Shown one piece after another: positions 1 to 64,000 of a stretch of 64,000 nucleotides of DNA; the first letter of the stretch is position 1, and every line of letters starts with the position of its first letter. The translations under genes were made by a program, and so were the position numbers. The notes below the pieces were generated by a model that ran no database searches, had not been told where the DNA came from, and worked only from the letters and a program-made list of their open reading frames with translations. The DNA lies in NCBI RefSeq assembly GCF_014138625.1, contig NZ_JACJHY010000001.1, positions 310,001-374,000 of the forward strand, written 5' to 3'. Origin of the DNA: Aminobacter ciceronei. Its GTDB lineage: Bacteria; Pseudomonadota; Alphaproteobacteria; Rhizobiales; Rhizobiaceae.

Positions 1-141
1 GGACGCCACCTCGCCGCGCCCCCACCTCTTGCCGCCTTGTTACCCAGGCATAAAGCATGATGCCTTCAGCACACTGGCGCGCGCAACAATTGCCAGTAAT
101 CTCAAGCAGTTCGCAATGAACCGGGTCTGGAGGGACTGTCC

Positions 142-561
142 ATGATGCTTCGAAGACTTGCCACCACTGCCGCCTTGCTGGCCGGGTTGATGGCGTTGCC
201 TGCCGGTGCGATCGCCGCCGAAGCCTACACCACCGGCAACGTCAACGTCCGCAGCGGCCCCGGCACTGGCTATGCCAGGGTCGGCATGCTCTACGAGGGC
301 ACGCGCGTCGACCTGCGCGGCTGCGACGGCAACTGGTGCAACGTCTACGGCCCGCGCCTGCGCGGCTGGGTCTCGGCCAACTATCTCGACGAATATGTCG
401 GTCGTCCGCCGGCCGTGGTCGTCGCGCCCACCATCATCGTGCGGCCACCGCACTGGAATCGCCCTCCTCACTGGAATCGCCCGCCCAAGCCACGGCCGCC
501 AAGGCCACGCCCGCCCGGCGCCAACTGCAAGATCGCGCCCGGCTTTCCCTGCCCAAGGTGA
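142..561 (+). CDS. Secreted bacterial SH3 (SH3b) domain protein
   Basis: A 139-residue exported protein. Residues 1-26 form a signal peptide (RR start, hydrophobic core, cleavage near AIAA-EA). Residues about 30-83 are an SH3b domain: the NVRSGPGTGY opening, a VGMLYEGTRVDL strand, a paired C-x4-WC motif and the closing GWVSANYLD. The tail from about residue 90 is Pro/Arg/Trp-rich, with PPHWNR twice in a row, and ends in a short segment with two Cys. SH3b domains usually bind cell-wall peptides or other envelope ligands; the ligand here is unknown. A GAGGGAC Shine-Dalgarno precedes the chosen ATG. It is monocistronic, followed by uvrB on the same strand. Confidence 0.85.
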   Translation: MMLRRLATTAALLAGLMALPAGAIAAEAYTTGNVNVRSGPGTGYARVGMLYEGTRVDLRGCDGNWCNVYGPRLRGWVSANYLDEYVGRPPAVVVAPTIIVRPPHWNRPPHWNRPPKPRPPRPRPPGANCKIAPGFPCPR

Positions 562-671
562 CAACCTCCTGACAGCCTGATGTCAGGAGCCGAATTACCT
601 CTCCATGCGGGTGCCGGCTTTCCGGCATCCGCGCCCTTTCCATTTTTGCCGAGACCGCCCATATTTCGCTC

Positions 672-3600
672 ATGGCCAAATCTCCTGACAAGAAATCGCC
701 CGCTTCGGGAAGCGACAACCGTGCCACACAGCGCAAGCGCGGCGGCAATGGCGTAACCGACTTCCTCGACGCTTCCGAGCCGTTGCATCGCCCCGGTTTC
801 GGCGAAGCGCCGCAGGCCGCGTTCTCGGGCGCACCGCTGTCCGGTTCGATTTCGGATTGGGCCGAAGAGATTGCCCGCGAGGCTGAGAAGCCCCAGCCCA
901 AGGCCAAGAAAATCCCGGAGAAGAGCTCGGCCCCGACCCGTTCGGCGCGTGGCACCTCGATGGGCGGTGCTGCCTCCGCCAAGGAGCGTGCCGCCGCCGG
1001 TCTCAACCCTGTCGCCGGCCTCGACATTTCGTTGGAGGACGCGGCGTCGCTGTCCAACTCCGGCGTCACCGCCACCGTCGCGGCGCTCTCGGCCCTGATC
1101 GAGAGCGGCAACCCGCTGCACAAGAACGGCGAGATCTGGGTTCCCCACCGCCCCGCTCGACCGGAAAAATCCGAAGGTGGCATCCAGATCGTCATGCAGT
1201 CGGAATTCGAGCCGGCTGGCGATCAGCCGACCGCCATCAAGGACCTCGTCGAGGGCGTCGACAATGCCGACCGCACCCAGGTGCTGCTCGGCGTCACCGG
1301 CTCCGGCAAGACCTTCACCATGGCCAAGGTGATCGAGCAGACGCAGCGCCCGGCGCTGATTCTCGCGCCCAACAAGACGCTGGCAGCCCAGCTCTATGCC
1401 GAGTTCAAGAAGTTCTTCCCCGACAACGCGGTCGAGTATTTCGTCTCCTATTACGACTACTACCAGCCCGAGGCCTACGTCCCGCGCACCGACACCTATA
1501 TCGAGAAGGAATCGACCATCAACGAGCAGATCGACCGCATGCGCCATTCGGCGACGCGCTCGCTGCTCGAACGTGACGACGTCATCATCGTCGCCTCGGT
1601 CTCCTGCATCTACGGTATCGGCTCGGTCGAGACCTACACGGCAATGACCTTCCAGATGCAGGTCGGCGACCGCCTCGATCAGCGCCAGTTGCTCGCCGAC
1701 CTCGTCGCCCAGCAATACAAGCGCCAGGACATCAATTTCGTCCGCGGCTCGTTCCGTGTCCGCGGCGACACCATCGAGATCTTCCCCGCCCACCTGGAAG
1801 ACTCGGCATGGCGCATCTCGCTGTTCGGTGACGAAATCGATGCCATCACCGAGTTCGATCCGCTCACCGGCCAGAAGACCGGCGACCTCAAGTCGGTCAA
1901 GATCTACGCCAATTCGCACTATGTGACGCCGCGACCGACCTTGAATCAGGCCATCAAGTCGATCAAGGAAGAGCTGCAGCATCGCCTGCAAGAGCTTGAA
2001 AAGGCTGGCCGCCTGCTTGAAGCCCAGCGCCTGGAACAGCGCACCCGCTTCGACCTGGAGATGCTGGAAGCGACTGGCTCCTGCGCCGGCATCGAAAACT
2101 ATTCGCGCTATCTCACCGGCCGCCGCCCTGGCGATCCGCCGCCGACGCTGTTCGAGTACATCCCCGACAATGCGCTCGTCTTCATCGACGAAAGCCACGT
2201 CACCGTGCCCCAGATCGGCGGCATGTACCGGGGCGACTTCAGGCGAAAGGCGACGCTGGCCGAATACGGCTTCCGCCTGCCCTCCTGCATGGACAATCGG
2301 CCGCTGCGTTTCGAGGAATGGGACGCCATGCGCCCGCTCTCGGTCGCCGTGTCGGCGACGCCGGGCAACTGGGAGATGGAAGAGGCTGGCGGTGTCTTTG
2401 CCGAGCAGGTCATCCGCCCGACCGGCCTGATCGACCCGCCGGTCGAGGTGCGCCCGGCCAAGAATCAGGTCGACGACGTCGTCGGCGAGATCCGTGCCAC
2501 CACCCAGGCCGGCTACCGCACGCTGGTCACTGTGCTGACCAAGCGCATGGCCGAGGACCTGACCGAATACCTGCACGAGAACGGCGTCCGCGTCCGTTAC
2601 ATGCACTCCGACATCGACACGCTGGAGCGCATCGAGATTCTTCGCGACCTGCGCCTTGGCGCTTTTGACGTGCTGGTCGGCATCAACCTTTTGCGCGAAG
2701 GCCTTGATATTCCCGAATGCGGTTTCGTCGCCATTCTCGATGCCGACAAGGAGGGTTTCCTCCGCTCGGAAACCTCGCTGATCCAGACCATCGGCCGCGC
2801 GGCTCGTAACGTCGACGGCAAGGTCATCCTCTACGCCGACCAGATCACCGGCTCGATGGAGCGCGCAATGGCCGAGACCACGCGCCGTCGCGAAAAGCAG
2901 ATGGTGTGGAACGAAGCCAACGGCATTACGCCAGAGAGCGTCAAGTCACGCATTTCCGACATCCTCGACTCGGTCTACGAGAAGGATCACGTCCGCGCCG
3001 ACATCTCGCAATTCACCGACGGTGCCGGTGCCATGATGGGCAACAATCTGAAGGCCCATCTCGAAGCGCTCGACAAGCAGATGCGCAACGCCGCCACCGA
3101 CCTCGATTTCGAGAAGGCCGCCCGCATCCGCGACGAGATCAAGCGCCTGCGCGACATGGAGCTCGCCATTTCGGACGATCCGCTGGCGCGCGAGGTCGAG
3201 GGCCAAAGCCCCGCTTCCGGCCGCGAGAAAGGCAAGCACAACAAGGGCGTCGCCAAGCACCGCACGGTCGAGGAACAGGAGCGTTTCCGCAAGCTGGACG
3301 AGGCCCGCGCCGCCGAGGAAGCGGCCAAGGCTGCCCGCCCGAACCTGTTCCGCAAGCCGAAGCTCGACGAGATGGGCGCCGACGGTACGGTTCCCGCAGG
3401 CAAGTCGCTGTTTGCCAAGCCTCACATCGACGACATGGGACCAGGCACCGACATGACCACGCCCGCCGGCGCGGTCTCGCGGTCGCTGTTCAAGAAGCAG
3501 TCGGCCGCCGAAGCCCACGGCTCCGATTACGGCGTCCCTGACGACGGCAAGTCGCTGTTCAGGAAGAACGACCTCGACGAGATGACCGTCCGCCGCACTG

Positions 3601-3725
3601 AAAAGCCGGTCGAAGGCGTCAAGCCGATCAAGCGCGCCAAGATCGGCGCCGGCTCCTACGAGGATCCGGCCGAAGCCGCGCGTGCGAAAAAGAAGCCGGG
3701 GAAGTCAGGACGGCCGGGGAAGTGA
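672..3725 (+). CDS. uvrB: Excinuclease ABC subunit B with extended N- and C-terminal tails
   Basis: UvrB is the damage-verifying helicase-like subunit of UvrABC nucleotide excision repair. The recognisable core starts near residue 175 ([13 protein letters not shown]). It has the Walker A GVTGSGKT (K213), the beta-hairpin [11 protein letters not shown], the DESH box (D506), the helicase motifs GLDIPE and QTIGRAARN, and a UVR domain (about 797-826) that binds UvrA/UvrC. Most UvrB proteins have about 670 residues; this has 1017, from an N-terminal extension of about 170 low-complexity residues and a basic C-terminal tail of similar size. The tail carries four spaced copies of an S/N-LF-x-K motif, three followed by L/I-DEM or IDDM (see findings). 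An ATG at the core boundary would give a normal-length protein, but the upstream frame is open and coding-like, as I recall for other rhizobial UvrB. Confidence 0.97.
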
Positions 3726-3763
3726 GCAAGCGCAGTTTCACTGCCGGCGACAAAGAACCATAG

Positions 3764-3994
3764 CTAGCACGGCTCATTGTCCTGATGCTCATCCGGTCGA
3801 TGCCGCACCAGCCAATCGATATTGCCGCGCGAGATGCAGAGATCCTTCAAGGCGGCATCGTCCAGGCGCGACAGTCTCCGCGCAGCACGCCATTCGCGTA
3901 AGGTCGACGCCGCCGAACTGACTGATACCAGGATGGCGCGGGCGAGCATGCCGCCATAGGGGGTCTTGCCTTGATTTTCGATCATGGTCGTCAT
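3764..3994 (-). CDS. DUF1127 (YjiS-like) small protein
   Basis: A 76-residue protein whose middle matches the DUF1127 consensus: an Arg-rich helix REWRAARRLSRL, then D-x-ALKDLCISRGNIDWLV. Members are small basic proteins. In Agrobacterium and Rhodobacter, relatives are linked to phosphate/carbon metabolism, RNA turnover and stress, but no function can be read here. The gene runs divergently from the broken LysR gene at 4083, with 88 bp between start codons, so that LysR protein may once have controlled it. An in-frame ATG nine bases downstream is an alternative start. Confidence 0.8.
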   Translation of the reverse strand: MTTMIENQGKTPYGGMLARAILVSVSSAASTLREWRAARRLSRLDDAALKDLCISRGNIDWLVRHRPDEHQDNEPC

Positions 3995-4069
3995 GGCCGG
4001 TCTCCAGGGAATGGGAACAGGCTAGCGACCCGACTGGCATAATGGAAACGAATGTATATTATGGCCTCG

Positions 4070-4084
4070 ATAAGAAGTTCTTAT
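4070..4084. promoter_or_regulatory. Perfect palindrome over the LysR start codon
   Basis: ATAAGAA-G-TTCTTAT is a perfect 7-1-7 inverted repeat. Its right arm includes the first two bases of the LysR start codon. It lies between the divergent DUF1127 and LysR starts, where LysR regulators usually bind. Its role as operator is inference. Confidence 0.45.
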
Positions 4085-4954
4085 GCCAAACAACATCGAT
4101 ATCGCGTTGCTGAGAGCATTCCTGGCCGTGGTCGACACCGGCGGGATGACCAGTTCGGCCAAGGTACTCAACCTCACACAGGCAGCCGTAAGCCAGCAGG
4201 TGAAGCGGCTCGAAGACTGTTTCGGCTGCGCCCTCTTCGAACGCGACCGCAAGGGCCTGAAGCTGACGCCAACGGGCCAGCGCCTTGTCGTTCAGGCGCG
4301 CCGCCTTGTCCGCAACAATGACGAGGTCTGGTCGGCGATGAACGAAGCCGAATTCGAGGGAGAAATCCGTCTCGGCATGCCTTCCGATTTCGTCCGCTGC
4401 TTCGCGCACCGATCCTCAGGCAATTCGACCAGGCTTGGCCCCGCGTGCGGGTGTCCCTTGTCTGCGGCTCAAGCCAGCGCCTGCTTGAAAAGCTCGACGG
4501 CGGCGAAGTCGACTTGACCTTCGCGGTGGAGAAAAAATGTGGCCACAATGGCGAGACGCTACTATCTGACCCACTGGTCTGGGTCGGTGCCAAGGGTGGC
4601 CAGGCCTTCGAACGCGATCCCCTGCCGATATCGACGGACGACGAAACCTGTTTCCTCAGGCCCTTCGCGCTCAAGGCTCTGGCAGACCATGGGCGCGTCT
4701 GGCGCTGGGTCTGCGAAGACAGCAATTTCGATCCCATCCTGGCGACACTCGACGCCGATATTGCGGTAGCACCGCTGCTGGCCTCGACCATACCGCCGGG
4801 TTTTGAAGTTCTGGGCGAGCGGCATGGGCTGCCGTCCTTGCCAAGCTTCTGGATCAATCTCTATCAGCCGCATGCTGGGCCGACGCGCCTCTCGGCAGAA
4901 TTGGCAGTGCACATACGCGACGTGGTCGGCACCCGTTCGCAGTTGGTAGCGTGA
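4083..4954 (+). pseudogene. LysR-family regulator broken by a single frameshift
   Basis: The first frame encodes a normal LysR winged-helix N-terminus (ALLRAFLAVVDTGGMTSSAK, then LNLTQAAVSQQVKRLE), running through EGEIRLGMPSDFV. It then loses similarity near base 4398. The effector-binding domain resumes one base back in another frame at about 4400 (LRAPILRQFDQAWPRVRVSL) and runs to the TGA at 4952-4954. Joined, the two parts give about 290 residues, the usual LysR length, so one base appears to be missing. It could be a true inactivating mutation or a sequencing error. It is divergent from a DUF1127 gene. Confidence 0.8.
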
Positions 4955-5151
4955 TCCAGGTCGTTGTTTGCAACGGAGCCGCACGCTTTCAGCCTACTTC
5001 GGCTCCGATACAAAAGAATCTCGCCGACCATGTCGGATGTGGCGGTCGCCGCTCGTCCTTGCAGTGAGGCATCGGCCGACGGCGGCTACGGATGTCCTGA
5101 AATGCGCCACCGCAAGTGGCAATCGGCTCAAGCGAGGAACGGAGACAACTG

Positions 5152-5574
5152 ATGTCGGAAGCTCAAGCATACCCTGCCCCGAAGGTCCTTGGTGGCCTGA
5201 TCGCCTACTTGCAGGTCGACGGCGCCTTCAAGGCGGCCGAGTTCTACAAACGTGCCTTCGGCGCCGAGCAGGTCTTCGCCTACCCCGCCGATGAGCAGGG
5301 CCGGACCATGCACTGCCACCTCTACATCAATGGCTCGTCGCTGATGCTGAACGATGCTTATCCCGAACACGGCCATGCGCACGAGAAGGCGCAGGGCTAC
5401 GTCATGCAGCTCATCCTCGGCGACGACATCGATGCCTGGTGGAAGCGCGCCGTCGATGCCGGCTGCGAAGTGGTCGTGCCGCTCGACATCATGTTCTGGG
5501 GCGACCGCTGGGGCCAGCTGCGCGATCCGTTCGGCGTCGCCTGGGCGATGAACGCGCCGGTCAAGCCGGCCTGA
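5152..5574 (+). CDS. VOC-family (PhnB/glyoxalase-like) protein
   Basis: A 140-residue protein with the vicinal-oxygen-chelate fold: LIAYLQVDGAFKAAEFYKRAFGA opens the first beta-alpha-beta unit, MHCHLYINGSSLMLND follows, and the second half ends WGQLRDPFGVAWAMN. The family includes PhnB-like proteins, glyoxalases and antibiotic-binding proteins; substrate unknown. The start is set by GGAG about 8 bases upstream of ATG 5152. Earlier in-frame codons have no ribosome site. It stands alone between a broken LysR gene and a convergent GST. Confidence 0.85.
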   Translation: MSEAQAYPAPKVLGGLIAYLQVDGAFKAAEFYKRAFGAEQVFAYPADEQGRTMHCHLYINGSSLMLNDAYPEHGHAHEKAQGYVMQLILGDDIDAWWKRAVDAGCEVVVPLDIMFWGDRWGQLRDPFGVAWAMNAPVKPA

Positions 5575-5616
5575 CAGTCCTAAACCACGCTGCGCGCCGC
5601 CAAGGCGCGCAGCGAC

Positions 5617-6234
5617 CTACCGGTCGTGCGTCTCGCCCGACAAGGGTGTCGCCAGCATCGACGGACGTTGCTCGAACGCGTCGAACCAGGCCGTCAGCCG
5701 CGCCCGCCCGCGAAACGACGGAAGCTCGCGAAACGCCATCCACGACAGCGCCGTCGCCACCGCGATGTGCCCGACATTGAGCGGCGCATCGGCATCGATG
5801 GCACCCTCAAGCCAGTCGTAGCTCGCCTCGATCTTGTCGCTGTAGCCCTCGGCAAGGGGCTGATAGCGCAGATGCTCGGGCCGCCGTTCCGTCTCCCAGC
5901 GCAGGCCGATGCCCGCCTGCGCCAGCCCCTGCGCCACTGCCTGCAGCCGCAGGGCCCGCCAGCGCGCCTCGCCCGCCTCAGGAATCAGCTTCGCACCGTC
6001 ATGCAACGTGTCGAAATAGGCGCAGATGACGTCGGAATCGAAGATCGGCTCGCCGCCGTCGCGCAAAAGCACCGGCACCTTCCCGAGCGGGTTTTCGGCG
6101 TAGACACGCGCATTGCGCAGGGTCGGGCTTGTCTCGTGGTGGATCACCTCCAGCCGGTCGACGATGCCGGCCTCTTGGGCGAACACCAGCGCCTTGCGGG
6201 CGAAAGGCGAATGCGTCTGGTAAAAAAGGATCAT
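5617..6234 (-). CDS. Glutathione S-transferase family protein
   Basis: A 205-residue cytosolic GST. The N-terminal thioredoxin-like half begins MILFYQTHSPFARKALV, with Ser9 in the usual catalytic position, and includes the glutathione-binding NPLGKVPVL (cis-Pro) and F-D-S-D-VICAYFD. The C-terminal helical half has the GHIAVATALSWMAFR segment, matching the family N-capping box region. The reaction is presumably conjugation or reduction with glutathione; substrate unknown. GGGAAA lies just upstream of the ATG. It is monocistronic and convergent with the VOC gene. Confidence 0.9.
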   Translation of the reverse strand: MILFYQTHSPFARKALVFAQEAGIVDRLEVIHHETSPTLRNARVYAENPLGKVPVLLRDGGEPIFDSDVICAYFDTLHDGAKLIPEAGEARWRALRLQAVAQGLAQAGIGLRWETERRPEHLRYQPLAEGYSDKIEASYDWLEGAIDADAPLNVGHIAVATALSWMAFRELPSFRGRARLTAWFDAFEQRPSMLATPLSGETHDR

Positions 6235-6435
6235 CGTTTTCCCATGCAGGCTGGCGCCAGTTAGCTACGCCGTTCTAGCCTGCACGCAGCGAGAATTGCG
6301 CTCTCATTGGCGCACGCTGGCGCAACTTCGTTGCACGCCTGCCTGCCGTTTCGATACGTTTCCGCATATGGCAACAGGCCGCTTCGTCCCTATGCGATTC
6401 ATATAAAGCAGCCCGCTTCCCTCTCTCGAATTCAC

Positions 6436-6894
6436 ATGGCGCGGAGGACTATCTCTTCCGTCATGAAGCCGGAAACCATCGCAGCCCTGATCGACCGTGT
6501 CGCCGACGTCAGGATCCTCCGCGAGCACCACGTCTGGGCAGCCGCCGAAATTCTCGGCTTCGATGACCTCGACAGCACGATGCGCCGCAAGTTCAGGGCG
6601 CTGATGGAAGCCGACGCGCTGCTCGACGCGGTGCTGTTGCTTGCCGCGAGCGCCGACCCGCCGAGATCGGTCGGAAACGTCAGGAATCAGAGAGGACACT
6701 GGGTCTGTACCGTGCGCTGCGACGCAGCCGGCAACAGACGAACCGCCACGGCCGAACACGCCGATTTCGCCGCCGCCGTTCTTGCGTCACTGCTGGCCAG
6801 CCTCCAGCAGCCGACTGTGGCGCACCGCCACCGCCCCCCTTCCCACCAGCATGATGGATCTTCCAGCCATGAACACCAACGCCACGCACAATGA
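6436..6894 (+). CDS. Hypothetical protein with His-rich tail
   Basis: An unrecognised protein of about 150 residues. The first half is predicted helical (PETIAALIDRVADVRILREHH, then RRKFRALMEADALLDAVLLL). The middle, HWVCTVRCDAAGNRRTATAEHADFA, resembles a short beta/alpha unit. The last 25 residues are rich in His, Gln and Ser. ATG 6463 is an alternative start, with a GGAGGA at unusually long spacing. The 3' end overlaps the likely dapA-like start by 26 bases, suggesting co-transcription. Coding status is supported by the open frame and codon bias only. Confidence 0.45.
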   Translation: MARRTISSVMKPETIAALIDRVADVRILREHHVWAAAEILGFDDLDSTMRRKFRALMEADALLDAVLLLAASADPPRSVGNVRNQRGHWVCTVRCDAAGNRRTATAEHADFAAAVLASLLASLQQPTVAHRHRPPSHQHDGSSSHEHQRHAQ

Positions 6895-7846
6895 CCAGCT
6901 TCGCGGTCGCCTTTTCGGCGCCATTTCAGCGCTGCCGACACCTTTCAGGGACGGTGAAGTCGACCTGAAAAGCCTCGCAGCTTTTGTCGACTGGCAGATA
7001 TCAGAAGGCATCAACGGCCTCGTTCCCTGCGGCACCACGGGCGAAGCCCCGACGCTGTCCTGGCATGAACGCATCATGGTGATCCGCAAGACGGTCACAG
7101 TGGCGAACGGGCGCGTTCCGGTCATCCCGGGCACTGGTACCAACAGCACCGAATCGACGATCGCATTCACCGCCGCGGCGCGCGATTTCGGCGCCGATGC
7201 CGTGCTGGTCGTCACGCCCTATTACAACCGGCCGAGCCAGGCCGGCATCGTCAGGCATTTCGAGTCCATCGCCGCCAAGGTCGACACTCCTATCATCGTC
7301 TACAACGTGCCGGGCCGCACCGGCGTCGACCTGACACCTGCCACCATCGAGCGGCTGGCCGACATACCCAACATCGTCGGCTTCAAGGACGCGACCGGCG
7401 ACCTGTCGCGCCCAATGGCGTTCGCCCAAAGGTTCGGCGAGCGCTTCGTCTGGCTGTCCGGCCACGACGCCACCGCCTTCGGCTTCAACACCATGGGCGG
7501 CAGTGGCACCATCTCGGTGGTTTCCAACATCGCGCCGCGCCTGTGCGCTGCCATGCACAACGCCTGCCGCATCGGCGACCCGCACGCCGCCCGCGTCATC
7601 AACAACCGCCTGCGCCCGCTCATTGCGGCACTCGAACTGGAAGTCAACCCGGTGCCGGTCAAGCATGCGCTTCACCTGATGGACAAGATGGCATCGGACG
7701 TCCGGCTGCCCCTGGTCGAGGTCGAACCGAATACTGCATCCGCTATCAGCGACAACCTGTCGGTGCTCGACGCGCAGGCCCCCTCGCGCGCGCTCCGTTC
7801 CGTCCGGATGGCCGCCCGCGCGGCCCCCAACGCCAGGCATTTATGA
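6869..7846 (+). CDS. DapA-family lyase (4-hydroxy-tetrahydrodipicolinate synthase-like)
   Basis: A 325-residue TIM-barrel class I aldolase. Key elements are present: GTTGE (55-59) for the pyruvate carboxylate, Y145 in YNVPGRTG, and the Schiff-base lysine K173 in GFKDATGD. True DapA condenses pyruvate with aspartate semialdehyde for lysine and diaminopimelate. The family also contains other pyruvate-dependent aldolases. The C-terminus is about 30 residues longer than usual. The isolated setting among small unknown genes suggests an accessory paralogue, so I give no symbol. An ATG at 6851 is also possible. No strong ribosome site separates the two starts. Confidence 0.88.
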   Translation: MNTNATHNDQLRGRLFGAISALPTPFRDGEVDLKSLAAFVDWQISEGINGLVPCGTTGEAPTLSWHERIMVIRKTVTVANGRVPVIPGTGTNSTESTIAFTAAARDFGADAVLVVTPYYNRPSQAGIVRHFESIAAKVDTPIIVYNVPGRTGVDLTPATIERLADIPNIVGFKDATGDLSRPMAFAQRFGERFVWLSGHDATAFGFNTMGGSGTISVVSNIAPRLCAAMHNACRIGDPHAARVINNRLRPLIAALELEVNPVPVKHALHLMDKMASDVRLPLVEVEPNTASAISDNLSVLDAQAPSRALRSVRMAARAAPNARHL

Positions 7847-7974
7847 GATTTGAATTTCTTCGTCCCGCGCCGCCAATCGAATTCATATGGCGAGGGCATC
7901 ACATCGTGAAATGCAACGAACCTCTCGAGAGACGGCAGCACCGTTCCCGGGAACTTCAAGAAAGGCACGACATC

Positions 7975-8238
7975 ATGGGTACTCTTGCTCGCGACATCCA
8001 TCCGGCGCTTCACGCCCACCGCTTCATGGTCGGCCGCGACCCGCAGGGGCGCTGGGTCGTCAGCGACGAACTGGGCATGGTCGGCGGCATCTTTGCCGAC
8101 AAGGATTCGGCGGTCCGCTTCGCCCTGGCCGAAAGCGACCATATGCCGGGCGCGGTATTCTGCGCGCCTTGCGAGGTCACGCTCAACATCGAGCCGATCT
8201 CGGCTCACGAAACCGCAGCCGGCACCGGCCACCACTAG
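7975..8238 (+). CDS. Small hypothetical protein
   Basis: An 87-residue protein. It carries a pattern I associate with unnamed rhizobial small proteins: RDPQGRWVV-x-DELGMVGG-x-FADKDSAVRFALAE, possibly a short beta-beta-alpha unit. AAGAAAGG upstream of ATG 7975 decides the start. A longer in-frame reading from an ATG overlapping the stop of the dapA-like gene is possible but lacks a ribosome site. It lies 128 bp downstream of that gene, in the same direction. Function unknown. Confidence 0.6.
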   Translation: MGTLARDIHPALHAHRFMVGRDPQGRWVVSDELGMVGGIFADKDSAVRFALAESDHMPGAVFCAPCEVTLNIEPISAHETAAGTGHH

Positions 8239-8348
8239 CCCTGGAGCAGTAGCTCCAATGTGCGAATTCACGCCTCCCGCCTAAGCGTGTTCAATGACCC
8301 TCATGGCTGCCCCCTCCGGGGCTGCCGGCGGGAAAGGAGCACGGCGCC

Positions 8349-8669
8349 ATGGCAGGTCTCAGCACATTCGCCTTCGCGGCAGGCATCCTCGGAACAGTAG
8401 TGGCATTCTCGGTCGCCGATGTGGCACCGATGGTATCAGCCCCAGGTGACCCGGCAGGCCTGTCCCGCAACGATGACCTCATTCTGATCGGCAGCAGGTC
8501 GGTCACCGTCTCGAAGTCGACAAGCAAATCCAGCTCGCGCTCGAAAAGCTGCTCCAACGGCAGTTGCACCACCAACAGCGACTCCCAGAGCAATACGGGT
8601 ACCAGTTCCTCGACAAGCACCTCGACGAGTACCAACTCTTCGAGCAACTCGAACACCAATTCGAACTGA
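8349..8669 (+). CDS. Exported or anchored Ser/Thr/Asn-rich low-complexity protein
   Basis: A 106-residue protein in two parts. Residues 1-30 are one hydrophobic segment (signal peptide or anchor). From about residue 50 the chain is almost only Ser, Thr, Asn and Lys, with a lone Cys pair (SCSNGSC) and a tail of alternating S/T/N to the end. An AAGGAG ribosome site lies about 10 bases upstream. A clear intrinsic terminator follows at 8718, which supports a real transcription unit. I do not recognise the family. Such tails are often flexible or glycosylated surface linkers, which is only inference. Confidence 0.6.
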   Translation: MAGLSTFAFAAGILGTVVAFSVADVAPMVSAPGDPAGLSRNDDLILIGSRSVTVSKSTSKSSSRSKSCSNGSCTTNSDSQSNTGTSSSTSTSTSTNSSSNSNTNSN

Positions 8670-8717
8670 TCCGATATCGCTCCATTCAGTTTTCAATGCC
8701 GATCCCCAGCACCTCAC

Positions 8718-8744
8718 AGACCCGCTCCGGCGGGTCTCTTTTTT
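8718..8744 (+). terminator. Intrinsic terminator after the Ser-rich protein gene
   Basis: A perfect 8-bp stem AGACCCGC / GCGGGTCT with a TCCG tetraloop, then C and six T. It ends the unit of the Ser/Thr/Asn-rich protein and separates it from the convergent AsnC-type gene. Confidence 0.9.
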
Positions 8745-8792
8745 CGCCCATCGGGCCGTTGGGATTCAGATCAAGTCGGCCTCATGGGAATA

Positions 8793-9278
8793 TCAAGCAC
8801 CCAGCGGTACCGTCAGCCCGGCCTTGACCCGGTCCATCGCCACCAGCGTGCGGAACTTCTTGATGTTGGGATTGGCGAAGAAAAGCCGCCGCGTCAGCGC
8901 CTCATATTCGGCCATGCTGGCCACCGTCACCACCAGCACGAAATCCGCCTCGCCGGTGACGTAGTAGCATTGCTGCACCTCGGGTGCCGCACCAAAACTT
9001 GCCTTGGTGGCATCGAGCAGGCCGATCTGCTCGCTCTCGATGGAAATCTCGACGATGATGGTGATCGGCCGCCCGACCTTGTCGGGGTCGACGACAGCGA
9101 CGTTGGCCGCGATGACGCCCCCCTCCTCCATACGCTTGATGCGCCGCTGCACCGCCGGCGCCGACAAATGCACCGCCTCGCCGATCTCGCGCTGCGGCGT
9201 TGCATTGTCGCGTTGCAGAATATCGAGGATCTTCAGGTCGAAATCGTCGAGCTCGACAGCTTTGCCGACATTCCTCAA
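8793..9278 (-). CDS. Lrp/AsnC-family transcriptional regulator
   Basis: A 161-residue Lrp/AsnC regulator. The N-terminal helix-turn-helix is LDDFDLKILDILQRD...SAPAVQRRIKRMEEGGVI. The C-terminal RAM ligand-binding domain includes CYYVTGEADFVLVV. I chose a TTG start, because GGGGA lies 7 bases upstream and the protein then has normal length. ATG 9338 would add 20 atypical residues and has no ribosome site. It is divergent from the diaminopropionate ammonia-lyase gene, with about 100 bp between the chosen starts, so it probably senses an amino acid and controls that gene. Confidence 0.9.
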   Translation of the reverse strand: MRNVGKAVELDDFDLKILDILQRDNATPQREIGEAVHLSAPAVQRRIKRMEEGGVIAANVAVVDPDKVGRPITIIVEISIESEQIGLLDATKASFGAAPEVQQCYYVTGEADFVLVVTVASMAEYEALTRRLFFANPNIKKFRTLVAMDRVKAGLTVPLGA

Positions 9279-9380
9279 GACATCGTCCCCGCGATACAAA
9301 CTTGCACAAAACTGGCCAGATAAGAGCGCATTTCTCATGACCGGTGCAATATGAATGCGTCGATCGAGGAGATATCGCCC

Positions 9381-10577
9381 ATGCTTATCCGCAACCAGCA
9401 CGCCGACTATCGCAAGCCGCTCGAAGCGGTCGATGCGGAAACGCTTGGTATCGAAGCCGCCGAGACGGTCGAACGCTTCCTGTCGCACCGGCCCAACCAT
9501 CGCCCGACTCCGCTTCGCTCGCTGCCGGCGCTGGCCCGGGAACTTGGCATCGGCGCCGTCCATCTGAAGGACGAGGGTTTTCGCCTCGGCCTCGGCAGCT
9601 TCAAGGCCCTCGGCGGCGCCTATGCCGTCATTCGCCTCGTGCTGGAGGCGGCGGAAGCGCGGCTCGGCCGTCCGGTCGCCATCGCCGAACTGCACAGCCC
9701 CGAAGTGGCAAAAATCTCCGCCGCCATGACTTTCGGCTGCGCCACCGACGGCAACCACGGCCGCTCGGTCGCACAAGGGGCGCAGCTTGTCGGAGCGCGC
9801 TCGGTGATCTTCGTCCATGGCGGGGTCAGCGACGCGCGCGTTGCGGCCATCGCCCGCTACGGCGCTGTGATGGAGCGCGTCGCCGGCACCTATGACGACT
9901 CGGTCGCCGAGGCGGCGCGGGTCTGCGAGGCCAATGGCTGGACCGTCGTCTCCGACACCTCCTGGCCCGGCTACGAGCGCATCCCGGGCCTAGTCATGCA
10001 GGGTTACACGGCGATCTTCCGCGAAGCCCTCGAAAAGCTGCCTGAAGCGCCGACCCATGTCTTCATCCAGGCCGGCGTCGGCGGCATCGCCGCTGCCGCT
10101 GCCGGCTATCTCGCCAACCGCTATGGCGAGGCGCGCCCGACCTTCGTCGTCGTCGATCCCGCCCGCGCCGCCTGCATCTTCGAGACCGCGCGGCAAGGCA
10201 AACCGGTCAAGATCGCCCATGGCGAACCGACCGTCATGGCGATGCTCGAATGCTACGAGCCGTCGCAGGTCGCCTGGCGCGTGCTGTCGCGCGTCGCCGA
10301 TGCCTTCATGACCGTCGAGGACGAGACAGCCGTCGAAGTTATGAACCTGCTTGCCCGCCCCTTCGACCATGATCCCGTGGTGGTCGCGGGCGAAAGCGGC
10401 GGCGCCGGCCTCGCCGGCCTGCTCGTCGCCGCGCGTGACGCCGACATGCGCGCCACTATCGGCCTCGACGCACATTCGCGCGTCCTGCTCGTCATCACCG
10501 AGGGTGCCACCGACCCCGACCGCTACCGCGAGCTCGTCGGCCTGACACCGGGAGATATTGCCATCGCTGGGAAGTGA
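9381..10577 (+). CDS. Diaminopropionate ammonia-lyase (PLP-dependent)
   Basis: A 398-residue fold-type II PLP enzyme. The motif LKDEGFRLGLGSFKALGG contains the PLP lysine (K75) and matches diaminopropionate ammonia-lyase (DpaL/YgeX), which converts 2,3-diaminopropionate to pyruvate and ammonia. Further support comes from FGCATDGNHGRSVA, the GVGGIAAAAAGY phosphate-binding glycine loop and GESGGAGLAGL. GAGGAG nine bases before ATG 9381 sets the start. ATG 9351 is in frame but has no site. Divergent from an AsnC regulator, a common arrangement for amino-acid catabolic lyases. Confidence 0.88.
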   Translation: MLIRNQHADYRKPLEAVDAETLGIEAAETVERFLSHRPNHRPTPLRSLPALARELGIGAVHLKDEGFRLGLGSFKALGGAYAVIRLVLEAAEARLGRPVAIAELHSPEVAKISAAMTFGCATDGNHGRSVAQGAQLVGARSVIFVHGGVSDARVAAIARYGAVMERVAGTYDDSVAEAARVCEANGWTVVSDTSWPGYERIPGLVMQGYTAIFREALEKLPEAPTHVFIQAGVGGIAAAAAGYLANRYGEARPTFVVVDPARAACIFETARQGKPVKIAHGEPTVMAMLECYEPSQVAWRVLSRVADAFMTVEDETAVEVMNLLARPFDHDPVVVAGESGGAGLAGLLVAARDADMRATIGLDAHSRVLLVITEGATDPDRYRELVGLTPGDIAIAGK

Positions 10578-10664
10578 CGCGCGGCAGCGCTTCATCGCGC
10601 CATGCTAGTGCAATGTCCGCCGCCTATCAGCGATTATCCAGTCTGATATGAGGGCACGTCCGAG

Positions 10665-12020
10665 ATGACCTTTTCTGCCGCGGCAGTTTCCTCCAACCCG
10701 CACTTTCCATCCCCGGCCGAGATCAAGCGCATCCTCGTTGAGCGCATCGACCAGCAGCGCCAGAGCGTCGGCATCGTCGTCGGCACTTTCGGCCCGGAGG
10801 GCCGCGTCATCGTCTCGCATGGCAATTTCGGCGCCTTCTACGCCCGCCCGGTCGACGCCGACACCGGCTTCGAGATCGGCTCGATCACCAAGGTCTTCAC
10901 CACGCTGCTGCTCGCCGAGATGGCTGGGCGCGGCGAGGTCGGGCTCGACGACCCGGTCGCCATGCATCTGCCAGCCACCGTCCATATGCCGACGCGCGAC
11001 GGCTGCGAGATCACCCTGACCGACCTCGCCACCCACACCTCCGGCCTGCCACGTCTGCCCGAAAACATGGCACCGGCCGACGACGACAATCCGTATGCCG
11101 ACTATTCCGTCGATCAGATGTACGCGTTCCTGTCGGCCTACGAACTGCCGCGCGCCATCGGCAGCCAGTACGAATACTCCAATCTCGGAATGGGCCTGCT
11201 CGGCCATGCGTTGTCACGCCGGGCCGGTCTGAGTTATGGCGCGCTGGTGCGCGAGCGCATCCTTGCTCCGCTCAACATGCGCTCCACCGCCGATACGCCG
11301 GCCGTCTACATGAAGTCGCGCCTGGCCAATGGCCACGACGCCCAGTTGATGCCGGTGCTGAACTGGGACCTGCCGACGCTCGCCGGCGCCGGCGCCATGT
11401 TGTCGACCGCCGACGACATGCTGAACTTCGTCGAGATGCTGGTGGATGCGCCCGCTTCGCCGCTTCATGCGGCCCTTGCCACCACCTTGGCCATCCGTCG
11501 CCCGTCCGGCGCCGAAGGCGACGAGACCGGGCTCGGCTGGGTCATCTCGGGAAGTGGCGACGACCAGGTCATCTGGCACAATGGCGGCACCGGCGGCTAT
11601 CGCTCCTATCTCGGCTTCATGCCGGCCAAGAGTGTCGGGGTTGTAGCCCTTTCCAACACCTCGACCGAAGCCGGCGTCGACGACATCGGCCGACACCTGC
11701 TCGACAGCAAGAACCCGCTCGCCGAACCGCCAAGAGAACGTGTCGCCATCACGCTCGATCCGGCGATCTACGACCGTTATGTCGGCGTCTACAGTCTGGC
11801 CCCGGAGTTCGAGATCGCCATCACCCGCGAAGGCTCAAGCCTTTTCGCCCAGGCGACCGGCCAGGGCCGCCACGAGATTTTTGCCGAGAACGACAGCCAG
11901 TTCTTCCTCAAGGTCGTCAACGCCCAGCTCAGCTTCGACGTCGGCGCCGACGGCCGTACCACCAGCATGACGCTGCACCAGAACGGTATCGACCAGCGGG
12001 CGCCGAAGGTGGCGCCCTAA
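10665..12020 (+). CDS. Serine hydrolase, beta-lactamase class C/penicillin-binding fold
   Basis: A 451-residue protein with the three active-site motifs of the class C beta-lactamase/esterase fold: SITK (S73-K76), YSN (from Y171) and HNGG (from H305, in place of KTG). After about residue 340 there is a beta-rich C-terminal domain like those of D-aminopeptidase-type relatives. There is no obvious signal peptide, so a cytosolic esterase or peptidase is more likely than a true beta-lactamase; the substrate is unknown. A second family member lies at 30538. It is convergent with the RND pump gene, with a hairpin between the two. Confidence 0.88.
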   Translation: MTFSAAAVSSNPHFPSPAEIKRILVERIDQQRQSVGIVVGTFGPEGRVIVSHGNFGAFYARPVDADTGFEIGSITKVFTTLLLAEMAGRGEVGLDDPVAMHLPATVHMPTRDGCEITLTDLATHTSGLPRLPENMAPADDDNPYADYSVDQMYAFLSAYELPRAIGSQYEYSNLGMGLLGHALSRRAGLSYGALVRERILAPLNMRSTADTPAVYMKSRLANGHDAQLMPVLNWDLPTLAGAGAMLSTADDMLNFVEMLVDAPASPLHAALATTLAIRRPSGAEGDETGLGWVISGSGDDQVIWHNGGTGGYRSYLGFMPAKSVGVVALSNTSTEAGVDDIGRHLLDSKNPLAEPPRERVAITLDPAIYDRYVGVYSLAPEFEIAITREGSSLFAQATGQGRHEIFAENDSQFFLKVVNAQLSFDVGADGRTTSMTLHQNGIDQRAPKVAP

Positions 12021-12044
12021 CCACGACGGCCTGCCCAAACGAAC

Positions 12045-12073
12045 ACCGGCCCCTGCATGCGGCAGGAGCCGGT
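12045..12073. terminator. Hairpin between convergent genes
   Basis: ACCGGC-c-CCTGC pairs with GCAGG-a-GCCGGT around a 5-nt loop (11 pairs, one mismatch). It sits midway between two converging stop codons. There is no T-tract, so it may be a weak bidirectional terminator or an mRNA 3'-end stabiliser. Confidence 0.5.
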
Positions 12074-12098
12074 TGAAAGCTCAGCGCTTGGCTCGCGA

Positions 12099-15000
12099 CT
12101 ATTCCGCCGCCAGCGCCGGGTGCTGAACGATCGCAGCGGTGTTTTCGCCCTTCGCCGCGAGCGGTTCGGCCGGCTTGGTCTTCGGCTCACGGCCAAAGAA
12201 CAGCGCATAGCCGGCCGGCAGCACCAGGATGGTCAGCAAGGTGGCGACCAGGATGCCGCCCATCATCGAATAGGCGAGCGGGCCCCAGAACACGCCCCAG
12301 GAAATCGGGATCAGCGCCAGCACCGCCGTCATCGCCGTCAGAACGATCGGCCGGAAGCGGCGCACGGCAGCGCCAATGATCGCCTCTGAGCGCTCCATGC
12401 CCGCCGCGATGTCCTGGTCGATCTGGTCGACGAGGATGATCGAGTTGCGGATGATGATGCCGAGCAGCGCGATGACGCCGAGGATCGCCACGAAGCCGAA
12501 CGGCGCGCCTGAGATCAACAATGCCGCAGCGGCCCCGATGATGCCGAGCGGACCTGTCGCCAGCACCAGCATTGCCTTGCCGAAGTGCTGCAATTGCACC
12601 ATCAACAAAAGCACGATGACGAGCAACATCACCGGCGCCTTGGCGGCGATCGAGGCCTGGCTTTCGGCCGCGTCCTCGGCACCGCCCTGGATCTCGACCT
12701 TGTAGCCGGGAGCCAGGCCGTCGCGCAGCGGCTTGAGATCGGCATAGAGCTTCATCGCCACGTCGTTGGGCTGGATGTGGTCGGGCAGCGTCGCCCTGAC
12801 CGTGATCGTCGGCAGGCGGTCGCGGCGCCATTCGATGCCCTGCTCCATGACAGGCACCACCTTGGCCACCTGCGACAGCGGCACGAACCCACCAAAGTCG
12901 GTCGGAATATAGACCGAGTTGACCGCCGTCAGAAGGTGACGGTTGGCCTCCGGCTCGCGGGCGACGATCGATACCGTCTCCTCGCCGTCGCGGAAATTGT
13001 CGAGCGGCGCGCCCTGCATCGTTGCCTGCAGCATCTGGCGGATGCGTTGCGACGATACGCCAAGCGCCCGCGCCCTGTCCTGATCGACCACCAGCTTCAT
13101 CGCCGGCACCTGTTCCAGCCAGTCGTCATGGATGGCGCCGAGTTCCGGCGTCGCCGCGAACTTGGCCTTCACCTCGTCGGCGATGCGGCGCACTTCGGCC
13201 CGGTCTGGCCCCATGACGCGCAGCTGCACCGGCCAGCCTGTCGGCGGTCCGAGGAACAGGCGATCGACCTTGCCGCGGATCGAGGGGAAATCCTCGGCCA
13301 GGATGGTGCGCAGCTTGGTGATCAGTCGTTCGCGCGCCGGCTCGTCATTGGCCATGATCAGAAGCTGGGCATAGTTCGGGTTGCGCAGCTGCTGGTCCAG
13401 CGGCAGGAAGAAGCGCGGCGCGCCCTCGCCGACATAGGTGGCGATGAACTTCTTGTCGGGGTCGTCCATCATGCGCTTTTCCAGCGCCTGGGCCTGCTTT
13501 TCGACCTCCTTGATGCTGGTGCCCTCGGGCAGCCACAGGTCGACGAGAATTTCCGGCCGCGACGACTGCGGGAAGAAGTTCTGCGGGATGAACTGGAAGG
13601 CAAACAGCGAGCCGAAGAAGGTCACCAGCGTCATGACAAGCACGATGATGCGGTGGCGCACGGCCCAGCTCACCGTCGCGCGCAGGCGGCGGTAGAAGTT
13701 GGTATCGAAGGCATCGTGATGACTGCCGGCATGCTTGCGCTGCTTCAGGATCATGTTGCCGAGCCATGGCGTGAAATAGACGGCCACGAACCACGAGATG
13801 ACGAGGGCGATACCGACGACATAGAACAGCGAGCGCACATATTCACCCGCCGTGGATTCGGCGAAGCCGACGGGAATGAAGCCTGCCGTGGTGATCAGCG
13901 TGCCCGTCAGCATCGGGAACGCCGTCGAGGAATAGGCAAATGACGCCGCCTCGACCTTGACCAGCCCCTCCTCGAGCTTTCGCTCCATCATCTCGACGAC
14001 GATCATCGCATCGTCGACGAGCAGGCCAAGCGCAATGATCAGTGCGCCGAGCGAGATGCGCTGCAGGTCGATGCCCAGCTGGTACATGACAGCGAAGGTG
14101 GCGGCGAGCACCAGCGGTATGGTGATCGCGATGACCAGGCCCGAGCGCCAGCCAATCGACAGGAACGACACCACCAGCACGATCAGCAGCGCCTCGATCA
14201 GCGCCTTCATGAACTCGCCGATGGCTTCCTTGACCACTTCCGGCTGATTGGAGATCTGGTCGACCGACACGCCGTAAGGTAGCGATTCCTCGAAACGCTT
14301 GTAGGTCTCTTCGACAGCCTTGCCGACGTCGGTGACCTTGAAGCCCTTGGCCATCACCACGCCGACCTGGACGCTGTCCTGGCCGTTGTAGCGGAACTTG
14401 CGCTGGTAGGGATCCTCAAGACCCGATGTCACCGTGGCGATGTCGCCGAGGCGGGTGACCTGGTTGCCGGCGCGCAGTCGCAGCTCGCGGATATCGGCCG
14501 TCTTGGACAGGTCGCCCTCGACCGAGATGCGCACCGAATGCGTGCCGGTGTCGACAGCACCCGCCGGGTCGATGTTGTTCTGCCCGGCGATGGTGTTGCG
14601 CACGTCGTTCAGCGTCAGGCCGCGTTCGGCCAATGCCTTGGACGAGACGTCGATATAGATGCGCTGCGGCTGGTCGCCGAGGATGACGGCCTTTTCGACG
14701 CCGGGCGTCGTCAGCAGCATGTCGCGTGCCTTGATCGCCAGCGTCTTCAGTTCGGGATAGCTGTAGCCCTCGCCCGCGATCGAGTGCAGCGTGATGAAGG
14801 TATCGCCAAACTCGTCGTTGAAATAGGGTCCGAGCAGGCCTTGCGGCAGCTCGCTCGAGATGTCGCCGACCTTCTTGCGCACCTGATAGAAGGCGTCCTT
14901 CACCTCGGCGGTGTCGGTGTCGCCCTTGACCTGCACGGTGATGATGGCGCTGCCGGCGCGCGTGTAGGACTTGACCCAGTCGAGATGCGGCGTTTCCTGC

Positions 15001-15242
15001 AGCTTGCGCTCGATCTTGTTGACGACCTGGTCCTGCATCTCCTCGATCGAGGCGCCCGGCCACACTGCCTGCACCACCATGACGCGGAAGGTGAATTCCG
15101 GATCCTCACTCTGGCCCATGCGCATCAGGCCGAGCGCACCGGTGATGATGATCAGCCCGAACAGGAAGCGTGCGATGCTCGGATGTCCGATCGCCCAACG
15201 TGACAGGTTGAAGGGCTGCTTGTCCTGGCTGGAATTGTCCAT
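12099..15242 (-). CDS. RND-family efflux pump, inner-membrane permease
   Basis: A 1047-residue AcrB/HAE-type transporter. The chain begins with the first transmembrane helix (SIARFLFGLIIITGALGLM), has two large periplasmic loops, and carries family motifs such as PGASIEEMQDQVVNKIE and LGLLVDDAMIVVEMMER, with the paired Asp of the proton relay in TM4. It exports small toxic compounds by proton exchange together with the adaptor and an outer-membrane channel, which is not encoded here. ATG 15242 is preferred over an in-frame GTG at 15284, since the shorter start puts the conserved N-terminus in its usual place. Last gene of a tetR-adaptor-pump operon. Confidence 0.95.
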   Translation of the reverse strand: MDNSSQDKQPFNLSRWAIGHPSIARFLFGLIIITGALGLMRMGQSEDPEFTFRVMVVQAVWPGASIEEMQDQVVNKIERKLQETPHLDWVKSYTRAGSAIITVQVKGDTDTAEVKDAFYQVRKKVGDISSELPQGLLGPYFNDEFGDTFITLHSIAGEGYSYPELKTLAIKARDMLLTTPGVEKAVILGDQPQRIYIDVSSKALAERGLTLNDVRNTIAGQNNIDPAGAVDTGTHSVRISVEGDLSKTADIRELRLRAGNQVTRLGDIATVTSGLEDPYQRKFRYNGQDSVQVGVVMAKGFKVTDVGKAVEETYKRFEESLPYGVSVDQISNQPEVVKEAIGEFMKALIEALLIVLVVSFLSIGWRSGLVIAITIPLVLAATFAVMYQLGIDLQRISLGALIIALGLLVDDAMIVVEMMERKLEEGLVKVEAASFAYSSTAFPMLTGTLITTAGFIPVGFAESTAGEYVRSLFYVVGIALVISWFVAVYFTPWLGNMILKQRKHAGSHHDAFDTNFYRRLRATVSWAVRHRIIVLVMTLVTFFGSLFAFQFIPQNFFPQSSRPEILVDLWLPEGTSIKEVEKQAQALEKRMMDDPDKKFIATYVGEGAPRFFLPLDQQLRNPNYAQLLIMANDEPARERLITKLRTILAEDFPSIRGKVDRLFLGPPTGWPVQLRVMGPDRAEVRRIADEVKAKFAATPELGAIHDDWLEQVPAMKLVVDQDRARALGVSSQRIRQMLQATMQGAPLDNFRDGEETVSIVAREPEANRHLLTAVNSVYIPTDFGGFVPLSQVAKVVPVMEQGIEWRRDRLPTITVRATLPDHIQPNDVAMKLYADLKPLRDGLAPGYKVEIQGGAEDAAESQASIAAKAPVMLLVIVLLLMVQLQHFGKAMLVLATGPLGIIGAAAALLISGAPFGFVAILGVIALLGIIIRNSIILVDQIDQDIAAGMERSEAIIGAAVRRFRPIVLTAMTAVLALIPISWGVFWGPLAYSMMGGILVATLLTILVLPAGYALFFGREPKTKPAEPLAAKGENTAAIVQHPALAAE

Positions 15243-15350
15243 GGCCGTGGTTCCGATAAGGCGCACGCGGCCGGTATCCGGCACAGCAGATGCGCAGGTT
15301 CAAATGTGAATGGCGTTCGCGGCGGCCCTCGGCCGCCGCCTCATGCTGTC

Positions 15351-16490
15351 TTAGCGGACGGCCGCAGTGGCTTCGTTCGATGCCGCACGCTGCTCTGCTG
15401 TCGGCACCTTGACCCTCAGATTCTCGGCCATGAACTGCGTACCGGCCGCCACCACCAAGTCACCCGGCTTCAGGCCGTCGGCAACCTGGACGCCGGCGTC
15501 GGCGAAGCCCGCCACTTTGATGTCGCGGGCATGTACCTGTTCGCCATTGACCACCCAGACGATGTCCTTGTCGCCCTGCTTGGCGAGCGCGCTGAGCGGG
15601 ATCGCGACGAACGCCTTGCCGTTCTCGACCGACGCCTCGATCGTCGCGCTCATGCCCAAAAGCACCCTGTTGTCGTCGGGCAGGCTGACGCGCACCGAAA
15701 ACGTCCTGGATTGCGGGTCGGCGCTGCCAGCGACCTCGCGCACCTTGCCGTCGAGCACCAGCCCGGCGTCGGACCAGAAGCTCACCTTGACCGGCTTGCC
15801 CTGCTGGAACTGGGCAATCTCCAGCTCGGGCACGGCGATCTGCACTTCCTTGTCGCCATCGACGGCGACCGCGACGACAGGCGTTCCGGCCCCGACCACC
15901 TGACCGGTATCGGCGCTGACCGAGGTGACGATGCCGTTCTGGTCGGCGCGCAGCTCAGCATAACCGACCTGGTTTCTCGCCTGCTTCAGCGACGAGGCAG
16001 CAGCGTCGCGCTGCGACGACGCCTGCCTGTAGGCAAGTGCCGCCTGCTCGCGCTGCGCTTCGGAGGCGAACTTCTTGGCATAAAGCTGGGTCGCGCGTTC
16101 GTCGGCCAGGCGGGCCGTCTCGACCTGCTTTTCCGCCGCGTGCAGATTGGCTTCCGCCGTGCTGACACCCAGTTGGTAGTCGGTCGCGTCGATGCGAGCG
16201 AGCAGGTCTCCCGTCTTCACCTTGTCGCCGATATTGACCACCCGTTCGGTGATCTTGCCGGCGACGCGGAAGCCGAGATTCATCTCGGTGCGCGCCTTCA
16301 CCGAGCCGGAATAGTCGAGCTCACGGGTCGTGCCCATGCTGGCGATCTCGACCACCTTGACCGGGCGGATCGCTTCGACCGTCTCGGTCTTGGCTTCGGA
16401 ACAGGCGGAAAGGCCAACGCCAAGCAGCGACACCAGAGCCAGGCTGGCAAGAGGACGCAGGTTCGCATTGAAGGTCTTGAACGAAATCAT
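15351..16490 (-). CDS. RND efflux periplasmic adaptor (membrane fusion protein), lipoprotein
   Basis: A 379-residue HlyD/AcrA-type adaptor. It has an N-terminal lipoprotein signal (LLGVGLSAC), a barrel-lipoyl region with the DLLARIDATDYQL motif, a coiled hairpin of Ala/Gln/Arg-rich helices, and a second lipoyl half (GIVTSVSADTGQVV). It bridges the RND permease and the outer-membrane channel. AGGAG eight bases upstream fixes ATG 16490. It lies between the TetR gene (52 bp upstream) and the permease gene (108 bp downstream), all on the minus strand. Confidence 0.94.
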   Translation of the reverse strand: MISFKTFNANLRPLASLALVSLLGVGLSACSEAKTETVEAIRPVKVVEIASMGTTRELDYSGSVKARTEMNLGFRVAGKITERVVNIGDKVKTGDLLARIDATDYQLGVSTAEANLHAAEKQVETARLADERATQLYAKKFASEAQREQAALAYRQASSQRDAAASSLKQARNQVGYAELRADQNGIVTSVSADTGQVVGAGTPVVAVAVDGDKEVQIAVPELEIAQFQQGKPVKVSFWSDAGLVLDGKVREVAGSADPQSRTFSVRVSLPDDNRVLLGMSATIEASVENGKAFVAIPLSALAKQGDKDIVWVVNGEQVHARDIKVAGFADAGVQVADGLKPGDLVVAAGTQFMAENLRVKVPTAEQRAASNEATAAVR

Positions 16491-16542
16491 CGTTCGCACT
16501 CCTGGTTGTCTATTGATCTGGATGTCGGCCCGAGGGCCCCGG

Positions 16543-17151
16543 CTATTTCTTCAGCGCCCTGAGAGCGTAATCAGTAAGTTCCTCGAACGTCGCCCGATTG
16601 GGCTTGTTGACGCACTGCGAGACCATCTGCGGATGGCACAAAGTAGCTGTTGCGGCACCGAAGCAGCGCGCGGCGATCCGCGGATCCTGCTCGGCAAATT
16701 CGCCGGCGGCGATGCCCTGGGCGATGACTTCAGCCATCAGATCATGCAGTCGGTCGATATGCTTTTCGATGACGTGCCAGTCGCGCTCCAACGCCACGAT
16801 CACCATCTCATGCACTTTCTCCTGGTCGAGCATCGTCTCGACGGTCAGGTTGTGCTGGGCATAGATGAAACTGCGCAGGCGCTCGGTGGCACTGCCTTCG
16901 GCACGCAGGATCTGGCAGGCCATCTGATAGACGGCGCCGAGCATGCGGCCGCAGATCGCCTGGTGGATTTCCACCTTTGAGGCGAAGAAACGATAGATAT
17001 TCGCCGGCGACATGCCGAGGTCGCGGGCGATGTCGGCGACATTGGTCTTGGTGTAGCCGTAGTGCCGGAACAGCCGCTCGGCTGAATCGAGAATGCGCCC
17101 GACAGTCTCCTGTCGCGCCAGATCCACGGGGCTTTCGGCTACATCGTTCAT
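16543..17151 (-). CDS. TetR/AcrR-family repressor of the RND operon
   Basis: A 202-residue TetR regulator. The helix-turn-helix is RILDSAERLFRHYGYTKTNVADIARDLGMSPANIYRFF. The C-terminal ligand domain has CHPQMVSQC, typical of the AcrR-like group. It is the first gene of the tetR-adaptor-pump operon and starts 14 bp downstream of a long palindrome. The simplest model is autorepression of the whole operon, relieved by a pump substrate. Confidence 0.93.
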   Translation of the reverse strand: MNDVAESPVDLARQETVGRILDSAERLFRHYGYTKTNVADIARDLGMSPANIYRFFASKVEIHQAICGRMLGAVYQMACQILRAEGSATERLRSFIYAQHNLTVETMLDQEKVHEMVIVALERDWHVIEKHIDRLHDLMAEVIAQGIAAGEFAEQDPRIAARCFGAATATLCHPQMVSQCVNKPNRATFEELTDYALRALKK

Positions 17152-17165
17152 TTCGGGTCGCTCGA

Positions 17166-17205
17166 TTTTACGACTGACGATTTTCGAATTTCGTCAGTCG
17201 TAAAA
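17166..17205. promoter_or_regulatory. Long palindromic operator upstream of the tetR-RND operon
   Basis: TTTTACGACTGACGA and TCGTCAGTCGTAAAA are perfect 15-bp arms around a 10-bp centre (ttttcgaatt). The element spans 40 bp and lies 14 bp upstream of the TetR start. Size and symmetry fit a binding site for two TetR dimers. The inner TGACGA/TCGTCA is the likely recognition core. Confidence 0.85.
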
Positions 17206-17365
17206 CGTAATTCATCTCGCGTCAATCCACTGCACCGCAAAAAATGCAGCCTACTGACACGGCCTCGCGGCTGCCCCTTCGCCGCGAGCGACGGCCAGCG
17301 GGAGCGAAAAACGTTCTGACTTCGTCACTTACGCCGCCCAACTGAATCAATCTTCGAGCAGATGA

Positions 17366-19099
17366 CTACTCCGCCCCGGCGCGCTGGTATTCGACGCTGC
17401 GCTCGGTCGCGATGCGGTCCTTCAGCACTTCATTGGAGTAGCCGAACTCCAGAAGCGCCCGTCCCGCCAGCTGCAAACCCGCCTCGACGGCGTCGGGAAT
17501 AACGAATTCCGCGCCCGCCTCGTAGAGCTGGCGCGCATGGGCGGCATCCTGGGCCCGGGCGAGCACGGGCGCATCGCCGCGCATCTGCCGGACAGCATTG
17601 ACCATCGCCGCCGCGTCCCTGGCGTCGTCGACGGTGACGATGAACAGGCTCGCGCCCGCGGCACCGGCATGGGCCAGGATTTCGGGGCGCGCGGCGTCAC
17701 CGAGATAGATCTTACGGCCCGCCTTGCGCTCGCGCGCCACGATCTCGGGATTGCGCTCGAGCGCGACGATGTCGGTGTCCTCGGCATCGAGGATGCGGGC
17801 GATGGTGCGCCCGACCCGCCCGAAACCGGCGATGACGACATGCCCCCGGAGGTCAGGATAGGTCTCGGTCGAAACCTCCACCGGCTGCCTCGCATCGATC
17901 CGCGCGGCGATCCGCCGGCCGATCATCGCCACCAGCGGCGTCACCAGCATCGACAGACCGGCAATGCCCGTCACCAGCGTCGCCGTTGGCGCGTCCAGCA
18001 CATTGGCTGCCGCCGCCGTCGTAACAACCACGAAAGCGAACTCGCTTGCCGGCGCGAGCAGGAAGCCGGTCTCCACAGCCCGTCCCCGCTCCAGCCCGAA
18101 GGCGCGGCAGGCAAAGGTAACGATGGCCGCCTTGACCACCAGCAGCGCCACCAGCCCGGCCAGCACGATCGGCAACTCGCTCCACACCATCGCAAGGTCG
18201 AGACCGATGCCGACAGTCATGAAGAACAGGCCGAGCAGCAGCCCCTTGAAGGGTTCGAGGTCGACCTCGGCCTGGTGCTTGAACTCGGTTTCGCCGAGCA
18301 GCAGCCCGGCCATGAAAGCGCCGAGAGCCAAGGACAGGCCGGCAGCCGCCGTGAACACCGCGCCGCCGACGATGACCAGCAGCGTCAGCCCCATCAGGAA
18401 ATCGCGGCCGCCGGCGCGCGCCGCCAGTCGGAACGCGTCCTTGAGCACGAAGCGCCCGAACAGCAGGATGATGACGACGGCGATGCCGCCCTGGATCAGC
18501 GCCTCCAGCAGCGCCGGCAGCAGGTTGGCGTCAGGCCCCTGCCCGAGAAAGCCGATGAGGATCAGGATCGGCGCCACCAGCATGTCCTGGAACAGCAGCA
18601 CCGCGAGCGCCGCCCGCCCCACGGGACCGGCGACGCGCTTCTGCTCGGTCAGCGTCTGCATGACGATAGCCGTCGACGACAGCGCCAGGGCAAGACCGAT
18701 CGCCAGTGCGACGCGGCTTTCGGCTCCGAACCACGCAGCAATGGCGGTGATGCCGGCAACGCTCGCAAGCGCCTGCAGCCCGCCCGCGCCGACCACCAGG
18801 CGCCGGAGCGACCACAGCTTCTCGAAGGACAGTTCGAGCCCGAGCAAAAACAGCAGGAACAGCACGCCGAGTTCGGCAAACGGCTTCGCCGCCTCGGGAT
18901 CGGCAAAGGTGAAATGGCTGAGCACCGGCCAGCTTTCGGCCAGCGCGCCCATGCCGAACGGCCCAAGCGCCAGGCCGGCAAGCAGGAAGCCGAGCACGCT
19001 CGGAATGCACGCCACCCGCATCAGCGGCACCAGCACACCCGCCGCAAACAGGAACACCAGCGCATCATTGAGCCAGATGTTGTGAAGGTCCTCGCCCAT
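17366..19099 (-). CDS. CPA2-family cation:proton antiporter with TrkA-N domain (KefB/KefC-like)
   Basis: A 577-residue membrane protein. Residues 1 to about 385 form a CPA2 antiporter core with about 12 helices (for example LFLLGLELSFEKLW and LALGAFMAGLLLGETEFKHQ). From about residue 405 a cytosolic TrkA-N (RCK) domain begins with HVVIAGFGRVGRTIARIL, a Rossmann motif for NAD(H). KefB/C proteins release K+ in exchange for H+ during electrophile stress, gated by glutathione adducts. There is no KefF/KefG-like partner nearby. Monocistronic. Confidence 0.92.
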   Translation of the reverse strand: MGEDLHNIWLNDALVFLFAAGVLVPLMRVACIPSVLGFLLAGLALGPFGMGALAESWPVLSHFTFADPEAAKPFAELGVLFLLFLLGLELSFEKLWSLRRLVVGAGGLQALASVAGITAIAAWFGAESRVALAIGLALALSSTAIVMQTLTEQKRVAGPVGRAALAVLLFQDMLVAPILILIGFLGQGPDANLLPALLEALIQGGIAVVIILLFGRFVLKDAFRLAARAGGRDFLMGLTLLVIVGGAVFTAAAGLSLALGAFMAGLLLGETEFKHQAEVDLEPFKGLLLGLFFMTVGIGLDLAMVWSELPIVLAGLVALLVVKAAIVTFACRAFGLERGRAVETGFLLAPASEFAFVVVTTAAAANVLDAPTATLVTGIAGLSMLVTPLVAMIGRRIAARIDARQPVEVSTETYPDLRGHVVIAGFGRVGRTIARILDAEDTDIVALERNPEIVARERKAGRKIYLGDAARPEILAHAGAAGASLFIVTVDDARDAAAMVNAVRQMRGDAPVLARAQDAAHARQLYEAGAEFVIPDAVEAGLQLAGRALLEFGYSNEVLKDRIATERSVEYQRAGAE

Positions 19100-19321
19100 A
19101 TGCGTCCCCGGCGGATCGGCTTGCGTGCCGAGACCGACTCAACGTCAGTCTCGCCGATCATTTATGCCCTCGGGAACGAGGGATGCGAAGAAAGAATATG
19201 GCAGCCAGGGATTTAGCCGTATTTCCGGAATCGGTTTCCGAGCCCGCGCCTACCGGACCTTTCGACCCGCGCCGTCAGAAGCCTGCCTATTCCGGCAGCA
19301 TCAGGCCCTCCGGATTCCTTG

Positions 19322-19849
19322 CTACAGCAGCTTGTACATCACAGTCGTCGCATCAAGCCGGTCGCTACCGAAGGGATCGCGGGCATAGGCAGGGATTGTT
19401 CCCACCATCTGGTAGCCCAGGGCCGTGTAGAGCGGCTCCGCACTGTCGCCGGTGCGCGTGTCGAGCGTCAGCAGGCTGCGCCCCAATTCCCGCGCCCGCC
19501 CCTCCACTTCCCGCATCAGCAACCGCGCGATGCCCTGGCGGCGGAGGTCGGGATGCACCATCAGCTTGTTGACGTCGGCGCGGTGCGGCTGGTTGGGCAT
19601 GGTATCGCAGCCCAGTTGCACGGTGCCGGCGATGCGCCCGTCCTTGTGCGCCACCAGCATGATGCGCATCCCGGCGCCCACGCCCGGCAGCACCTTGTCG
19701 CGCCAGAACGCCTCGGCCTCGCTCTGGGCGTATGGCAAAACGAAGCCGATGCTTGCCCCGTCATGCACACAGGCATGCAGCAGCGCGCCGAGCTCGCCGA
19801 GATGATGCGAAATGTCCTCGGCCGAAAATGTCGAAATGGCCACGCTCAT
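19322..19849 (-). CDS. GNAT-family N-acetyltransferase
   Basis: A 175-residue GNAT enzyme. The acetyl-CoA-binding motif A is visible as LMVHPDLRRQGIARLLMREVE (R/Q-x-x-G-x-A), followed by LLTLDTRTGDSAEPLYTALGY. The acceptor substrate is unknown. The start lies 6 bp after the stop of the XRE-cupin regulator gene on the same strand, so the two form an operon in which the regulator probably controls the acetyltransferase. Confidence 0.9.
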   Translation of the reverse strand: MSVAISTFSAEDISHHLGELGALLHACVHDGASIGFVLPYAQSEAEAFWRDKVLPGVGAGMRIMLVAHKDGRIAGTVQLGCDTMPNQPHRADVNKLMVHPDLRRQGIARLLMREVEGRARELGRSLLTLDTRTGDSAEPLYTALGYQMVGTIPAYARDPFGSDRLDATTVMYKLL

Positions 19850-19855
19850 GAAACC

Positions 19856-20428
19856 TCACACGACAAACAGAAAATACCTGGCGCCCGTCTCCGCCGGTGT
19901 GGCGAAGGCGCTCGGACCGAACAGCTGGTATCTCAGGCAGTCGCCGGGCCTGAGCTCATGCGCCCGGCCGTCGACAGTCACCGTGAGCTGCCCCTCGACC
20001 AGCACCAGATGATGCTCGAGCCCCGGCCGCGGCGGCGCGTCATAGGTGATCGTGACGGCCGCATCGAGAGTGCATTCCAGCGCCTCGCCGGCCAGCATCT
20101 GCGCCGGCGGCGAGATCGAGCGGCGGCGAAAACCGACCTCCGGGTCCGACCAAACCGTTTGCGCCTCACGCCGCACGAGCGGCGCGAACTCGCCTTCCAC
20201 CATGTGCATCAGCCGCGACATTGTCAGCCCGTAAGCAGCGCAGAGCTTGCCGAGCACGCTCGCCGTCGGGCTGACCTCGGCGTTTTCCAGCCGCGACAGG
20301 GTTGCCCGGCTGACAGTGCTGCGCCGCGCCAGCTCATCCAGCGGCCAACCGCGCCCGGCCCGGAGCGAGCGCAGCCGCTGGGCAATGCGCCGGTCAATGC
20401 CAGTCTCATCAGCGAGAGAACATTCCAT
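19856..20428 (-). CDS. XRE-family regulator with C-terminal cupin domain
   Basis: A 190-residue regulator. Residues 12-67 are an XRE helix-turn-helix (RIAQRLRSLRAGRGWPLDEL, then SRATLSRLENAEVSPTASVL). Residues about 110-190 form a cupin beta-barrel (HHLVLVEGQLTVTVDG, LRPGDCLRYQ). Such fusions sense small metabolites. It is the first gene of a two-gene operon with a GNAT acetyltransferase. ATG 20428 is chosen because the helix-turn-helix follows directly; upstream frame sequence is not domain-like. Just upstream, ATGGGAATATTTCTCAT forms an imperfect inverted repeat. Confidence 0.9.
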   Translation of the reverse strand: MECSLADETGIDRRIAQRLRSLRAGRGWPLDELARRSTVSRATLSRLENAEVSPTASVLGKLCAAYGLTMSRLMHMVEGEFAPLVRREAQTVWSDPEVGFRRRSISPPAQMLAGEALECTLDAAVTITYDAPPRPGLEHHLVLVEGQLTVTVDGRAHELRPGDCLRYQLFGPSAFATPAETGARYFLFVV

Positions 20429-20460
20429 ATATGAGAAATATTCCCATAATAGAGAAGGAG

Positions 20461-21069
20461 TCAAGCACCGGAAAGCGACTTTACCACCCGTTCGTCCGCA
20501 CCGATGAACGGCGTGGCGACATCGGCTGGCAGTCCGCGCAAGAGCAACTGCCGGAATAGCGCGTCGGCCTCGGCGGGTGCCATGGCAGGTCGGTGTTCCC
20601 GCCACCAGCGCAAGGTCGTGTTGAAGGTCGCCACCATGTGCTGGATCACCAGTTCGCGCGGCAGCCCGCCGGCGGGGCCGGCACCCATCGTCTGGCGCAG
20701 CACATCGGCCAGCACCTTGTCCACCGCCTCGCGCAGCACGGCCCCGCCATGGCCGCCGGCCAGAGCGGCCTGGACGTCGGCATATTCGCCGACATGCTCG
20801 AACAGCGCCCGCGCTGGATCCCAGCCGCCCTCGACGCCGTCCAGTGCCCCCTGACGGACCCCGACGAGCAGGTCACGCAGCCTCTCCAGGCTGCGCTGCA
20901 ACAGGTCGTCCTTCGAGGTGAAATGGGCATAGAAGGTCGAGCGCCCGACATTGGCTTCGTCGAGAATGTCATCGACGGTGATCGCTTCATAATCCTTGGC
21001 GCGGATCAGCGCCACCAGCGCGTCATAGAGTGCCGTGCGCGTGCGGACCACCCGCCGGTCGATGGCCAT
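20461..21069 (-). CDS. TetR-family transcriptional regulator
   Basis: A 202-residue TetR regulator with the N-terminal helix-turn-helix RTALYDALVALIRAKDYEAITVDDI...VGRSTFYAHFTSKDDLL and a helical C-terminal half. It is divergent from the small membrane protein gene at 21208, with a 138-bp intergenic region rich in TCCGG/CCGGA repeats. It probably represses that gene and itself. Confidence 0.9.
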   Translation of the reverse strand: MAIDRRVVRTRTALYDALVALIRAKDYEAITVDDILDEANVGRSTFYAHFTSKDDLLQRSLERLRDLLVGVRQGALDGVEGGWDPARALFEHVGEYADVQAALAGGHGGAVLREAVDKVLADVLRQTMGAGPAGGLPRELVIQHMVATFNTTLRWWREHRPAMAPAEADALFRQLLLRGLPADVATPFIGADERVVKSLSGA

Positions 21070-21105
21070 TTTAGTCTCCGATTTTCCGGACGTTCCCAGC
21101 CAGCG

Positions 21106-21153
21106 GTCCGTTTCCGGACTTTGGCCCACCCACTGTCCGGCAATTTCCGAACA
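21106..21153. promoter_or_regulatory. Inverted TCCGG/CCGGA repeats between tetR and a membrane protein gene
   Basis: Two dyads lie in the divergent intergenic region: GTCCG-tttc-CGGAC (21106-21119, perfect) and TGTCCGG-caattt-CCGAACA (21134-21153, one mismatch). Further GTCCGG and TCCGGA copies flank them. They are good candidates for TetR operators controlling both divergent genes. Confidence 0.5.
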
Positions 21154-21207
21154 CCGTGTCCGGTATCGTGATAGCCGATGCGCCTTTCGTCAACAGGAGA
21201 CAATTCC

Positions 21208-21693
21208 ATGACAGCCGCTTCGACGCCCGCCATCTCGGTCAACACCCATCTGCGCGTCGCCGCGAGCGCCTTGCTGCTGCTCGCGCTGACCTCGCTGCAC
21301 CACGCTTATGGCGCCGTAATCTTTGGCACGCCCTGGCGCCTGCATGTCCTGCTTTTCGTCGCGCCTGCGGCAATCATCATCGCTGCCCTGCTGTATGCTG
21401 GTTGGTTTGCCAACACGGAGCGCTCTGCACGCCTGCTCACCTGGGCGGCGGCAGCCGTCGTTTTCGTCGTCCCCATCGTGCTGGTCGGTTATGTCGAGGG
21501 CGGCTACAATCATGTCTTCAAGAACATCGTCTATTTCGGCTTCGGCAAAGCGGCCTTCCACGCCATCTTCCCGACCCCGCCCTACGAAATGCCCAAGGAC
21601 CTGTTCTTCGAGATTTCAGGTCTCGCCCAATTTCCGCTCTCGGTGCTGACCACGGTCCTGACGATCCGCATGCTCAGGAGCTTCGGCAAATGA
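21208..21693 (+). CDS. Four-helix integral membrane protein
   Basis: A 161-residue protein with four predicted membrane helices: VAASALLLLALTSLHHAYG, LLFVAPAAIIIAALLYAGW, AAAAVVFVVPIVLVGYVEG and a final helix near SVLTTVLTIRML. Between helices 3 and 4 is a conserved-looking loop (YNHVFKNIVYFG, then PTPPYEMPKDLFFEISG). I recall unnamed proteobacterial membrane proteins of this type but no function. AGGAGA precedes ATG 21208. It is divergent from, and probably controlled by, the TetR gene at 20461-21069. Confidence 0.8.
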   Translation: MTAASTPAISVNTHLRVAASALLLLALTSLHHAYGAVIFGTPWRLHVLLFVAPAAIIIAALLYAGWFANTERSARLLTWAAAAVVFVVPIVLVGYVEGGYNHVFKNIVYFGFGKAAFHAIFPTPPYEMPKDLFFEISGLAQFPLSVLTTVLTIRMLRSFGK

Positions 21694-21726
21694 CCCTGCA
21701 TCCTGACTGTCGAATCGGCTGCGACC

Positions 21727-22377
21727 TCAGCCGAACGAAAACACCGCACTCGGCTTAGTCGTGGCCGCTTGGCCGGTGCCGACATCAGCCACCGCATGTT
21801 CGGCAACCAGTCGAAGCCGTGCATGCGGAAGGTGGGCCCGGCCGGGGTCACCGACGAGCGCCTCGATGCCTGCGTCGACGCAGCGGTCGAGAAAGGCGGT
21901 CACCCGCGCACCCAGTTCGGCGTCGTAGAACAGGTCGCCGACCGCAACGATATCCACCTCGGGCACCCGGCCGCCGGTCACATCACCGCTGATGGCAATG
22001 ATGTCGACACCGTTCAGCGCCGCATTGAGCCCGATCGCGGCCACGCCATTGCGGTCCACCTCGGCCGCGAGCACGGAACTTGCCCCCGCCATACCAGCGG
22101 CGATGCCGACCAACCCCGAACCGGCGCCAAGGTCGAGCACGCGCCGCCCCCTCACTGTCTCGGGTCGCTCCAGAAAATGTCGCGCCAGAACCAGCCCGCC
22201 GGCCCATTGATAGGCCCAGTAGGGCGGCGGCGCATCGTCGCCGGCGTCATCGGACGCGAGCCGCCACAGCCCGCTGCCCGGATGCGCGGAATAGAGCCTG
22301 ATTTCGGGAACCGAAGGCACCGCCACGACATGCATGTTCGCGACGATGAAATCGGCGATGTCAGGCTGCTGCGTCAT
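21727..22377 (-). CDS. Class I SAM-dependent methyltransferase (lysine-methyltransferase-like)
   Basis: A 216-residue enzyme with Rossmann motif I VLDLGAGSGLVGIAAG, motif II near VLAAEVDRNG, and the DIVAVGDLFYD motif. It also has PPYWAYQWAGGLVLAR upstream of motif I. This combination is that of the ETFB lysine methyltransferase-like/nicotinamide methyltransferase-like group, so the substrate may be a protein lysine. It is convergent with the membrane protein gene. ATG 22377 has only a weak AGGG site. An ATG further upstream would add residues that do not match the family. Confidence 0.85.
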   Translation of the reverse strand: MTQQPDIADFIVANMHVVAVPSVPEIRLYSAHPGSGLWRLASDDAGDDAPPPYWAYQWAGGLVLARHFLERPETVRGRRVLDLGAGSGLVGIAAGMAGASSVLAAEVDRNGVAAIGLNAALNGVDIIAISGDVTGGRVPEVDIVAVGDLFYDAELGARVTAFLDRCVDAGIEALVGDPGRAHLPHARLRLVAEHAVADVGTGQAATTKPSAVFSFG

Positions 22378-22542
22378 GCCCTGATGGTTCAATGTCCGGC
22401 CCCGGCAAACTTGCCGCGACATCTAGCACGCAGCCGGCCACCGCACCGCTGAATTCAGTAGGTCCAGACCCCACCTTTGCACGCCCTGTAATCACAGGGT
22501 ACCGATGGCGCCGGTGAGAGGTTGCGAGTCACAGGCAGAACG

Positions 22543-23325
22543 ATGCTGAAAGCAGCAGGCAAAAGGCATGGCGCTCCGGGCATGACCATCCTCTGGTTGT
22601 TGGCCGCCCTTGTCCTGGCCTGCTCGCCGGTACAGGCGGCGGACCGCACCATCTATCTCACCTTCGACGACGGCCCGCTCGACGGCACCGGCAACATCCT
22701 CGATGTGCTGCAGGCGGAAAACGTGCCCGCCACCATGTTCATGGTCGGCTTGCACGCCAAGTCCAGTCCGGAGAGCAAGGCGCTTGTCGCCCGCGCCAAA
22801 AGCATGCCCCTGGTCACCTTGGGCAACCACAGCTACAGCCACGCCTTCAACCGGTACCGCAAGTTCTATGCCGACACCGAAGGTGTCGTCGCCGACATGG
22901 TGCGGGCCAATGCGGCCCTCGGGTTGGACGTGCCGACCCATGCCCGGCTCCCCGGCCGCAACGTCTTTCGCCTGCCCAACATCTCGACCAACGACCTTTC
23001 GATCGACCGCATCGAGATCGGCATCGAGGAACCGGACTACGAGTTCGTCGCCGCCACCGGCTTCTGGCTCTATGGTTGGGATCACGAATGGGTCCATGAC
23101 GGCACCGGCAAGCCGGTGCAAAGCGTCACCAGGCTCGTCAGCGAGATCGACCACATGTTCACAGGCAAGGTCCGCTTCGTCAGGCCGAACAGGCTGATCC
23201 TGTTGATGCATGACGAGATCCAGGACACCTTCAACGGCACCGCCAATCTCACCGCCCTCATCCAGGGGCTCAGGCAGCGCGGCTACAGCTTCGGGCACAT
23301 CCCCGATTACGACCCGTTGAACTAG
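22543..23325 (+). CDS. Secreted polysaccharide deacetylase (NodB-homology domain)
   Basis: A 260-residue protein with an N-terminal signal peptide (ILWLLAALVLACSPVQA) and a NodB-type carbohydrate esterase 4 domain. TFDDGP carries the catalytic base and metal Asp, NHSYSH supplies the two metal His, and LPGRNVFR and LLMHDEI match the later CE4 motifs. It probably removes acetyl groups from an envelope glycan in the periplasm. A TTG at 22522 and an ATG at 22582 (directly before the signal peptide) are alternative starts. Confidence 0.88.
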   Translation: MLKAAGKRHGAPGMTILWLLAALVLACSPVQAADRTIYLTFDDGPLDGTGNILDVLQAENVPATMFMVGLHAKSSPESKALVARAKSMPLVTLGNHSYSHAFNRYRKFYADTEGVVADMVRANAALGLDVPTHARLPGRNVFRLPNISTNDLSIDRIEIGIEEPDYEFVAATGFWLYGWDHEWVHDGTGKPVQSVTRLVSEIDHMFTGKVRFVRPNRLILLMHDEIQDTFNGTANLTALIQGLRQRGYSFGHIPDYDPLN

Positions 23326-23848
23326 CGCAATCACAGGAAAACTGTGCAGCGCTTCTCCGTCCGGAATTGCGCAAGAACAGGAAGACGGGGAGATTTCCGC
23401 GGTTCGACGAAAAGCGGAAACGCTCCCGCGCCGGGCAGAAGCCGGAAGAGGCTGGAAATCGAAGGCTCCCGCCCCGCGACGGGAATGAAAATCAGGCCAT
23501 CTTTGCCAGGATCTTGTTCATGTCCGCGGCATCGAACGCCTTGAGCGTCTGTGTCTTGACTCACTGCATCTGTTTCCGGATCCGGCTGGCCGGCAACATG
23601 AGAAATGACGCGCAGGCGTGTTCAGATACGCATCCGCTTTCTGCCGAGACATCAATCCCGGCGCTCCACTTCACCCAATGGTTCTCGAACGCTTTGCATT
23701 GCCCCAGGTGCTTCAGTACGACGAGATGAAGCCATACCGTCCGCAAGCGCTCTGCAATCACGAACTGGTTCGGGAGCTCTACTTGCCGAGCTAAAGACAG
23801 CATTGGCGAGAAGTGCGGCACGGATCCGTGCCGCCCTGGCGCAACGGC
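23326..23848. other. Gene-poor stretch with possible decayed coding fragments
   Basis: No convincing gene in 523 bp. Two short stretches look protein-like. On the minus strand, about 20 codons end KAFDAADMNKILAKMA at a stop near 23492. On the plus strand, 23609-23794 ends NHELVRELYLPS and contains YDEMKPYRPQALC. Neither has a credible start or full domain. I read them as remnants, with low certainty. Confidence 0.4.
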
Positions 23849-24421
23849 TCAGGCCTTGAGCACACCGGACTTCTTCGCCGTCCAGGTGGCGATGTAGTCC
23901 ATCAGACCAGGCGACAGGCAGTCATAGGGCTCGAGCCCGAGTTCCCTCAGCCGGCCGCGCACGCCGTCCATTTCGGAGGGGTCGACCCCCGCCTCGATGA
24001 TCGACGACACGAAGGCGGCGAAGCCCGGTTCGGCCCAGCCCGCTTCCTGGAAGCGCTCGGGATGGATGAAGGCGAGGCCCTTGAAGGCATGGTCGCGCTC
24101 CACCGGGCCATACATGTGCACACCGCAGCCCTTGCAGGCGTGGCGCTGGATCAGTGCCGACGGATCGACGACGGCGAGCTTGTCGCCATTCTCCAGCACT
24201 GTCACATTCTCATGCGCAGTAACCGCCACGACCGAGAACCTAGCCCCTTCCGGCTTCCAGCACTTGGTGCAGCCGCAGGCATGGTTGTGGGCAATCTGCC
24301 CTTTGATCGCCACCTTGACCGGTTTGTCGGCGCAGGCGCAGACGAGCGTGCCGCCGGTAAAGGCGGCACTGCCGGGTTTGACCCCGCCGTCGAGCACCGG
24401 ATGTATCGAAACTGAAGCCAT
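23849..24421 (-). CDS. gfa: S-(hydroxymethyl)glutathione synthase (glutathione-dependent formaldehyde-activating enzyme)
   Basis: A 190-residue Gfa protein, the family's normal length. Zinc-ligand motifs are in place: [21 protein letters not shown] and [13 protein letters not shown]. Gfa speeds the addition of formaldehyde to glutathione, feeding the glutathione-dependent formaldehyde dehydrogenase; that dehydrogenase is not encoded in the window. A strong GGGAGGAACAGGAT precedes the ATG. Monocistronic. Confidence 0.93.
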
Positions 24422-24583
24422 ATCCTGTTCCTCCCTGTTCTGGCGTCCGCACGGACACCAACAAAAGTTTTGCGGCAAAGAACTCTAAGAGGCTGGTCCC
24501 ATACGATACATGTCGCGGCGGCATTTGTGCATATCCGCCGTTCAGATTGCCGTGATTTGGGGCGATCGGCCCGGTTGGCCCGC

Positions 24584-25228
24584 CTAATCCGCGGGGCCGG
24601 CAAACAGGATCAGATTGCCGTCGGGATCGAGCACGATGAAGTTCCTGGCGCCCCACGGTTCCTTGCGCAGCGTCTGGTGAAAGACCACGCCCGCCGCCTG
24701 GAAGTCGAGGAACAACTGCTTGATCTCGCTGGCCGTATCGACGGTGATCGAGGCGGATAGCAGGTGCTCGCGTTGGCGGATGTCACCTGCAAACACCGGC
24801 TCACACACCAGCCTGAGCGCCAGTTGCGCCCTGTCCCTGACAACCTGCCCGTAGAAAGGCGGCTCGCCATAGACGAAGTCGACCGAAAAGCCGAGTTTGC
24901 CGGTAAAGAAATCGCATGATGCCGTGATATCGGCGACGAACAGCTGCGCTGCGGTCGCGGTCAGGCTTGGACGTGTGGTCCGCGTTTTTTGGTCATTCAT
25001 CACAGGGGCTTCTGATTTGAGCGCCTGCCAGCTTTCAAAACCTTGCTGTCGTGCGACAAGCTCCTGCGCATCGGCGAGCTTGAAGGCAGCCTGCATCACC
25101 TCGCTGTCGTCGAGATGCTGGAAGCGCGGCAACGCCGCCCTGATCTCGGCGGCGACGGGATGATAGCCTTCGCGATACCAGCGCAGATATTGCTTGGCCT
25201 GCTTCTTGAGGTTTTCGAGGTTCGGCAT
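24584..25228 (-). CDS. VOC (glyoxalase-fold) protein with helical N-terminal domain
   Basis: A 214-residue protein. Residues 1-72 form a helical unit (NLENLKKQAKQYLRWYREGY, then ARQQGFESWQALK), which in related proteins precedes ankyrin repeats or VOC domains. Residues about 92-214 are a VOC domain (AQLFVADITASCDFFTGKLG, ending ARNFIVLDPDGNLILFAG). It may be a bleomycin-resistance or glyoxalase-type binding protein; no substrate can be assigned. It sits alone between gfa and the racemase gene, all on the minus strand with gaps. Confidence 0.87.
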   Translation of the reverse strand: MPNLENLKKQAKQYLRWYREGYHPVAAEIRAALPRFQHLDDSEVMQAAFKLADAQELVARQQGFESWQALKSEAPVMNDQKTRTTRPSLTATAAQLFVADITASCDFFTGKLGFSVDFVYGEPPFYGQVVRDRAQLALRLVCEPVFAGDIRQREHLLSASITVDTASEIKQLFLDFQAAGVVFHQTLRKEPWGARNFIVLDPDGNLILFAGPAD

Positions 25229-25425
25229 GGGCGCAACTGTTGGACTTGGTCTGACAGTAGGCGGGCATTGCCCTTTCGGCCTTCGCCGATGCGCCCTACG
25301 CAGCCCTGAAATCCTGCCCCGGCTGGCGCGCCTTTGTCAATTGCCATGCAGGACGGGCCTCGGCGCGCAGCCTCACCCGTCGCTTCGGGCGAGAAGAAGC
25401 GCGCCGGCCGTTACTCGACCAGACT

Positions 25426-26124
25426 TCAGCCCAGCGCCCGCTCCACCATCGCTTCGGCGTGGATGCCAGTGGTGTCGAACAAAGGCACGGCGCTGTCTTC
25501 CGACCCGACCAGCAGCATGATCTCGGTGCAGCCGAGGATCACGGCCTCTGCCCCGCGCGCGACGAGCCGCGCGATCACCTCGCGATAGGCCTGGCGCGAG
25601 CGTGCCTCGACGCGACCCTGCACCAGCTCGTCATAGATGATGCGATGCACCACCGCCCGGTCCTCGGCCTCAGGCACCAGCACCTCGAGTCCATGTAGCT
25701 CGGCAAGCCTGCCCTTGTAGAAGTCCTGCTCCATGGTGAAGGCAGTGCCTAGGAGACCAACGCGGCCAAGTCCTGCGGCGCGGATGCGTTCGGCGGTCGG
25801 GTCGGCGATGTGCAACAGCGGAATGCCGATTGCCGCCTGCACCTCTGACGCCATGCGATGCATGGTGTTGGAGCAGATGACGACAAAGTCGGCCCCGCCG
25901 CGCTCCAGCCGTCGCGCGGCGCCGATCATCTCCAGCGTCGCCTCCTGCCAACGGTCGCTGCTCTGCAACGCCTCGATCTCGGCGAAGTCGAACGACCACA
26001 TCAGCATGCGAGCCGAATGCAGCCCGCCCAGCCGTGCGCGTACCTGCTCGTTGATGATCCGGTAGTATTCGGCCGAGCTTTCCCAGCTCAACCCGCCGAT
26101 AAGACCAATAACCTTCTGTGGCAT
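25426..26124 (-). CDS. Aspartate/glutamate racemase family protein
   Basis: A 232-residue cofactor-independent racemase. The N-terminus is VIGLIGGLSWESSAEYYR. The two catalytic Cys regions are VVICSNTMHRMA and VILGCTEIMLLV. It would interconvert L- and D-aspartate or glutamate; the exact substrate is uncertain. AGGAG eight bases upstream sets the start. The first 160-185 bp of this gene recur at 28295-28479 as a broken direct repeat. It lies 38 bp downstream of the TetR gene on the same strand. Confidence 0.9.
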   Translation of the reverse strand: MPQKVIGLIGGLSWESSAEYYRIINEQVRARLGGLHSARMLMWSFDFAEIEALQSSDRWQEATLEMIGAARRLERGGADFVVICSNTMHRMASEVQAAIGIPLLHIADPTAERIRAAGLGRVGLLGTAFTMEQDFYKGRLAELHGLEVLVPEAEDRAVVHRIIYDELVQGRVEARSRQAYREVIARLVARGAEAVILGCTEIMLLVGSEDSAVPLFDTTGIHAEAMVERALG

Positions 26125-26162
26125 ATCCCAGGCTCCTGGGTGACGAATCCCAACCCCAAGCA

Positions 26163-26885
26163 CTAGCCTGCGGCAACGGTCGCGCCAAGCGGGTTCCGGT
26201 TCGGCCTGGCTGCCGCCATCGCCGCGACGAACCCCGGCTCCACGAACCGTGCCGTGCCGTCCGGCAGGCCGAGAATGCGGTCGACGGCCAATCCCTGCTC
26301 GGCCAGTCGGCGCTCGAAGGCGGCGATCGCCTGGCTCAAGGCATCGGCGCCTTCGGCCGCGAGCAGGTCGGCCACGGCGCCATGAGTTACCGCGCCGAGC
26401 AGCAGCACCAGTTCGGCCGAGATCAGAGGATCGTTGCTTGCCATGCTGCCTTCGCGCCGGCCCTTTTCGATGATGCGCGCCAGCGCGGGCGCCATCACGG
26501 CCATCACCGTTCGGTGCATGCGGTGGTAGAGCACGATATTTTCAGGCAAGAAGATGCTGGCGAAGGTGGCAATCGCCTCGGCCGCCCTGTCGGTGTCGCG
26601 GCCGCGGCGCAAGAAGGCGTTGAGTTGCTCGACTGCGCTCATGGCAGGCGTTGCCAGAATCGCCTCGAGTTCGGCCCGGGCGCGCTCAGCGGCCTGACGT
26701 GCCAACGCCTCCAGCAACGCGTCCTTCGAAGGGAAGTAGTAATAGAACGCACCCTTCGACAGCCCGACGTCGCCAATGATGTCGTCGACCGATGCCGCCT
26801 CATAGCCGCGCGCGCCGAACAGCCGAGCCGCCGCCGCAAGCAGTTCCGCCCGTCTTACTTCAGGATGCCTGACAATCCGGGGCAT
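26163..26885 (-). CDS. TetR-family transcriptional regulator
   Basis: A 240-residue TetR protein. The helix-turn-helix is RRAELLAAAARLFGARGYEAASVDDIIGDVGLSKGAFYYYF. The ligand domain is helical, with a divergent C-terminus. It is divergent from the glycosyltransferase gene at 26994, with a palindromic operator between them, and is followed by the racemase gene. A GTG five codons upstream is an alternative start, because the GAGGTG site is unusually close to the ATG. Confidence 0.9.
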   Translation of the reverse strand: MPRIVRHPEVRRAELLAAAARLFGARGYEAASVDDIIGDVGLSKGAFYYYFPSKDALLEALARQAAERARAELEAILATPAMSAVEQLNAFLRRGRDTDRAAEAIATFASIFLPENIVLYHRMHRTVMAVMAPALARIIEKGRREGSMASNDPLISAELVLLLGAVTHGAVADLLAAEGADALSQAIAAFERRLAEQGLAVDRILGLPDGTARFVEPGFVAAMAAARPNRNPLGATVAAG

Positions 26886-26948
26886 CTCACCTCTACTCAC
26901 CGCCTATGCCGCATGCTCCCACCTTATCGCCTCTTGCTAGTGACCGCC

Positions 26949-26974
26949 AGTCAGTATAACTGACTACTGGTCAG
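26949..26974. promoter_or_regulatory. Overlapping palindromes between tetR and glycosyltransferase gene
   Basis: AGTCAGT-ata-ACTGACT (26949-26965) is a perfect 7-3-7 dyad. It overlaps a second perfect dyad, CTGAC-tactg-GTCAG (26960-26974). They lie 20-45 bp upstream of the glycosyltransferase start, in the divergent region with the TetR gene. This is a likely TetR operator controlling both genes. Confidence 0.75.
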
Positions 26975-26993
26975 TCCGCACAGGGGAGCCGCC

Positions 26994-28232
26994 ATGCGCA
27001 TCGCCATCCAGACGCTTGGCACGCGGGGTGACGTCCAGCCCTATGTTGCATTGGCTCGCGGCCTCTTGCGGCGTGGCCACGAGGTCCAACTCGCGGCGCC
27101 CGAGCAGTTCGAATCGATGGTCACCCGCCACGGCATCGACTTCTGGCCTTTGCCGGGGGAGTTCCTGGCGTTGCTGGACACGCCTGAGGGCAAGGCGGCG
27201 ATTGCTGGAAGTCGGGGATTCGGCGCCGGGCTGAAGCTGCTCAAGCATGTCCGCCCACTGATGCGCCGCCTGCTCGATGCCGAATGGGCGGCAATCGGCC
27301 GTTTCGGTCCCGATGTCATCATTCATCACCCCAAGTCGATCGCCTCTCCAGACATTGCCGCGCGACTAGGCCGACCGGCGGTTCTCGCCTCGCCACTGCC
27401 CGGCTTCACGCCGACGGCCGCGTTTCCAAGCCCGCTCCTGCCTTTCGCCAACCTGGGCCCGCTCAACCGCCTCAGCCATCTGCTGGCAACGCGCGGCCCG
27501 GGTCTGCTGTTTCGGAAGGAACTCGCGCGTTGGCGCGCGCAGTCGCTCGGCATGCCGTCCGGCCATCGGCCCGGCGCGCCGACTGTCACGCTCTACGCTT
27601 ACAGTCCGGCCGTCGTCCCCAGGCCGACCGATTGGGGCGGCGATGTCCTTGTCACCGGATACTGGTTTCTCGACGAGGACGACTGGCGGTTGCCGACCGA
27701 TCTCAGGGCATTCCTTGCCGCTGGCGACAAGCCCATCTATGTCGGCTTCGGCAGCATGCCCGGTCTCGCCCCCGGCAAGCTGGCGGCCGATGTCATCGAG
27801 GCGTTGGCCCGCACCGGCAAGCGCGGCGTTCTGGCGCTCGGCGGCGGCGCTCTCGAGGTGCCCTCACCCCCGGCGCATGTCCATGTCATGACCGCGGCGC
27901 CGCATGACCGGCTGCTGCCTCAGATGAGCGCAGCCTTGCACCACGGTGGTGCCGGCACAACCGCTGCTTCGCTACGCGCCGGATTGCCAACGATCATCTG
28001 CCCGTTTTTCGGCGACCAGCCATTCTGGAGCCGCCGCGTCGCTGACCTCGGCGCGGGGCCCGCCCCACTGGACCGGGAATCGCTGACCGTTGCGGCGCTC
28101 GCAGCAGCATTCACCGCCACAGATGCACCTGGTATGCGCCAGACGGCGACTGCAATGGGCCAGGCGATCGGCGCCGAGCATGGCCTCGATATGGCGATGA
28201 AGGCCATCGAAGCCCTCGTCCCGCGCGCCTAA
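26994..28232 (+). CDS. GT1-type (UDP-glycosyltransferase-like) glycosyltransferase
   Basis: A 412-residue GT-B fold enzyme. The N-terminal half starts MRIAIQTLGTRGDVQPYVALARGLLRRGHEV. The donor-binding C-terminal half has VGFGSMPG and the family signature ALHHGGAGTTAASLRAGLPTI, then P-x3-DQPFW. It resembles sterol-glucosyltransferase-like and macrolide-glycosylating enzymes, which add a sugar to a lipid or natural product. Donor and acceptor are unknown. It is divergent from a TetR gene with an operator between, suggesting ligand-induced expression. Confidence 0.9.
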   Translation: MRIAIQTLGTRGDVQPYVALARGLLRRGHEVQLAAPEQFESMVTRHGIDFWPLPGEFLALLDTPEGKAAIAGSRGFGAGLKLLKHVRPLMRRLLDAEWAAIGRFGPDVIIHHPKSIASPDIAARLGRPAVLASPLPGFTPTAAFPSPLLPFANLGPLNRLSHLLATRGPGLLFRKELARWRAQSLGMPSGHRPGAPTVTLYAYSPAVVPRPTDWGGDVLVTGYWFLDEDDWRLPTDLRAFLAAGDKPIYVGFGSMPGLAPGKLAADVIEALARTGKRGVLALGGGALEVPSPPAHVHVMTAAPHDRLLPQMSAALHHGGAGTTAASLRAGLPTIICPFFGDQPFWSRRVADLGAGPAPLDRESLTVAALAAAFTATDAPGMRQTATAMGQAIGAEHGLDMAMKAIEALVPRA

Positions 28233-28245
28233 ACGCAGAGCCCAA

Positions 28246-28286
28246 AGTCCGGCATCGATTTTCGGAGGCAACGCGCAGATTCTACA
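28246..28286. repeat. Partial RIME-like extragenic palindromic element
   Basis: The segment ATCGATTTTCGGAGGCAACG followed by CGCAGATTCTA resembles the core of the two larger elements at 36914-37015 and 44918-45012. The flanking palindrome arms are mostly lost. It lies between the glycosyltransferase stop and the racemase remnant. Confidence 0.4.
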
Positions 28287-28294
28287 ACCTCGTT

Positions 28295-28479
28295 TCCGGG
28301 CCCAGCGTCCGCTGCCCTGCAGCGCCTCGATCTCGGCGAAATCGAACGACCACATCAGCATGCGAGCCGAATGCAGCCCGCCACGTAGTGTGCGCACCCG
28401 CTCATTGATGATGCGGTAATATTCCGCCGAGCTCTCCCAGCTCAAATCCGCCGATCAGACCAATGACCTTCTGAGCCAT
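28295..28479 (-). pseudogene. Truncated, frameshifted copy of the Asp/Glu racemase 5' end
   Basis: The remnant starts with ATG at 28479 and reads VIGLIGG, then is shifted by one extra A near 28444-28446. It continues as SWESSAEYYRIINERV and GLHSARMLMWSFDFAEIEAL, nearly identical to the start of the racemase at 26124, and then ends. About 160 bp match at roughly 85 percent by eye. It has the same orientation as the intact gene, so the two copies are direct repeats around the TetR-glycosyltransferase pair. Confidence 0.85.
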
Positions 28480-28587
28480 TTCGCCCCTGCCTCTGCTCGC
28501 TCGACCGCAATTTCCAACCCGGCCGGTCTATCGCGCCATCGCCGTAGGGGACAAGCGCGCCGGGACGACTACCGGGATGATCATGCG

Positions 28588-29163
28588 TCAGTGCAATCCG
28601 CCGTGGCAATTGAAGCGTTGCCGGGCCATCTTCACGATGTAGCCGGCATCGGTATCGCCAGCTTCCAGCTCAAGGCCGAAAGGATCTCCGAGCTCATCTC
28701 TGATGCCCAGAATGTCGACGAGTGTGCCACGCGCTGACAGCTGATCCTGATCAGACGGGTTGCAGAATATTGCAACGAGCTCGCAGCCCAACTCATCGTC
28801 GCGGAAGTCTTTGAAGTAGTCCTTGGCGAGATGGATCGCCGACATACGGCTGTTCATCCAACCCAGATCGGTCGGAGACATGATCAGCTTCCGTAGAAGC
28901 GGACGGTAACGATCTACGAGACCCAGGTAGCGGACCAATGCCTTGAGTGCTGTTTCGCCATGGACGTCACATTCCGGACCGCGAAGATAGGGCTCGATCA
29001 ACAAGGCATCGTCGGCGGCTCCGCAAAGTCCGACGACATACAAGGCTGAATTGATGTCACCCCGATGCGCTCGAAGGATGCCGCGCGCATAATCCAGCTC
29101 AAGCGGGCTGACGGTGCCCGCTTTCACCCCTTGCGCCCGTTTTCGAATATCGCCGATGTTCAC
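28588..29163 (-). CDS. Hypothetical protein, helical (HEAT-repeat-like)
   Basis: A protein of about 191 residues with no recognised signature. It is predicted largely helical, with segments suggestive of HEAT-like solenoid repeats (GDINSALYVVGLCGAADDALLIEPYL, split at residue 20 by a turn; then ETALKALVRYLG; then MSAIHLAKDYFKDFRDDELGC). HEAT-like proteins of this size often occur as immunity proteins or contact partners, but no toxin gene is adjacent. I chose the GTG start because GAGG lies five bases upstream. ATG 29178 adds five residues without a ribosome site. Confidence 0.65.
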   Translation of the reverse strand: MNIGDIRKRAQGVKAGTVSPLELDYARGILRAHRGDINSALYVVGLCGAADDALLIEPYLRGPECDVHGETALKALVRYLGLVDRYRPLLRKLIMSPTDLGWMNSRMSAIHLAKDYFKDFRDDELGCELVAIFCNPSDQDQLSARGTLVDILGIRDELGDPFGLELEAGDTDAGYIVKMARQRFNCHGGLH

Positions 29164-29259
29164 AGTAGCCTCACACATTGACGTTCGCGGATTTTTGCCG
29201 GCGCCTCGAAACGGCGCAAGAAATGGTAGCCAGGAGTTTGATGTCCGCAGCGTCTCTCC

Positions 29260-30174
29260 CTAACACTGCCCGCCTCTGCCCAGTGTCCGTCCGACCTCGG
29301 CCAGGATCCACTCGCGAAAGACCTTGATCTTGGGCACGTTGCGGCGCTCCTCGGGATAGACCAGCCAGAAGCCGGAGCCGTCGGAGCCGACATGCTCGAA
29401 GGGCTGGATCAGCGTGCCATTGGCAAGTTCTTCGCGGTAGAAGGTCGGCGTCAGCATCGCCACGCCATGGCCGGCGATGGCGGCGATCGCCTCATAGGCC
29501 TGCGAGCCCATCTTCGGTGCCGGGCGCTGCGGCAGCATGTCGGCGGGCAGGCCGGCACCCACGAACCACTCGCCCCACCACAGGTCGCCGGGGTCGATCT
29601 GCGGCAGCCTGAGCAGGTCGGCCGGCTCCTTGACCCCGCCGATCGTCGCGGCGAGCTTCGGGCTCAGCATCGGCGCGAAGTCGGTCGGCACGATCAGATG
29701 CCCAGCCAGCCCGGGCGGCAAATTCCCGTCGTCCCTGCGGATGACGACATCGACCTGCTCGGTCCTGAAGTCGGTGTTGCGGGTCGTCGTCTCGAGCCGC
29801 ACCGCAAGATCCGGCTGCACCATCTGGAACGCGCCGAGGTGCCGCGCCAGCCAGCTCGCGGCGAATGTCGGCAGCGTCGAGACGACCAGCACACCGCGCG
29901 CCCCGCCGCGGGTTTCGCCCCACGCCTCGCCCAGCATCTCGAAAGCGGCACTGACTTTCGGCGCCAGCGCCCGACCTGCTTCGGTCAGTTCGGTCTGCTT
30001 GGGCCGTCTCAAAAACAGCGGTGTGCCGGCACGCTCCTCCAGGAGCTTGATCTGGTAGCTCACCGCCGCTTGCGTCGTACCAAGCTCTTCCGCAGCCCGG
30101 GTGAAGTTGCCGAGCCGCGCCGCCGCTTCGAAGGCACGGATCGCCGTCAGCGGCGGCAGCTGAACAATCGCCAT
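29260..30174 (-). CDS. LysR-family regulator (GcvA/AmpR-like group)
   Basis: A 304-residue LysR protein. The N-terminal helix-turn-helix begins PPLTAIRAFEAAARLGNFTR and continues ELGTTQAAVSYQIKLLEE. The effector domain contains VDVVIRRDDG and PTFYREELANG, as in the GcvA/AmpR-like group. It is divergent from a tiny DUF1127-like gene at 30282, the same arrangement as at 3764-4954. It probably controls that gene and possibly the serine hydrolase downstream of it. Confidence 0.92.
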   Translation of the reverse strand: MAIVQLPPLTAIRAFEAAARLGNFTRAAEELGTTQAAVSYQIKLLEERAGTPLFLRRPKQTELTEAGRALAPKVSAAFEMLGEAWGETRGGARGVLVVSTLPTFAASWLARHLGAFQMVQPDLAVRLETTTRNTDFRTEQVDVVIRRDDGNLPPGLAGHLIVPTDFAPMLSPKLAATIGGVKEPADLLRLPQIDPGDLWWGEWFVGAGLPADMLPQRPAPKMGSQAYEAIAAIAGHGVAMLTPTFYREELANGTLIQPFEHVGSDGSGFWLVYPEERRNVPKIKVFREWILAEVGRTLGRGGQC

Positions 30175-30281
30175 AAGTTTTCCTTATGCACTCATCCTTA
30201 CGTTCAGTTGGATTCATAGCAAAAACAGGAGGAAAGAGGAGGCACTTCCTCAAAAGAATTTAACTATTGAAAGCCAAGTCC

Positions 30282-30461
30282 ATGACCCACCTCACCCTGG
30301 CCGCCACCCTAGGCCCGCTCCAGACATGGCTGACGCAGCTCGCAACGAGCAGCCGCCATGGCCGTCGCCGCGCCGGGTTCGATCCGCGCGAGCTGTCGCT
30401 CCACCTTGGCAGGGACCTAGGCTTTCGCGACGGCCGCGACCCGGCCGGCACGATCAGGTAG
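30282..30461 (+). CDS. Small DUF1127-like protein
   Basis: A 59-residue basic protein. Its last third (RELSLHLGRDLGFRDGRD) resembles the DUF1127 core L-x-RDIG-x-SRGDI. The match is weaker than for the gene at 3764. It is divergent from a LysR gene and 76 bp upstream of a serine hydrolase gene in the same direction. The start is the ATG after CCAAGTCC; no clear ribosome site is visible, so confidence is moderate. Confidence 0.5.
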   Translation: MTHLTLAATLGPLQTWLTQLATSSRHGRRRAGFDPRELSLHLGRDLGFRDGRDPAGTIR

Positions 30462-30537
30462 CCGTTCCAGCTCTTGGCTTCCTCAATGGCAGGCTGTAGC
30501 CTCGAAGGCAGGCCATAAAGCAGGGGGGTGCCGGCGC

Positions 30538-32094
30538 ATGCTGCTGTCCGCAAGGTCGTTCGTCCGCCGTCTGGCGTGGCTCCTCCCCGCCCTTGCCCTT
30601 GCACCGACGCCCTCATCCGCTCAGACCGCGACGACCGAGCAAGTTACCGCCGCGCTGGCGCAGCTGGAGCAGTTGGCCGAAGCAGCCATTTCAGACGGCA
30701 GCGTGCCGGCGCTCGCCATCGGCGTCGTCCACGACGACAAGGTTGTCTTCCTCAAGGGTTTTGGGCTGCGCGAGGCCGGCAAGCCGGAAAAGGTCGACGC
30801 CGACACGGTGTTCCAGATCGCGTCGATGTCCAAGCCGATCTCGGCGACGGTCGTGGCAGCACTGGTCGGCGATGGCACCGTTTCCTGGGATGCGAAGATA
30901 TCTGATCTCGACCCCGCCTTCCGCCTCAATGACCCTTACCCGACAAGCCAGCTCACCGTTCGCGACCTGTTTTCCCATCGCAGCGGACTTCCCGGCACCG
31001 CCGGCGACGATCTCGAGGAAATCGGCTACGAGCGCGCCGAAATCCTGAGACGGCTCCGGTTCGTATCGCCTTCGTCGAGCTTCCGCGCCGGCTATTCCTA
31101 CAGCAATTTCGGCCTGACCGAGGGCGCGGTCGCCGCAGTCATCCCGACGGGCAAGGCCTGGGAGGACATCGCCGAGGAAAAGCTCTACCGTCCACTCGGC
31201 ATGACTTCGACAAGCTCCCGCCATGCCGATTTCGTCGGTCGCGCCAACCGCGCCGCGCTCCACGTCAAGGCCGACGGTGGCTGGGCCGCCAGGGTCGAGC
31301 GGCAGCCGGACGCACAGGCGCCGGCCGGCGGCGTCAGCTCCACGGTGCGCGACCTCGCCCAGTGGCTTCGGCTCGAACTGGCCAACGGCAGCCATGACGG
31401 CAAGCAGCTCATCGCAGCCGCAGCACTCGACCAGACACATATCCCGCTGATGACGCGCGGCAAAAACCCGGTCAGCGGCGGCCAGTCCTTCTACGGCCTC
31501 GGCTGGAATGTCGAGTTCGGCCGCCATGGCCTGAGCTGGGGCCACGCCGGCGCCTTCAGCGTCGGCGCTCGCAGCCTCGTCACCTTGTTCCCTGAACGGC
31601 AGCTCGGCATCGTCATTCTCGCCAACGCTTTCCCGACCGGCGTGCCCGAGGGCCTGTCGGACAGCTTCGCCGACCTCGTCTTCGACGGCAAAGTCGGCAA
31701 GGATTGGCTGAAGGACTGGAATGCGATCTATGCCGGCATGTTTGGCCCCGCCGTCGCGGCCGCCCAGGCGACCTACGCCACCTCACCCTCGCCTGCCACG
31801 CCGGCACTTCCAGCCACCGCCTATGCCGGCCGCTACGCCAACGATTTCGTCGGCGAGGCCGTCGTCGCGGCAGCCGGAGACGGTCTCGTTCTCAAGCTTG
31901 GCCCGGACGGTGCCAGATCCTATCCGCTCAGCCATTTCGACCGCGACATGTTCCTGAGCTTTCCCTCGCCCGAACTCCCCGACATGCCGTCGGCGGTCAG
32001 CTTCGTGATCGGCTCCGACGGCACGGCGTCGACAATCACCATTGAGGCGCTCGACGGCAACGGTCTCGGCACGCTGCGACGCACCCGGGAGTAA
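30538..32094 (+). CDS. Exported serine hydrolase, beta-lactamase class C/PBP fold
   Basis: A 518-residue protein with a signal peptide (RRLAWLLPALALAPTPSSA) and the family motifs SMSK, YSN in GYSYSNFG, and HAGA in place of KTG. After about residue 400 it has a C-terminal beta-rich domain (ATAYAGRYANDFVGE), as in DUF3471-type esterases/peptidases. It likely acts in the periplasm on an ester or amide, possibly a peptidoglycan fragment; true beta-lactamase activity is not implied. Only the fold is shared with the cytosolic relative at 10665. A GGGGGG run upstream may serve as ribosome site. Confidence 0.88.
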   Translation: MLLSARSFVRRLAWLLPALALAPTPSSAQTATTEQVTAALAQLEQLAEAAISDGSVPALAIGVVHDDKVVFLKGFGLREAGKPEKVDADTVFQIASMSKPISATVVAALVGDGTVSWDAKISDLDPAFRLNDPYPTSQLTVRDLFSHRSGLPGTAGDDLEEIGYERAEILRRLRFVSPSSSFRAGYSYSNFGLTEGAVAAVIPTGKAWEDIAEEKLYRPLGMTSTSSRHADFVGRANRAALHVKADGGWAARVERQPDAQAPAGGVSSTVRDLAQWLRLELANGSHDGKQLIAAAALDQTHIPLMTRGKNPVSGGQSFYGLGWNVEFGRHGLSWGHAGAFSVGARSLVTLFPERQLGIVILANAFPTGVPEGLSDSFADLVFDGKVGKDWLKDWNAIYAGMFGPAVAAAQATYATSPSPATPALPATAYAGRYANDFVGEAVVAAAGDGLVLKLGPDGARSYPLSHFDRDMFLSFPSPELPDMPSAVSFVIGSDGTASTITIEALDGNGLGTLRRTRE

Positions 32095-32187
32095 ACCAGT
32101 CGAATCTGTCGCGCCACACCTCCAGCGTTTGCGGGCGCAGCCTAGACTTCACCGCAACCGCACCCACGCCATTGAGACCAGATCGAC

Positions 32188-33099
32188 ATGACCGCATCGC
32201 TCCGCTTCCTCGGCCTTCCCGATCGCCTCGCTGATGGCGGCACGCCCCGTGCGGTGATCTTCTCCGCCGGTCATGGCACCACCTATCCCGGCAAGGACAG
32301 CAGCGGATATGCCTTGGCCGCCGACGCCATCCGCGCTGCCAGCCAGGACGACGCCACGCTCGTCGAACACTGGGATTTTGACCTCGGCGGCCCGCTGTTC
32401 GACGGCAAGCCTGTCTGCTGCATCGACGCCGGCGACATCGCGACCATCATGCACGACAATGCGGCCAACCGCGCCCGCATCGAAGCCAGGACGCGCGAGA
32501 TCCTGGCACTTGGCGCTGTGCCGATATTGCTCGGCGGTGACGATTCCGTGCCGATCCCCTTCCTGGCCGGCTTTGCCGATCACGGCCCGGTCTGGGTTCT
32601 GCAGATCGATGCCCATATCGACTGGCGCGACGAGGTGCTCGGCGAACGCAACGGCTATTCGAACCCGATGCGCCGGGCCAGCGAGATGCCGCATGTCGCA
32701 GGCATGGTCCAGGTCGGCATGCGCAGCGTCGGCAGCGCCCGGCTCGCCGAGATCGAGGCGGCTCGGCGCTACGGCAGCCGCTTCGTCACCGCCCGCGAGC
32801 TTCATGCCCATGGCGTCGAGGCAGCACTCCGACACATACCTGAAGGCGCGCGAGTCGTCGTCACCCTCGATTGCGACGGTCTCGATCCAAGCATCATGCC
32901 GGGGGTCGCCGCACGAACGCCCGGCGGCCTCACCTACACGCAGGCGATCGATCTGATATCAGGCCTCGGCAAGCGTGCGCGGATCGCAGGCTTCGACCTT
33001 GTCGAGTTTTATCCGCCCGCAGACATCGACGGCCTGACGGCCGAGACCGCGTCTCGCCTGATCGTCAATGCGATCGCCGCGATCGTCCGGCAGCGCTGA
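32188..33099 (+). CDS. Arginase/agmatinase-family ureohydrolase with altered first metal motif
   Basis: A 303-residue ureohydrolase. The metal motifs are DAHID (D141, H143, D145) and DCDGLDP (D228, D230, D233). The first motif, normally GGDHS, reads GGDDS (116-120), replacing the His that binds one Mn with Asp. The family hydrolyses guanidino groups to urea (agmatine, arginine, guanidinobutyrate and others). The change could alter metal use or substrate, so I call only the family. It stands alone, downstream of the serine hydrolase and convergent with the Kazal gene. Confidence 0.9.
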   Translation: MTASLRFLGLPDRLADGGTPRAVIFSAGHGTTYPGKDSSGYALAADAIRAASQDDATLVEHWDFDLGGPLFDGKPVCCIDAGDIATIMHDNAANRARIEARTREILALGAVPILLGGDDSVPIPFLAGFADHGPVWVLQIDAHIDWRDEVLGERNGYSNPMRRASEMPHVAGMVQVGMRSVGSARLAEIEAARRYGSRFVTARELHAHGVEAALRHIPEGARVVVTLDCDGLDPSIMPGVAARTPGGLTYTQAIDLISGLGKRARIAGFDLVEFYPPADIDGLTAETASRLIVNAIAAIVRQR

Positions 33100-33330
33100 A
33101 CCAGGCTGTGCGGGCAACCGGCCTCATGAGCCGGTCTGGGCTCCTACACAGCATTGCCGAACAGCCGCGTGGGCGATGTTCGCGCGCAAGGCGATGACAT
33201 GAAGCGTCAAGCATCGCCATGTCGGCGACGATTGCCGCATCCGCAAGGTTATGTGTTCGTCGGTTGGCGACTGATGCCCCGCGAAGATAACTCCCGGCAT
33301 GGGCTGCCGGGAGACACCAGCTCGATACGC

Positions 33331-33765
33331 TCAGCAGGGGCCCTGGTCGTCGATGACGCGATAGCCCGAGGAATCGGCTTCACAGGCGTTCGGGAAGGTC
33401 CGGAGCGTGTCACCGCGGCGGCCGCAAACAGGGCGATACTCCCTGGTACAGAACTGGTCTCCCCGGCCACCGCCGCCACCACCGCCCCAGCCATCGTCAC
33501 CGCCACCACGGCATTCGCCGCCACGGATAATGCGGTAGCCGGCGGCCTCCGCCATGCAGGAATTGGCGAAGGTCTGACGGTCGCCGCCACGGCGCGCGCA
33601 GACCGGGTCATACTCGCGGGTGCAGAATTGCGGGCCCGGATCGGGGCGCGGCGGGCGCGGGCCGGGACCCGGGCCGTCCTCGACGACCACGCAAGAGGCC
33701 AGCATCAGCGACAGCAACGAGGCGACAGTTGCTTTTCGCGCAAAGGTCTTTGCCGAAAAAACCAT
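33331..33765 (-). CDS. Lipoprotein with two Kazal-type protease-inhibitor domains
   Basis: A 144-residue protein with a lipoprotein signal (LASC, lipidated C25), a Pro/Gly linker, and two Kazal-like units joined by a Gly-rich run. Unit 1 has Cys 48, 56, 70 and 85, with FCTREYDPVCARRGGDRQTF and FANSCMAEAAGY. Unit 2 repeats the plan with PVCGRRGDTLRTFPNACEA, ending at C144. Each unit has four rather than six Cys, as in some bacterial Kazal proteins. The family inhibits serine proteases by a substrate-like loop around the second Cys. It probably sits on the outer membrane and guards against extracellular proteases; target unknown. Confidence 0.87.
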   Translation of the reverse strand: MVFSAKTFARKATVASLLSLMLASCVVVEDGPGPGPRPPRPDPGPQFCTREYDPVCARRGGDRQTFANSCMAEAAGYRIIRGGECRGGGDDGWGGGGGGGRGDQFCTREYRPVCGRRGDTLRTFPNACEADSSGYRVIDDQGPC

Positions 33766-34000
33766 GAAAACAGCTCCCTCTCATCCCCGCCCGTGCGGGA
33801 AATGTTCCAGCCCCTGCCCCGATCCTGGCGATTCTGTCAACGAATGCAATCGGGATCGGCGAAACTGGCGCCAACAGGCGCGGCAATCTGGCCAATGGCG
33901 CCTTTAGAAATGTCGTATATTTATGCGACGCTGCGAAGTGCCTACCGCCCTTGCCGCGACATCTTGCAACCTACGCGTTTCCATGCAATATCAGTTTCAG

Positions 34001-34030
34001 TTCGGGCGTTTGCTGACCCGGAGACTGGAA
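34001..34030 (+). promoter_or_regulatory. Conserved leader element 1 of the cold-shock genes
   Basis: A 30-nt block shared with 35157-35186 (26 of 30 identical). It can fold as TTCGGG pairing with CCCGGA (one G-U), loop, then the unpaired GACTGGAA tail. Here it lies about 170 nt before the cold-shock start, so a long leader would separate them. The role is inferred from conservation upstream of two csp genes. Confidence 0.5.
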
Positions 34031-34198
34031 CGTTTTGCACGACCCTTTCCCCGATACTGTGAATCTCTGACGACCCCGTGACTCGGCGGGGGGTTTAATC
34101 GTGCGCAAATGCATGACCGCCAAGCAAACCACCGACGTGCCGCCGACGCCAGGCGGTCGGCATGTCCAGACCACTGAACGGGTGAAGGAGTTCTCCCA

Positions 34199-34411
34199 AT
34201 GACCCAGACCGGTACCGTAAAGTTCTTCAACGCAACCAAAGGCTTCGGCTTCATCACGCCGGATGGCGGCGCGAAGGACGTGTTCGTCCATATCTCCGCT
34301 ATCGAGGCTTCGGGCCTGCGCACGCTCGTCGACGGCCAGAAGGTCAGCTTCGACGTCGAGCCCGACCGTATGGGCAAGGGTCCTAAGGCGGTCAACCTCC
34401 GCGCCGGCTAA
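34199..34411 (+). CDS. Cold-shock domain protein (CspA family)
   Basis: A 70-residue single-domain protein. RNP1 is KGFGFITPD and RNP2 is DVFVHISAI. It binds single-stranded RNA/DNA and acts as an RNA chaperone at low temperature or in stationary phase. AAGGAG precedes the ATG. The leader carries a hairpin element shared with the second csp gene about 1 kb downstream, and a CCCCG/CGGGG hairpin at 34074-34091. An intrinsic terminator follows. Confidence 0.96.
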
Positions 34412-34438
34412 GCCGCGTAAGGTTTTTTGCTTTGAAGA

Positions 34439-34474
34439 GGGGCGCGGTGGATCACCATCGCGCCCTTCTTCTTT
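34439..34474 (+). terminator. Intrinsic terminator after first cold-shock gene
   Basis: GGGCGCGGTGG pairs with CCATCGCGCCC (one G-U) around ATCA, followed by TTCTTCTTT. It ends the first cold-shock transcript. Confidence 0.85.
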
Positions 34475-34618
34475 GGTGGGTGGCTCCGCAATTATCCGTC
34501 GCCAAATCAACGAGATAGTCTCTGCGTCCAGCCGGCGCCACTCTGGCGAGCCACAGCCAACCGTGACATAGTCTTGCCGCGGAGGCAGTATCTGCTTCCC
34601 ACGCAGAGGAGGCAGACC

Positions 34619-35029
34619 ATGAAGTTGCTGAAGTCTCTGGGCGCAATGCTCCTGGCCGCAGGGCTAGGATATGGCGGGCCGGTCGAGGCGATGCCGGCGG
34701 GTAATGCGCCGCAGGCCGATGGCGGGTTGGTGATCCAGGTCCGTGGTTGCCACGGCGACCCGCAGCGCCATTTTGTTCCTCAGTTCGGCCGTACCGAGTG
34801 GCATGTCCACCGCCGCCCCGACTGCCGGCCGATCCGGGTCCGCCCGCCGGTCCAGGTGCGCGACTGCCATCGTGAGGTTCGCCGCCACTTCCTGCCGCGT
34901 TACGGCAACGTGCCCCACCGCCATGTCGGCCCCAATTGCCGCGTGCGTGTCTATTCGAGGTTCGATCCGCTGCGTCCGCGGCCACCCTCCTGCATCCAGA
35001 TCGGCCCGATCCGCTACTGCGAATACTAA
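34619..35029 (+). CDS. Secreted small protein with two His/Arg-rich repeats
   Basis: A 136-residue exported protein with a signal peptide (LGAMLLAAGLGYGGPVEA). The mature part has two copies of a unit of about 36 residues: repeat 1 has GCHGDPQRHFVPQFG then WHVHRRPDC, repeat 2 has DCHREVRRHFLPRYG then PHRHVGPNC. Each has two Cys bracketing an H-rich loop, a layout that could bind metal or form disulfides. The C-terminus, PPSCIQIGPIRYCEY, adds a third Cys pair. AGGAGG upstream is a strong ribosome site. It lies between two cold-shock genes. Family not recognised. Confidence 0.75.
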   Translation: MKLLKSLGAMLLAAGLGYGGPVEAMPAGNAPQADGGLVIQVRGCHGDPQRHFVPQFGRTEWHVHRRPDCRPIRVRPPVQVRDCHREVRRHFLPRYGNVPHRHVGPNCRVRVYSRFDPLRPRPPSCIQIGPIRYCEY

Positions 35030-35059
35030 GCCGCGAAACGCGTTGCATTTGGCCACTTG

Positions 35060-35079
35060 GGCCCGGTAATTGCCGGGCC
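35060..35079. terminator. GC-rich hairpin after the secreted repeat protein
   Basis: GGCCCGG-taattg-CCGGGCC, a perfect 7-bp stem without a T-tract, 30 bp after the stop. It may be a weak terminator or 3'-end stabiliser. Confidence 0.5.
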
Positions 35080-35100
35080 TGAGCAGCCTTAGGACAGGTA

Positions 35101-35127
35101 TCGGCAGGCAAAACTTTTGCTTGCCGA
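35101..35127. promoter_or_regulatory. Very long palindrome upstream of the second cold-shock gene
   Basis: TCGGCAGGCAAAA and TTTTGCTTGCCGA form 13 pairs (one G-U) around a single C, so almost the whole 27-bp element is palindromic. It lies 30 bp before the shared csp leader element and 84 bp before the csp start. It could be a terminator for the upstream gene, an operator or a transcript-end structure; there is no T-tract after it on the plus strand. Confidence 0.55.
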
Positions 35128-35156
35128 TGACCCAAAAATGAACGACAAATTTCCAC

Positions 35157-35186
35157 TTCGGGCATTTGCCGGCCCGAAGACTGGAA
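35157..35186 (+). promoter_or_regulatory. Conserved leader element 2 of the cold-shock genes
   Basis: Second copy of the 30-nt element at 34001. Here the stem is perfect: TTCGGGC pairs with GCCCGAA around an 8-nt loop, followed by GACTGGAA. It ends 24 nt before the start codon, just upstream of the AGAGGAG ribosome site, so it could affect translation directly. Confidence 0.55.
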
Positions 35187-35210
35187 TTGATGGGATCAGA
35201 GGAGTTTCCC

Positions 35211-35423
35211 ATGCCGCAGACCGGCACCGTCAAGTTCTTCAATCATGCCAAAGGCTTCGGCTTCATCACGCCGGACGACGGAGCGAAGGATGTCTTCGTT
35301 CATATTTCGGCCGTGCAGGCGTCGGGTCTTCCCGGTCTTGAGGATGGGCAGAAGGTTTCTTTCGACACCGAGCCGGACAAGCGCGGCAAGGGTCCGAAGG
35401 CCGTCAATCTGACCGTCGGCTGA
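35211..35423 (+). CDS. Cold-shock domain protein (CspA family), second copy
   Basis: A 70-residue single-domain protein very similar to the one at 34199, with RNP1 KGFGFITPD and RNP2 DVFVHISAV. It is an RNA chaperone by family. AGAGGAG precedes the ATG. A hairpin element shared with the first copy lies directly upstream. The pair probably arose by duplication that included the leader element, with the secreted repeat protein gene between them. Confidence 0.96.
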
Positions 35424-35527
35424 GAACCTTCAAGGAGGCCGGAGTTCGTGCTCCGGCCAAGCATGCTGCTGTATTCGCCGCAACGCATATTGGCGTTTGT
35501 CGGCGGTAGTTTCTTTGACCCATTGCA

Positions 35528-35559
35528 CCTGAAGATCCGTTCAGGCTGCGTTCAGGCGG
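35528..35559 (+). promoter_or_regulatory. Tandem 11-bp repeats in the BA14K gene promoter
   Basis: CGTTCAGGCTG is followed directly by CGTTCAGGCGG (35538-35559). An inverted CCTGAA half-site lies just upstream. Direct repeats with an 11-bp period are typical of OmpR-family response-regulator sites. The block is about 70-100 bp upstream of the BA14K start, near a promoter position. Confidence 0.5.
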
Positions 35560-35628
35560 GCTCCCCTAGACATAGTGTCGACGCTAAATTCTGGCCTTGA
35601 TACGGGCCGGACGGCGAAGGAGACCGAC

Positions 35629-36069
35629 ATGAACCGTATTTTCAAGACCCTCGTCCTTTCGGCGGCAGTTGCCGCTACCACGTTGACCGCCCTGCCCGCG
35701 GCCGAGGCCGGCGAGCGCTGGCGCCGTCACAACCGCCACGACAACACCGGCGCGATCGTCGCTGCGGGTGCGCTCGGCCTCATCGCGGGCGCCGTGATTG
35801 CTGGCAACGCCAACCGTTCGCAGCCGGTCTATGACGACTATTACGACTACGAGCCGCAGCCGCGCCGTGTCTACCGCCAGGATTATGGCCAGGACTACTA
35901 TCGCCCCGCCCCGGTGCAGCGCCGTGTGGTCTATCGCGAGAGCTACGCGATCGAGCCGTGGACGCCCGAATGGTACAGCTACTGTTCGGACCGCTACCGC
36001 AGCTTCAAGCCGCGCAGCGGCACCTTCACCGGCTATGACGGCGTCGAGCGCTTCTGCGAAGCCAACTGA
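35629..36069 (+). CDS. BA14K-family exported protein
   Basis: A 146-residue protein with a signal peptide (VLSAAVAATTLTALPAAEA), a Gly/Ala-rich membrane-like segment (GAIVAAGALGLIAGAVIAG), a Tyr/Pro/Arg/Gln middle, and a C-terminal BA14K motif (WYSYCSDRYRSFKPRSGTF, then GYDGVERFCE). BA14K proteins are known from Brucella as immunoreactive lectin-like envelope proteins and are common in Rhizobiales. GAAGGAGA precedes the ATG. Tandem 11-bp repeats upstream suggest response-regulator control. A strong terminator follows. Confidence 0.9.
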   Translation: MNRIFKTLVLSAAVAATTLTALPAAEAGERWRRHNRHDNTGAIVAAGALGLIAGAVIAGNANRSQPVYDDYYDYEPQPRRVYRQDYGQDYYRPAPVQRRVVYRESYAIEPWTPEWYSYCSDRYRSFKPRSGTFTGYDGVERFCEAN

Positions 36070-36130
36070 CCGAAGCCACGGGCATGGACTGTGGCGGCCC
36101 TCCCTGCCCGGCCGCGGCAGCCAAAATGAC

Positions 36131-36166
36131 AAAACGGCGCCAGCCTTGCGGTTGGCGCCGTTTTTT
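36131..36166. terminator. Strong intrinsic terminator, probably bidirectional
   Basis: AAAACGGCGCCA pairs with TGGCGCCGTTTT (12 bp, extended inward by three more pairs), then TT on the plus strand. The A-run on the left gives a T-run on the minus strand, so it may serve both the BA14K gene and the convergent MBL-fold gene. Confidence 0.93.
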
Positions 36167-36254
36167 ATGTGAGGTAGTCCGTTGGGCGAAAGGCTGCTGC
36201 GGAGCAGACCGACAGCGGCCGCCTCAGATCAGGCAGACGGCCTGATCGATCCAA

Positions 36255-36896
36255 TCAAACCAGATAGGGATTGCTGCGGCGTTCGTCGCCGAAGCGGCTG
36301 CCCGGGCCGTGGCCACAGATGAAGCCGATCTCGTCGCCGAGCGGCAGGAGTTTCTCCTTGATCGACCGGATCAAGGTGGCGTGGTCGCCGCCATAGAGGT
36401 CGGTGCGGCCGACAGAGCCCTGGAACAGCACGTCGCCGACATGAGCGAATTTCGCGTCACGGTTGTAGAAGACAACGTGGCCGGGCGCGTGGCCGGGGCA
36501 ATGCAGCACCTCGAAAACATGAGTTCCGAAGGACACGGTTTCGCCCTCGGTGAGGAACCGGTCAGGCACGCAATTGCGCACCGAACCGTCCATGCCGAAT
36601 TTCTGGGCCTGGGTCACCAGATTGTCGAGCAGCGGCTTGTCGGCCTCGTGCGGGCCGATGATGTCGACGCCGAGCGTATCTTTCAGCTCCATCGCGCCAC
36701 CGGCATGGTCGATATGGCCGTGGGTCAGCCAGATCGCCGTGATCGTGATGCCGTTTTGCTTGAGCACCGACAGGATGGTGTCGACATCGCCGCCCGGATC
36801 GACAACGACGCCGGTCTTGTCGTCGGTATCGAACAGGATCGTGCAGTTCTGCTGGAAGGGCGTAACCGGGACGATCCCGGCATTGAGCTGTCCCAT
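36255..36896 (-). CDS. MBL-fold metallo-hydrolase (glyoxalase II-like, YcbL type)
   Basis: A 213-residue metallo-beta-lactamase-fold hydrolase. The metal motif is THGHIDHAGG, with further ligands at HCPGHAPGHV, GDVLFQGSVGRTD and CGHGPGS. The arrangement matches short glyoxalase II-like enzymes (YcbL), which hydrolyse thioesters such as S-lactoylglutathione. AAGGAAAGGA precedes ATG 36896. Convergent with the BA14K gene; a RIME-like element lies just upstream. Confidence 0.92.
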   Translation of the reverse strand: MGQLNAGIVPVTPFQQNCTILFDTDDKTGVVVDPGGDVDTILSVLKQNGITITAIWLTHGHIDHAGGAMELKDTLGVDIIGPHEADKPLLDNLVTQAQKFGMDGSVRNCVPDRFLTEGETVSFGTHVFEVLHCPGHAPGHVVFYNRDAKFAHVGDVLFQGSVGRTDLYGGDHATLIRSIKEKLLPLGDEIGFICGHGPGSRFGDERRSNPYLV

Positions 36897-36913
36897 GGCG
36901 GGTCCTTTCCTTG

Positions 36914-37015
36914 GAGCGCCGTGCGTCCGAATGGACGCACAAAGGACGCTCCAACTGTGTGAATCTGCGCATCGTGCTTTCCGAAGATCGACACCGATTT
37001 TCGGGCCGATGCGCC
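36914..37015. repeat. RIME-like extragenic element with two palindromes
   Basis: About 100 bp with two dyads. The first is GTGCGTCC-gaat-GGACGCAC (36921-36940). The second is CCGAAGATCG-aca-CCGATTTTCGG nested inside GCGCATCG...CGATGCGC (about 36972-37015). Layout and length fit the Rhizobium-specific intergenic mosaic element (RIME) described in rhizobia. A diverged copy in opposite orientation lies at 44918-45012. Confidence 0.65.
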
Positions 37016-37149
37016 AAGTTCGCCCCGACATAAGGACTGACGCGCGCTTCGTCCATGCCCATTCTGGTGGGCGGCAGGCAGCGCCGCTGATCCAGAAAAT
37101 GAAAGGGGCGGCCGTAGCCGCCCAATCCGAATTCCAATCTGTAGCGGGA

Positions 37150-37440
37150 TTATTTCTTCATGGCACCCATGATCGCGCCGACGATGGCCGTCACGATGGC
37201 GCCGCCGCCGGCACCACCAACCACATCGCCGAGAATGCCGCTGAGTGCACCTGCCGTTGCCGGATCAGCCGCGCCGCCGAGAAGGCTGCCGAGGATCTGT
37301 CCGCCCGCGAGACCGCCGACGCCACCGGCGAGCAATTTCGTCACCTGCCCCATCGCCGCCGTCTTGATCGCCGCGCCGACGGCCTGTCCACCGATAACGC
37401 CGGTTACAATTTGTATGATGATAGGAAGAAGCGATTCCAT
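37150..37440 (-). CDS. Small glycine-zipper membrane protein
   Basis: A 96-residue, almost fully hydrophobic protein rich in Gly and Ala, with repeated GG-x3-G patterns (GGVGGLAGGQILGSLLGG and GDVVGGAGGGAIVTAIVGAI). It starts MESLLPIIIQIVTG. Such glycine zippers pack helices in membranes or form oligomers. No function can be assigned. GGAGGG upstream fixes ATG 37440. Confidence 0.7.
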   Translation of the reverse strand: MESLLPIIIQIVTGVIGGQAVGAAIKTAAMGQVTKLLAGGVGGLAGGQILGSLLGGAADPATAGALSGILGDVVGGAGGGAIVTAIVGAIMGAMKK

Positions 37441-37534
37441 AACAATTCCCTCCAAATTGCATGCCGGCCCTCAGTATGCCGACAGCAACATCAGACCCCG
37501 AAATCGGGGAATGTCAAATTGGACGAGGAAGACG

Positions 37535-37562
37535 CAAAAAGGGCGGTCCGAAAACCGCCCTT
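37535..37562 (-). terminator. Intrinsic terminator of ilvE
   Basis: On the minus strand, AAGGGCGGT pairs with ACCGCCCTT around a short loop and is followed by TTTTTGC. It lies about 30 bp after the ilvE stop. Confidence 0.88.
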
Positions 37563-37591
37563 CTTCAAGGTCAATTAATTGATTCTGCTTG

Positions 37592-38485
37592 TTATTCAGC
37601 AGCAATCGCGTGCTTGGGCTGAACCGCCGCAGAATAGTCGTTCATCAGCGTCTTGGCGATTTCGCCGACCTCGAATCGGTACTGCCCGATCTCCGAAACC
37701 GGCGTCACTTCAGCCGCCGTGCCGGTCAGGAAGCATTGTTCGAAGCCTTCCAGTTCCTCCGGCATGATCACCCGCTCGACCACTTCGAGGCCGCGATCCT
37801 TGGCGAGGCCAATGACAGTGCGGCGCGTGATGCCATCGAGGAAGCAGTCCGGCTTCGGTGTATGCACCTTGCCGTCCTTGACGAAGAAGATGTTGGCGCC
37901 CGTGGCCTCGGCGACCTGGCCGCGCCAGTCGAGCATCATCGCATCGGCATAACCCTTGGCCTCGGCCGCATGCTTGGACAGCGTGCAGATCATGTAGAGG
38001 CCGGCAGCCTTGGACTTCGACGGTGCCGTACGCGGGTCGGGGCGGCGCCACTCGGCGATGTCGAGGCGGATGCCTTTCAGCTTCTGCGCCGGGTCGAAAT
38101 AGCTCGGCCACTGCCAGATCGCGACGGCGACATTGATGCGGTTCTTATGGGCGGCGACGCCCATTTCCTCGCTGCCACGCCAGGCGATCGGGCGCACATA
38201 GGCGTCCTTGAAGCCCTGCTTCTTCAAGAGCTCGCGGCAGGCATCGTCGATCACCTCGACCGAATAGGGAATGGTGAAGCCCAGGATGCGGGCGGACTCG
38301 TGCAGGCGCTCGGTGTGCTCGGTCAGCTTGAAAATCTCGCCGCCATAGGCGCGCTCACCCTCGAACACCGCGCTTGCATAGTGCAGACCATGGGTTAGTA
38401 CGTGAATCTTGGCGTCGGCCCATTGGACGAACTCGCCGTTCATCCAGATGAATCCATCGAGCTTGTCGAAAGGAACGGATGCCAT
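37592..38485 (-). CDS. ilvE: Branched-chain amino-acid aminotransferase
   Basis: A 297-residue fold-type IV PLP enzyme. HVLTHGLHYASAVFEGERAY is the family N-terminal signature. The PLP lysine lies in the SKSKAAGLYM region, and EATGANIFFVKDG and GITRRTVIGLA are conserved cofactor-phosphate segments. It performs the last step of Leu, Ile and Val synthesis or the first step of their breakdown, with 2-oxoglutarate/glutamate. It is divergent from a MarR-OmpR gene pair and has its own terminator. Confidence 0.95.
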   Translation of the reverse strand: MASVPFDKLDGFIWMNGEFVQWADAKIHVLTHGLHYASAVFEGERAYGGEIFKLTEHTERLHESARILGFTIPYSVEVIDDACRELLKKQGFKDAYVRPIAWRGSEEMGVAAHKNRINVAVAIWQWPSYFDPAQKLKGIRLDIAEWRRPDPRTAPSKSKAAGLYMICTLSKHAAEAKGYADAMMLDWRGQVAEATGANIFFVKDGKVHTPKPDCFLDGITRRTVIGLAKDRGLEVVERVIMPEELEGFEQCFLTGTAAEVTPVSEIGQYRFEVGEIAKTLMNDYSAAVQPKHAIAAE

Positions 38486-38678
38486 GGTAAACCTTCCCGC
38501 AGGCGGGAGCCTGCCTATCGTTTCGTATCGTTCTTGATGGCCCGAAGGGGCCTGATGGATAAAGCGTAGGCGGGGCAGAATACCAAAGCAAACTCACGAT
38601 GTTTCGGAAAAAACCACCGCACCTTGCCTTTTCGTTCGCAATCCGCCGAAAAGCTTGGCAAAAATTACCATCGCACCT

Positions 38679-38707
38679 AATTTATGTCAATAGTGCTGAC
38701 ATAAATT
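38679..38707. promoter_or_regulatory. Perfect palindrome upstream of the MarR gene
   Basis: AATTTATGTCA-atagtgc-TGACATAAATT has perfect 11-bp arms and ends 16 bp before the MarR start. AT content is high against the surrounding GC-rich DNA. It is a likely MarR autoregulatory operator. The ilvE start is 194 bp away on the other side, so an effect on ilvE is possible but less certain. Confidence 0.85.
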
Positions 38708-38723
38708 GACGAACAGGAATTCT

Positions 38724-39254
38724 ATGGCACAACGCAGCGGCGCAACCGCCCAACCGATCCGCACCGCCGTGACGGCAGACGAAGGCATCGATTTCTCGAT
38801 CATCGAGCTGATGTATTTCGCCTATCGCGACTTCACTTCCGACCCCGACCAGATCCTCGCCGAGTACGGTTTCGGCCGCGCCCATCACCGCGTGCTGCAC
38901 TTCGTCAACCGCCTGCCCGGACTGACGGTCGCCGAGCTGCTCGACGTGCTCAAGATTACCAAGCAGAGCCTCGCGCGGGTGCTCAAGCAGCTCATCGACG
39001 CCGGCTACATCGTTCAGGTGCAGGGGCCGCGCGACCGGCGCCAGCGCGAACTCTACCCGACGCCCAAGGGCCGTACATTGACACTGGCGCTGGCGCGGCC
39101 ACAGTCACGCCGCATCCATGCGGCACTGGAGGGCGCGGGAGAGACCGAGCGCGCCTGGATCGAAAGATTCCTCAAGGCGATGGTCAATCCCGAATTAAGG
39201 GCGCAGATTGATCATCTGCCCGGAAACACGCCGGGGAAAGACCATGGAGAATAA
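38724..39254 (+). CDS. MarR-family regulator (PetP-like)
   Basis: A 176-residue MarR winged-helix protein (FGRAHHRVLHFVNRLPGLTV, then LLDVLKITKQSLARVLKQLIDAGYIV and the wing QGPRDRRQRELYPTPKG). The next gene, overlapping by 11 bp, encodes an OmpR-type response regulator. The same MarR-OmpR pairing is known as PetP-PetR in Rhodobacter and is widespread in alphaproteobacteria. A perfect palindrome just upstream points to autoregulation. ATG 38724 has an ACAGGAA site; a TTG at 38706 lies inside the palindrome. Confidence 0.9.
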   Translation: MAQRSGATAQPIRTAVTADEGIDFSIIELMYFAYRDFTSDPDQILAEYGFGRAHHRVLHFVNRLPGLTVAELLDVLKITKQSLARVLKQLIDAGYIVQVQGPRDRRQRELYPTPKGRTLTLALARPQSRRIHAALEGAGETERAWIERFLKAMVNPELRAQIDHLPGNTPGKDHGE

Positions 39255-39963
39255 CGACAAGACGGCCAGCCAGGCCACGTTGGGCGACGATGCTCCGCAT
39301 CTGCTCGTCGTCGACGACGACACGCGCATCCGCAACCTGCTCAAGCAGTATCTGACCGAAAACGGCTTTCGCGTTACTGTCGCGGGCAATGCAGACGAAG
39401 CGCGGCGCAAGCTTGCCGGCCTCGACTTCGACCTTCTCATCCTCGACGTGATGATGCCGGGCGAAAACGGCATCGAATTGACCAAGTCGCTGCGTGACCA
39501 GAAGGACGTGCCGATCCTGATGCTGACGGCACTGTCGGAGACCGACAGCCGCATCACCGGCCTCGAGGCCGGCGCCGACGACTATCTGCCCAAGCCGTTC
39601 GACCCGCGCGAACTGATCCTCAGGATCAACAACATCCTGCGCCGCGGCGGCCCGGCGGCAACACCGAAGGTCGAGCAGTTGGTGTTCGGCCCCTACACCT
39701 TCCAGATCGCCCGCCGCGAACTGAAGCGTGGCGGCGAAGCCCTCAAGCTGACCGACCGGGAGCAGGAAATCCTCGCCATCTTCGCCGCGCGTGCCGGCGA
39801 GACCATCCCGCGCCATGAACTGGTGACCGGCGACTCGGAAGTCGGCGAGCGCACCATCGACGTCCAGATCAACCGTCTGCGGCGCAAGATCGAGCGCGAT
39901 CCGGCCAATCCCGTCTGGCTGCAGACGGTACGCGGCATCGGCTACCGGCTCAGCGTGGAGTAG
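39244..39963 (+). CDS. OmpR-family response regulator (PetR-like)
   Basis: A 239-residue two-domain regulator. The receiver has acidic pocket DDD near residue 23, the phospho-acceptor D68 in LLILDVMMPGENG, and LTALSE and KPFDPREL. The winged-helix DNA-binding domain ends RTIDVQINRLRRKIE...VRGIGYRL. It overlaps the MarR gene by 11 bp and so is co-translated with it. The probable partner kinase is the gene at 40685, separated from it only by a small periplasmic protein gene. Confidence 0.95.
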   Translation: MENNDKTASQATLGDDAPHLLVVDDDTRIRNLLKQYLTENGFRVTVAGNADEARRKLAGLDFDLLILDVMMPGENGIELTKSLRDQKDVPILMLTALSETDSRITGLEAGADDYLPKPFDPRELILRINNILRRGGPAATPKVEQLVFGPYTFQIARRELKRGGEALKLTDREQEILAIFAARAGETIPRHELVTGDSEVGERTIDVQINRLRRKIERDPANPVWLQTVRGIGYRLSVE

Positions 39964-40071
39964 CCGGAGCAGTTCCGGAGGGCCGGTTGTTGAAGCCGGT
40001 CACTCCGAGGTAACATGGCCCGCCGGCAACAACTCTTCCGCATCAAGCGGGCCGGCGCGGGAGAAACGGCC

Positions 40072-40311
40072 ATGTTACGTGCTATCACGCTTGCATTTGC
40101 CCTGTCTGTCTTGCCTGCCACCGCATTCGCCCATTCCTGCCCGAGCATCATGGCGGCGATCGACGCTGCTCTGCCCGCCTCCACGCTCGCCGAGGCGGAC
40201 ATGACGAAGGTCAAGGAACTGCGCGCCAAGGGCGAACAGTTGCACGCATCCGGCGACCACGCCGGATCGGAAGCAGCCCTCAACGAAGCCAAGAAACTGC
40301 TCGGCATCTGA
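40072..40311 (+). CDS. Small periplasmic helical protein
   Basis: A 79-residue protein with a signal peptide (ITLAFALSVLPATAFA) and a short helical mature domain: HSCPSIMAAIDAALPASTL, then KVKELRAKGEQLHASGDHAGSEAALNEAKKLL, ending near the stop. The spacing suggests a helical hairpin like a single TPR-like unit. I recall similar unnamed small rhizobial proteins. It lies between the response regulator and the histidine kinase genes, all on the plus strand. Confidence 0.7.
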   Translation: MLRAITLAFALSVLPATAFAHSCPSIMAAIDAALPASTLAEADMTKVKELRAKGEQLHASGDHAGSEAALNEAKKLLGI

Positions 40312-40323
40312 CCGCCAGACGAC

Positions 40324-40347
40324 TTCGGGCCGTGTCAGCGGCCCGAA
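40324..40347 (+). terminator. GC-rich hairpin after the small periplasmic protein
   Basis: TTCGGGCCG-tgtcag-CGGCCCGAA, a perfect 9-bp stem 13 bp after the stop. The following sequence lacks a T-tract, so termination may be weak or Rho-aided. The kinase gene, 340 bp downstream, then needs its own promoter; I see no clear one in the stretch 40348-40684. Confidence 0.6.
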
Positions 40348-40684
40348 CCTCGTCATCCCCCGTTCATCAACCTGGTCGCAACGGCGGGCAAATTTTGTTG
40401 TGCCGCAACACGTGGGTCGGACGCTCTGTCTGTCCGCGCCCGAGATCATCGACGCACTGGCGACACAGTCTCGGCACAGTTCCGGGTGATCTTCTCCAGG
40501 CATCGGTAAATCCAGAGCCATCTGGCGCTGTAGGAAAAAGCCCTATGTTTTCAGCATCGGGCGAGACGGAGTTTGACAACGTAAGCTGTTGAACTTCAAA
40601 GACAGTTTCAGAACGATCCGGCGTGGGCTAGGATCGAGGCGAGCCGGCCGGAACCTGACCGGTTAGCGGCAAGTGGAAGGGCGG

Positions 40685-42097
40685 ATGGCAACCACCGACA
40701 TGGAACGGCCCGGCGGAGGCAGGCTCGGCACACGCATGTGGCGTGCGCTGACGGCTGTGCCGCGCAGCTGGAACCGCTTCTGGCGACGTGTCTCCATCTA
40801 TATGCCGAAGCGGCTCTACGCGCGCTCGCTGCTCATCGTCATCACGCCGATGATCCTGCTGCAGTCGGTCGTCGCCTTCGTCTTCATGGAGCGGCACTGG
40901 CAGACGGTGACTGTGCGCCTGTCACAGGCGGTGACGCGTGACATCGCCGGCATCATCGACCTGCTCGACACCTTTCCGCAGCCCGAAAGTTATGCCCAGA
41001 TCATCCGCATCGCCCAGGAGCGCATGTCGCTGAAGATCGACCTGTTGCCGGCCGAACCCCTGCCCCCGCCTGGCCCGAAACCGTTCTTCTCGATCCTCGA
41101 CCAGGCGCTGTCGTCGGAAATCCGCAAGCAGATCAACCGGCCGTTCTGGCTCGATACCGTCGGCAACTCCAACATCGTCGAAGTGCGCGTCCAGCTCGAC
41201 GACAAGGTATTGCGCGTGTTCGTGCGCCGCAGCCAGGCCTATGCCTCGAACACCCACATCTTCCTGCTGTGGATGGTCGGCACGTCACTGGTCCTGCTGA
41301 TGATCGCCATTCCGTTCCTGCGCAACCAGATCCGCCCGATCTTGCAACTCACCGAGGCTGCCGAAAGTTTTGGCAAGGGCCGGCCGATGCCGGTCAACTT
41401 CCGGCCACGCGGCGCCGAAGAAGTGCGACGCGCCGGTTTCGCCTTCATCCAGATGCGCGAACGCATCGAACGCCAGATCGAGCAGCGCACGGCGATGCTG
41501 ACCGGCGTCAGCCACGACCTGCGCACCATCCTGACGCGCTTCAAGCTGCAGCTGGCTCTGTCAGGCAGCAAGGTCGACACCGAAGCACTCAGCCAGGATG
41601 TCGACGACATGCAGTCGATGCTCGAGGCCTATCTGGCTTTCGCCCGCGGCGAGGCTTCGGAGGATCCCGGCCGCTTCGATCTTGCCACCTATCTCGACAG
41701 GCTGGGTGACGAAGCCAAGCTGCGCAAGCGCAAGCTCAAGATCACGCTCGTCGGCGAGCCCGAGGTGCATGTTCGCCCCAATGCGTTCAACCGCCTGCTG
41801 CAGAACGTCGTCGGCAACGCCTTCCGCTATGCCAAGGAGGTCGAGGTCAAGGCGGTCCACGATCGCGGCATGCTGGTGGTGATGGTCGACGACAACGGCC
41901 CCGGCATTCCGGAAGAGAAGCGCGAAGAGGTGTTCAAGCCGTTCTACCGCCTCGACGAGGCGCGCAATCTTGATTCGACCGGCACCGGCCTCGGCCTGGC
42001 CGTCGCCCGCGACATCGCCCGCAGCCATGGTGGCGACATCAAGCTGAGCGACAGCCCGCTGGGCGGCCTGCGCGCCATGATCCGCGTGCCGGCCTGA
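40685..42097 (+). CDS. Sensor histidine kinase (EnvZ-like)
   Basis: A 470-residue kinase. It has two membrane helices (about 46-66 and about 195-216) flanking a periplasmic domain of about 125 residues, a HAMP linker, and the H-box VSHDLRTILTRFKLQL (H277). The ATPase domain has N-box NVVGNAFRYA, G1 DDNGPGIP and G2 GTGLGLAVA. It probably phosphorylates the OmpR-type regulator encoded about 720 bp upstream. A GTG four codons earlier is an alternative start. It converges on metI with the two stop codons directly adjacent. Confidence 0.93.
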   Translation: MATTDMERPGGGRLGTRMWRALTAVPRSWNRFWRRVSIYMPKRLYARSLLIVITPMILLQSVVAFVFMERHWQTVTVRLSQAVTRDIAGIIDLLDTFPQPESYAQIIRIAQERMSLKIDLLPAEPLPPPGPKPFFSILDQALSSEIRKQINRPFWLDTVGNSNIVEVRVQLDDKVLRVFVRRSQAYASNTHIFLLWMVGTSLVLLMIAIPFLRNQIRPILQLTEAAESFGKGRPMPVNFRPRGAEEVRRAGFAFIQMRERIERQIEQRTAMLTGVSHDLRTILTRFKLQLALSGSKVDTEALSQDVDDMQSMLEAYLAFARGEASEDPGRFDLATYLDRLGDEAKLRKRKLKITLVGEPEVHVRPNAFNRLLQNVVGNAFRYAKEVEVKAVHDRGMLVVMVDDNGPGIPEEKREEVFKPFYRLDEARNLDSTGTGLGLAVARDIARSHGGDIKLSDSPLGGLRAMIRVPA

Positions 42098-42754
42098 TCA
42101 GCCGCGGCGATCGAGCCGCGTCACCAGCCTGTCGCCGATCCACTGGATGCCACAGACGAGCACGATCAGCACAGCCACGACCGCAACCATGACAGCCGTC
42201 TCGAAACGCTGGTAACCGTAGCGAATGGCGAGGTCGCCGAGCCCGCCCGCACCGATGGCACCCGCCATGGCCGAGGCGCCGACCAGCGTCACCAGCGTAA
42301 CGGTGAAGCCGGCAACGATGCCTGGCAGTGCCTCGGGTACCAGCACCTCACGGATGATCGCCCAGCGCCCGCCGCCCATGGCGCGCACGGCCTCGATCAG
42401 GCCACGGTCGACTTCGCGCAGCGACACTTCGGCGATGCGCGCATAATAGGGCGTTGCGGCAATCGCCAGCGGTACGATCGCCGCCCAGGTGCCGATCGAC
42501 GTGCCGACGATCAACCGCGTCACTGGGATCAGCGCCACCAGGAGGATGATGAACGGCACCGAGCGGAAGCCGTTGACGAGTGCGCCGAGGATGCCGTTGA
42601 CCCAGCGATTGCAGGCAATACCGCCGCGGTCGGTGGCAACGAGCGCCAGGCCGAGCGGCAAGCCGAAGACCAGAGAGATCAAGCCCGATGCAGCCGTCAT
42701 CAGCACGGTCTCCCACAACGAGCGCAGAAGAAGTTCAAGCATTGTCTGTGACAT
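42098..42754 (-). CDS. metI: Methionine ABC transporter permease
   Basis: A 218-residue permease with five to six membrane helices and the ABC-coupling EAA-type loop (GLIEAVRAMGGGRWAIIREVLVPEALPG). MetI forms the membrane channel of the MetNIQ methionine importer. It overlaps the end of metN by 20 bp, so the two are translationally coupled. ATG 42742 (MLELLL) is a possible later start. Confidence 0.93.
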   Translation of the reverse strand: MSQTMLELLLRSLWETVLMTAASGLISLVFGLPLGLALVATDRGGIACNRWVNGILGALVNGFRSVPFIILLVALIPVTRLIVGTSIGTWAAIVPLAIAATPYYARIAEVSLREVDRGLIEAVRAMGGGRWAIIREVLVPEALPGIVAGFTVTLVTLVGASAMAGAIGAGGLGDLAIRYGYQRFETAVMVAVVAVLIVLVCGIQWIGDRLVTRLDRRG

Positions 42755-43817
42755 AACCAAGCACCTCGACCCGCGCTTTCCGGGCATTCAGGAATTCGAT
42801 TGTTTCGGCGATACCGCGCGATGCAGTGTCGACGCCGAGGAACAGCGTTCCGACAGGCTCCCCCTGTATGGTGTCGATGCCGCCATGGACCAGCCGGAAC
42901 CGGCCGGGAACCGACGTTGCCAGCTCCTGGAGCAGCGGCCGGCGCGCCGCTTCGCCTGCGATGTCGACGCGCAGGATGGCCTCGCGTCCAACGCCGGTTA
43001 GCCGTGTGGCGATCGCCTGCGGCAGCTGCGGCCGGATACCGGCGAGCAGGCTGCGCGTCACTTCGGTGCGCGGGTCGGCGAAGATCGACCACACCTGCCC
43101 TTCCTCGACGATTCGCCCGGCATCGATGACGGCGACGCGGTCGGCAATGCTGCGGACCACCTCCAACTCGTGGGTGATCAGCAGGATAGTCAGGCCGAGC
43201 TTTTGGTTGATGTCCTTCAGCAATGCCAGGATCGAGCGCGTCGTCTCTGGATCGAGCGCCGAGGTCGCCTCGTCGGAGAGCAGGACCGCCGGCCGCGCGG
43301 CGAGCGCGCGCGCGATGCCGACACGCTGCTTCTGCCCGCCCGAAAGTGCCGCTGGGTAGGCCTTGGCCTTGTCGGCGAGACCGACGAGTTCGAGCAGTTC
43401 GGCGGCACGCCTGAGCCGCTCGTCCCTGGACTGGCCTTCGATCTTGAGCGGCAGCGCGACATTCTCCTCGACAGTCTTGGCCGACAACAGGTTGAAGTGC
43501 TGGAAGATCATGCCGATACGTCGGCGCAGCGGCTGCAGATCGCGCTCGCTGAGGCCAGTGATCTCACGGCCCTCGACGAAGATCTGGCCACTGTCGGGTC
43601 GCTCCAGTCCGTTCAGGCAGCGGATCAGCGTCGACTTGCCGGCGCCGCTGCGGCCGATGATACCAAGTACCTCGCCCTTGCGCACTGTGAGCGAAACGCC
43701 GTCGACGGCCGGTGTTTGGCCGAAGCGCCGCCTGAGGTCGACGATGCGCACCACCGTCTCCGACAGCGCAGTATCGACAGGGGACGCCCCTTCGATGGGT
43801 GCAAAATGCTGGGTCAT
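42735..43817 (-). CDS. metN: Methionine ABC transporter ATP-binding protein
   Basis: A 360-residue ABC ATPase. Walker A is GRSGAGKST, the signature LSGGQKQRVGIARALA, Walker B VLLSDEATSALDP, and the switch His is in LITHELEVV. The C-terminal NIL domain (from about residue 270) binds methionine and inhibits transport when the internal pool is high. It has an N-terminal extension of about 20 residues compared with E. coli MetN. GAGGGAA precedes ATG 43817. Second gene of metQ-metN-metI. Confidence 0.95.
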   Translation of the reverse strand: MTQHFAPIEGASPVDTALSETVVRIVDLRRRFGQTPAVDGVSLTVRKGEVLGIIGRSGAGKSTLIRCLNGLERPDSGQIFVEGREITGLSERDLQPLRRRIGMIFQHFNLLSAKTVEENVALPLKIEGQSRDERLRRAAELLELVGLADKAKAYPAALSGGQKQRVGIARALAARPAVLLSDEATSALDPETTRSILALLKDINQKLGLTILLITHELEVVRSIADRVAVIDAGRIVEEGQVWSIFADPRTEVTRSLLAGIRPQLPQAIATRLTGVGREAILRVDIAGEAARRPLLQELATSVPGRFRLVHGGIDTIQGEPVGTLFLGVDTASRGIAETIEFLNARKARVEVLGYVTDNA

Positions 43818-43891
43818 GAAATTCCCTCGGCAATGCGGAAGGCGGCCCGCCATTCATGGCAGGCCGCCTCCATTGTAATCAGTCGTCAAGC

Positions 43892-44740
43892 TCAGTAGGC
43901 GGCGACGCCGGTGCCCTTGTAGACGCGGTCGAACTCGGCCTTGACGGTCGGGTTCTGATAGGCGGCGACAAGCTTCTTGACCCAGGCTTCGTTCTCGCTG
44001 CCGGTCTTGACGGCGATGAAGTTGCGGTACGGATTTTCTGCGACCGGCTCCTGGGCGATCCGGTGCTCGGGCGTCAGCCCGCTCTTCAGCGCCCAGTCGG
44101 TGTTGACCACCGCGGCGTCGAGATCCTCGACCGAACGGCCGACGATGCCGGCGTCGAGTTCCTTGATCTCGAACTTCTTCGGATTATCGACGACGTCGGC
44201 GACGGTTGCCAGGATGCCGATGCCGTCCTTGAGCTTGATCAGGCCGGCGTCGGCGAGCACACGCAGGGCACGGCCTTCGTTGGAGGGATCGTTGGGCACA
44301 CCGATGACGGCGGCTTCCGGCAGCGCCTCGACCTTGGCGTGCTTCTTCGAATAGAGCCCGATCGGCCACAGGCCGGTGTAGCCGACTGGGGTAATATGGT
44401 AGCCCTGCGTCTTGATCTGGTTGTCGAGATAAGGCTGGTGCTGGAAGGCGTTGGCGTCGATCTCGCCGCGCTCCAGCGCCTCGTTTGGTTGGGTGTAGTC
44501 GTTGAACACGACGGTTTCGATGGCGAGGCCCTGCTTGGCGGCCTCGGCCTTCACCACGCGCCAGACATCCTCGTCCTCGCCTGAGATGATGCCGACCTTG
44601 ATCGCGGTCTTATCCTCGGCGAGCGCCTGTTGCGGAACGGTGAAGCTGATGACGGTGACGACGGAGGCGAGCAGCGCGGCAAATGCCGTGCGGCGGCTGA
44701 TCGTGTTGCGGTTGGAAAGGGACTTGGTGATCTCTGTCAT
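43892..44740 (-). CDS. metQ: Methionine-binding (NlpA-type) periplasmic protein
   Basis: A 282-residue solute-binding protein of the NlpA/MetQ family with a signal peptide (AFAALLASVVTVISFTVPQQALA). Family motifs include FNDYTQPNEALERGEIDANAFQHQPYL and GVPNDPSNEGRALRVL. It has no lipobox Cys, so it is probably a free periplasmic protein. It delivers methionine to MetNI and is the first gene of the operon. The upstream region can form a hairpin leader, but I could not match it to a known SAM riboswitch. Confidence 0.95.
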   Translation of the reverse strand: MTEITKSLSNRNTISRRTAFAALLASVVTVISFTVPQQALAEDKTAIKVGIISGEDEDVWRVVKAEAAKQGLAIETVVFNDYTQPNEALERGEIDANAFQHQPYLDNQIKTQGYHITPVGYTGLWPIGLYSKKHAKVEALPEAAVIGVPNDPSNEGRALRVLADAGLIKLKDGIGILATVADVVDNPKKFEIKELDAGIVGRSVEDLDAAVVNTDWALKSGLTPEHRIAQEPVAENPYRNFIAVKTGSENEAWVKKLVAAYQNPTVKAEFDRVYKGTGVAAY

Positions 44741-44766
44741 TTCGAATTCTCACTGAGAGCCGTTGG

Positions 44767-44810
44767 GAGGATGGCTCGCCCCGCTCAATGCGAAGCTTGG
44801 CCATATCCTC
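44767..44810 (-). promoter_or_regulatory. Hairpin in the putative metQ leader
   Basis: On the minus strand, GAGGAT-at-GGC pairs with GCC-ATCCTC across a 24-nt interior that has its own GCTT/AGC pairing. It ends 26 nt before the metQ start. Position and structure suit a regulatory leader. The sequence does not fit the SAM-I or SAM-II consensus as I know them. Confidence 0.4.
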
Positions 44811-44917
44811 GGCAAACGCCCCTCTCCAGGCAAAGGATCGGATTTCACGCCGAGCCCCGCCCCGGGAAAAATCGTCACAAAGAAAATACCGGTTCGGGCA
44901 GAACCGACCTCGCCCGC

Positions 44918-45012
44918 GCATGACCCGAAAATCCGAGTCGATTTTCGGGTCATGCATCACTTCAAATCGGTACAGCGTCCTGCGGGCATCCGAGTGGACG
45001 CGCGGCGCTGCA
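44918..45012. repeat. RIME-like extragenic element with a perfect 16-bp palindrome
   Basis: GCATGACCCGAAAATC-cgagtc-GATTTTCGGGTCATGC (44918-44955) is perfect. It is followed by a diverged copy of the second RIME palindrome (GCATCC-gagt-GGACGC with one mismatch) and GCGGCGCTG. In inverted orientation the order matches the element at 36914-37015. It lies between metQ and a divergent glycosyltransferase gene. Confidence 0.7.
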
Positions 45013-45134
45013 GCCGTTGCGAACAAAGCCGTCGTCATTCCAGCGTCATGCAATGCTGCTCAAAGGCGCCTCGCAATGAATGGAGGACCGCTGATTCCCG
45101 GCAGGCCGGGACGCGGACAACGGGGAAGACGCCC

Positions 45135-46139
45135 TTGCGCATCCTGATGGTCACCGACGCATGGCGTCCGCAGATCAATGGCGTCGTCCACACGCTCGAA
45201 CGACTGGCCGAAACCCTGACCGCCTTCGGTGCCGAGGCCGACTTCCTGACACCCAACATCTTCCGCACCTTGCCGATGCCGACCTATCCCGACATAAGGC
45301 TGGCGCTGACCACGCCCGGCAACGTGGCGCGGATCATTGAGCAAAGGCGACCCGACCACATCCATCTGGTGACCGAAGGCCCGCTCGGCATGATGGCGCG
45401 GCGCTATTGCCTCGCCAACAAGCGCCCCTTCACCACAAGCTACCACACCCGCTTTCCCGAATATGTAAGCGCCCGTCTGCCGCTGCCGGAGAGCTGGACC
45501 TACGGCCTGCTGCGCAATTTCCACAACTCCGGCCAGGGCTGCATGGTCGCAACGCAGTCGCTCGCCGACGACCTGGCATCGCGGGGCTTCGAAAAACTCC
45601 GACCATGGACGCGCGGCGTCGACATCAACCACTTCCATCCCGACAAGAAGGTCGAGATGGACCTGCCGCGGCCGATCTTCCTGTGCGTCGGCCGCATCGC
45701 GGTGGAGAAGAACCTGCCAGCCTTCCTCGACCTCGACCTGCCCGGTACCAAGGTGCTTGTCGGCGACGGGCCAGAACTCGAAAGGCTGAAGGCAAAATAT
45801 CCTGAGGCGCATTTCCTCGGGCGCCGCCCGAGCGACGAACTGGCCGAGATCTACGCCTCATCAGACGTTTTCGTCTTCCCGAGCCGCACCGACACCTTCG
45901 GCAATGTCATCATCGAGGCGCTGGCCAGCGGCACGCCTGTTGCCGCCTATCCGGTGACTGGGCCGATCGACATCGTCGGCGACGGCATCGGAGGCGTTGT
46001 TTCGGAAGACCTGCGCGAGGCAGCACTGGGCGCACTCAAGGTCGACCGCACCGAGGCCCGCGAACGGGCCATGCGCTACACCTGGAATGCCTGCGCCGAA
46101 ATGTTCCTGGACAATGTGAAGGCGGCTTACGCCGCGTGA
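45135..46139 (+). CDS. GT4-family glycosyltransferase
   Basis: A 334-residue GT-B enzyme. It starts RILMVTDAWRPQINGVVHTL, and the donor site has VGRIAVEKNL, VGDGPELERL and the E-x7-E motif SRTDTFGNVIIEALASGTPV. It resembles GDP-mannose- or UDP-glucose-dependent enzymes that glycosylate diacylglycerol or similar lipids (MgtA-type); the exact product cannot be read. I chose TTG 45135 because GGGGAAG lies six bases upstream and the reading begins at the conserved strand. The frame extends upstream into a palindromic repeat. Confidence 0.9.
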   Translation: MRILMVTDAWRPQINGVVHTLERLAETLTAFGAEADFLTPNIFRTLPMPTYPDIRLALTTPGNVARIIEQRRPDHIHLVTEGPLGMMARRYCLANKRPFTTSYHTRFPEYVSARLPLPESWTYGLLRNFHNSGQGCMVATQSLADDLASRGFEKLRPWTRGVDINHFHPDKKVEMDLPRPIFLCVGRIAVEKNLPAFLDLDLPGTKVLVGDGPELERLKAKYPEAHFLGRRPSDELAEIYASSDVFVFPSRTDTFGNVIIEALASGTPVAAYPVTGPIDIVGDGIGGVVSEDLREAALGALKVDRTEARERAMRYTWNACAEMFLDNVKAAYAA

Positions 46140-46276
46140 TGCCCAGCGCATCCGCGGTTCAGGTCAGGCCGAGTCGAAAATGGTGGGTTCCGAGAACCGG
46201 AACGGACCCTACATTTGGGTACGTGAGTACCGGAAACGCAGGGAGCCGCCATTTGCAGGCCGGCCTCACCTGAATC

Positions 46277-46636
46277 CTAGAACAGGCGGCCGCCGTCCGG
46301 CACCTTGCGCTCTATGGCGCCGAGCACGACGTCGCCGTCCTCGTCGGGGAAGCCAAGGGTGAGCACTTCCGACATGAACGGGCCGATCTGGCGCGGCGGG
46401 AAGTTGACGACGGCGAACACCTGCCGACCCAGCAGCGTCTCGGGCGTATAATATTTGGTGATCTGCGCCGACGATTTCTTGACGCCGATATCGGTGCCAA
46501 AATCGATCTTCAGCTTGAACGCCGGCTTGCGCGCTTCCGGGAACGGCTCGACCTCGACGATCGTGCCGGTGCGTATGTCAACCTTGTCGAAATCGGCAAA
46601 GCTGATCTCAGCTTTCGGCGCCTTGTGCGAACTCAT
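46277..46636 (-). CDS. csaA: tRNA-binding protein, CsaA-like
   Basis: A 119-residue OB-fold protein. It opens ISFADFDKVDIRTGTIVEVEPF, has SAQITKYYTPE and closes with FPDEDGDVVLGAIERKVPDGGRLF. CsaA proteins are homodimeric tRNA/RNA-binding proteins related to the C-terminal domain of MetRS, proposed to have chaperone activity in Bacillus. It starts 9 bp after the stop of the YbjN gene on the same strand, suggesting an operon. Confidence 0.92.
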   Translation of the reverse strand: MSSHKAPKAEISFADFDKVDIRTGTIVEVEPFPEARKPAFKLKIDFGTDIGVKKSSAQITKYYTPETLLGRQVFAVVNFPPRQIGPFMSEVLTLGFPDEDGDVVLGAIERKVPDGGRLF

Positions 46637-46645
46637 CCGACAGTC

Positions 46646-47146
46646 TCAGGCGTTGCCGTGCGTCTCGAACAGCACGCTGGCCAGTGCGTCCTTGGCCGAG
46701 GTGCCCGACCAGACGACGAACTGGAAAGCCTGGAAATAGCATTCGCAGGCTTCAAGCGCCGAGGACAGCAGCACTTCGACCTGCTGGCTGGTCGGCTCGA
46801 CGCCACCGGCGAGCAGCAGCGACTGGCGGAACATGATCGCGCCTTCGGTTTCCCAAAGGTCGAAATGCCCGAACAGCATCTGCTCGTTGATCAGCGACAA
46901 GAGCCTGAGAATCTCAAGCGTACGGCTTTCAGGCACCTTGACATCGAAGGCGCATGCCAGATGCAGGGCCTCGAAGTCTTCCATCCAGGAAAACGACACC
47001 TGGTACTCGGTCCAGTTGCCGACGACTGAAATCGAGATCTCGTCGTCGCCGGCACGTTCGAACGCCCAGTCGTTGTTATGAGCCACCTGCTCGATGACAT
47101 CCACCGGATGGATTTCGCGGGAGAACTCGAGTTCGAGAAGTTCCAT
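46646..47146 (-). CDS. YbjN domain-containing protein
   Basis: A 166-residue protein of the YbjN family (type III secretion chaperone-like fold). Features include YQVSFSWMEDFEALHLACAFD and SLINEQMLFGHFDLWETEGAIMFR, split around residue 97. Bacterial YbjN proteins affect motility and stress response, perhaps as protein chaperones. Start ATG 47146 has an AGGAAG site. It is in tandem with csaA and likely co-transcribed. Confidence 0.88.
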   Translation of the reverse strand: MELLELEFSREIHPVDVIEQVAHNNDWAFERAGDDEISISVVGNWTEYQVSFSWMEDFEALHLACAFDVKVPESRTLEILRLLSLINEQMLFGHFDLWETEGAIMFRQSLLLAGGVEPTSQQVEVLLSSALEACECYFQAFQFVVWSGTSAKDALASVLFETHGNA

Positions 47147-47392
47147 AAATGCTTCCTGTCGTTCCGGGCGCGTCATCGCGCTCCGCGCGGGGGACACACA
47201 CGACGAACTTATTCTTGAACTCGGACGACCAGCGCTGCCGGACTCAATACCCCCCAGCCGGACCGCGCCATCCGGTGCACGACGGTGTTTCGAATCGTGC
47301 AGTAAATTCAGTGTATTGATCGTGACTCTCGTGAACAGCCCAATTTTTCGCAACGTCCCATTCGGATGTGGAAACAGGCTGCGGCGCAGATT

Positions 47393-47448
47393 CACAAAGC
47401 GCCGGTAAGCGATTCACGACAAAGCACTTTTTCGGATGGCGCTTTGTG
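47393..47448. repeat. Inverted 11-bp repeat downstream of the UbiK gene
   Basis: CACAAAGCGCC (47393-47403) and GGCGCTTTGTG (47438-47448) are perfect inverted copies 34 bp apart. The centre contains a third AAAGCAC-like piece. It begins 15 bp after the UbiK stop on the minus strand. It may be a transcript-end structure or an operator for the YbjN-csaA unit. The rest of the interval 47147-47462 holds no gene I can support. Confidence 0.45.
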
Positions 47449-47462
47449 GAAAAGTTAACGAA

Positions 47463-47777
47463 TTATTTCTTTGTGCGGGGCTTTGGCGAGGCCGCCGGTG
47501 AGGCCGTGTCGGCATCTTCACCGGCGCGGCCGGCGAGTTGAGCCTCAAGTGCCTCGATGCGGGCAACCAGCGCCTTGTTTTCGGCACGTGCCTTGATCGC
47601 CATGTCGCGAACCGCCTCGAACTCCTCGCGCTGGACCAGTTCGAGCGAATTCATCGCCCGCTCGGCCTGCGAACGGAACGCGGTTTCGACCTCGCGCCTG
47701 ACGCCCTGGGCGGCACCCGCGGCATCGGTCATCAGCTTGGCGAATTCATCCAGAATGCGGTTCGGTCCGGTCGTCAT
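47463..47777 (-). CDS. UbiK/BMFP accessory factor (ubiquinone biosynthesis)
   Basis: A 104-residue protein of the BMFP (DUF526) family. NRILDEFAKLMTDAAGAAQG is an amphipathic helix, then comes a long coiled coil (VREEFEAVRDMAIKARAENKALVARIEALE-type heptads) and a polar tail. UbiK in E. coli is an accessory factor of the ubiquinone synthesis complex; BMFP members also fuse membranes in vitro. ATG 47777 is chosen; upstream frame sequence is not family-like. It is divergent from lgt, as in many Rhizobiales. Confidence 0.87.
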   Translation of the reverse strand: MTTGPNRILDEFAKLMTDAAGAAQGVRREVETAFRSQAERAMNSLELVQREEFEAVRDMAIKARAENKALVARIEALEAQLAGRAGEDADTASPAASPKPRTKK

Positions 47778-47980
47778 GGCTAACCCTCGCGTTGTCCATT
47801 CGACGTAGTGGCGCAAGCCCCGGAATGCAAGGATATCGTGGCCCCGACAGGGTGCCAAATGCTGCGGCAAAGATGCCCGCCTGCTCGCAATGACTTCTCG
47901 GTTACTGCGGGGTTGCCTGCCTTGACCGTGCCAAAAGCCTGCCGCATGGTCCGCCGCGATTGCCTGCCCTGGAGACTGAC

Positions 47981-48835
47981 TTGAGCGAATACCTTGCCTT
48001 GCCGCTGGCTGCCCTGCCCTTTCCGAACATCGATCCCGTCATCGTGCAACTCGGACCGCTGGCCATTCACTGGTACGGGCTGGGCTACATCGTCGGCATC
48101 CTGGTTGCCTGGTGGTACGGCAAGCGGCTGGTGACCAACACCCGTCTGTGGCCGAACGGCGTGCTGCCGATGAAGCCCGAGGCCCTCGACGATTTCCTGG
48201 TCTGGGCAGCGGCTGGCGTCGTGCTTGGTGGCCGCATCGGCTACATCCTGTTTTACGACCTCGCCCGCTACATCTCCAATCCGCTCGACATCTTCGCGGT
48301 CTGGCAGGGCGGCATGTCGTTTCATGGCGGCCTGCTCGGCGTCACCCTTGCCATGGTGCTGTTCGCCCGCAAGCACGGCATCCTCGTCTGGTCGCTGATC
48401 GACGTCGTTGCCGCCGGCGTGCCGGTCGGCCTCGGCCTGGTGCGCCTCGCCAACTTCATCAATTCGGAGCTATGGGGCCGGGTGACCGACGTGCCATGGG
48501 CGATCGAGTTTCCCACCGGCGGACCTTTTCTGCGTCACCCGAGCCAGATCTACGAGGCCCTGCTCGAAGGCCTGGTCCTGTTCCTCGTGCTGCGTTTCCT
48601 GACTCATTCCAGGCTCAAACTGAAGACGCCGCGTTTCATCGCCGGCGCCTTCGTCTGCGGCTATGGCCTGTCGCGCATATTCGTCGAGTTCTTCCGTGAG
48701 CCCGACCAGCAGATCGGCTATCTCCTTGGCGGCTGGCTGACCATGGGCATGGTGCTGTCGGTGCCGATGGTGCTGATCGGCCTGTGGGCGATGCTGTCGG
48801 CCAAGCCGGTCACGCAGATCGCCAGGCCGGCATGA
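47981..48835 (+). CDS. lgt: Prolipoprotein diacylglyceryl transferase
   Basis: A 284-residue membrane enzyme with about seven helices. Signatures include [41 protein letters not shown] (active-site His region) and the Lgt signature [16 protein letters not shown]. It transfers diacylglycerol from phosphatidylglycerol to the lipobox Cys, the first step of lipoprotein maturation. TTG 47981 is chosen, with GGAG six bases upstream; a TTG seven codons earlier is also in frame. Its stop overlaps the next gene's start (ATGA). Confidence 0.96.
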
Positions 48836-49917
48836 CTGCGCTCAGGACGCGCATCGCAGGCCTGATCGCGGCATCGGGCCCGATCAGCGTCGCCGACTAC
48901 ATGGCGCTGTGCCTGTTCGATCCAACTGACGGTTATTACACGACGCGCGAGCCGTTCGGTGTCGAGGGCGACTTCACTACGGCGCCCGAGGTCAGCCAGA
49001 TGTTCGGCGAACTCGTCGCCGTCTGGCTTTACGCCGCCTGGCAGGCGGCAGGGTCTCCAACCGGCGCGACGTTGGCCGAGATCGGCCCTGGGCGCGGGAC
49101 GCTGATGAAGGACGTGCTCAGGGTTCTGCAAAAACTCGACGGCGCTTTCGTCGCCGGCGCCTCCATCGCCCTGGTTGAGACGAGCCCGAAGCTGCGTGGG
49201 GTGCAGAAACAGACGCTCGCCAGCAGCGGCATCCGGATCGACTGGCACGACACGGTGTCGACGCTGCCCACTGCGCCACTGTTCATCGTCGGCAACGAAC
49301 TGTTCGACGCCATCCCGACCCGCCAGTTCGTCAGGATCGGTGCCGCTTGGCACGAGCGCGCCGTTGGCCTCAATGAAACAGGCGAGCTTGGCTTCGTTGC
49401 CGGCCCGGCAACGATCGAGACGGCGCTGCTGCCGGTTGCCGCCGCGACCGCGCCAGAGGGTGCGATCTTCGAATTCGCCCCGGCGCGCACCGGCACGATG
49501 GAGCAGATCGCCACCCATCTCGCCACCTTTGGCGGCGCCGGCCTGTTCTTCGACTACGGCCATGTCGAACCAGGCATCGGCGACACGCTGCAGGCGCTGC
49601 GCAAGCACCACTATGACGACGTGCTCGCAAATCCCGGCGAGGCTGACCTCACCTCGCATGTCGACTTCGCGGCCCTTGCTTTGGCAGCCCGGGCACATGG
49701 GCTTCATGCGCATCTGGCAACCCAGGGCGCGTTCCTGCTCGCCATGGGGCTGCTCGAACGCGCCGGCAAGTTTGGTGCCGATGCGGACGCCGCCGGGCGT
49801 GAAAAGATCCGCGGCGAGGTCGAGCGGCTGGCCGGCCCCGATGCCATGGGAACACTGTTCAAGGTGCTTGCGGTTGCTCCGCGTGGCACAAGAATTCCCT
49901 TCCCCGCCGTCAGTTGA
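48832..49917 (+). CDS. SAM-dependent methyltransferase, NDUFAF7 (MidA/COG1565) family
   Basis: A 361-residue methyltransferase. It has [40 protein letters not shown], motif [34 protein letters not shown], and GLFFDYGH. The mitochondrial homologue NDUFAF7 methylates an arginine in complex I subunit NDUFS2; a similar role on NuoD is likely in alphaproteobacteria but not shown here. It is coupled to lgt by a 4-bp overlap. Confidence 0.93.
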
Positions 49918-50022
49918 CAGCACGCTTGCGCCTGCCCCACTGTCCGGCCTCGAGATGGCGAGGCGACCTGTGGCGGCTGGCCCGGCCTTGACGAAATCGC
50001 TGACGAGGATGACAAGGCGGCA

Positions 50023-50814
50023 ATGCTGAACGACTCGAAACCGGATCCGATCCGGTCCAACTTGCTCGCCAGCGCGGAGGCCAATGGCATCCGCCACGGT
50101 TACTTCACCCGCACCGGCGGGGTCTCCGAAGGCATCTATCAGGGCCTCAACATCGGCGTCGGCTCCGACGACGACCAGACGCGCGTGGCCGAGAATCGCC
50201 GCCGCGTCGCCAGTTGGATGGGTGTGCCGGCCGACCACCTGCTCAGCCTCTACCAGGTCCATTCGCCCGACGTCGTCGTCGCCACCGGCCCCTTTGCCGA
50301 CGGCCGCCCCAAGGCCGACGCGCTGGTGACCGACAGGCCCGGCATCGCGCTCGGTGCCTCTTCGGCCGATTGCGGCCCAGTGCTGTTTGCCGACCCGCAA
50401 GCGCGCATCATCGGTGCTGCCCATGCCGGCTGGAAAGGCGCCTTTACGGGCGTGCTCGAAAACACCGTTGCCGCGATGGAGGGCCTCGGCGCCAGGCGCG
50501 AGCGCATCCTCGCCGTGCTCGGCCCGTCGATCAGCGCCGCCAATTACGAGGTCGGCCCCGAATTCGTCGCCCGCTTCGTCGAAGGCGACGCCGACAATGC
50601 CAGGTACTTCACACCGTCGGAGAATGCCGGCCACCACATGTTCGACCTCAACCTCTACACGGTCGACCGGCTGCGCAAGGCCGGCGTTCAGGCGGAAGCT
50701 CTGAACCGCTGCACCTATGCGGAAGAAGAGCTGTTCTATTCCTACCGGCGCACCACGCACCGCAAGGAAGCTGATTACGGGCGGCAGATTTCGGCAATTG
50801 CATTGGAGGACTGA
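50023..50814 (+). CDS. pgeF: Peptidoglycan editing factor PgeF (YfiH, multicopper-polyphenol-oxidase-like)
   Basis: A 263-residue protein of the YfiH/PgeF family. HGYFTRTGGVSEGIYQGLN, QVHSPDVVV, SADCGPVLFAD, GAAHAGWKGA and LGPSISAANYEVG are diagnostic; the His/Cys residues form the metal site. In E. coli PgeF removes wrongly placed residues (such as L-Ser) from peptidoglycan precursors. It sits in the row lgt-methyltransferase-pgeF-M24 protein, 105 bp after the methyltransferase gene. Confidence 0.94.
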   Translation: MLNDSKPDPIRSNLLASAEANGIRHGYFTRTGGVSEGIYQGLNIGVGSDDDQTRVAENRRRVASWMGVPADHLLSLYQVHSPDVVVATGPFADGRPKADALVTDRPGIALGASSADCGPVLFADPQARIIGAAHAGWKGAFTGVLENTVAAMEGLGARRERILAVLGPSISAANYEVGPEFVARFVEGDADNARYFTPSENAGHHMFDLNLYTVDRLRKAGVQAEALNRCTYAEEELFYSYRRTTHRKEADYGRQISAIALED

Positions 50815-50818
50815 CAGC

Positions 50819-51970
50819 ATGGCGCTGCATTTCGAACGAACCGAATTCGACGCCCGGCGCGACCGGCTGATGATCGAGATGGCCGAAAAGAAGCTCGATG
50901 CCGTTGTCCTGTTCGCGCAGGAAAGCATGTATTGGCTGACCGGTTACGACACGTTCGGCTTCTGCTTCTTCCAGTCGCTGGTGGTGATGGCCGACGGCTC
51001 GATGACGCTGTTGACCCGTTCGGCCGACCTGCGCCAGGCACGCCACACCTCGATCATTGAAAACATCGTGCTGTGGACCGACCGCGACAATGCGAATCCG
51101 ACGCTCGACCTGCGCAACCTGCTCAACGATCTCGGCCTGCTCGGAGCGCGTGTCGGCGTCGAATACGACACCCATGGCCTGACCGCGTTCAACGGCCGCC
51201 GCCTCGACGAGCAGTTGCAGACCTTCGGCCAGATCGTCGATGCGTCCGGCATCGTCGGGCGTTTGCGCCTGTTCAAGAGCCCGGCTGAAATCGAAAAGGC
51301 GGAAAAAGCGGCGAGCCTCGCCGACGATGCGCTCGACGCGGCCCTGCCGCTGATCAAGCAGGGCGGTGACGAAGCCAGGATCCTGGCCGCCATGCAGGGC
51401 GCGATCTTCACCGGCGGCGGCGACTATCCCGCCAACGAGTTCATCATCGGCTCCGGCGCGGATGCCCTGCTCTGCCGCTACAAGTCCGGCCGCCGCAAGC
51501 TCAACAAGAACGACCAGCTGACGCTGGAATGGGCCGGCGTGTTCAACCACTACCATGCGCCGATGATGCGCACGGTGCTGACCGGCAAGGCCTCCAGGCG
51601 CCACCAGGAGCTCTACGACGCCTCGCTGGCCGCCCTGCTGGCGGTTGAAAAGGCGATGACGCCGGGCAACACCTTCGGCGACGTCTTCGACGCGCATGCT
51701 CGCACGCTGGAAGCACATGACCTGACCAAGCATCGGCTCAATGCTTGCGGTTACTCGGTCGGCGCCCGCTTTACCCCGTCCTGGATGGACATGCCGATGT
51801 TCTACCAGGGCAATCCCGAACCGATTGCCCCCAACATGACTTTGTTCGCCCACATGATCATCATGGATTCGGAAACCGAGACCGCGATGACGTTGGGTCG
51901 TACCTATCTGACCACTGAATCCGCACCCAAGCCGCTGTCCCGCCATGATCTCGACTTGATCGTACGATGA
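50819..51970 (+). CDS. M24-fold (creatinase/Xaa-Pro peptidase-like) hydrolase lacking metal ligands
   Basis: A 383-residue pita-bread-fold protein. The N-terminal creatinase-like domain starts RRDRLMIEMAEKKLDAVV and ESMYWLTGYDTFGFC. The C-terminal half aligns with M24, but the positions that bind metal in Xaa-Pro peptidases are changed: LEWAG for the first Asp, APMMRT for SD-x-TRT, GYSVGARFTPSW for the GHGIG His region, and FAHMIIMD for the Glu region. Metal-free relatives include creatinase and ectoine hydrolase (DoeA), so an amidohydrolase on a small compound is likely. It follows pgeF by 4 bp. Confidence 0.88.
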   Translation: MALHFERTEFDARRDRLMIEMAEKKLDAVVLFAQESMYWLTGYDTFGFCFFQSLVVMADGSMTLLTRSADLRQARHTSIIENIVLWTDRDNANPTLDLRNLLNDLGLLGARVGVEYDTHGLTAFNGRRLDEQLQTFGQIVDASGIVGRLRLFKSPAEIEKAEKAASLADDALDAALPLIKQGGDEARILAAMQGAIFTGGGDYPANEFIIGSGADALLCRYKSGRRKLNKNDQLTLEWAGVFNHYHAPMMRTVLTGKASRRHQELYDASLAALLAVEKAMTPGNTFGDVFDAHARTLEAHDLTKHRLNACGYSVGARFTPSWMDMPMFYQGNPEPIAPNMTLFAHMIIMDSETETAMTLGRTYLTTESAPKPLSRHDLDLIVR

Positions 51971-52013
51971 TTGCGCAGAGCGCTGAGGGGCGTTTGCCAG
52001 GGAGTTCGGGCAA

Positions 52014-52634
52014 ATGAGACGTTGGATTTTTGCGGCAGCCTGCCTGTCCGCCTCTGCCGCACTGTCCGCTTGCAACAGCGCCAAGGACGTCCTTGAACCG
52101 TCTGCCGTGGCCCCCACCGAGCAGTCGACGGCACTTGCCCGGACTGAAGGCACCGATGTCGCAGCACCCGCCGTGACGGGCGCGGCAACCGCCGCCGCAG
52201 CAGCGGGTCCTGCATCGACGGCTGCAGCGGCCGCTCCGGCACAGACCGCCGCCATCGTCGGCAAAGCGCGCGTGCAGTTCGCCCCGATCGTCGGCGCGAC
52301 GGTCGAAGCGGCGACGCCGCTGACCCAGCGCCTCGGCATCAGGGCCCGCGAACGCGGCATCACGCTCGCCGGCAGCACCGACACCACGCCGCCCGGCATC
52401 ATCATGCGCGGCTATTTCTCGGCAATGACCGAGGGCAAGGACACGACGGTCGTCTATGTCTGGGACGTCTACGACCCCGCCGGCACCCGGCTGCACCGCA
52501 TCAACGGCCAGCAGACCGCGCCGTCGACCGGCAGCGGTGAAGGATGGCCAACGGTAGCGCCCGCGACCATGCAGACCATCGCCGACAACACCATCGATCA
52601 GTTGGCCCAGTGGCTGGCGGCAAAACCCGGCTAA
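52014..52634 (+). CDS. Lipoprotein of unknown function
   Basis: A 206-residue protein with a lipoprotein signal (AAALSAC-type lipobox, SALSAC with lipidated C20), an Ala/Thr-rich linker of about 60 residues, and a folded domain from about residue 82: KARVQFAPIVGATVEAATPL, LGIRARERGITLAG, MRGYFSAMTEGKDTTVVYVW, ending in an amphipathic helix. It looks like an outer-membrane-anchored small binding domain, as I recall from other Rhizobiales next to prs and the M24 gene. It follows the M24 gene by 43 bp. Confidence 0.8.
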   Translation: MRRWIFAAACLSASAALSACNSAKDVLEPSAVAPTEQSTALARTEGTDVAAPAVTGAATAAAAAGPASTAAAAAPAQTAAIVGKARVQFAPIVGATVEAATPLTQRLGIRARERGITLAGSTDTTPPGIIMRGYFSAMTEGKDTTVVYVWDVYDPAGTRLHRINGQQTAPSTGSGEGWPTVAPATMQTIADNTIDQLAQWLAAKPG

Positions 52635-52747
52635 GCTGCGGCATTCCGTTCCGGTATGTCGCTTTTTTGGGAATCAATGGCGACTCCGCTTGCAATACGA
52701 GCCAAGGCCGCTAAAAGCCCGCTCATATTCACTTCCAGGATCGGCGT

Positions 52748-53683
<936 letters not shown>

Positions 53684-53707
53684 TTCTTTGCCGCAAGCAG
53701 ACATTTC

Positions 53708-53742
53708 AAAGCCCCGCCCGGCATGCCGAGGCGGGGCTTTTT
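53708..53742 (+). terminator. Intrinsic terminator of prs
   Basis: AAGCCCCGCC pairs with GGCGGGGCTT around an 11-nt loop that itself contains GGCATGCC, followed by a T-run. It lies between prs and the convergent chrA. Confidence 0.93.
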
Positions 53743-53760
53743 CGTCCCGGCAGCACTTTT

Positions 53761-55092
53761 TCAGAACATCCGCCAGGCCATGCCGGCGAGCGCCGCGACG
53801 GCGAGTACGGCGATCATGTTGGCCTTGAAGCGGATCAGCGCCACGCCGGCGGCGACCGCGATGACCGCTGCAACCGCGTCGAAGCTGCCGATTTCAGGTG
53901 CCGGCAGCACGAACGGCCCCCAACCCACCTCGTCGACGTTACCGAACAGGACGTGGAGCCCAAACCACACGGCGAGATTGGCGATGATGCCGACCACTGC
54001 CGCCGTCACCGCCGACAGCGCGCTCGCCAACCAGCGCACATGGCGCACCGTCTCGACATAGGGCGCGCCGACGAAGACCCACAGGAAACACGGCACGAAG
54101 GTGAACCACAGCGTCACCAACGCCCCGCCAATGCCACCGGCCAAGGGCGCCAGTGCCGCAAGCCGAGCGCCGCCGAGGAAGCCGACGAAGACCAGCACCA
54201 GGATCAACGGCCCCGGCGTCGTCTCGGCAAGGCCGAGGCCGGTCAGCATCTCGTCGGGCTTCAGCCAGCCATGCACCTCGACCGCCTGCTGGGCGACATA
54301 GGCAAGCACGGCATAGGCACCGCCAAAGGTCACCGCTGCCATCTTGGAGAAGAAGGTCGCTTCCGCCGTGTAGACGTGGGCCGGACCGAGCGCCTGCCAC
54401 AGGATGATCAGCGGCACGAACCAGATTCCCAGCCAGACGGCGAGCGTGGAGAAGAGCCGCCGCGCGCTGGGCCTTGTCCATTCCGGCATGGCGTAGGCAA
54501 CGTCATCTTCGTCAGCCGCCTCGGCGCCGCTCTGTTGCAGCCCGGCGAGGTGCAGCACCGCGCCGATTGCCGCCGCCGCGACGACGATCAGCGGAAATGG
54601 CAGCTTGAGGAAGGCAATGGCAATGAAGGCCACAATCGCCAGTGCGACCATCGCGCCACCCTTCAGCGCCCGCCTTGACACCTTGATCAACGCCTCGAGC
54701 ACGACGGCAAGCACTGCCGCCTTGAGCCCGAACAGCAGCCCTTGCACCAGCGCGACATGGCCGACGGTGAGGTAGATCGCCGACAATGCGGTGATGACCA
54801 AGGCACCGGGCAGCACGAACAATAGTCCGGCCACCAGACCGCCCCTGATGCCGTGCAGCAGCCAGCCGCAGTAGGTCGCAAGCTGCATCGCCTCGGGTCC
54901 GGGCAGCAGCATGCAATAGTTGAGCGCATGCAGGAAACGCGGCTCGTCGAGCCAGCGTTTCTCGTCGACGAGGATCCTGTGCATCAGCGCGATCTGGCCG
55001 GCCGGCCCACCGAACGACAAGAGCCCGATCCTGGCGAAGGTCCTCGTCGCCTCTCCGAAGGAAGGGTTGGGGCCTGGCAGCGTGGCATCCAT
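53761..55092 (-). CDS. chrA: Chromate transporter, long-chain ChrA
   Basis: A 443-residue CHR-family protein made of two homologous halves. ARIGLLSFGGPAGQIALMH and LPGPEAMQLATYCGW mark the first; AAVTFGGAYAVLAYVAQQAV and LAETTPGPLILVLVFVGFLGG mark the second. About ten membrane helices. It exports chromate from the cytoplasm. The start lies immediately after the stop of the rhodanese-ChrB fusion gene, so the two are co-translated. Confidence 0.94.
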   Translation of the reverse strand: MDATLPGPNPSFGEATRTFARIGLLSFGGPAGQIALMHRILVDEKRWLDEPRFLHALNYCMLLPGPEAMQLATYCGWLLHGIRGGLVAGLLFVLPGALVITALSAIYLTVGHVALVQGLLFGLKAAVLAVVLEALIKVSRRALKGGAMVALAIVAFIAIAFLKLPFPLIVVAAAAIGAVLHLAGLQQSGAEAADEDDVAYAMPEWTRPSARRLFSTLAVWLGIWFVPLIILWQALGPAHVYTAEATFFSKMAAVTFGGAYAVLAYVAQQAVEVHGWLKPDEMLTGLGLAETTPGPLILVLVFVGFLGGARLAALAPLAGGIGGALVTLWFTFVPCFLWVFVGAPYVETVRHVRWLASALSAVTAAVVGIIANLAVWFGLHVLFGNVDEVGWGPFVLPAPEIGSFDAVAAVIAVAAGVALIRFKANMIAVLAVAALAGMAWRMF

Positions 55093-55093
55093 G

Positions 55094-55906
55094 TCAAACC
55101 GCCTTCGCTGGCCAGTTGTGGGTTTCCTGGGTGGCGTAACGGCACCAGCCATAGAGCGCATCATAGAGCGTCATGCCTCTTTCGAGCTGGGCATGATCGT
55201 CGCCTTCGATGGCTGACAGTCCGAGCGACATGGCGAGAAGTCCTGCAGCCTCGGGCTCCATGTCAAGCCGCGCCGTATCCGCAGCCCTGACGATGCGGGC
55301 GAGATGCAGCAGCGGTGGATCCGACAGGCCGAATTCCGCTATGAGTGTGTCGAAGCTGCAGTCGTCGCCACGGTGCGAATAATGCACGTCCTTGATGTCG
55401 AAGGGGATGGCGCCGGTCTCGTCGGCGACGTCCTTGACCCATTCGGCCGAGACGAAGTGGAAAATGGCCAGCGGGTCGATGAAGCGCCTGATCAGCCATG
55501 GACAGGCGATGCGGTCGATCTTCGGCCGGGCCCGCGTCACCCATTCGCTGGGCCATGGCAGCCCCGGCTCGAGGCCTGGTGCCTCGCGCGCCACGACAGG
55601 CCCGCCAGCCGCAAGCCAGGCGTCGATGCCACCTTCCAGCATCAGCGCATCCGCACCGGCGGCGAGCAGCTTGGTCAGCCCGATCTCGCTGACATTATGG
55701 CCATGCGCACAATAGACGACGATGCTCCTCCCCGCCGGAAACTGTGGCAGCCACTCCCCTACCTTCATGTGGTCGCGCCACAACGCACCGGCGATCCGCG
55801 TCGGCGCGGCAGCAAACGCGGCGCGGCGACGCACGTCGACGATCAAAGGACACTTCTCCGTACCGATGAGATGGATCAGTTTTATTGCTGAGATCATTCC
55901 GGGCAT
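55094..55906 (-). CDS. Rhodanese domain fused to ChrB-type chromate resistance domain
   Basis: A 270-residue protein. Residues 1-105 are a rhodanese domain with the active-site loop VVYCAHGHNVSEIG (catalytic Cys). Residues about 125-260 are a ChrB C-terminal-type domain (KIDRIACPWLIRRFIDPLA, FDTLIAEFGL, then LARIVRAADTARLD). ChrB regulates or senses chromate in known chr operons. The DNA-binding N-terminus of classical ChrB is replaced here by rhodanese. GGAGGAAAGACC precedes ATG 55906. It is coupled to chrA downstream. Confidence 0.88.
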   Translation of the reverse strand: MPGMISAIKLIHLIGTEKCPLIVDVRRRAAFAAAPTRIAGALWRDHMKVGEWLPQFPAGRSIVVYCAHGHNVSEIGLTKLLAAGADALMLEGGIDAWLAAGGPVVAREAPGLEPGLPWPSEWVTRARPKIDRIACPWLIRRFIDPLAIFHFVSAEWVKDVADETGAIPFDIKDVHYSHRGDDCSFDTLIAEFGLSDPPLLHLARIVRAADTARLDMEPEAAGLLAMSLGLSAIEGDDHAQLERGMTLYDALYGWCRYATQETHNWPAKAV

Positions 55907-56018
55907 GGTCTTTCCTCCGCACAACATCGCGAAGGCGGAGCTTGGGCCCTTCGGCCTCACGGGGAGTCCACCATGCCCCCGATATGTGAAGTCTATTTGA
56001 AAGCGTCGACAGGTTCAA

Positions 56019-56783
56019 TCATCTCAGCACGCCGTCGAGTGCCGGCAGGCCGATGATCGCGGCGGTGGCGATCAGGCCGTAGCAGATGCGCCGGAAGGTT
56101 GCCTCGTTGGCGCGACTGAACAGGCGCGAGCCGATATAGAGGCCGATTGCGAAGGTCGGCCCGATGGTCAGCGACAGCCCAACCGTCTCCCAGGTCAGCA
56201 GGCCGGCAATGAGGTAGCTGGTGATCGACAGCACACTCGATATGGCGAAATAGAGCACGATGTTGGCCCGCACCGTCAGCGGCGGGATGGCGCCGCCGAG
56301 CCAGTAGGCGACGACGGGTGGCCCGCCGACCTGGGCAGCGCCCGAAAACACCCCCGAGGTCATGCCGACCGCCGCCGTCAGGCTGGCATGCGGGCGGCCG
56401 TGATAGCGCCAGCCCGACATCAGGAGCGCCAGCAGCCCGGCAACGATGGCGACGATCGCCCAGCGGATCATGACGCCGTCGACATGGGTGAGCAGGTAAG
56501 TGCCGCTGGGCACGCCAATCATCGCCCCCAGCGCCATAACCCCGACATTGCCGCGGTCAGCGCTGCGCCACGCCTTGGGGATCAGCCCCGGCGTCAGCAC
56601 CAGGTCGACGATCAAGAGCAACGGCACGGCAAGCTTGGCGCCAATCAGCGCGCTTGCCACCGGCACGAAGATCAGCGCTCCGCCAAAACCCGAGAAGCCG
56701 CGCGCGCAACCGGCAACGAAGGCGGCAATGACCAGCACCACGATGGTACCAGTCGAAAGCTGGAGCGGGAGAATTTCGTACAT
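56019..56783 (-). CDS. TauE/SafE-family sulfite/organosulfonate exporter-like protein
   Basis: A 254-residue membrane protein with about eight helices, of the TauE/SafE (TSUP) family: GCARGFSGFGGALIFVPVAS is the first half signature and GMTSGVFSGAAQVGGPPVVAYWL the second. Family members export sulfite, sulfoacetate or related anions. The gene lies 112 bp upstream of the rhodanese-ChrB gene on the same strand. Oxyanion or sulfur handling could be shared, but that link is inference. Confidence 0.9.
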   Translation of the reverse strand: MYEILPLQLSTGTIVVLVIAAFVAGCARGFSGFGGALIFVPVASALIGAKLAVPLLLIVDLVLTPGLIPKAWRSADRGNVGVMALGAMIGVPSGTYLLTHVDGVMIRWAIVAIVAGLLALLMSGWRYHGRPHASLTAAVGMTSGVFSGAAQVGGPPVVAYWLGGAIPPLTVRANIVLYFAISSVLSITSYLIAGLLTWETVGLSLTIGPTFAIGLYIGSRLFSRANEATFRRICYGLIATAAIIGLPALDGVLR

Positions 56784-57052
56784 GATGAACTTGTCGGCTT
56801 AGTTACTTGAGCTCGGCCTGATACAGGCTTGGCAGCATAAGTGCGAGCAGCCACAGCGGCGCCAACAGCGAGCCAGCCCCAAAACCGGTGCGGCGGTTGC
56901 ACTTTTTGCCGCCTTCCGATATAGAGCCGCCACCCGCGTAGACACCCTTGGAGGCAACGCGGCGGAAGGCCGCCTCACCCGGCGGCTTTCGACGTTTACG
57001 GATCAGGCTTCATGCCCGCCGTAGGCGCTCCATACAACCGAAAGGAAATGCC

Positions 57053-57664
57053 ATGAGCGAAACATACGAGCTCAAGGCCGAAGCACGCGAACTGGTCGGT
57101 AAGGGGTCCGCCCGTGAAGTTCGTCGCAACGGCAAAGTGCCTGCAGTCATTTACGGCGACAAGCAGCCTCCCCTGGCCATCGCCCTGTCCTACAAGGACA
57201 TCTTCTACAAGATCCATGGCGGCGGCTTCCTGACGACCGTGGCGACGATCGACGTCGACGGCAAGAAGATCAAGGTCCTGCCGAAGGACTACCAGCTTGA
57301 TCCGGTCCGCGACTTCCCGATGCATGTCGACTTCCTGCGCGTTGGCGCAAACACCGAAGTCAACGTCCAGGTTCCGGTTCACTTCATCAATGAAGAGAAG
57401 TCGCCAGGCCTCAAGCGCGGTGGTGCGCTGAACATCGTCCGTCACGAGGTCGAGTTCCACTGCCCGGCCAACGCGATCCCCGAGTTCATCACCGTCGATC
57501 TCGACGGCGTCGACATCGGCGATTCGATCCACATCTCGGCCGTCAAACTGCCGAAGGGCGTGAAGCCCGTCATCTCCGACCGCGACTTCACCATCGCAAC
57601 GATCGCCGGCACCTCGGCATCGAAGTCGGAAGAAGGCGCAACCGAGGCTGCCTCCGAGGCATAA
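57053..57664 (+). CDS. rplY: 50S ribosomal protein L25 (Ctc type)
   Basis: A 203-residue L25/Ctc protein: a 5S rRNA-binding N-terminal domain ([17 protein letters not shown]) plus the CTC beta-barrel ([21 protein letters not shown]) and an acidic Ala/Glu/Ser tail. Part of the large ribosomal subunit. AAGGAAA precedes ATG 57053. The upstream 170 bp contain GGCGGAAGGCCGCC-type hairpins and may be a structured leader. It is followed by pth, as in most alphaproteobacteria. Confidence 0.97.
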
Positions 57665-57691
57665 TCGGCGCATACCCGGAGATCCCGACAC

Positions 57692-58429
57692 ATGCTGCTC
57701 TTTGCAGGTCTCGGCAATCCGGGTACGCAATACCAGAACAACCGGCACAATGTCGGCTTCATGGCGGCGGACGCAATTGCCCGCCGCCATTCGTTTTCGC
57801 CCTGGACGAAGAAGTTCAAGGGCATGGTCGCTGAGGGCAATATCGCCGGCGAGAAGATCGTCCTGATCAAGCCTCAGACCTTCATGAACCTGTCCGGCCA
57901 GTCGGTCGGCGAGGCCATGCGCTTCTACAAGCTCGCCCCTGCCGATCTCACCGTCTTCTATGACGAACTCGACCTCGTTGCCGGCAAGGTGAGGGTCAAG
58001 GTTGGCGGCGGCGCCGGCGGCCACAACGGCATCCGCTCCATCGACCAGCACATCGCCAGGGATTATCGCCGCGTCCGCATCGGCATAGGCCATCCTGGCG
58101 TCAAGGAGATGGTCCACGGCCACGTGCTCGGCGACTTCGCCAAGGCCGACAAGGAGTGGCTAGATGTTCTCCTCGACCTTCTGGCCGACAGCGCCGATCT
58201 TTTGACCAAGGGCGATGACAACGGCTTCATGAACAAGGTTACCATCGGGCTACGCGACAAGCTTCAGCCGACTGGTACGAACGACGCGCCACCGCCGAAG
58301 GCCGCCAAACCGCAGGCGCCGAAGGCCCAGAGCCACATTCGCCAGGCCCGACCGAACCAGCCTGCCGTCAAGGTTCCCGAGACCGGGCCGATGGCAGCCA
58401 TGCTGAAGAAGCTGCTCGGCAAGGAATAG
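57692..58429 (+). CDS. pth: Peptidyl-tRNA hydrolase
   Basis: A 245-residue Pth. [20 protein letters not shown] contains the catalytic His, VFYDELDL the Asp, and [13 protein letters not shown] the tRNA-acceptor loop. It recycles tRNAs from drop-off peptidyl-tRNAs. It has a C-terminal extension of about 50 residues, rich in Pro, Ala and Lys and ending [17 protein letters not shown], known from other Rhizobiales as far as I recall. A decayed copy of the last 27 codons lies about 70 bp downstream. Confidence 0.97.
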
Positions 58430-58475
58430 ACTGCACCTCCAGCGAGCGTTAGACTTGATGGTCGCCGCCATCGTG

Positions 58476-58582
58476 CCTGCGCGATAAGCTGCAGCCGAGC
58501 CCGACCGAACCAGCCTGTGGTCAAGCTTCCAGAGACCGGCCCCATGGCTGTGATGCTGAAGAAGCTGCTCGGCAAGGACTGA
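58476..58582 (+). pseudogene. Decayed duplicate of the pth 3' end
   Basis: From 58499 one frame reads ARPNQPVVKLPETGPMAVML then KKLLGKD and stop, 23 of 27 residues identical to the end of pth (58346-58429). Just upstream, in another frame, LRDKLQP matches an earlier pth segment, so a stretch between them was deleted. It is too short and out of frame to be functional. It lies between pth and the RibD-fold gene. Confidence 0.85.
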
Positions 58583-58676
58583 GGGGCCATCGGATTCGCC
58601 CGGCCAGTGAAAGTCCCCTGACACAAGACGACCAGCCGCAATGATAGAACCCATCCCTGACAACAGGGAGCAGATC

Positions 58677-59219
58677 ATGGCGACAACAGGCATTGACGAC
58701 GTCATCTACATGTTCGCGATGTCGCTTGATGGCTTCATTGCCCGCGAGGACGGCACGTTCGACTGGCTCGACAACTTTCCACCTGATGACGATTACGACA
58801 TTTCCGGCTTCATGGCGTCACTGAGCGGCATCGTCATGGGCCGCGCCACCTATGATATCGTCCGCCGTGAACCGGAGTGGACCTACGCCAAATACCCTTG
58901 CCTGGTGGCTACCTCGCGCCCGCTCGACAATCTGCCCGAGAACGCAGCAGCCATGGTCGGCGCGCCAGCCGAAATGCTTGCCAATCTTCGCGCGCGGGGC
59001 GCCACGGGCCGCATCTGGCTGCTCGGCGGAGGCGATTTGGCCCGCCAGTTCATGGATGCCGGCCTGCTCGACACAATCGAGATCGGCACCATCCCCATAA
59101 TCCTCGGATCAGGCTTACGGGCTTTCGGCGGCAGACAGGCAGATCGCTGGCTTGATCTCGCCTTTGCGAAGCCCTTGGCCAACGGCGCAGTGCATGCGCA
59201 ATACCGCGTGCGACGCTGA
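58677..59219 (+). CDS. Dihydrofolate reductase/RibD C-terminal-fold protein
   Basis: A 180-residue protein of the RibD C-terminal/DHFR-like family. IYMFAMSLDGFIAREDGTFDW and SGIVMGRATYDIV, with the GRIWLLGGGDLARQFMDAGLLD nucleotide-binding segment split at residue 117-138. Members reduce pterin or flavin-type substrates with NADPH; the actual substrate is unknown. AGGGAG precedes ATG 58677. It interrupts the usual pth-ychF order and directly follows the pth-tail remnant, so it may be an insertion. Confidence 0.88.
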   Translation: MATTGIDDVIYMFAMSLDGFIAREDGTFDWLDNFPPDDDYDISGFMASLSGIVMGRATYDIVRREPEWTYAKYPCLVATSRPLDNLPENAAAMVGAPAEMLANLRARGATGRIWLLGGGDLARQFMDAGLLDTIEIGTIPIILGSGLRAFGGRQADRWLDLAFAKPLANGAVHAQYRVRR

Positions 59220-59293
59220 AAGACTTGACGATCTTAGGCCCTATCGCCCATAGCCCTGAGCAAATTCCGATTTCCCGATAGGACCAAAAGACC

Positions 59294-60397
59294 ATGGGTT
59301 TCAAATGCGGCATCGTCGGCCTGCCCAACGTTGGCAAATCGACGCTTTTCAACGCGCTGACGCGCACGGCTGCCGCCCAGGCGGCGAATTACCCCTTCTG
59401 CACCATCGAGCCGAACACCGGCGAGGTCGCGGTGCCGGACCCGCGCCTCAAGCAGCTGGCCAACATCGCCAAGTCGAAGGAGATCATTCCGACCCGCATC
59501 TCCTTCGTCGACATCGCCGGCCTGGTGCGCGGCGCCTCCAAGGGTGAAGGCCTGGGCAACCAGTTCCTGGCCAACATCCGCGAGGTCGACGCCATCGTGC
59601 ATGTGCTGCGCTGCTTCGAGGACGACGACATCACCCATGTCGAGGGCCGCATCGACCCTGTCGCCGACGCCGAGACGGTCGAGACCGAGCTGATGCTCGC
59701 CGACCTCGAAAGCCTCGAGCGCCGTATCGTGCAGTTCCGCAAGCGCGGCGCCAGCAAGGACAAGGAAGCGACAACCGTGCTGCCGATGATGGAGCAGGCG
59801 CTGGCGCTGCTCCAGGACGGCAAGCCGGCGCGCCTGCTGCTCAAGGGCATATCAGCCGAAGACCTGGCCATCCTGCAGGGCCTGAACCTTCTGACTTCGC
59901 ACCCGGTGCTCTATGTCTGCAACGTCGCCGAAAGCGATGCCGCGACCGGCAACGAACACACCGCAGCCGTCCAGAAGATGGCCGAGGCGCAGGGCGCCGG
60001 CGTCGTCATCATCTCGGCGGCCATCGAGGCCGAGGTGGCGCAGCTGCCCGACGAGGAAGCTCAGGAATTCCTGGCCGACATGGGGCTCGACGAGCCGGGC
60101 CTCGATAAGCTCATCCGCGCCGGCTACGAGCTGTTGCACCTCATCACCTACTTCACCGTGGGTCCGAAGGAGACGCGCGCCTGGACCGTGCACAAGGGTG
60201 CCAAGGCACCCCAGGCCGCCGGCGTCATCCACACCGACTTCGAACGCGGTTTCATCCGCGCCCAGACCATCGCCTTCAACGACTTCGTCACCCTCGGCGG
60301 CGAAGTCCCTGCCAAGGAAGCCGGCAAGGCACGCGACGAAGGCAAGGAATATGTCGTCCAGGACGGCGACGTAATGCTGTTCAAGTTCAACACCTGA
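59294..60397 (+). CDS. ychF: Redox-regulated ATPase YchF (Obg family)
   Basis: A 367-residue Obg-family P-loop protein. G1 is [10 protein letters not shown]3 region [17 protein letters not shown], and G4 reads NVAE rather than NKxD, typical for YchF/OLA1, which prefer ATP. The C-terminal TGS domain is [20 protein letters not shown]. It binds ribosomes and regulates oxidative stress responses. A long intrinsic terminator follows. Confidence 0.97.
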
Positions 60398-60425
60398 TCG
60401 CCTGGCTCCACCTCATGCGCCTTCG

Positions 60426-60468
60426 AAAAGCCCCGCATTGCGGGCCCGCATTGCGGGGCTTTTCTTTT
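60426..60468 (+). terminator. Intrinsic terminator of ychF
   Basis: AAAAGCCCCGCA pairs with TGCGGGGCTTTT around a loop that includes GCGGGCCCGC, followed by CTTTT. A strong terminator 29 bp after the stop. Confidence 0.93.
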
Positions 60469-60559
60469 GGCAATGAGACCGTCCGATCACCCGGCCTTTG
60501 CAAGCCCGCTTTTCAGTCTGCGCCCTTGCAGCGTTAACCTTTTGCTAACCAAGCCTGAC

Positions 60560-60665
60560 TAGGGTCGCCTGGAGATTTGCAGATCGTCTCCACCTTTGAC
60601 CACGGATGTACTGGCACTGGATGTTGAGACGCTAGAGAAAGGTCGGGGGCATCTCGGCCTTTTTT
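60560..60665 (+). ncRNA. Candidate small RNA with intrinsic terminator
   Basis: In the 470-bp gap after ychF, a possible promoter (TTAACC, 17 bp, GACTAG at 60534-60562) is followed by a TGGAGA/TCTCCA hairpin (60570-60592). About 50 nt on comes a clear terminator, AAAGGTCG/CGGCCTTT (60638-60662, one G-U) with a T-run. No credible protein fits the interval. A short RNA of about 100 nt would explain the otherwise orphan terminator. The promoter call is weak. Confidence 0.35.
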
Positions 60666-60867
60666 GTTTGTCCAGGATGGCGACGTCATTCGGCCAAATC
60701 CAGCACTTGGACCGGCTCGAGGCTCTCTCCTCTTCAGGCAGCCTCATCACCAGCGTTGGACACGATCAACTGGATTGTTCTCGACGGCTCAGCTGCGAAT
60801 ACCTATCTGCGCCCAAGCGACACGGCGGCGATGCTGCCCGCGCAGCAATTGTCTCTTGAGGGGCCGG

Positions 60868-61665
60868 ATGACACAGCACGCACATGTCGAGATGGATCTT
60901 CCCGCGTTGCTGCGCGAGGCACTGGCGAGTTACAGCTGGGACCGGCAGACCATCGGCCATTCGAATGCCGGCGTGTTCAAGCTTGCGGCTGCCGGCAAGC
61001 CGACACTGTTCCTCAAGGCCGAGGCGACAGGCGACTTCGCCGAACTGCCCGACGAGGTGGCGCGCCTGCGCTGGCTGGGTGGCCAGGACATCCCCTGCCC
61101 TGAGGTCTTGGCTTTCGAGACTCACGCCGGAACGCACTGGCTGCTGATGACAGCCGTCGCCGGACAAGACCTCGTTTCGCACGAGGTTCCCCCAGAGCAG
61201 GCTGTCGCCATCATGGCCAACGCCCTGCGCCGGCTGCATGCACTCGACATCGCCTCCTGCCCCTTCGATCACAGGCTTTCGGCACGCATCGAGGTTGCCC
61301 GGACGCGCATGGTAGCGGGCGTGGTCGACGTCGAGGACTTCGACGACGAATGGCTGGGCCAGCCCGCCGAAGTCGTGTTCGAGCAACTGCTGGCGCGCCG
61401 GCCCGCCGGCAAGGAAGACCTTGTCGTCACCCATGGCGACGCGTCGATGCCCAATTTCATCGCCGATGGCGGCCGCTTCTCCGGCTTCATCGACTGCAGT
61501 CGGCTCGGCGTCGCCGACCGCTGCCAGGATCTCGGCATTCTCTGCTGGAGCATCCACTTCAATCTCGGCCAGCAATGGGTGGCGCCGTTTCTGGAACGCT
61601 ACGGCCTGCCGGACGCCGAACCGGCGCGGCTCGCATACTACCAACTGCTCGACGAGTTCTTCTGA
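60868..61665 (+). CDS. Aminoglycoside O-phosphotransferase, APH(3')-like
   Basis: A 265-residue APH family kinase. VVTHGDASMPNF holds the catalytic Asp (D191), followed by the metal-binding GFIDCSRLGVADRCQDLGIL, very close to the APH(3') consensus. The N-terminal lobe has LFLKAEATGD with the ATP Lys. It phosphorylates the 3'-hydroxyl of kanamycin/neomycin-type drugs in related enzymes. Chromosomal copies occur in rhizobia, so it may be an old intrinsic gene; activity is not proven by sequence. It follows the candidate small RNA. Confidence 0.88.
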   Translation: MTQHAHVEMDLPALLREALASYSWDRQTIGHSNAGVFKLAAAGKPTLFLKAEATGDFAELPDEVARLRWLGGQDIPCPEVLAFETHAGTHWLLMTAVAGQDLVSHEVPPEQAVAIMANALRRLHALDIASCPFDHRLSARIEVARTRMVAGVVDVEDFDDEWLGQPAEVVFEQLLARRPAGKEDLVVTHGDASMPNFIADGGRFSGFIDCSRLGVADRCQDLGILCWSIHFNLGQQWVAPFLERYGLPDAEPARLAYYQLLDEFF

Positions 61666-61899
61666 GCTTGGCGGGACGGCGACGATCTCCTTGATTACCA
61701 TGGAGGACTGCGCCCCAGCCACCTCGGTCGCGGCGCCCGCATGCCCGCCGCACCTTACCGATTTGCAACTTGACGTCGCAGCCGCGCGGGTCTATCGCGC
61801 CTAGGCGCTGGCCCGGCCCTTTCGTGCCCCCGCCGGCACAATCCTTTAACCCCGCCCGCGACCGGGCATGATATCAGCTCCAAATGTGGGAGACCGGCG

Positions 61900-62874
61900 A
61901 TGATCAAGGCATTCGTCGTGGAAAACGATCGTCTGCGCCTTGCAGACTCCATTGCGGCCGCGAAAGACAGCATTGTCTGGGCCGACCTGCTCAACCCGAC
62001 CCGAGAAGAAGAGGCCGAAGTCGAGCAGTGGCTTGGCGTCGGCGTTCCGACGCGCGAGGAGATGGAGGAGATCGAGATCTCGTCCCGGCTCTATGTCGAG
62101 GACGGCGCCTACTTCATGACGGCGACGCTGCCGTCGCAGGCCGACAGCGACGACCCGGTGATGTCGCCGGTCACCTTCGTCCTGCGCCGCAACCTGCTGG
62201 TCACCATCCGCTATCACGAGCCGAAGGCGTTCCTGTCATTCCCTGTGCGCGCCGAGAAGGCGGCAATCGGCTGCACGTCGGGCGAGACCATCCTCGTCGG
62301 GCTGCTGGAGGCGATCGTCGATCGCCTCGCCGACGTGCTGGAACGGGTGTCGCGCGACATCGAGCTGCTGTCGAAAGACATCTTCAACCCGACGGCGACC
62401 AAGGCCTCGAAGCGGGACCGCGACTTTCAGCAGGTCCTCAAGACCCTCGGCCGCAAAGAGTCTCTTACGTCGAACATCCGCGACAGCCTGACCTCGCTGC
62501 AACGCCTGTCCGGCTTCCTCGCCAACGCGCTGGCCCAGGGCAAGAACGGCAAGGACGCCAAGGCACGGGTCAAGACGCTGTCGCGCGACGTGCTGTCGCT
62601 GACCGACCACGCCTCGTTCCTGTCGCAAAAGATCACCTTCCTGCTTGATGCCACGCTCGGCATGATCAACATCGAGCAGAACGGCATCATCAAGATCGTC
62701 TCGGTGGCGGCCGTGGTGTTCCTGCCTCCGACGCTTGTCGCCTCGATCTACGGCATGAACTTCGACCTGATGCCGGAGCTGCGCTGGATGCTCGGCTATC
62801 CCATGGCAATCGGCCTGATGGTCATTTCGGCCGTGCTGCCGTTCTGGTGGTTCCGCCGCCGCGGCTGGCTCTGA
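61900..62874 (+). CDS. corA: CorA-family magnesium/divalent metal transporter
   Basis: A 324-residue CorA/MIT protein. It has an acidic cytosolic N-terminal domain, a long helix (LLEAIVDRLADVLERVSRDI), and two C-terminal membrane helices with the signature YGMNFDLMPEL (G285-M-N287) between them. It forms a pentameric channel for Mg2+ and perhaps Co2+ or Ni2+. It stands 234 bp downstream of the APH gene; the intervening stretch holds no gene I can support. Confidence 0.95.
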   Translation: MIKAFVVENDRLRLADSIAAAKDSIVWADLLNPTREEEAEVEQWLGVGVPTREEMEEIEISSRLYVEDGAYFMTATLPSQADSDDPVMSPVTFVLRRNLLVTIRYHEPKAFLSFPVRAEKAAIGCTSGETILVGLLEAIVDRLADVLERVSRDIELLSKDIFNPTATKASKRDRDFQQVLKTLGRKESLTSNIRDSLTSLQRLSGFLANALAQGKNGKDAKARVKTLSRDVLSLTDHASFLSQKITFLLDATLGMINIEQNGIIKIVSVAAVVFLPPTLVASIYGMNFDLMPELRWMLGYPMAIGLMVISAVLPFWWFRRRGWL

Positions 62875-62956
62875 GCCAATGATTGCCCTGCAGCCGGCCT
62901 TGCGCGCCCCGCGAGGCCGGTCCAAGGTTATCGTACAAGCTTGAACAGGATTGCCG

Positions 62957-63421
62957 ATGCGCAGCAGCAAGACATGGGCCTATGAGGACCTCGCGGAGGG
63001 CGTGATCATCGACCTCGGCAGCAAGACCGTCGTCGCCGAGGAGATCATCGAGTTTGCCTCGGAGTTCGACGCCCAGCTCTTCCACCTCGACGAGGAAGCC
63101 GGCAAGGCGAGCATTCTCGGCGGGCTGGCGGCCTCGGGCTGGCACACCTGCTCGATGTTCATGCGCATGCTGTGCGACGCGCTGCTGCTGAACTCGACCT
63201 CGCAGGGCGCGCCCGGCATCGACTACGCGAAGTGGAAGAAGCCGGTGCTTGCAGGCGACTTGCTTTCCGGCAAACTGACCATCCTGTCGAGCCGCCTGTC
63301 GAAGTCGAAGCCTGGGCTCGGCTTCGTCAGCTGGCGCGCCGAACTGGCCAACCAGAAGGGTGAGCCGGTCTTCGAGCTGGTCAACACCTGCATGTTCCTG
63401 ACCCGCGAGACAGCACAATGA
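62957..63421 (+). CDS. MaoC-family dehydratase, first of a pair
   Basis: A 154-residue single-hotdog MaoC protein. The hydratase-2 catalytic region is FASEFDAQLFHLDEEAGK (D-x4-H with the following Asp), then GGLAASGWHTCSMFMRM. AGGA six bases upstream supports ATG 62957; a TTG two codons earlier is also open. Its stop overlaps the start of a second MaoC gene (ATGA), so the two are co-translated and may form a heterodimer. Substrates are enoyl- or hydroxyacyl-thioesters. Confidence 0.92.
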   Translation: MRSSKTWAYEDLAEGVIIDLGSKTVVAEEIIEFASEFDAQLFHLDEEAGKASILGGLAASGWHTCSMFMRMLCDALLLNSTSQGAPGIDYAKWKKPVLAGDLLSGKLTILSSRLSKSKPGLGFVSWRAELANQKGEPVFELVNTCMFLTRETAQ

Positions 63422-63876
63422 CCCTCGACGAGTATCTCGGTATCGGTGTCACCATCACGCTTGGCAGCCATCATTTCAGCGCCGAGGCGATCAAGGACTT
63501 TGCCCGCAAATACGATCCCCAGCCGTTTCACACCGACGAGGAGGCAGCAAAGGCAAGCGTCTTCGGCAGCCTCTGCGCCTCAGGCTGGCACACCACGGCG
63601 GCGTGGATGAAGCTCAACCTCGCCCATCGCGGCCGCGCCTGGGACGGGCCCGGACCAAAGCCCGAATTCGGCCCCTCGCCCGGCTTCAAGAACCTGAAAT
63701 GGCTGAAGCCGGTCTTCGCCGGCGAAACGGTGACTTTCACCCGCCGCGGCATCGACCACCGTCCGCTCGCCACCCGCCCCGGCTGGAGGATGATGACGTT
63801 GCACTCGGAGGGTTTCGACAGCACGGGCGACAAGGTCATCGAGTTCGACAGCGCCGTCCTGGTGAAGGTGGAGTAA
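63418..63876 (+). CDS. MaoC-family dehydratase, second of a pair
   Basis: A 152-residue MaoC protein with FARKYDPQPFHTDEEAAK and SLCASGWHTTAAWMKL, clearly related to its upstream partner, including D-x4-H. It ends before a REP-like extragenic repeat. The pair probably arose by tandem duplication. Both copies keep the catalytic Asp/His, so homodimers are as possible as a heterodimer. Confidence 0.92.
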   Translation: MTLDEYLGIGVTITLGSHHFSAEAIKDFARKYDPQPFHTDEEAAKASVFGSLCASGWHTTAAWMKLNLAHRGRAWDGPGPKPEFGPSPGFKNLKWLKPVFAGETVTFTRRGIDHRPLATRPGWRMMTLHSEGFDSTGDKVIEFDSAVLVKVE

Positions 63877-63884
63877 CGCTGGAC

Positions 63885-63945
63885 ATTCCCCTCGCCCCGT
63901 CTACGGGGAGAGGGTGGTCCCGAAGGGCCGGATGAAGGGCAGAGC
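63885..63945. repeat. REP-like extragenic repeat
   Basis: CCCCTCGCCCCG-tcta-CGGGGAGAGGG forms one dyad, and GGTCCCGAAGGGCC another, followed by GGATGAAGGG. This is the common extragenic repeat of Rhizobiales chromosomes, found between genes. It directly follows the MaoC pair. The rest to 64000 shows no start of a gene. Confidence 0.7.
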
Positions 63946-64000
63946 CAGGATCTCTCAGTTATGATCTGCCCCCAATCTCCCTTGCCTCGGAGGGTGCCGT

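Follow-up and report, generated by a model that had tools for sequence, protein, structure and literature searches.

A conserved hairpin element upstream of rhizobial cold-shock genes as a candidate 5'-terminal leader RNA

The cold box lies at the 5' end of csp mRNAs, which encode cold-shock proteins (Csp), and affects mRNA stability and autoregulation. According to the available text of a study on Escherichia coli, CspA binds its own cspA mRNA, with one site at nt 12-36 among others, prefers YYR and binds the oligonucleotides AACUGGUA (1.24 µM) and AACUGGAA (2.08 µM) (PMC9947658). For A. tumefaciens C58, the accessible part of the report describes a 227-nt 5' UTR of cspA (Atu0106), named C1_109596F, that was found by RNA-seq and Northern blot and received its thermosensor label from an Rfam search (PMC3738593). 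Another RNA tied to cold-shock genes of Rhizobiales lies in the 3'-UTR, where stem-loops akin to the sRNA SmelB053 were found conserved in 29 of 33 3'-UTRs; the available text of that paper does not mention a 5' csp element (PMC3927594). Titles and abstract openings of the openly licensed literature contained no description of the csp leader element analysed here, which stands before two csp genes, csp1 and csp2, in the window, i.e. the whole stretch of 64,000 nucleotides of Aminobacter ciceronei DNA that was studied.

Paired hairpin blocks before csp1 and csp2

The features of the two csp loci are as follows.

33963-33991, plus strand: putative csp1 promoter, with CTTGCAA (-35-like), CAATAT (-10-like) and a 16-nt spacer
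34000-34031, plus strand: csp1 hairpin element, type 1, with the stem 34001-34006/34017-34022 and the conserved flank GAGACTGGAAC
34041-34054, plus strand: csp1 pyrimidine tract GACCCTTTCCCCGA (anti-Shine-Dalgarno, anti-SD), a conserved block whose pairing is predicted in the leader fold
34179-34190, plus strand: csp1 Shine-Dalgarno (SD) region CGGGTGAAGGAG, from sequence and duplex comparison
34199-34411, plus strand: csp1, cold-shock domain protein of 70 aa (ORF; Pfam PF00313, E 6.2e-25)
35120-35150, plus strand: putative csp2 promoter, with CTTGCCG (-35-like), ACAAAT (-10-like) and an 18-nt spacer, of the csp2-type promoter profile
35156-35187, plus strand: csp2 hairpin element, with the perfect 8-bp stem CTTCGGGC/GCCCGAAG and the flank ACTGGAAT
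35190-35212, plus strand: csp2 SD sequence AGAGGAG (35198-35204), looped out by a predicted 6-bp stem extending into the start codon
35211-35423, plus strand: csp2, cold-shock domain protein of 70 aa (ORF; Pfam PF00313, E 2.5e-24)

An earlier note on this DNA had pointed out a 30-nt block that recurs at 34001-34030 and 35157-35186, and the coordinates and the identity of 26/30 were confirmed; the copies differ at block positions 8, 14, 16 and 21 only. The stem that it had drawn can form in both copies (34001-34006/34017-34022 and 35157-35162/35173-35178), and position 21 indeed takes part in a U.G pair in copy 1 and a U-A pair in copy 2. The additional pairs C35156-G35179 and C35163-G35172 make up the perfect 8-bp stem of copy 2. 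The distances from block end to ATG were also given correctly, with 168 nt for csp1 (ATG 34199) and 24 nt for csp2 (ATG 35211). Fold z-scores, calculated with flanks, were -1.9 for copy 1 and -4.1 for copy 2; for csp1 folded from its predicted start, the best structure at 30 °C was an alternative one, in which GUUC pairs with GAAC.

A degenerate pattern covering both copies, allowing up to 3 mismatches, matched twice in the window compared to a mean of 0.00 in 100 shuffles, and in the whole genome (6.77 Mb) it matched at these two sites only. The genome has nine csp-like matches, just two of which carry the hairpin element, and the pattern of a second subtype (type 2, see below) gave no match in it. 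When all 30-mers of the window were compared with each other at 26/30 or better, in direct and not in inverted orientation, 8 blocks were obtained compared to 0 in three Markov controls: two are the csp coding pair, five belong to two other repeats and one is the hairpin block. The window also contains a direct repeat of about 170 bases (25952-26124 and 28306-28479, locally up to 30/30) and two similar stretches 153 bases apart (58341-58430 and 58494-58583, best 27/30).

Divergent from csp1, a small putative lipoprotein with Kazal-type inhibitor domains (PF00050, residues 47-71; PF07648, residues 104-129) is encoded at 33331-33765 on the minus strand, and a small secreted-looking protein without a Pfam match is encoded between csp1 and csp2 at 34619-35029 on the plus strand. 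The window's only Rfam match at gathering score is the alphaproteobacterial sRNA ar35 (RF02346, 50.3 bits) at 60548-60668 on the plus strand. Three further candidates were discarded by eye. An outer helix preceding TTCGGG is strong in copy 1 and is not kept outside the genus; it probably sits upstream of the transcription start. In csp1 of the window, the hairpin loop could make a kissing contact with a GCAAATG loop farther downstream, which is not kept across short leaders, and the ATG of a small upstream ORF in the leader is not conserved.

Distribution and subtypes of the element

The element is conserved upstream of csp genes in related genomes, as seen with a covariance model and with sequence patterns, and is far more widespread than the earlier note had claimed. 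Lack of such conservation, which the note had named as a refutation, was thus not observed. In Aminobacter, a tandem csp pair with a block copy before each gene was present in 10/10 genomes searched. The covariance model R1, built from 15 sequences, matched 71/151 genomes of the family and 56/109 genera at E ≤ 0.1, with one to three matches per genome. The match preceded a csp ORF in 65 of the 68 matched genomes whose regions were examined (the regions of G051, G066 and G145 were left out); in G074, G077 and G141 there was no csp downstream. Four weak second matches on other contigs (E 0.05-0.08) stand outside this tally. Over 76 loci, R1 gave 124 matches above 20 bits, excluding eight on the opposite strand with about 14 bits, and 118 of them stand 53-340 nt before csp; the other six are one near a contig end (L108, 33.8 bits) and five at 20-25 bits.

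Further, the pattern TTCGGGC-N5-12-CCCGGAGACTGGA was scanned, without a structure model, over 84,980 bacterial and archaeal species genomes and gave at least 119 matching stretches. Eighty loci with 85 matches were listed, and 84 of the matches listed precede a csp ORF at a distance of 130-339 nt. The exception among them is an exact match without csp downstream in a gammaproteobacterial MAG (L220), which is probably due to chance. Genera among the matches listed are Mesorhizobium, Aminobacter, Nitratireductor, Sinorhizobium/Ensifer, Rhizobium, Pararhizobium, Ciceribacter, Chelativorans, Bauldia and others; save for the MAG and one match labelled just Proteobacteria, we take all matches listed to be from Hyphomicrobiales. 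A wider model, R2, found matches in 59/397 genomes of an order-wide draw at E ≤ 0.05. Those with 28 bits or more came only from the family of the window and the Bauldia family. In the latter, the match stood before csp in 8/25 genomes, and the other 17 had no match or one without csp. Downstream of 12 of the 13 weak order-level matches examined (21.8-24.3 bits) there was no csp, and the same holds for a match of 28.2 bits (L134).

The two csp genes of the window are paralogues 1 kb apart, and the blocks could accordingly be functionless leftovers of tandem csp copying. We regard this as very improbable: the leaders differ elsewhere, the block recurs across several csp groups, many genera and part of a second family, and this conservation mainly refutes duplication as the sole explanation.

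In Agrobacterium, identified by its telomere resolvase, a csp orthologue carries GTTCGGGCAATTTGCGAGCATGGGAAGGCC with the same spacing to CTTGCC. R1 and R2 both missed this type 2 element in Agrobacterium (R2 reached 9 bits at best) and, therefore, the genome counts obtained with both models are lower bounds. Type 2 pairs GUUCG with CGARC and type 1 pairs CGGG with CCCG, which suggests one 5' sequence closed by different 3' partners in the two subtypes. The type 2 pattern was present in 34/151 genomes of the family compared to 2 genomes for a reversed control pattern, and 28 of the 30 type 2 loci examined precede csp (those of G122 and G099 do not). Taken together, type 1 and type 2 were found in 92/151 genomes, of which R1 accounts for 68 and the pattern adds 24; this union leaves out three R1 and two pattern matches without csp, and the loci were examined in all but four of its genomes. 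Among 25 further genomes matched by neither, 23 yielded csp loci, of which 30, covering part of their csp genes, were examined: CTTGC-spacer-GTTCGGGC was matched exactly in 11 and with one mismatch in a twelfth, and among the others a few looked variant-like by eye and several were without the element. When 11 leaders were chosen solely for their promoter box and an exact 5' arm, CGARC followed downstream in 10 of them.

Predicted start site, RNA pairing and ribosome access

According to the earlier note, the different distances to the two csp genes spoke against copied promoter spacing. This did not hold up, since a CTTG box lies 38 nt (33963) and 37 nt (35120) upstream of the blocks. CTTG begins 37 or 38 nt before TTCGGG in 78/83 unique named upstream regions and lies at -36 to -38 in 102/116 regions of the family set, and the base preceding TTCGGG is G in 77/83 and 90/116 regions, respectively, of these two sets, which have genomes in common. 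The distance from block to ATG varies from 53 to 340 nt. The fixed CTTG spacing, the variable ATG distance and the preceding G tie the element to the start site rather than to the start codon, and by its constant spacing from the promoter box the block is most likely a 5'-terminal mRNA hairpin. Transcription is predicted to start at about 33998-34001 for csp1 and about 35156-35157 for csp2, i.e. probably at or within some 3 nt of the first block base, and, judged from sequence, the element most likely lies inside the transcript. With a start at the first bases of the block, the mRNA would open with the hairpin GUUCGGGC...CCCGRAG, to be followed by a conserved, mostly single-stranded GACUGGA. 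Scanning for promoters of the simple E. coli type gave no match at these loci. For S. meliloti cspA5, four start sites are reported in the available text of PMC5928217.

An inverted repeat that is strongly conserved at a fixed promoter spacing would also suit a site on DNA over +1 to +30, a near-palindromic operator just past the start site to which a repressor or activator of csp binds. Strong sequence conservation by itself could fit such a site, and so does the weak covariation of the broad alignment. There, the true pairing register had 82.7% of cells paired compared to at most 62.4% in registers slid by 1-3, and most measures were no better than in shuffles: shuffles scored as high in 72/500 cases for cells paired, 36/500 for the score, 12/500 for cells changed on both sides and 500/500 for both two-sided pair changes and further pair types. 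An alignment so nearly invariant leaves little room for a strong covariation test. One column pair, 4-27, is U.G in 53/62 and U-A in 9/62 aligned leaders; the wobble, which RNA pairing tolerates, breaks the DNA palindrome and thus points to RNA. The covariation that the earlier note had named as support is clear only in the short csp2 leaders, whose arms are CUUC/GAAG in Aminobacter, UCUC/GAGA in Mesorhizobium and CUCU/AGAG in M. loti. Among five hand-picked arm pairs, these three formed 4/4 Watson-Crick pairs with their own partner and 0-2 with swapped partners, L382 kept 3/4 pairs and L225 three plus a wobble; L384, which needs a bulge, and the Mesorhizobium csp2 leader L203, which keeps the stem and lacks GACTGGA, were left out. 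At the level of predicted pairs, Aminobacter and Mesorhizobium thus show in their short csp2 leaders the compensatory pairing expected of a structured cis-regulatory RNA. Three observations on sequence favour RNA: the U.G/U-A column, the change of the 3' arm between the subtypes and the arm changes in csp2. An operator is also at odds with half-sites and spacing that differ between type 1 and type 2, with related genera that alter both arms and keep the pairing, and with a conserved GACTGGA that has no mirror half. We consider it an unlikely explanation.

A leader RNA could also act as a plain stabiliser, for which any stable 5' hairpin would do. Stems that vary with pairing retained are consistent with this, as are L203 with its stem and no GACTGGA and, by eye, one csp leader (L365, in G035) with another possible hairpin, GTTCACAGAAATCTGTGGATGAAC, at the same place, followed by GGGAAGACC. 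On the other side, few bases of the whole leader are conserved as strongly as the flank and part of the loop, more so than stability alone would need, and the chance that stability is all that matters appears small to us, slightly smaller than that of an operator.

The earlier note had also proposed that the hairpin is a thermosensor or a protein-binding site. Protein binding by the element is possible. Thermosensing by the hairpin itself is not supported by its position, 148 nt (csp1) and 11 nt (csp2) clear of the SD regions, and by the predicted folds, whose energy at 60 °C is still -4.2 (csp1) and -8.6 kcal/mol (csp2). The predicted energy stays negative from 10 to 80 °C, which makes a simple melting thermometer unlikely. 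A zipper-type RNA thermometer of the ROSE or FourU kind does not fit either, with the SD left uncovered and no melting predicted in the physiological range.

Temperature could still switch ribosome access through an anti-SD helix and not by melting of the 5' hairpin. Most long leaders have a pyrimidine tract that could pair with the SD region by complementarity. A tract was recognised in 93 of 105 leaders, for which the duplex energy was -13.98 for matched compared to -12.96 (sd 0.17) for permuted partners, significant for group C1 and not for C2 alone (0.15), with kinship among leaders just partly controlled in these permutation statistics. With type 2 added (129/133 leaders), matched partners gave -13.34 and within-group permuted ones -12.57 (sd 0.12), and none of 5000 permutations was as low, under the same partial control of kinship. 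RNAalifold did not find a long-range anti-SD helix in the leader alignment. A role of the flank GGAGACTGG as an anti-anti-SD pairing with the pyrimidine tract was not supported (-9.96 matched compared to -9.73, reached by 0.049 of permutations and by 0.18 within groups). In csp2 of the window, there is no pyrimidine tract and the leader lacks its long middle portion; block and ATG are 53-56 nt apart in the csp2 leaders of Aminobacter and Mesorhizobium compared to 185-260 nt for the remaining csp2-type leaders in the set. An RNA thermometer that works through the anti-SD helix would agree with the better pairing of matched leaders and with E. coli cspA mRNA, which is described as a thermosensor in the available text of PMC9947658. 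It is, however, difficult to reconcile with the stable predicted hairpin and the uncovered SD, and with Aminobacter csp2, which keeps the hairpin without the anti-SD tract, and we judge it about as improbable as the operator.

In sum, the reading that we favour, with a confidence only a little above even, is that csp mRNAs begin with a leader RNA element that acts post-transcriptionally and resembles the E. coli cold box. A shared, conserved csp leader element with compensatory stem changes in divergent lineages is what stands of the earlier note; the thermosensing hairpin is not.

Comparison with the cold box and other csp-associated RNAs

The Rfam cspA thermoregulator, RF01766, was considered and rejected as an identity of the element, since the csp loci scored 48.2 and 29.6 bits with a gathering score of 78. 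The csp1 leader alone did not match any Rfam family up to E 5, and the csp1 coding sequence with its 3' flank alone scored 63.3 bits with RF01766, so the likeness of csp1 to this family resides in the coding sequence. The thermosensor label of C58 may likewise rest on coding-sequence similarity to RF01766. The C58 cspA leader is similar to those described here in that it is a long csp 5' UTR from the same bacterial family (PMC3738593, available text), but the gene belongs to another csp class (KWFN) and the hairpin element is absent from C1_109596F at its published coordinates; in C58, the type 2 element stands before another csp gene (circular chromosome 2173922-2174125). The published Agrobacterium cspA thermosensor label thus concerns another leader. 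The SmelB053-related stem-loops are likewise conserved RNA tied to rhizobial csp genes, but at the 3' end, as far as the available text goes (PMC3927594).

For the cold box-like element that we favour, cspA of E. coli with its cold box and leader may serve as a model of post-transcriptional control. The hairpin would shield the 5' end against 5'-dependent decay, and hairpin and conserved flank together would be bound by the cold-shock proteins themselves; expression of csp would then be set after transcription by message stability and by opening of the anti-SD helix. Aminobacter csp2 would have kept promoter, hairpin and ribosome site, with the long anti-SD part gone. The CspA-bound oligonucleotides, as given in the available text of PMC9947658, resemble the conserved ACUGGA of the rhizobial leaders. 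The Csp-binding step is a guess, since YYR is a highly degenerate motif and the affinity shifts little when one base of the oligonucleotide is changed. Tentatively, and with a probability well short of even, we propose a hitherto undescribed leader family of Hyphomicrobiales in which Csp binds the ACUGGA flank and the loop, decay is coupled to anti-SD opening and the 3' arm has been exchanged between clades, as an independent counterpart of the cold box.

The element would be similar to the cold box of E. coli cspA if, as promoter spacing predicts, it lies near the 5' end of csp mRNA. It is different in that it comes from another bacterial class. If the hairpin is a target of Csp, two bacterial classes would have reached the same control at the 5' end of their csp messages.
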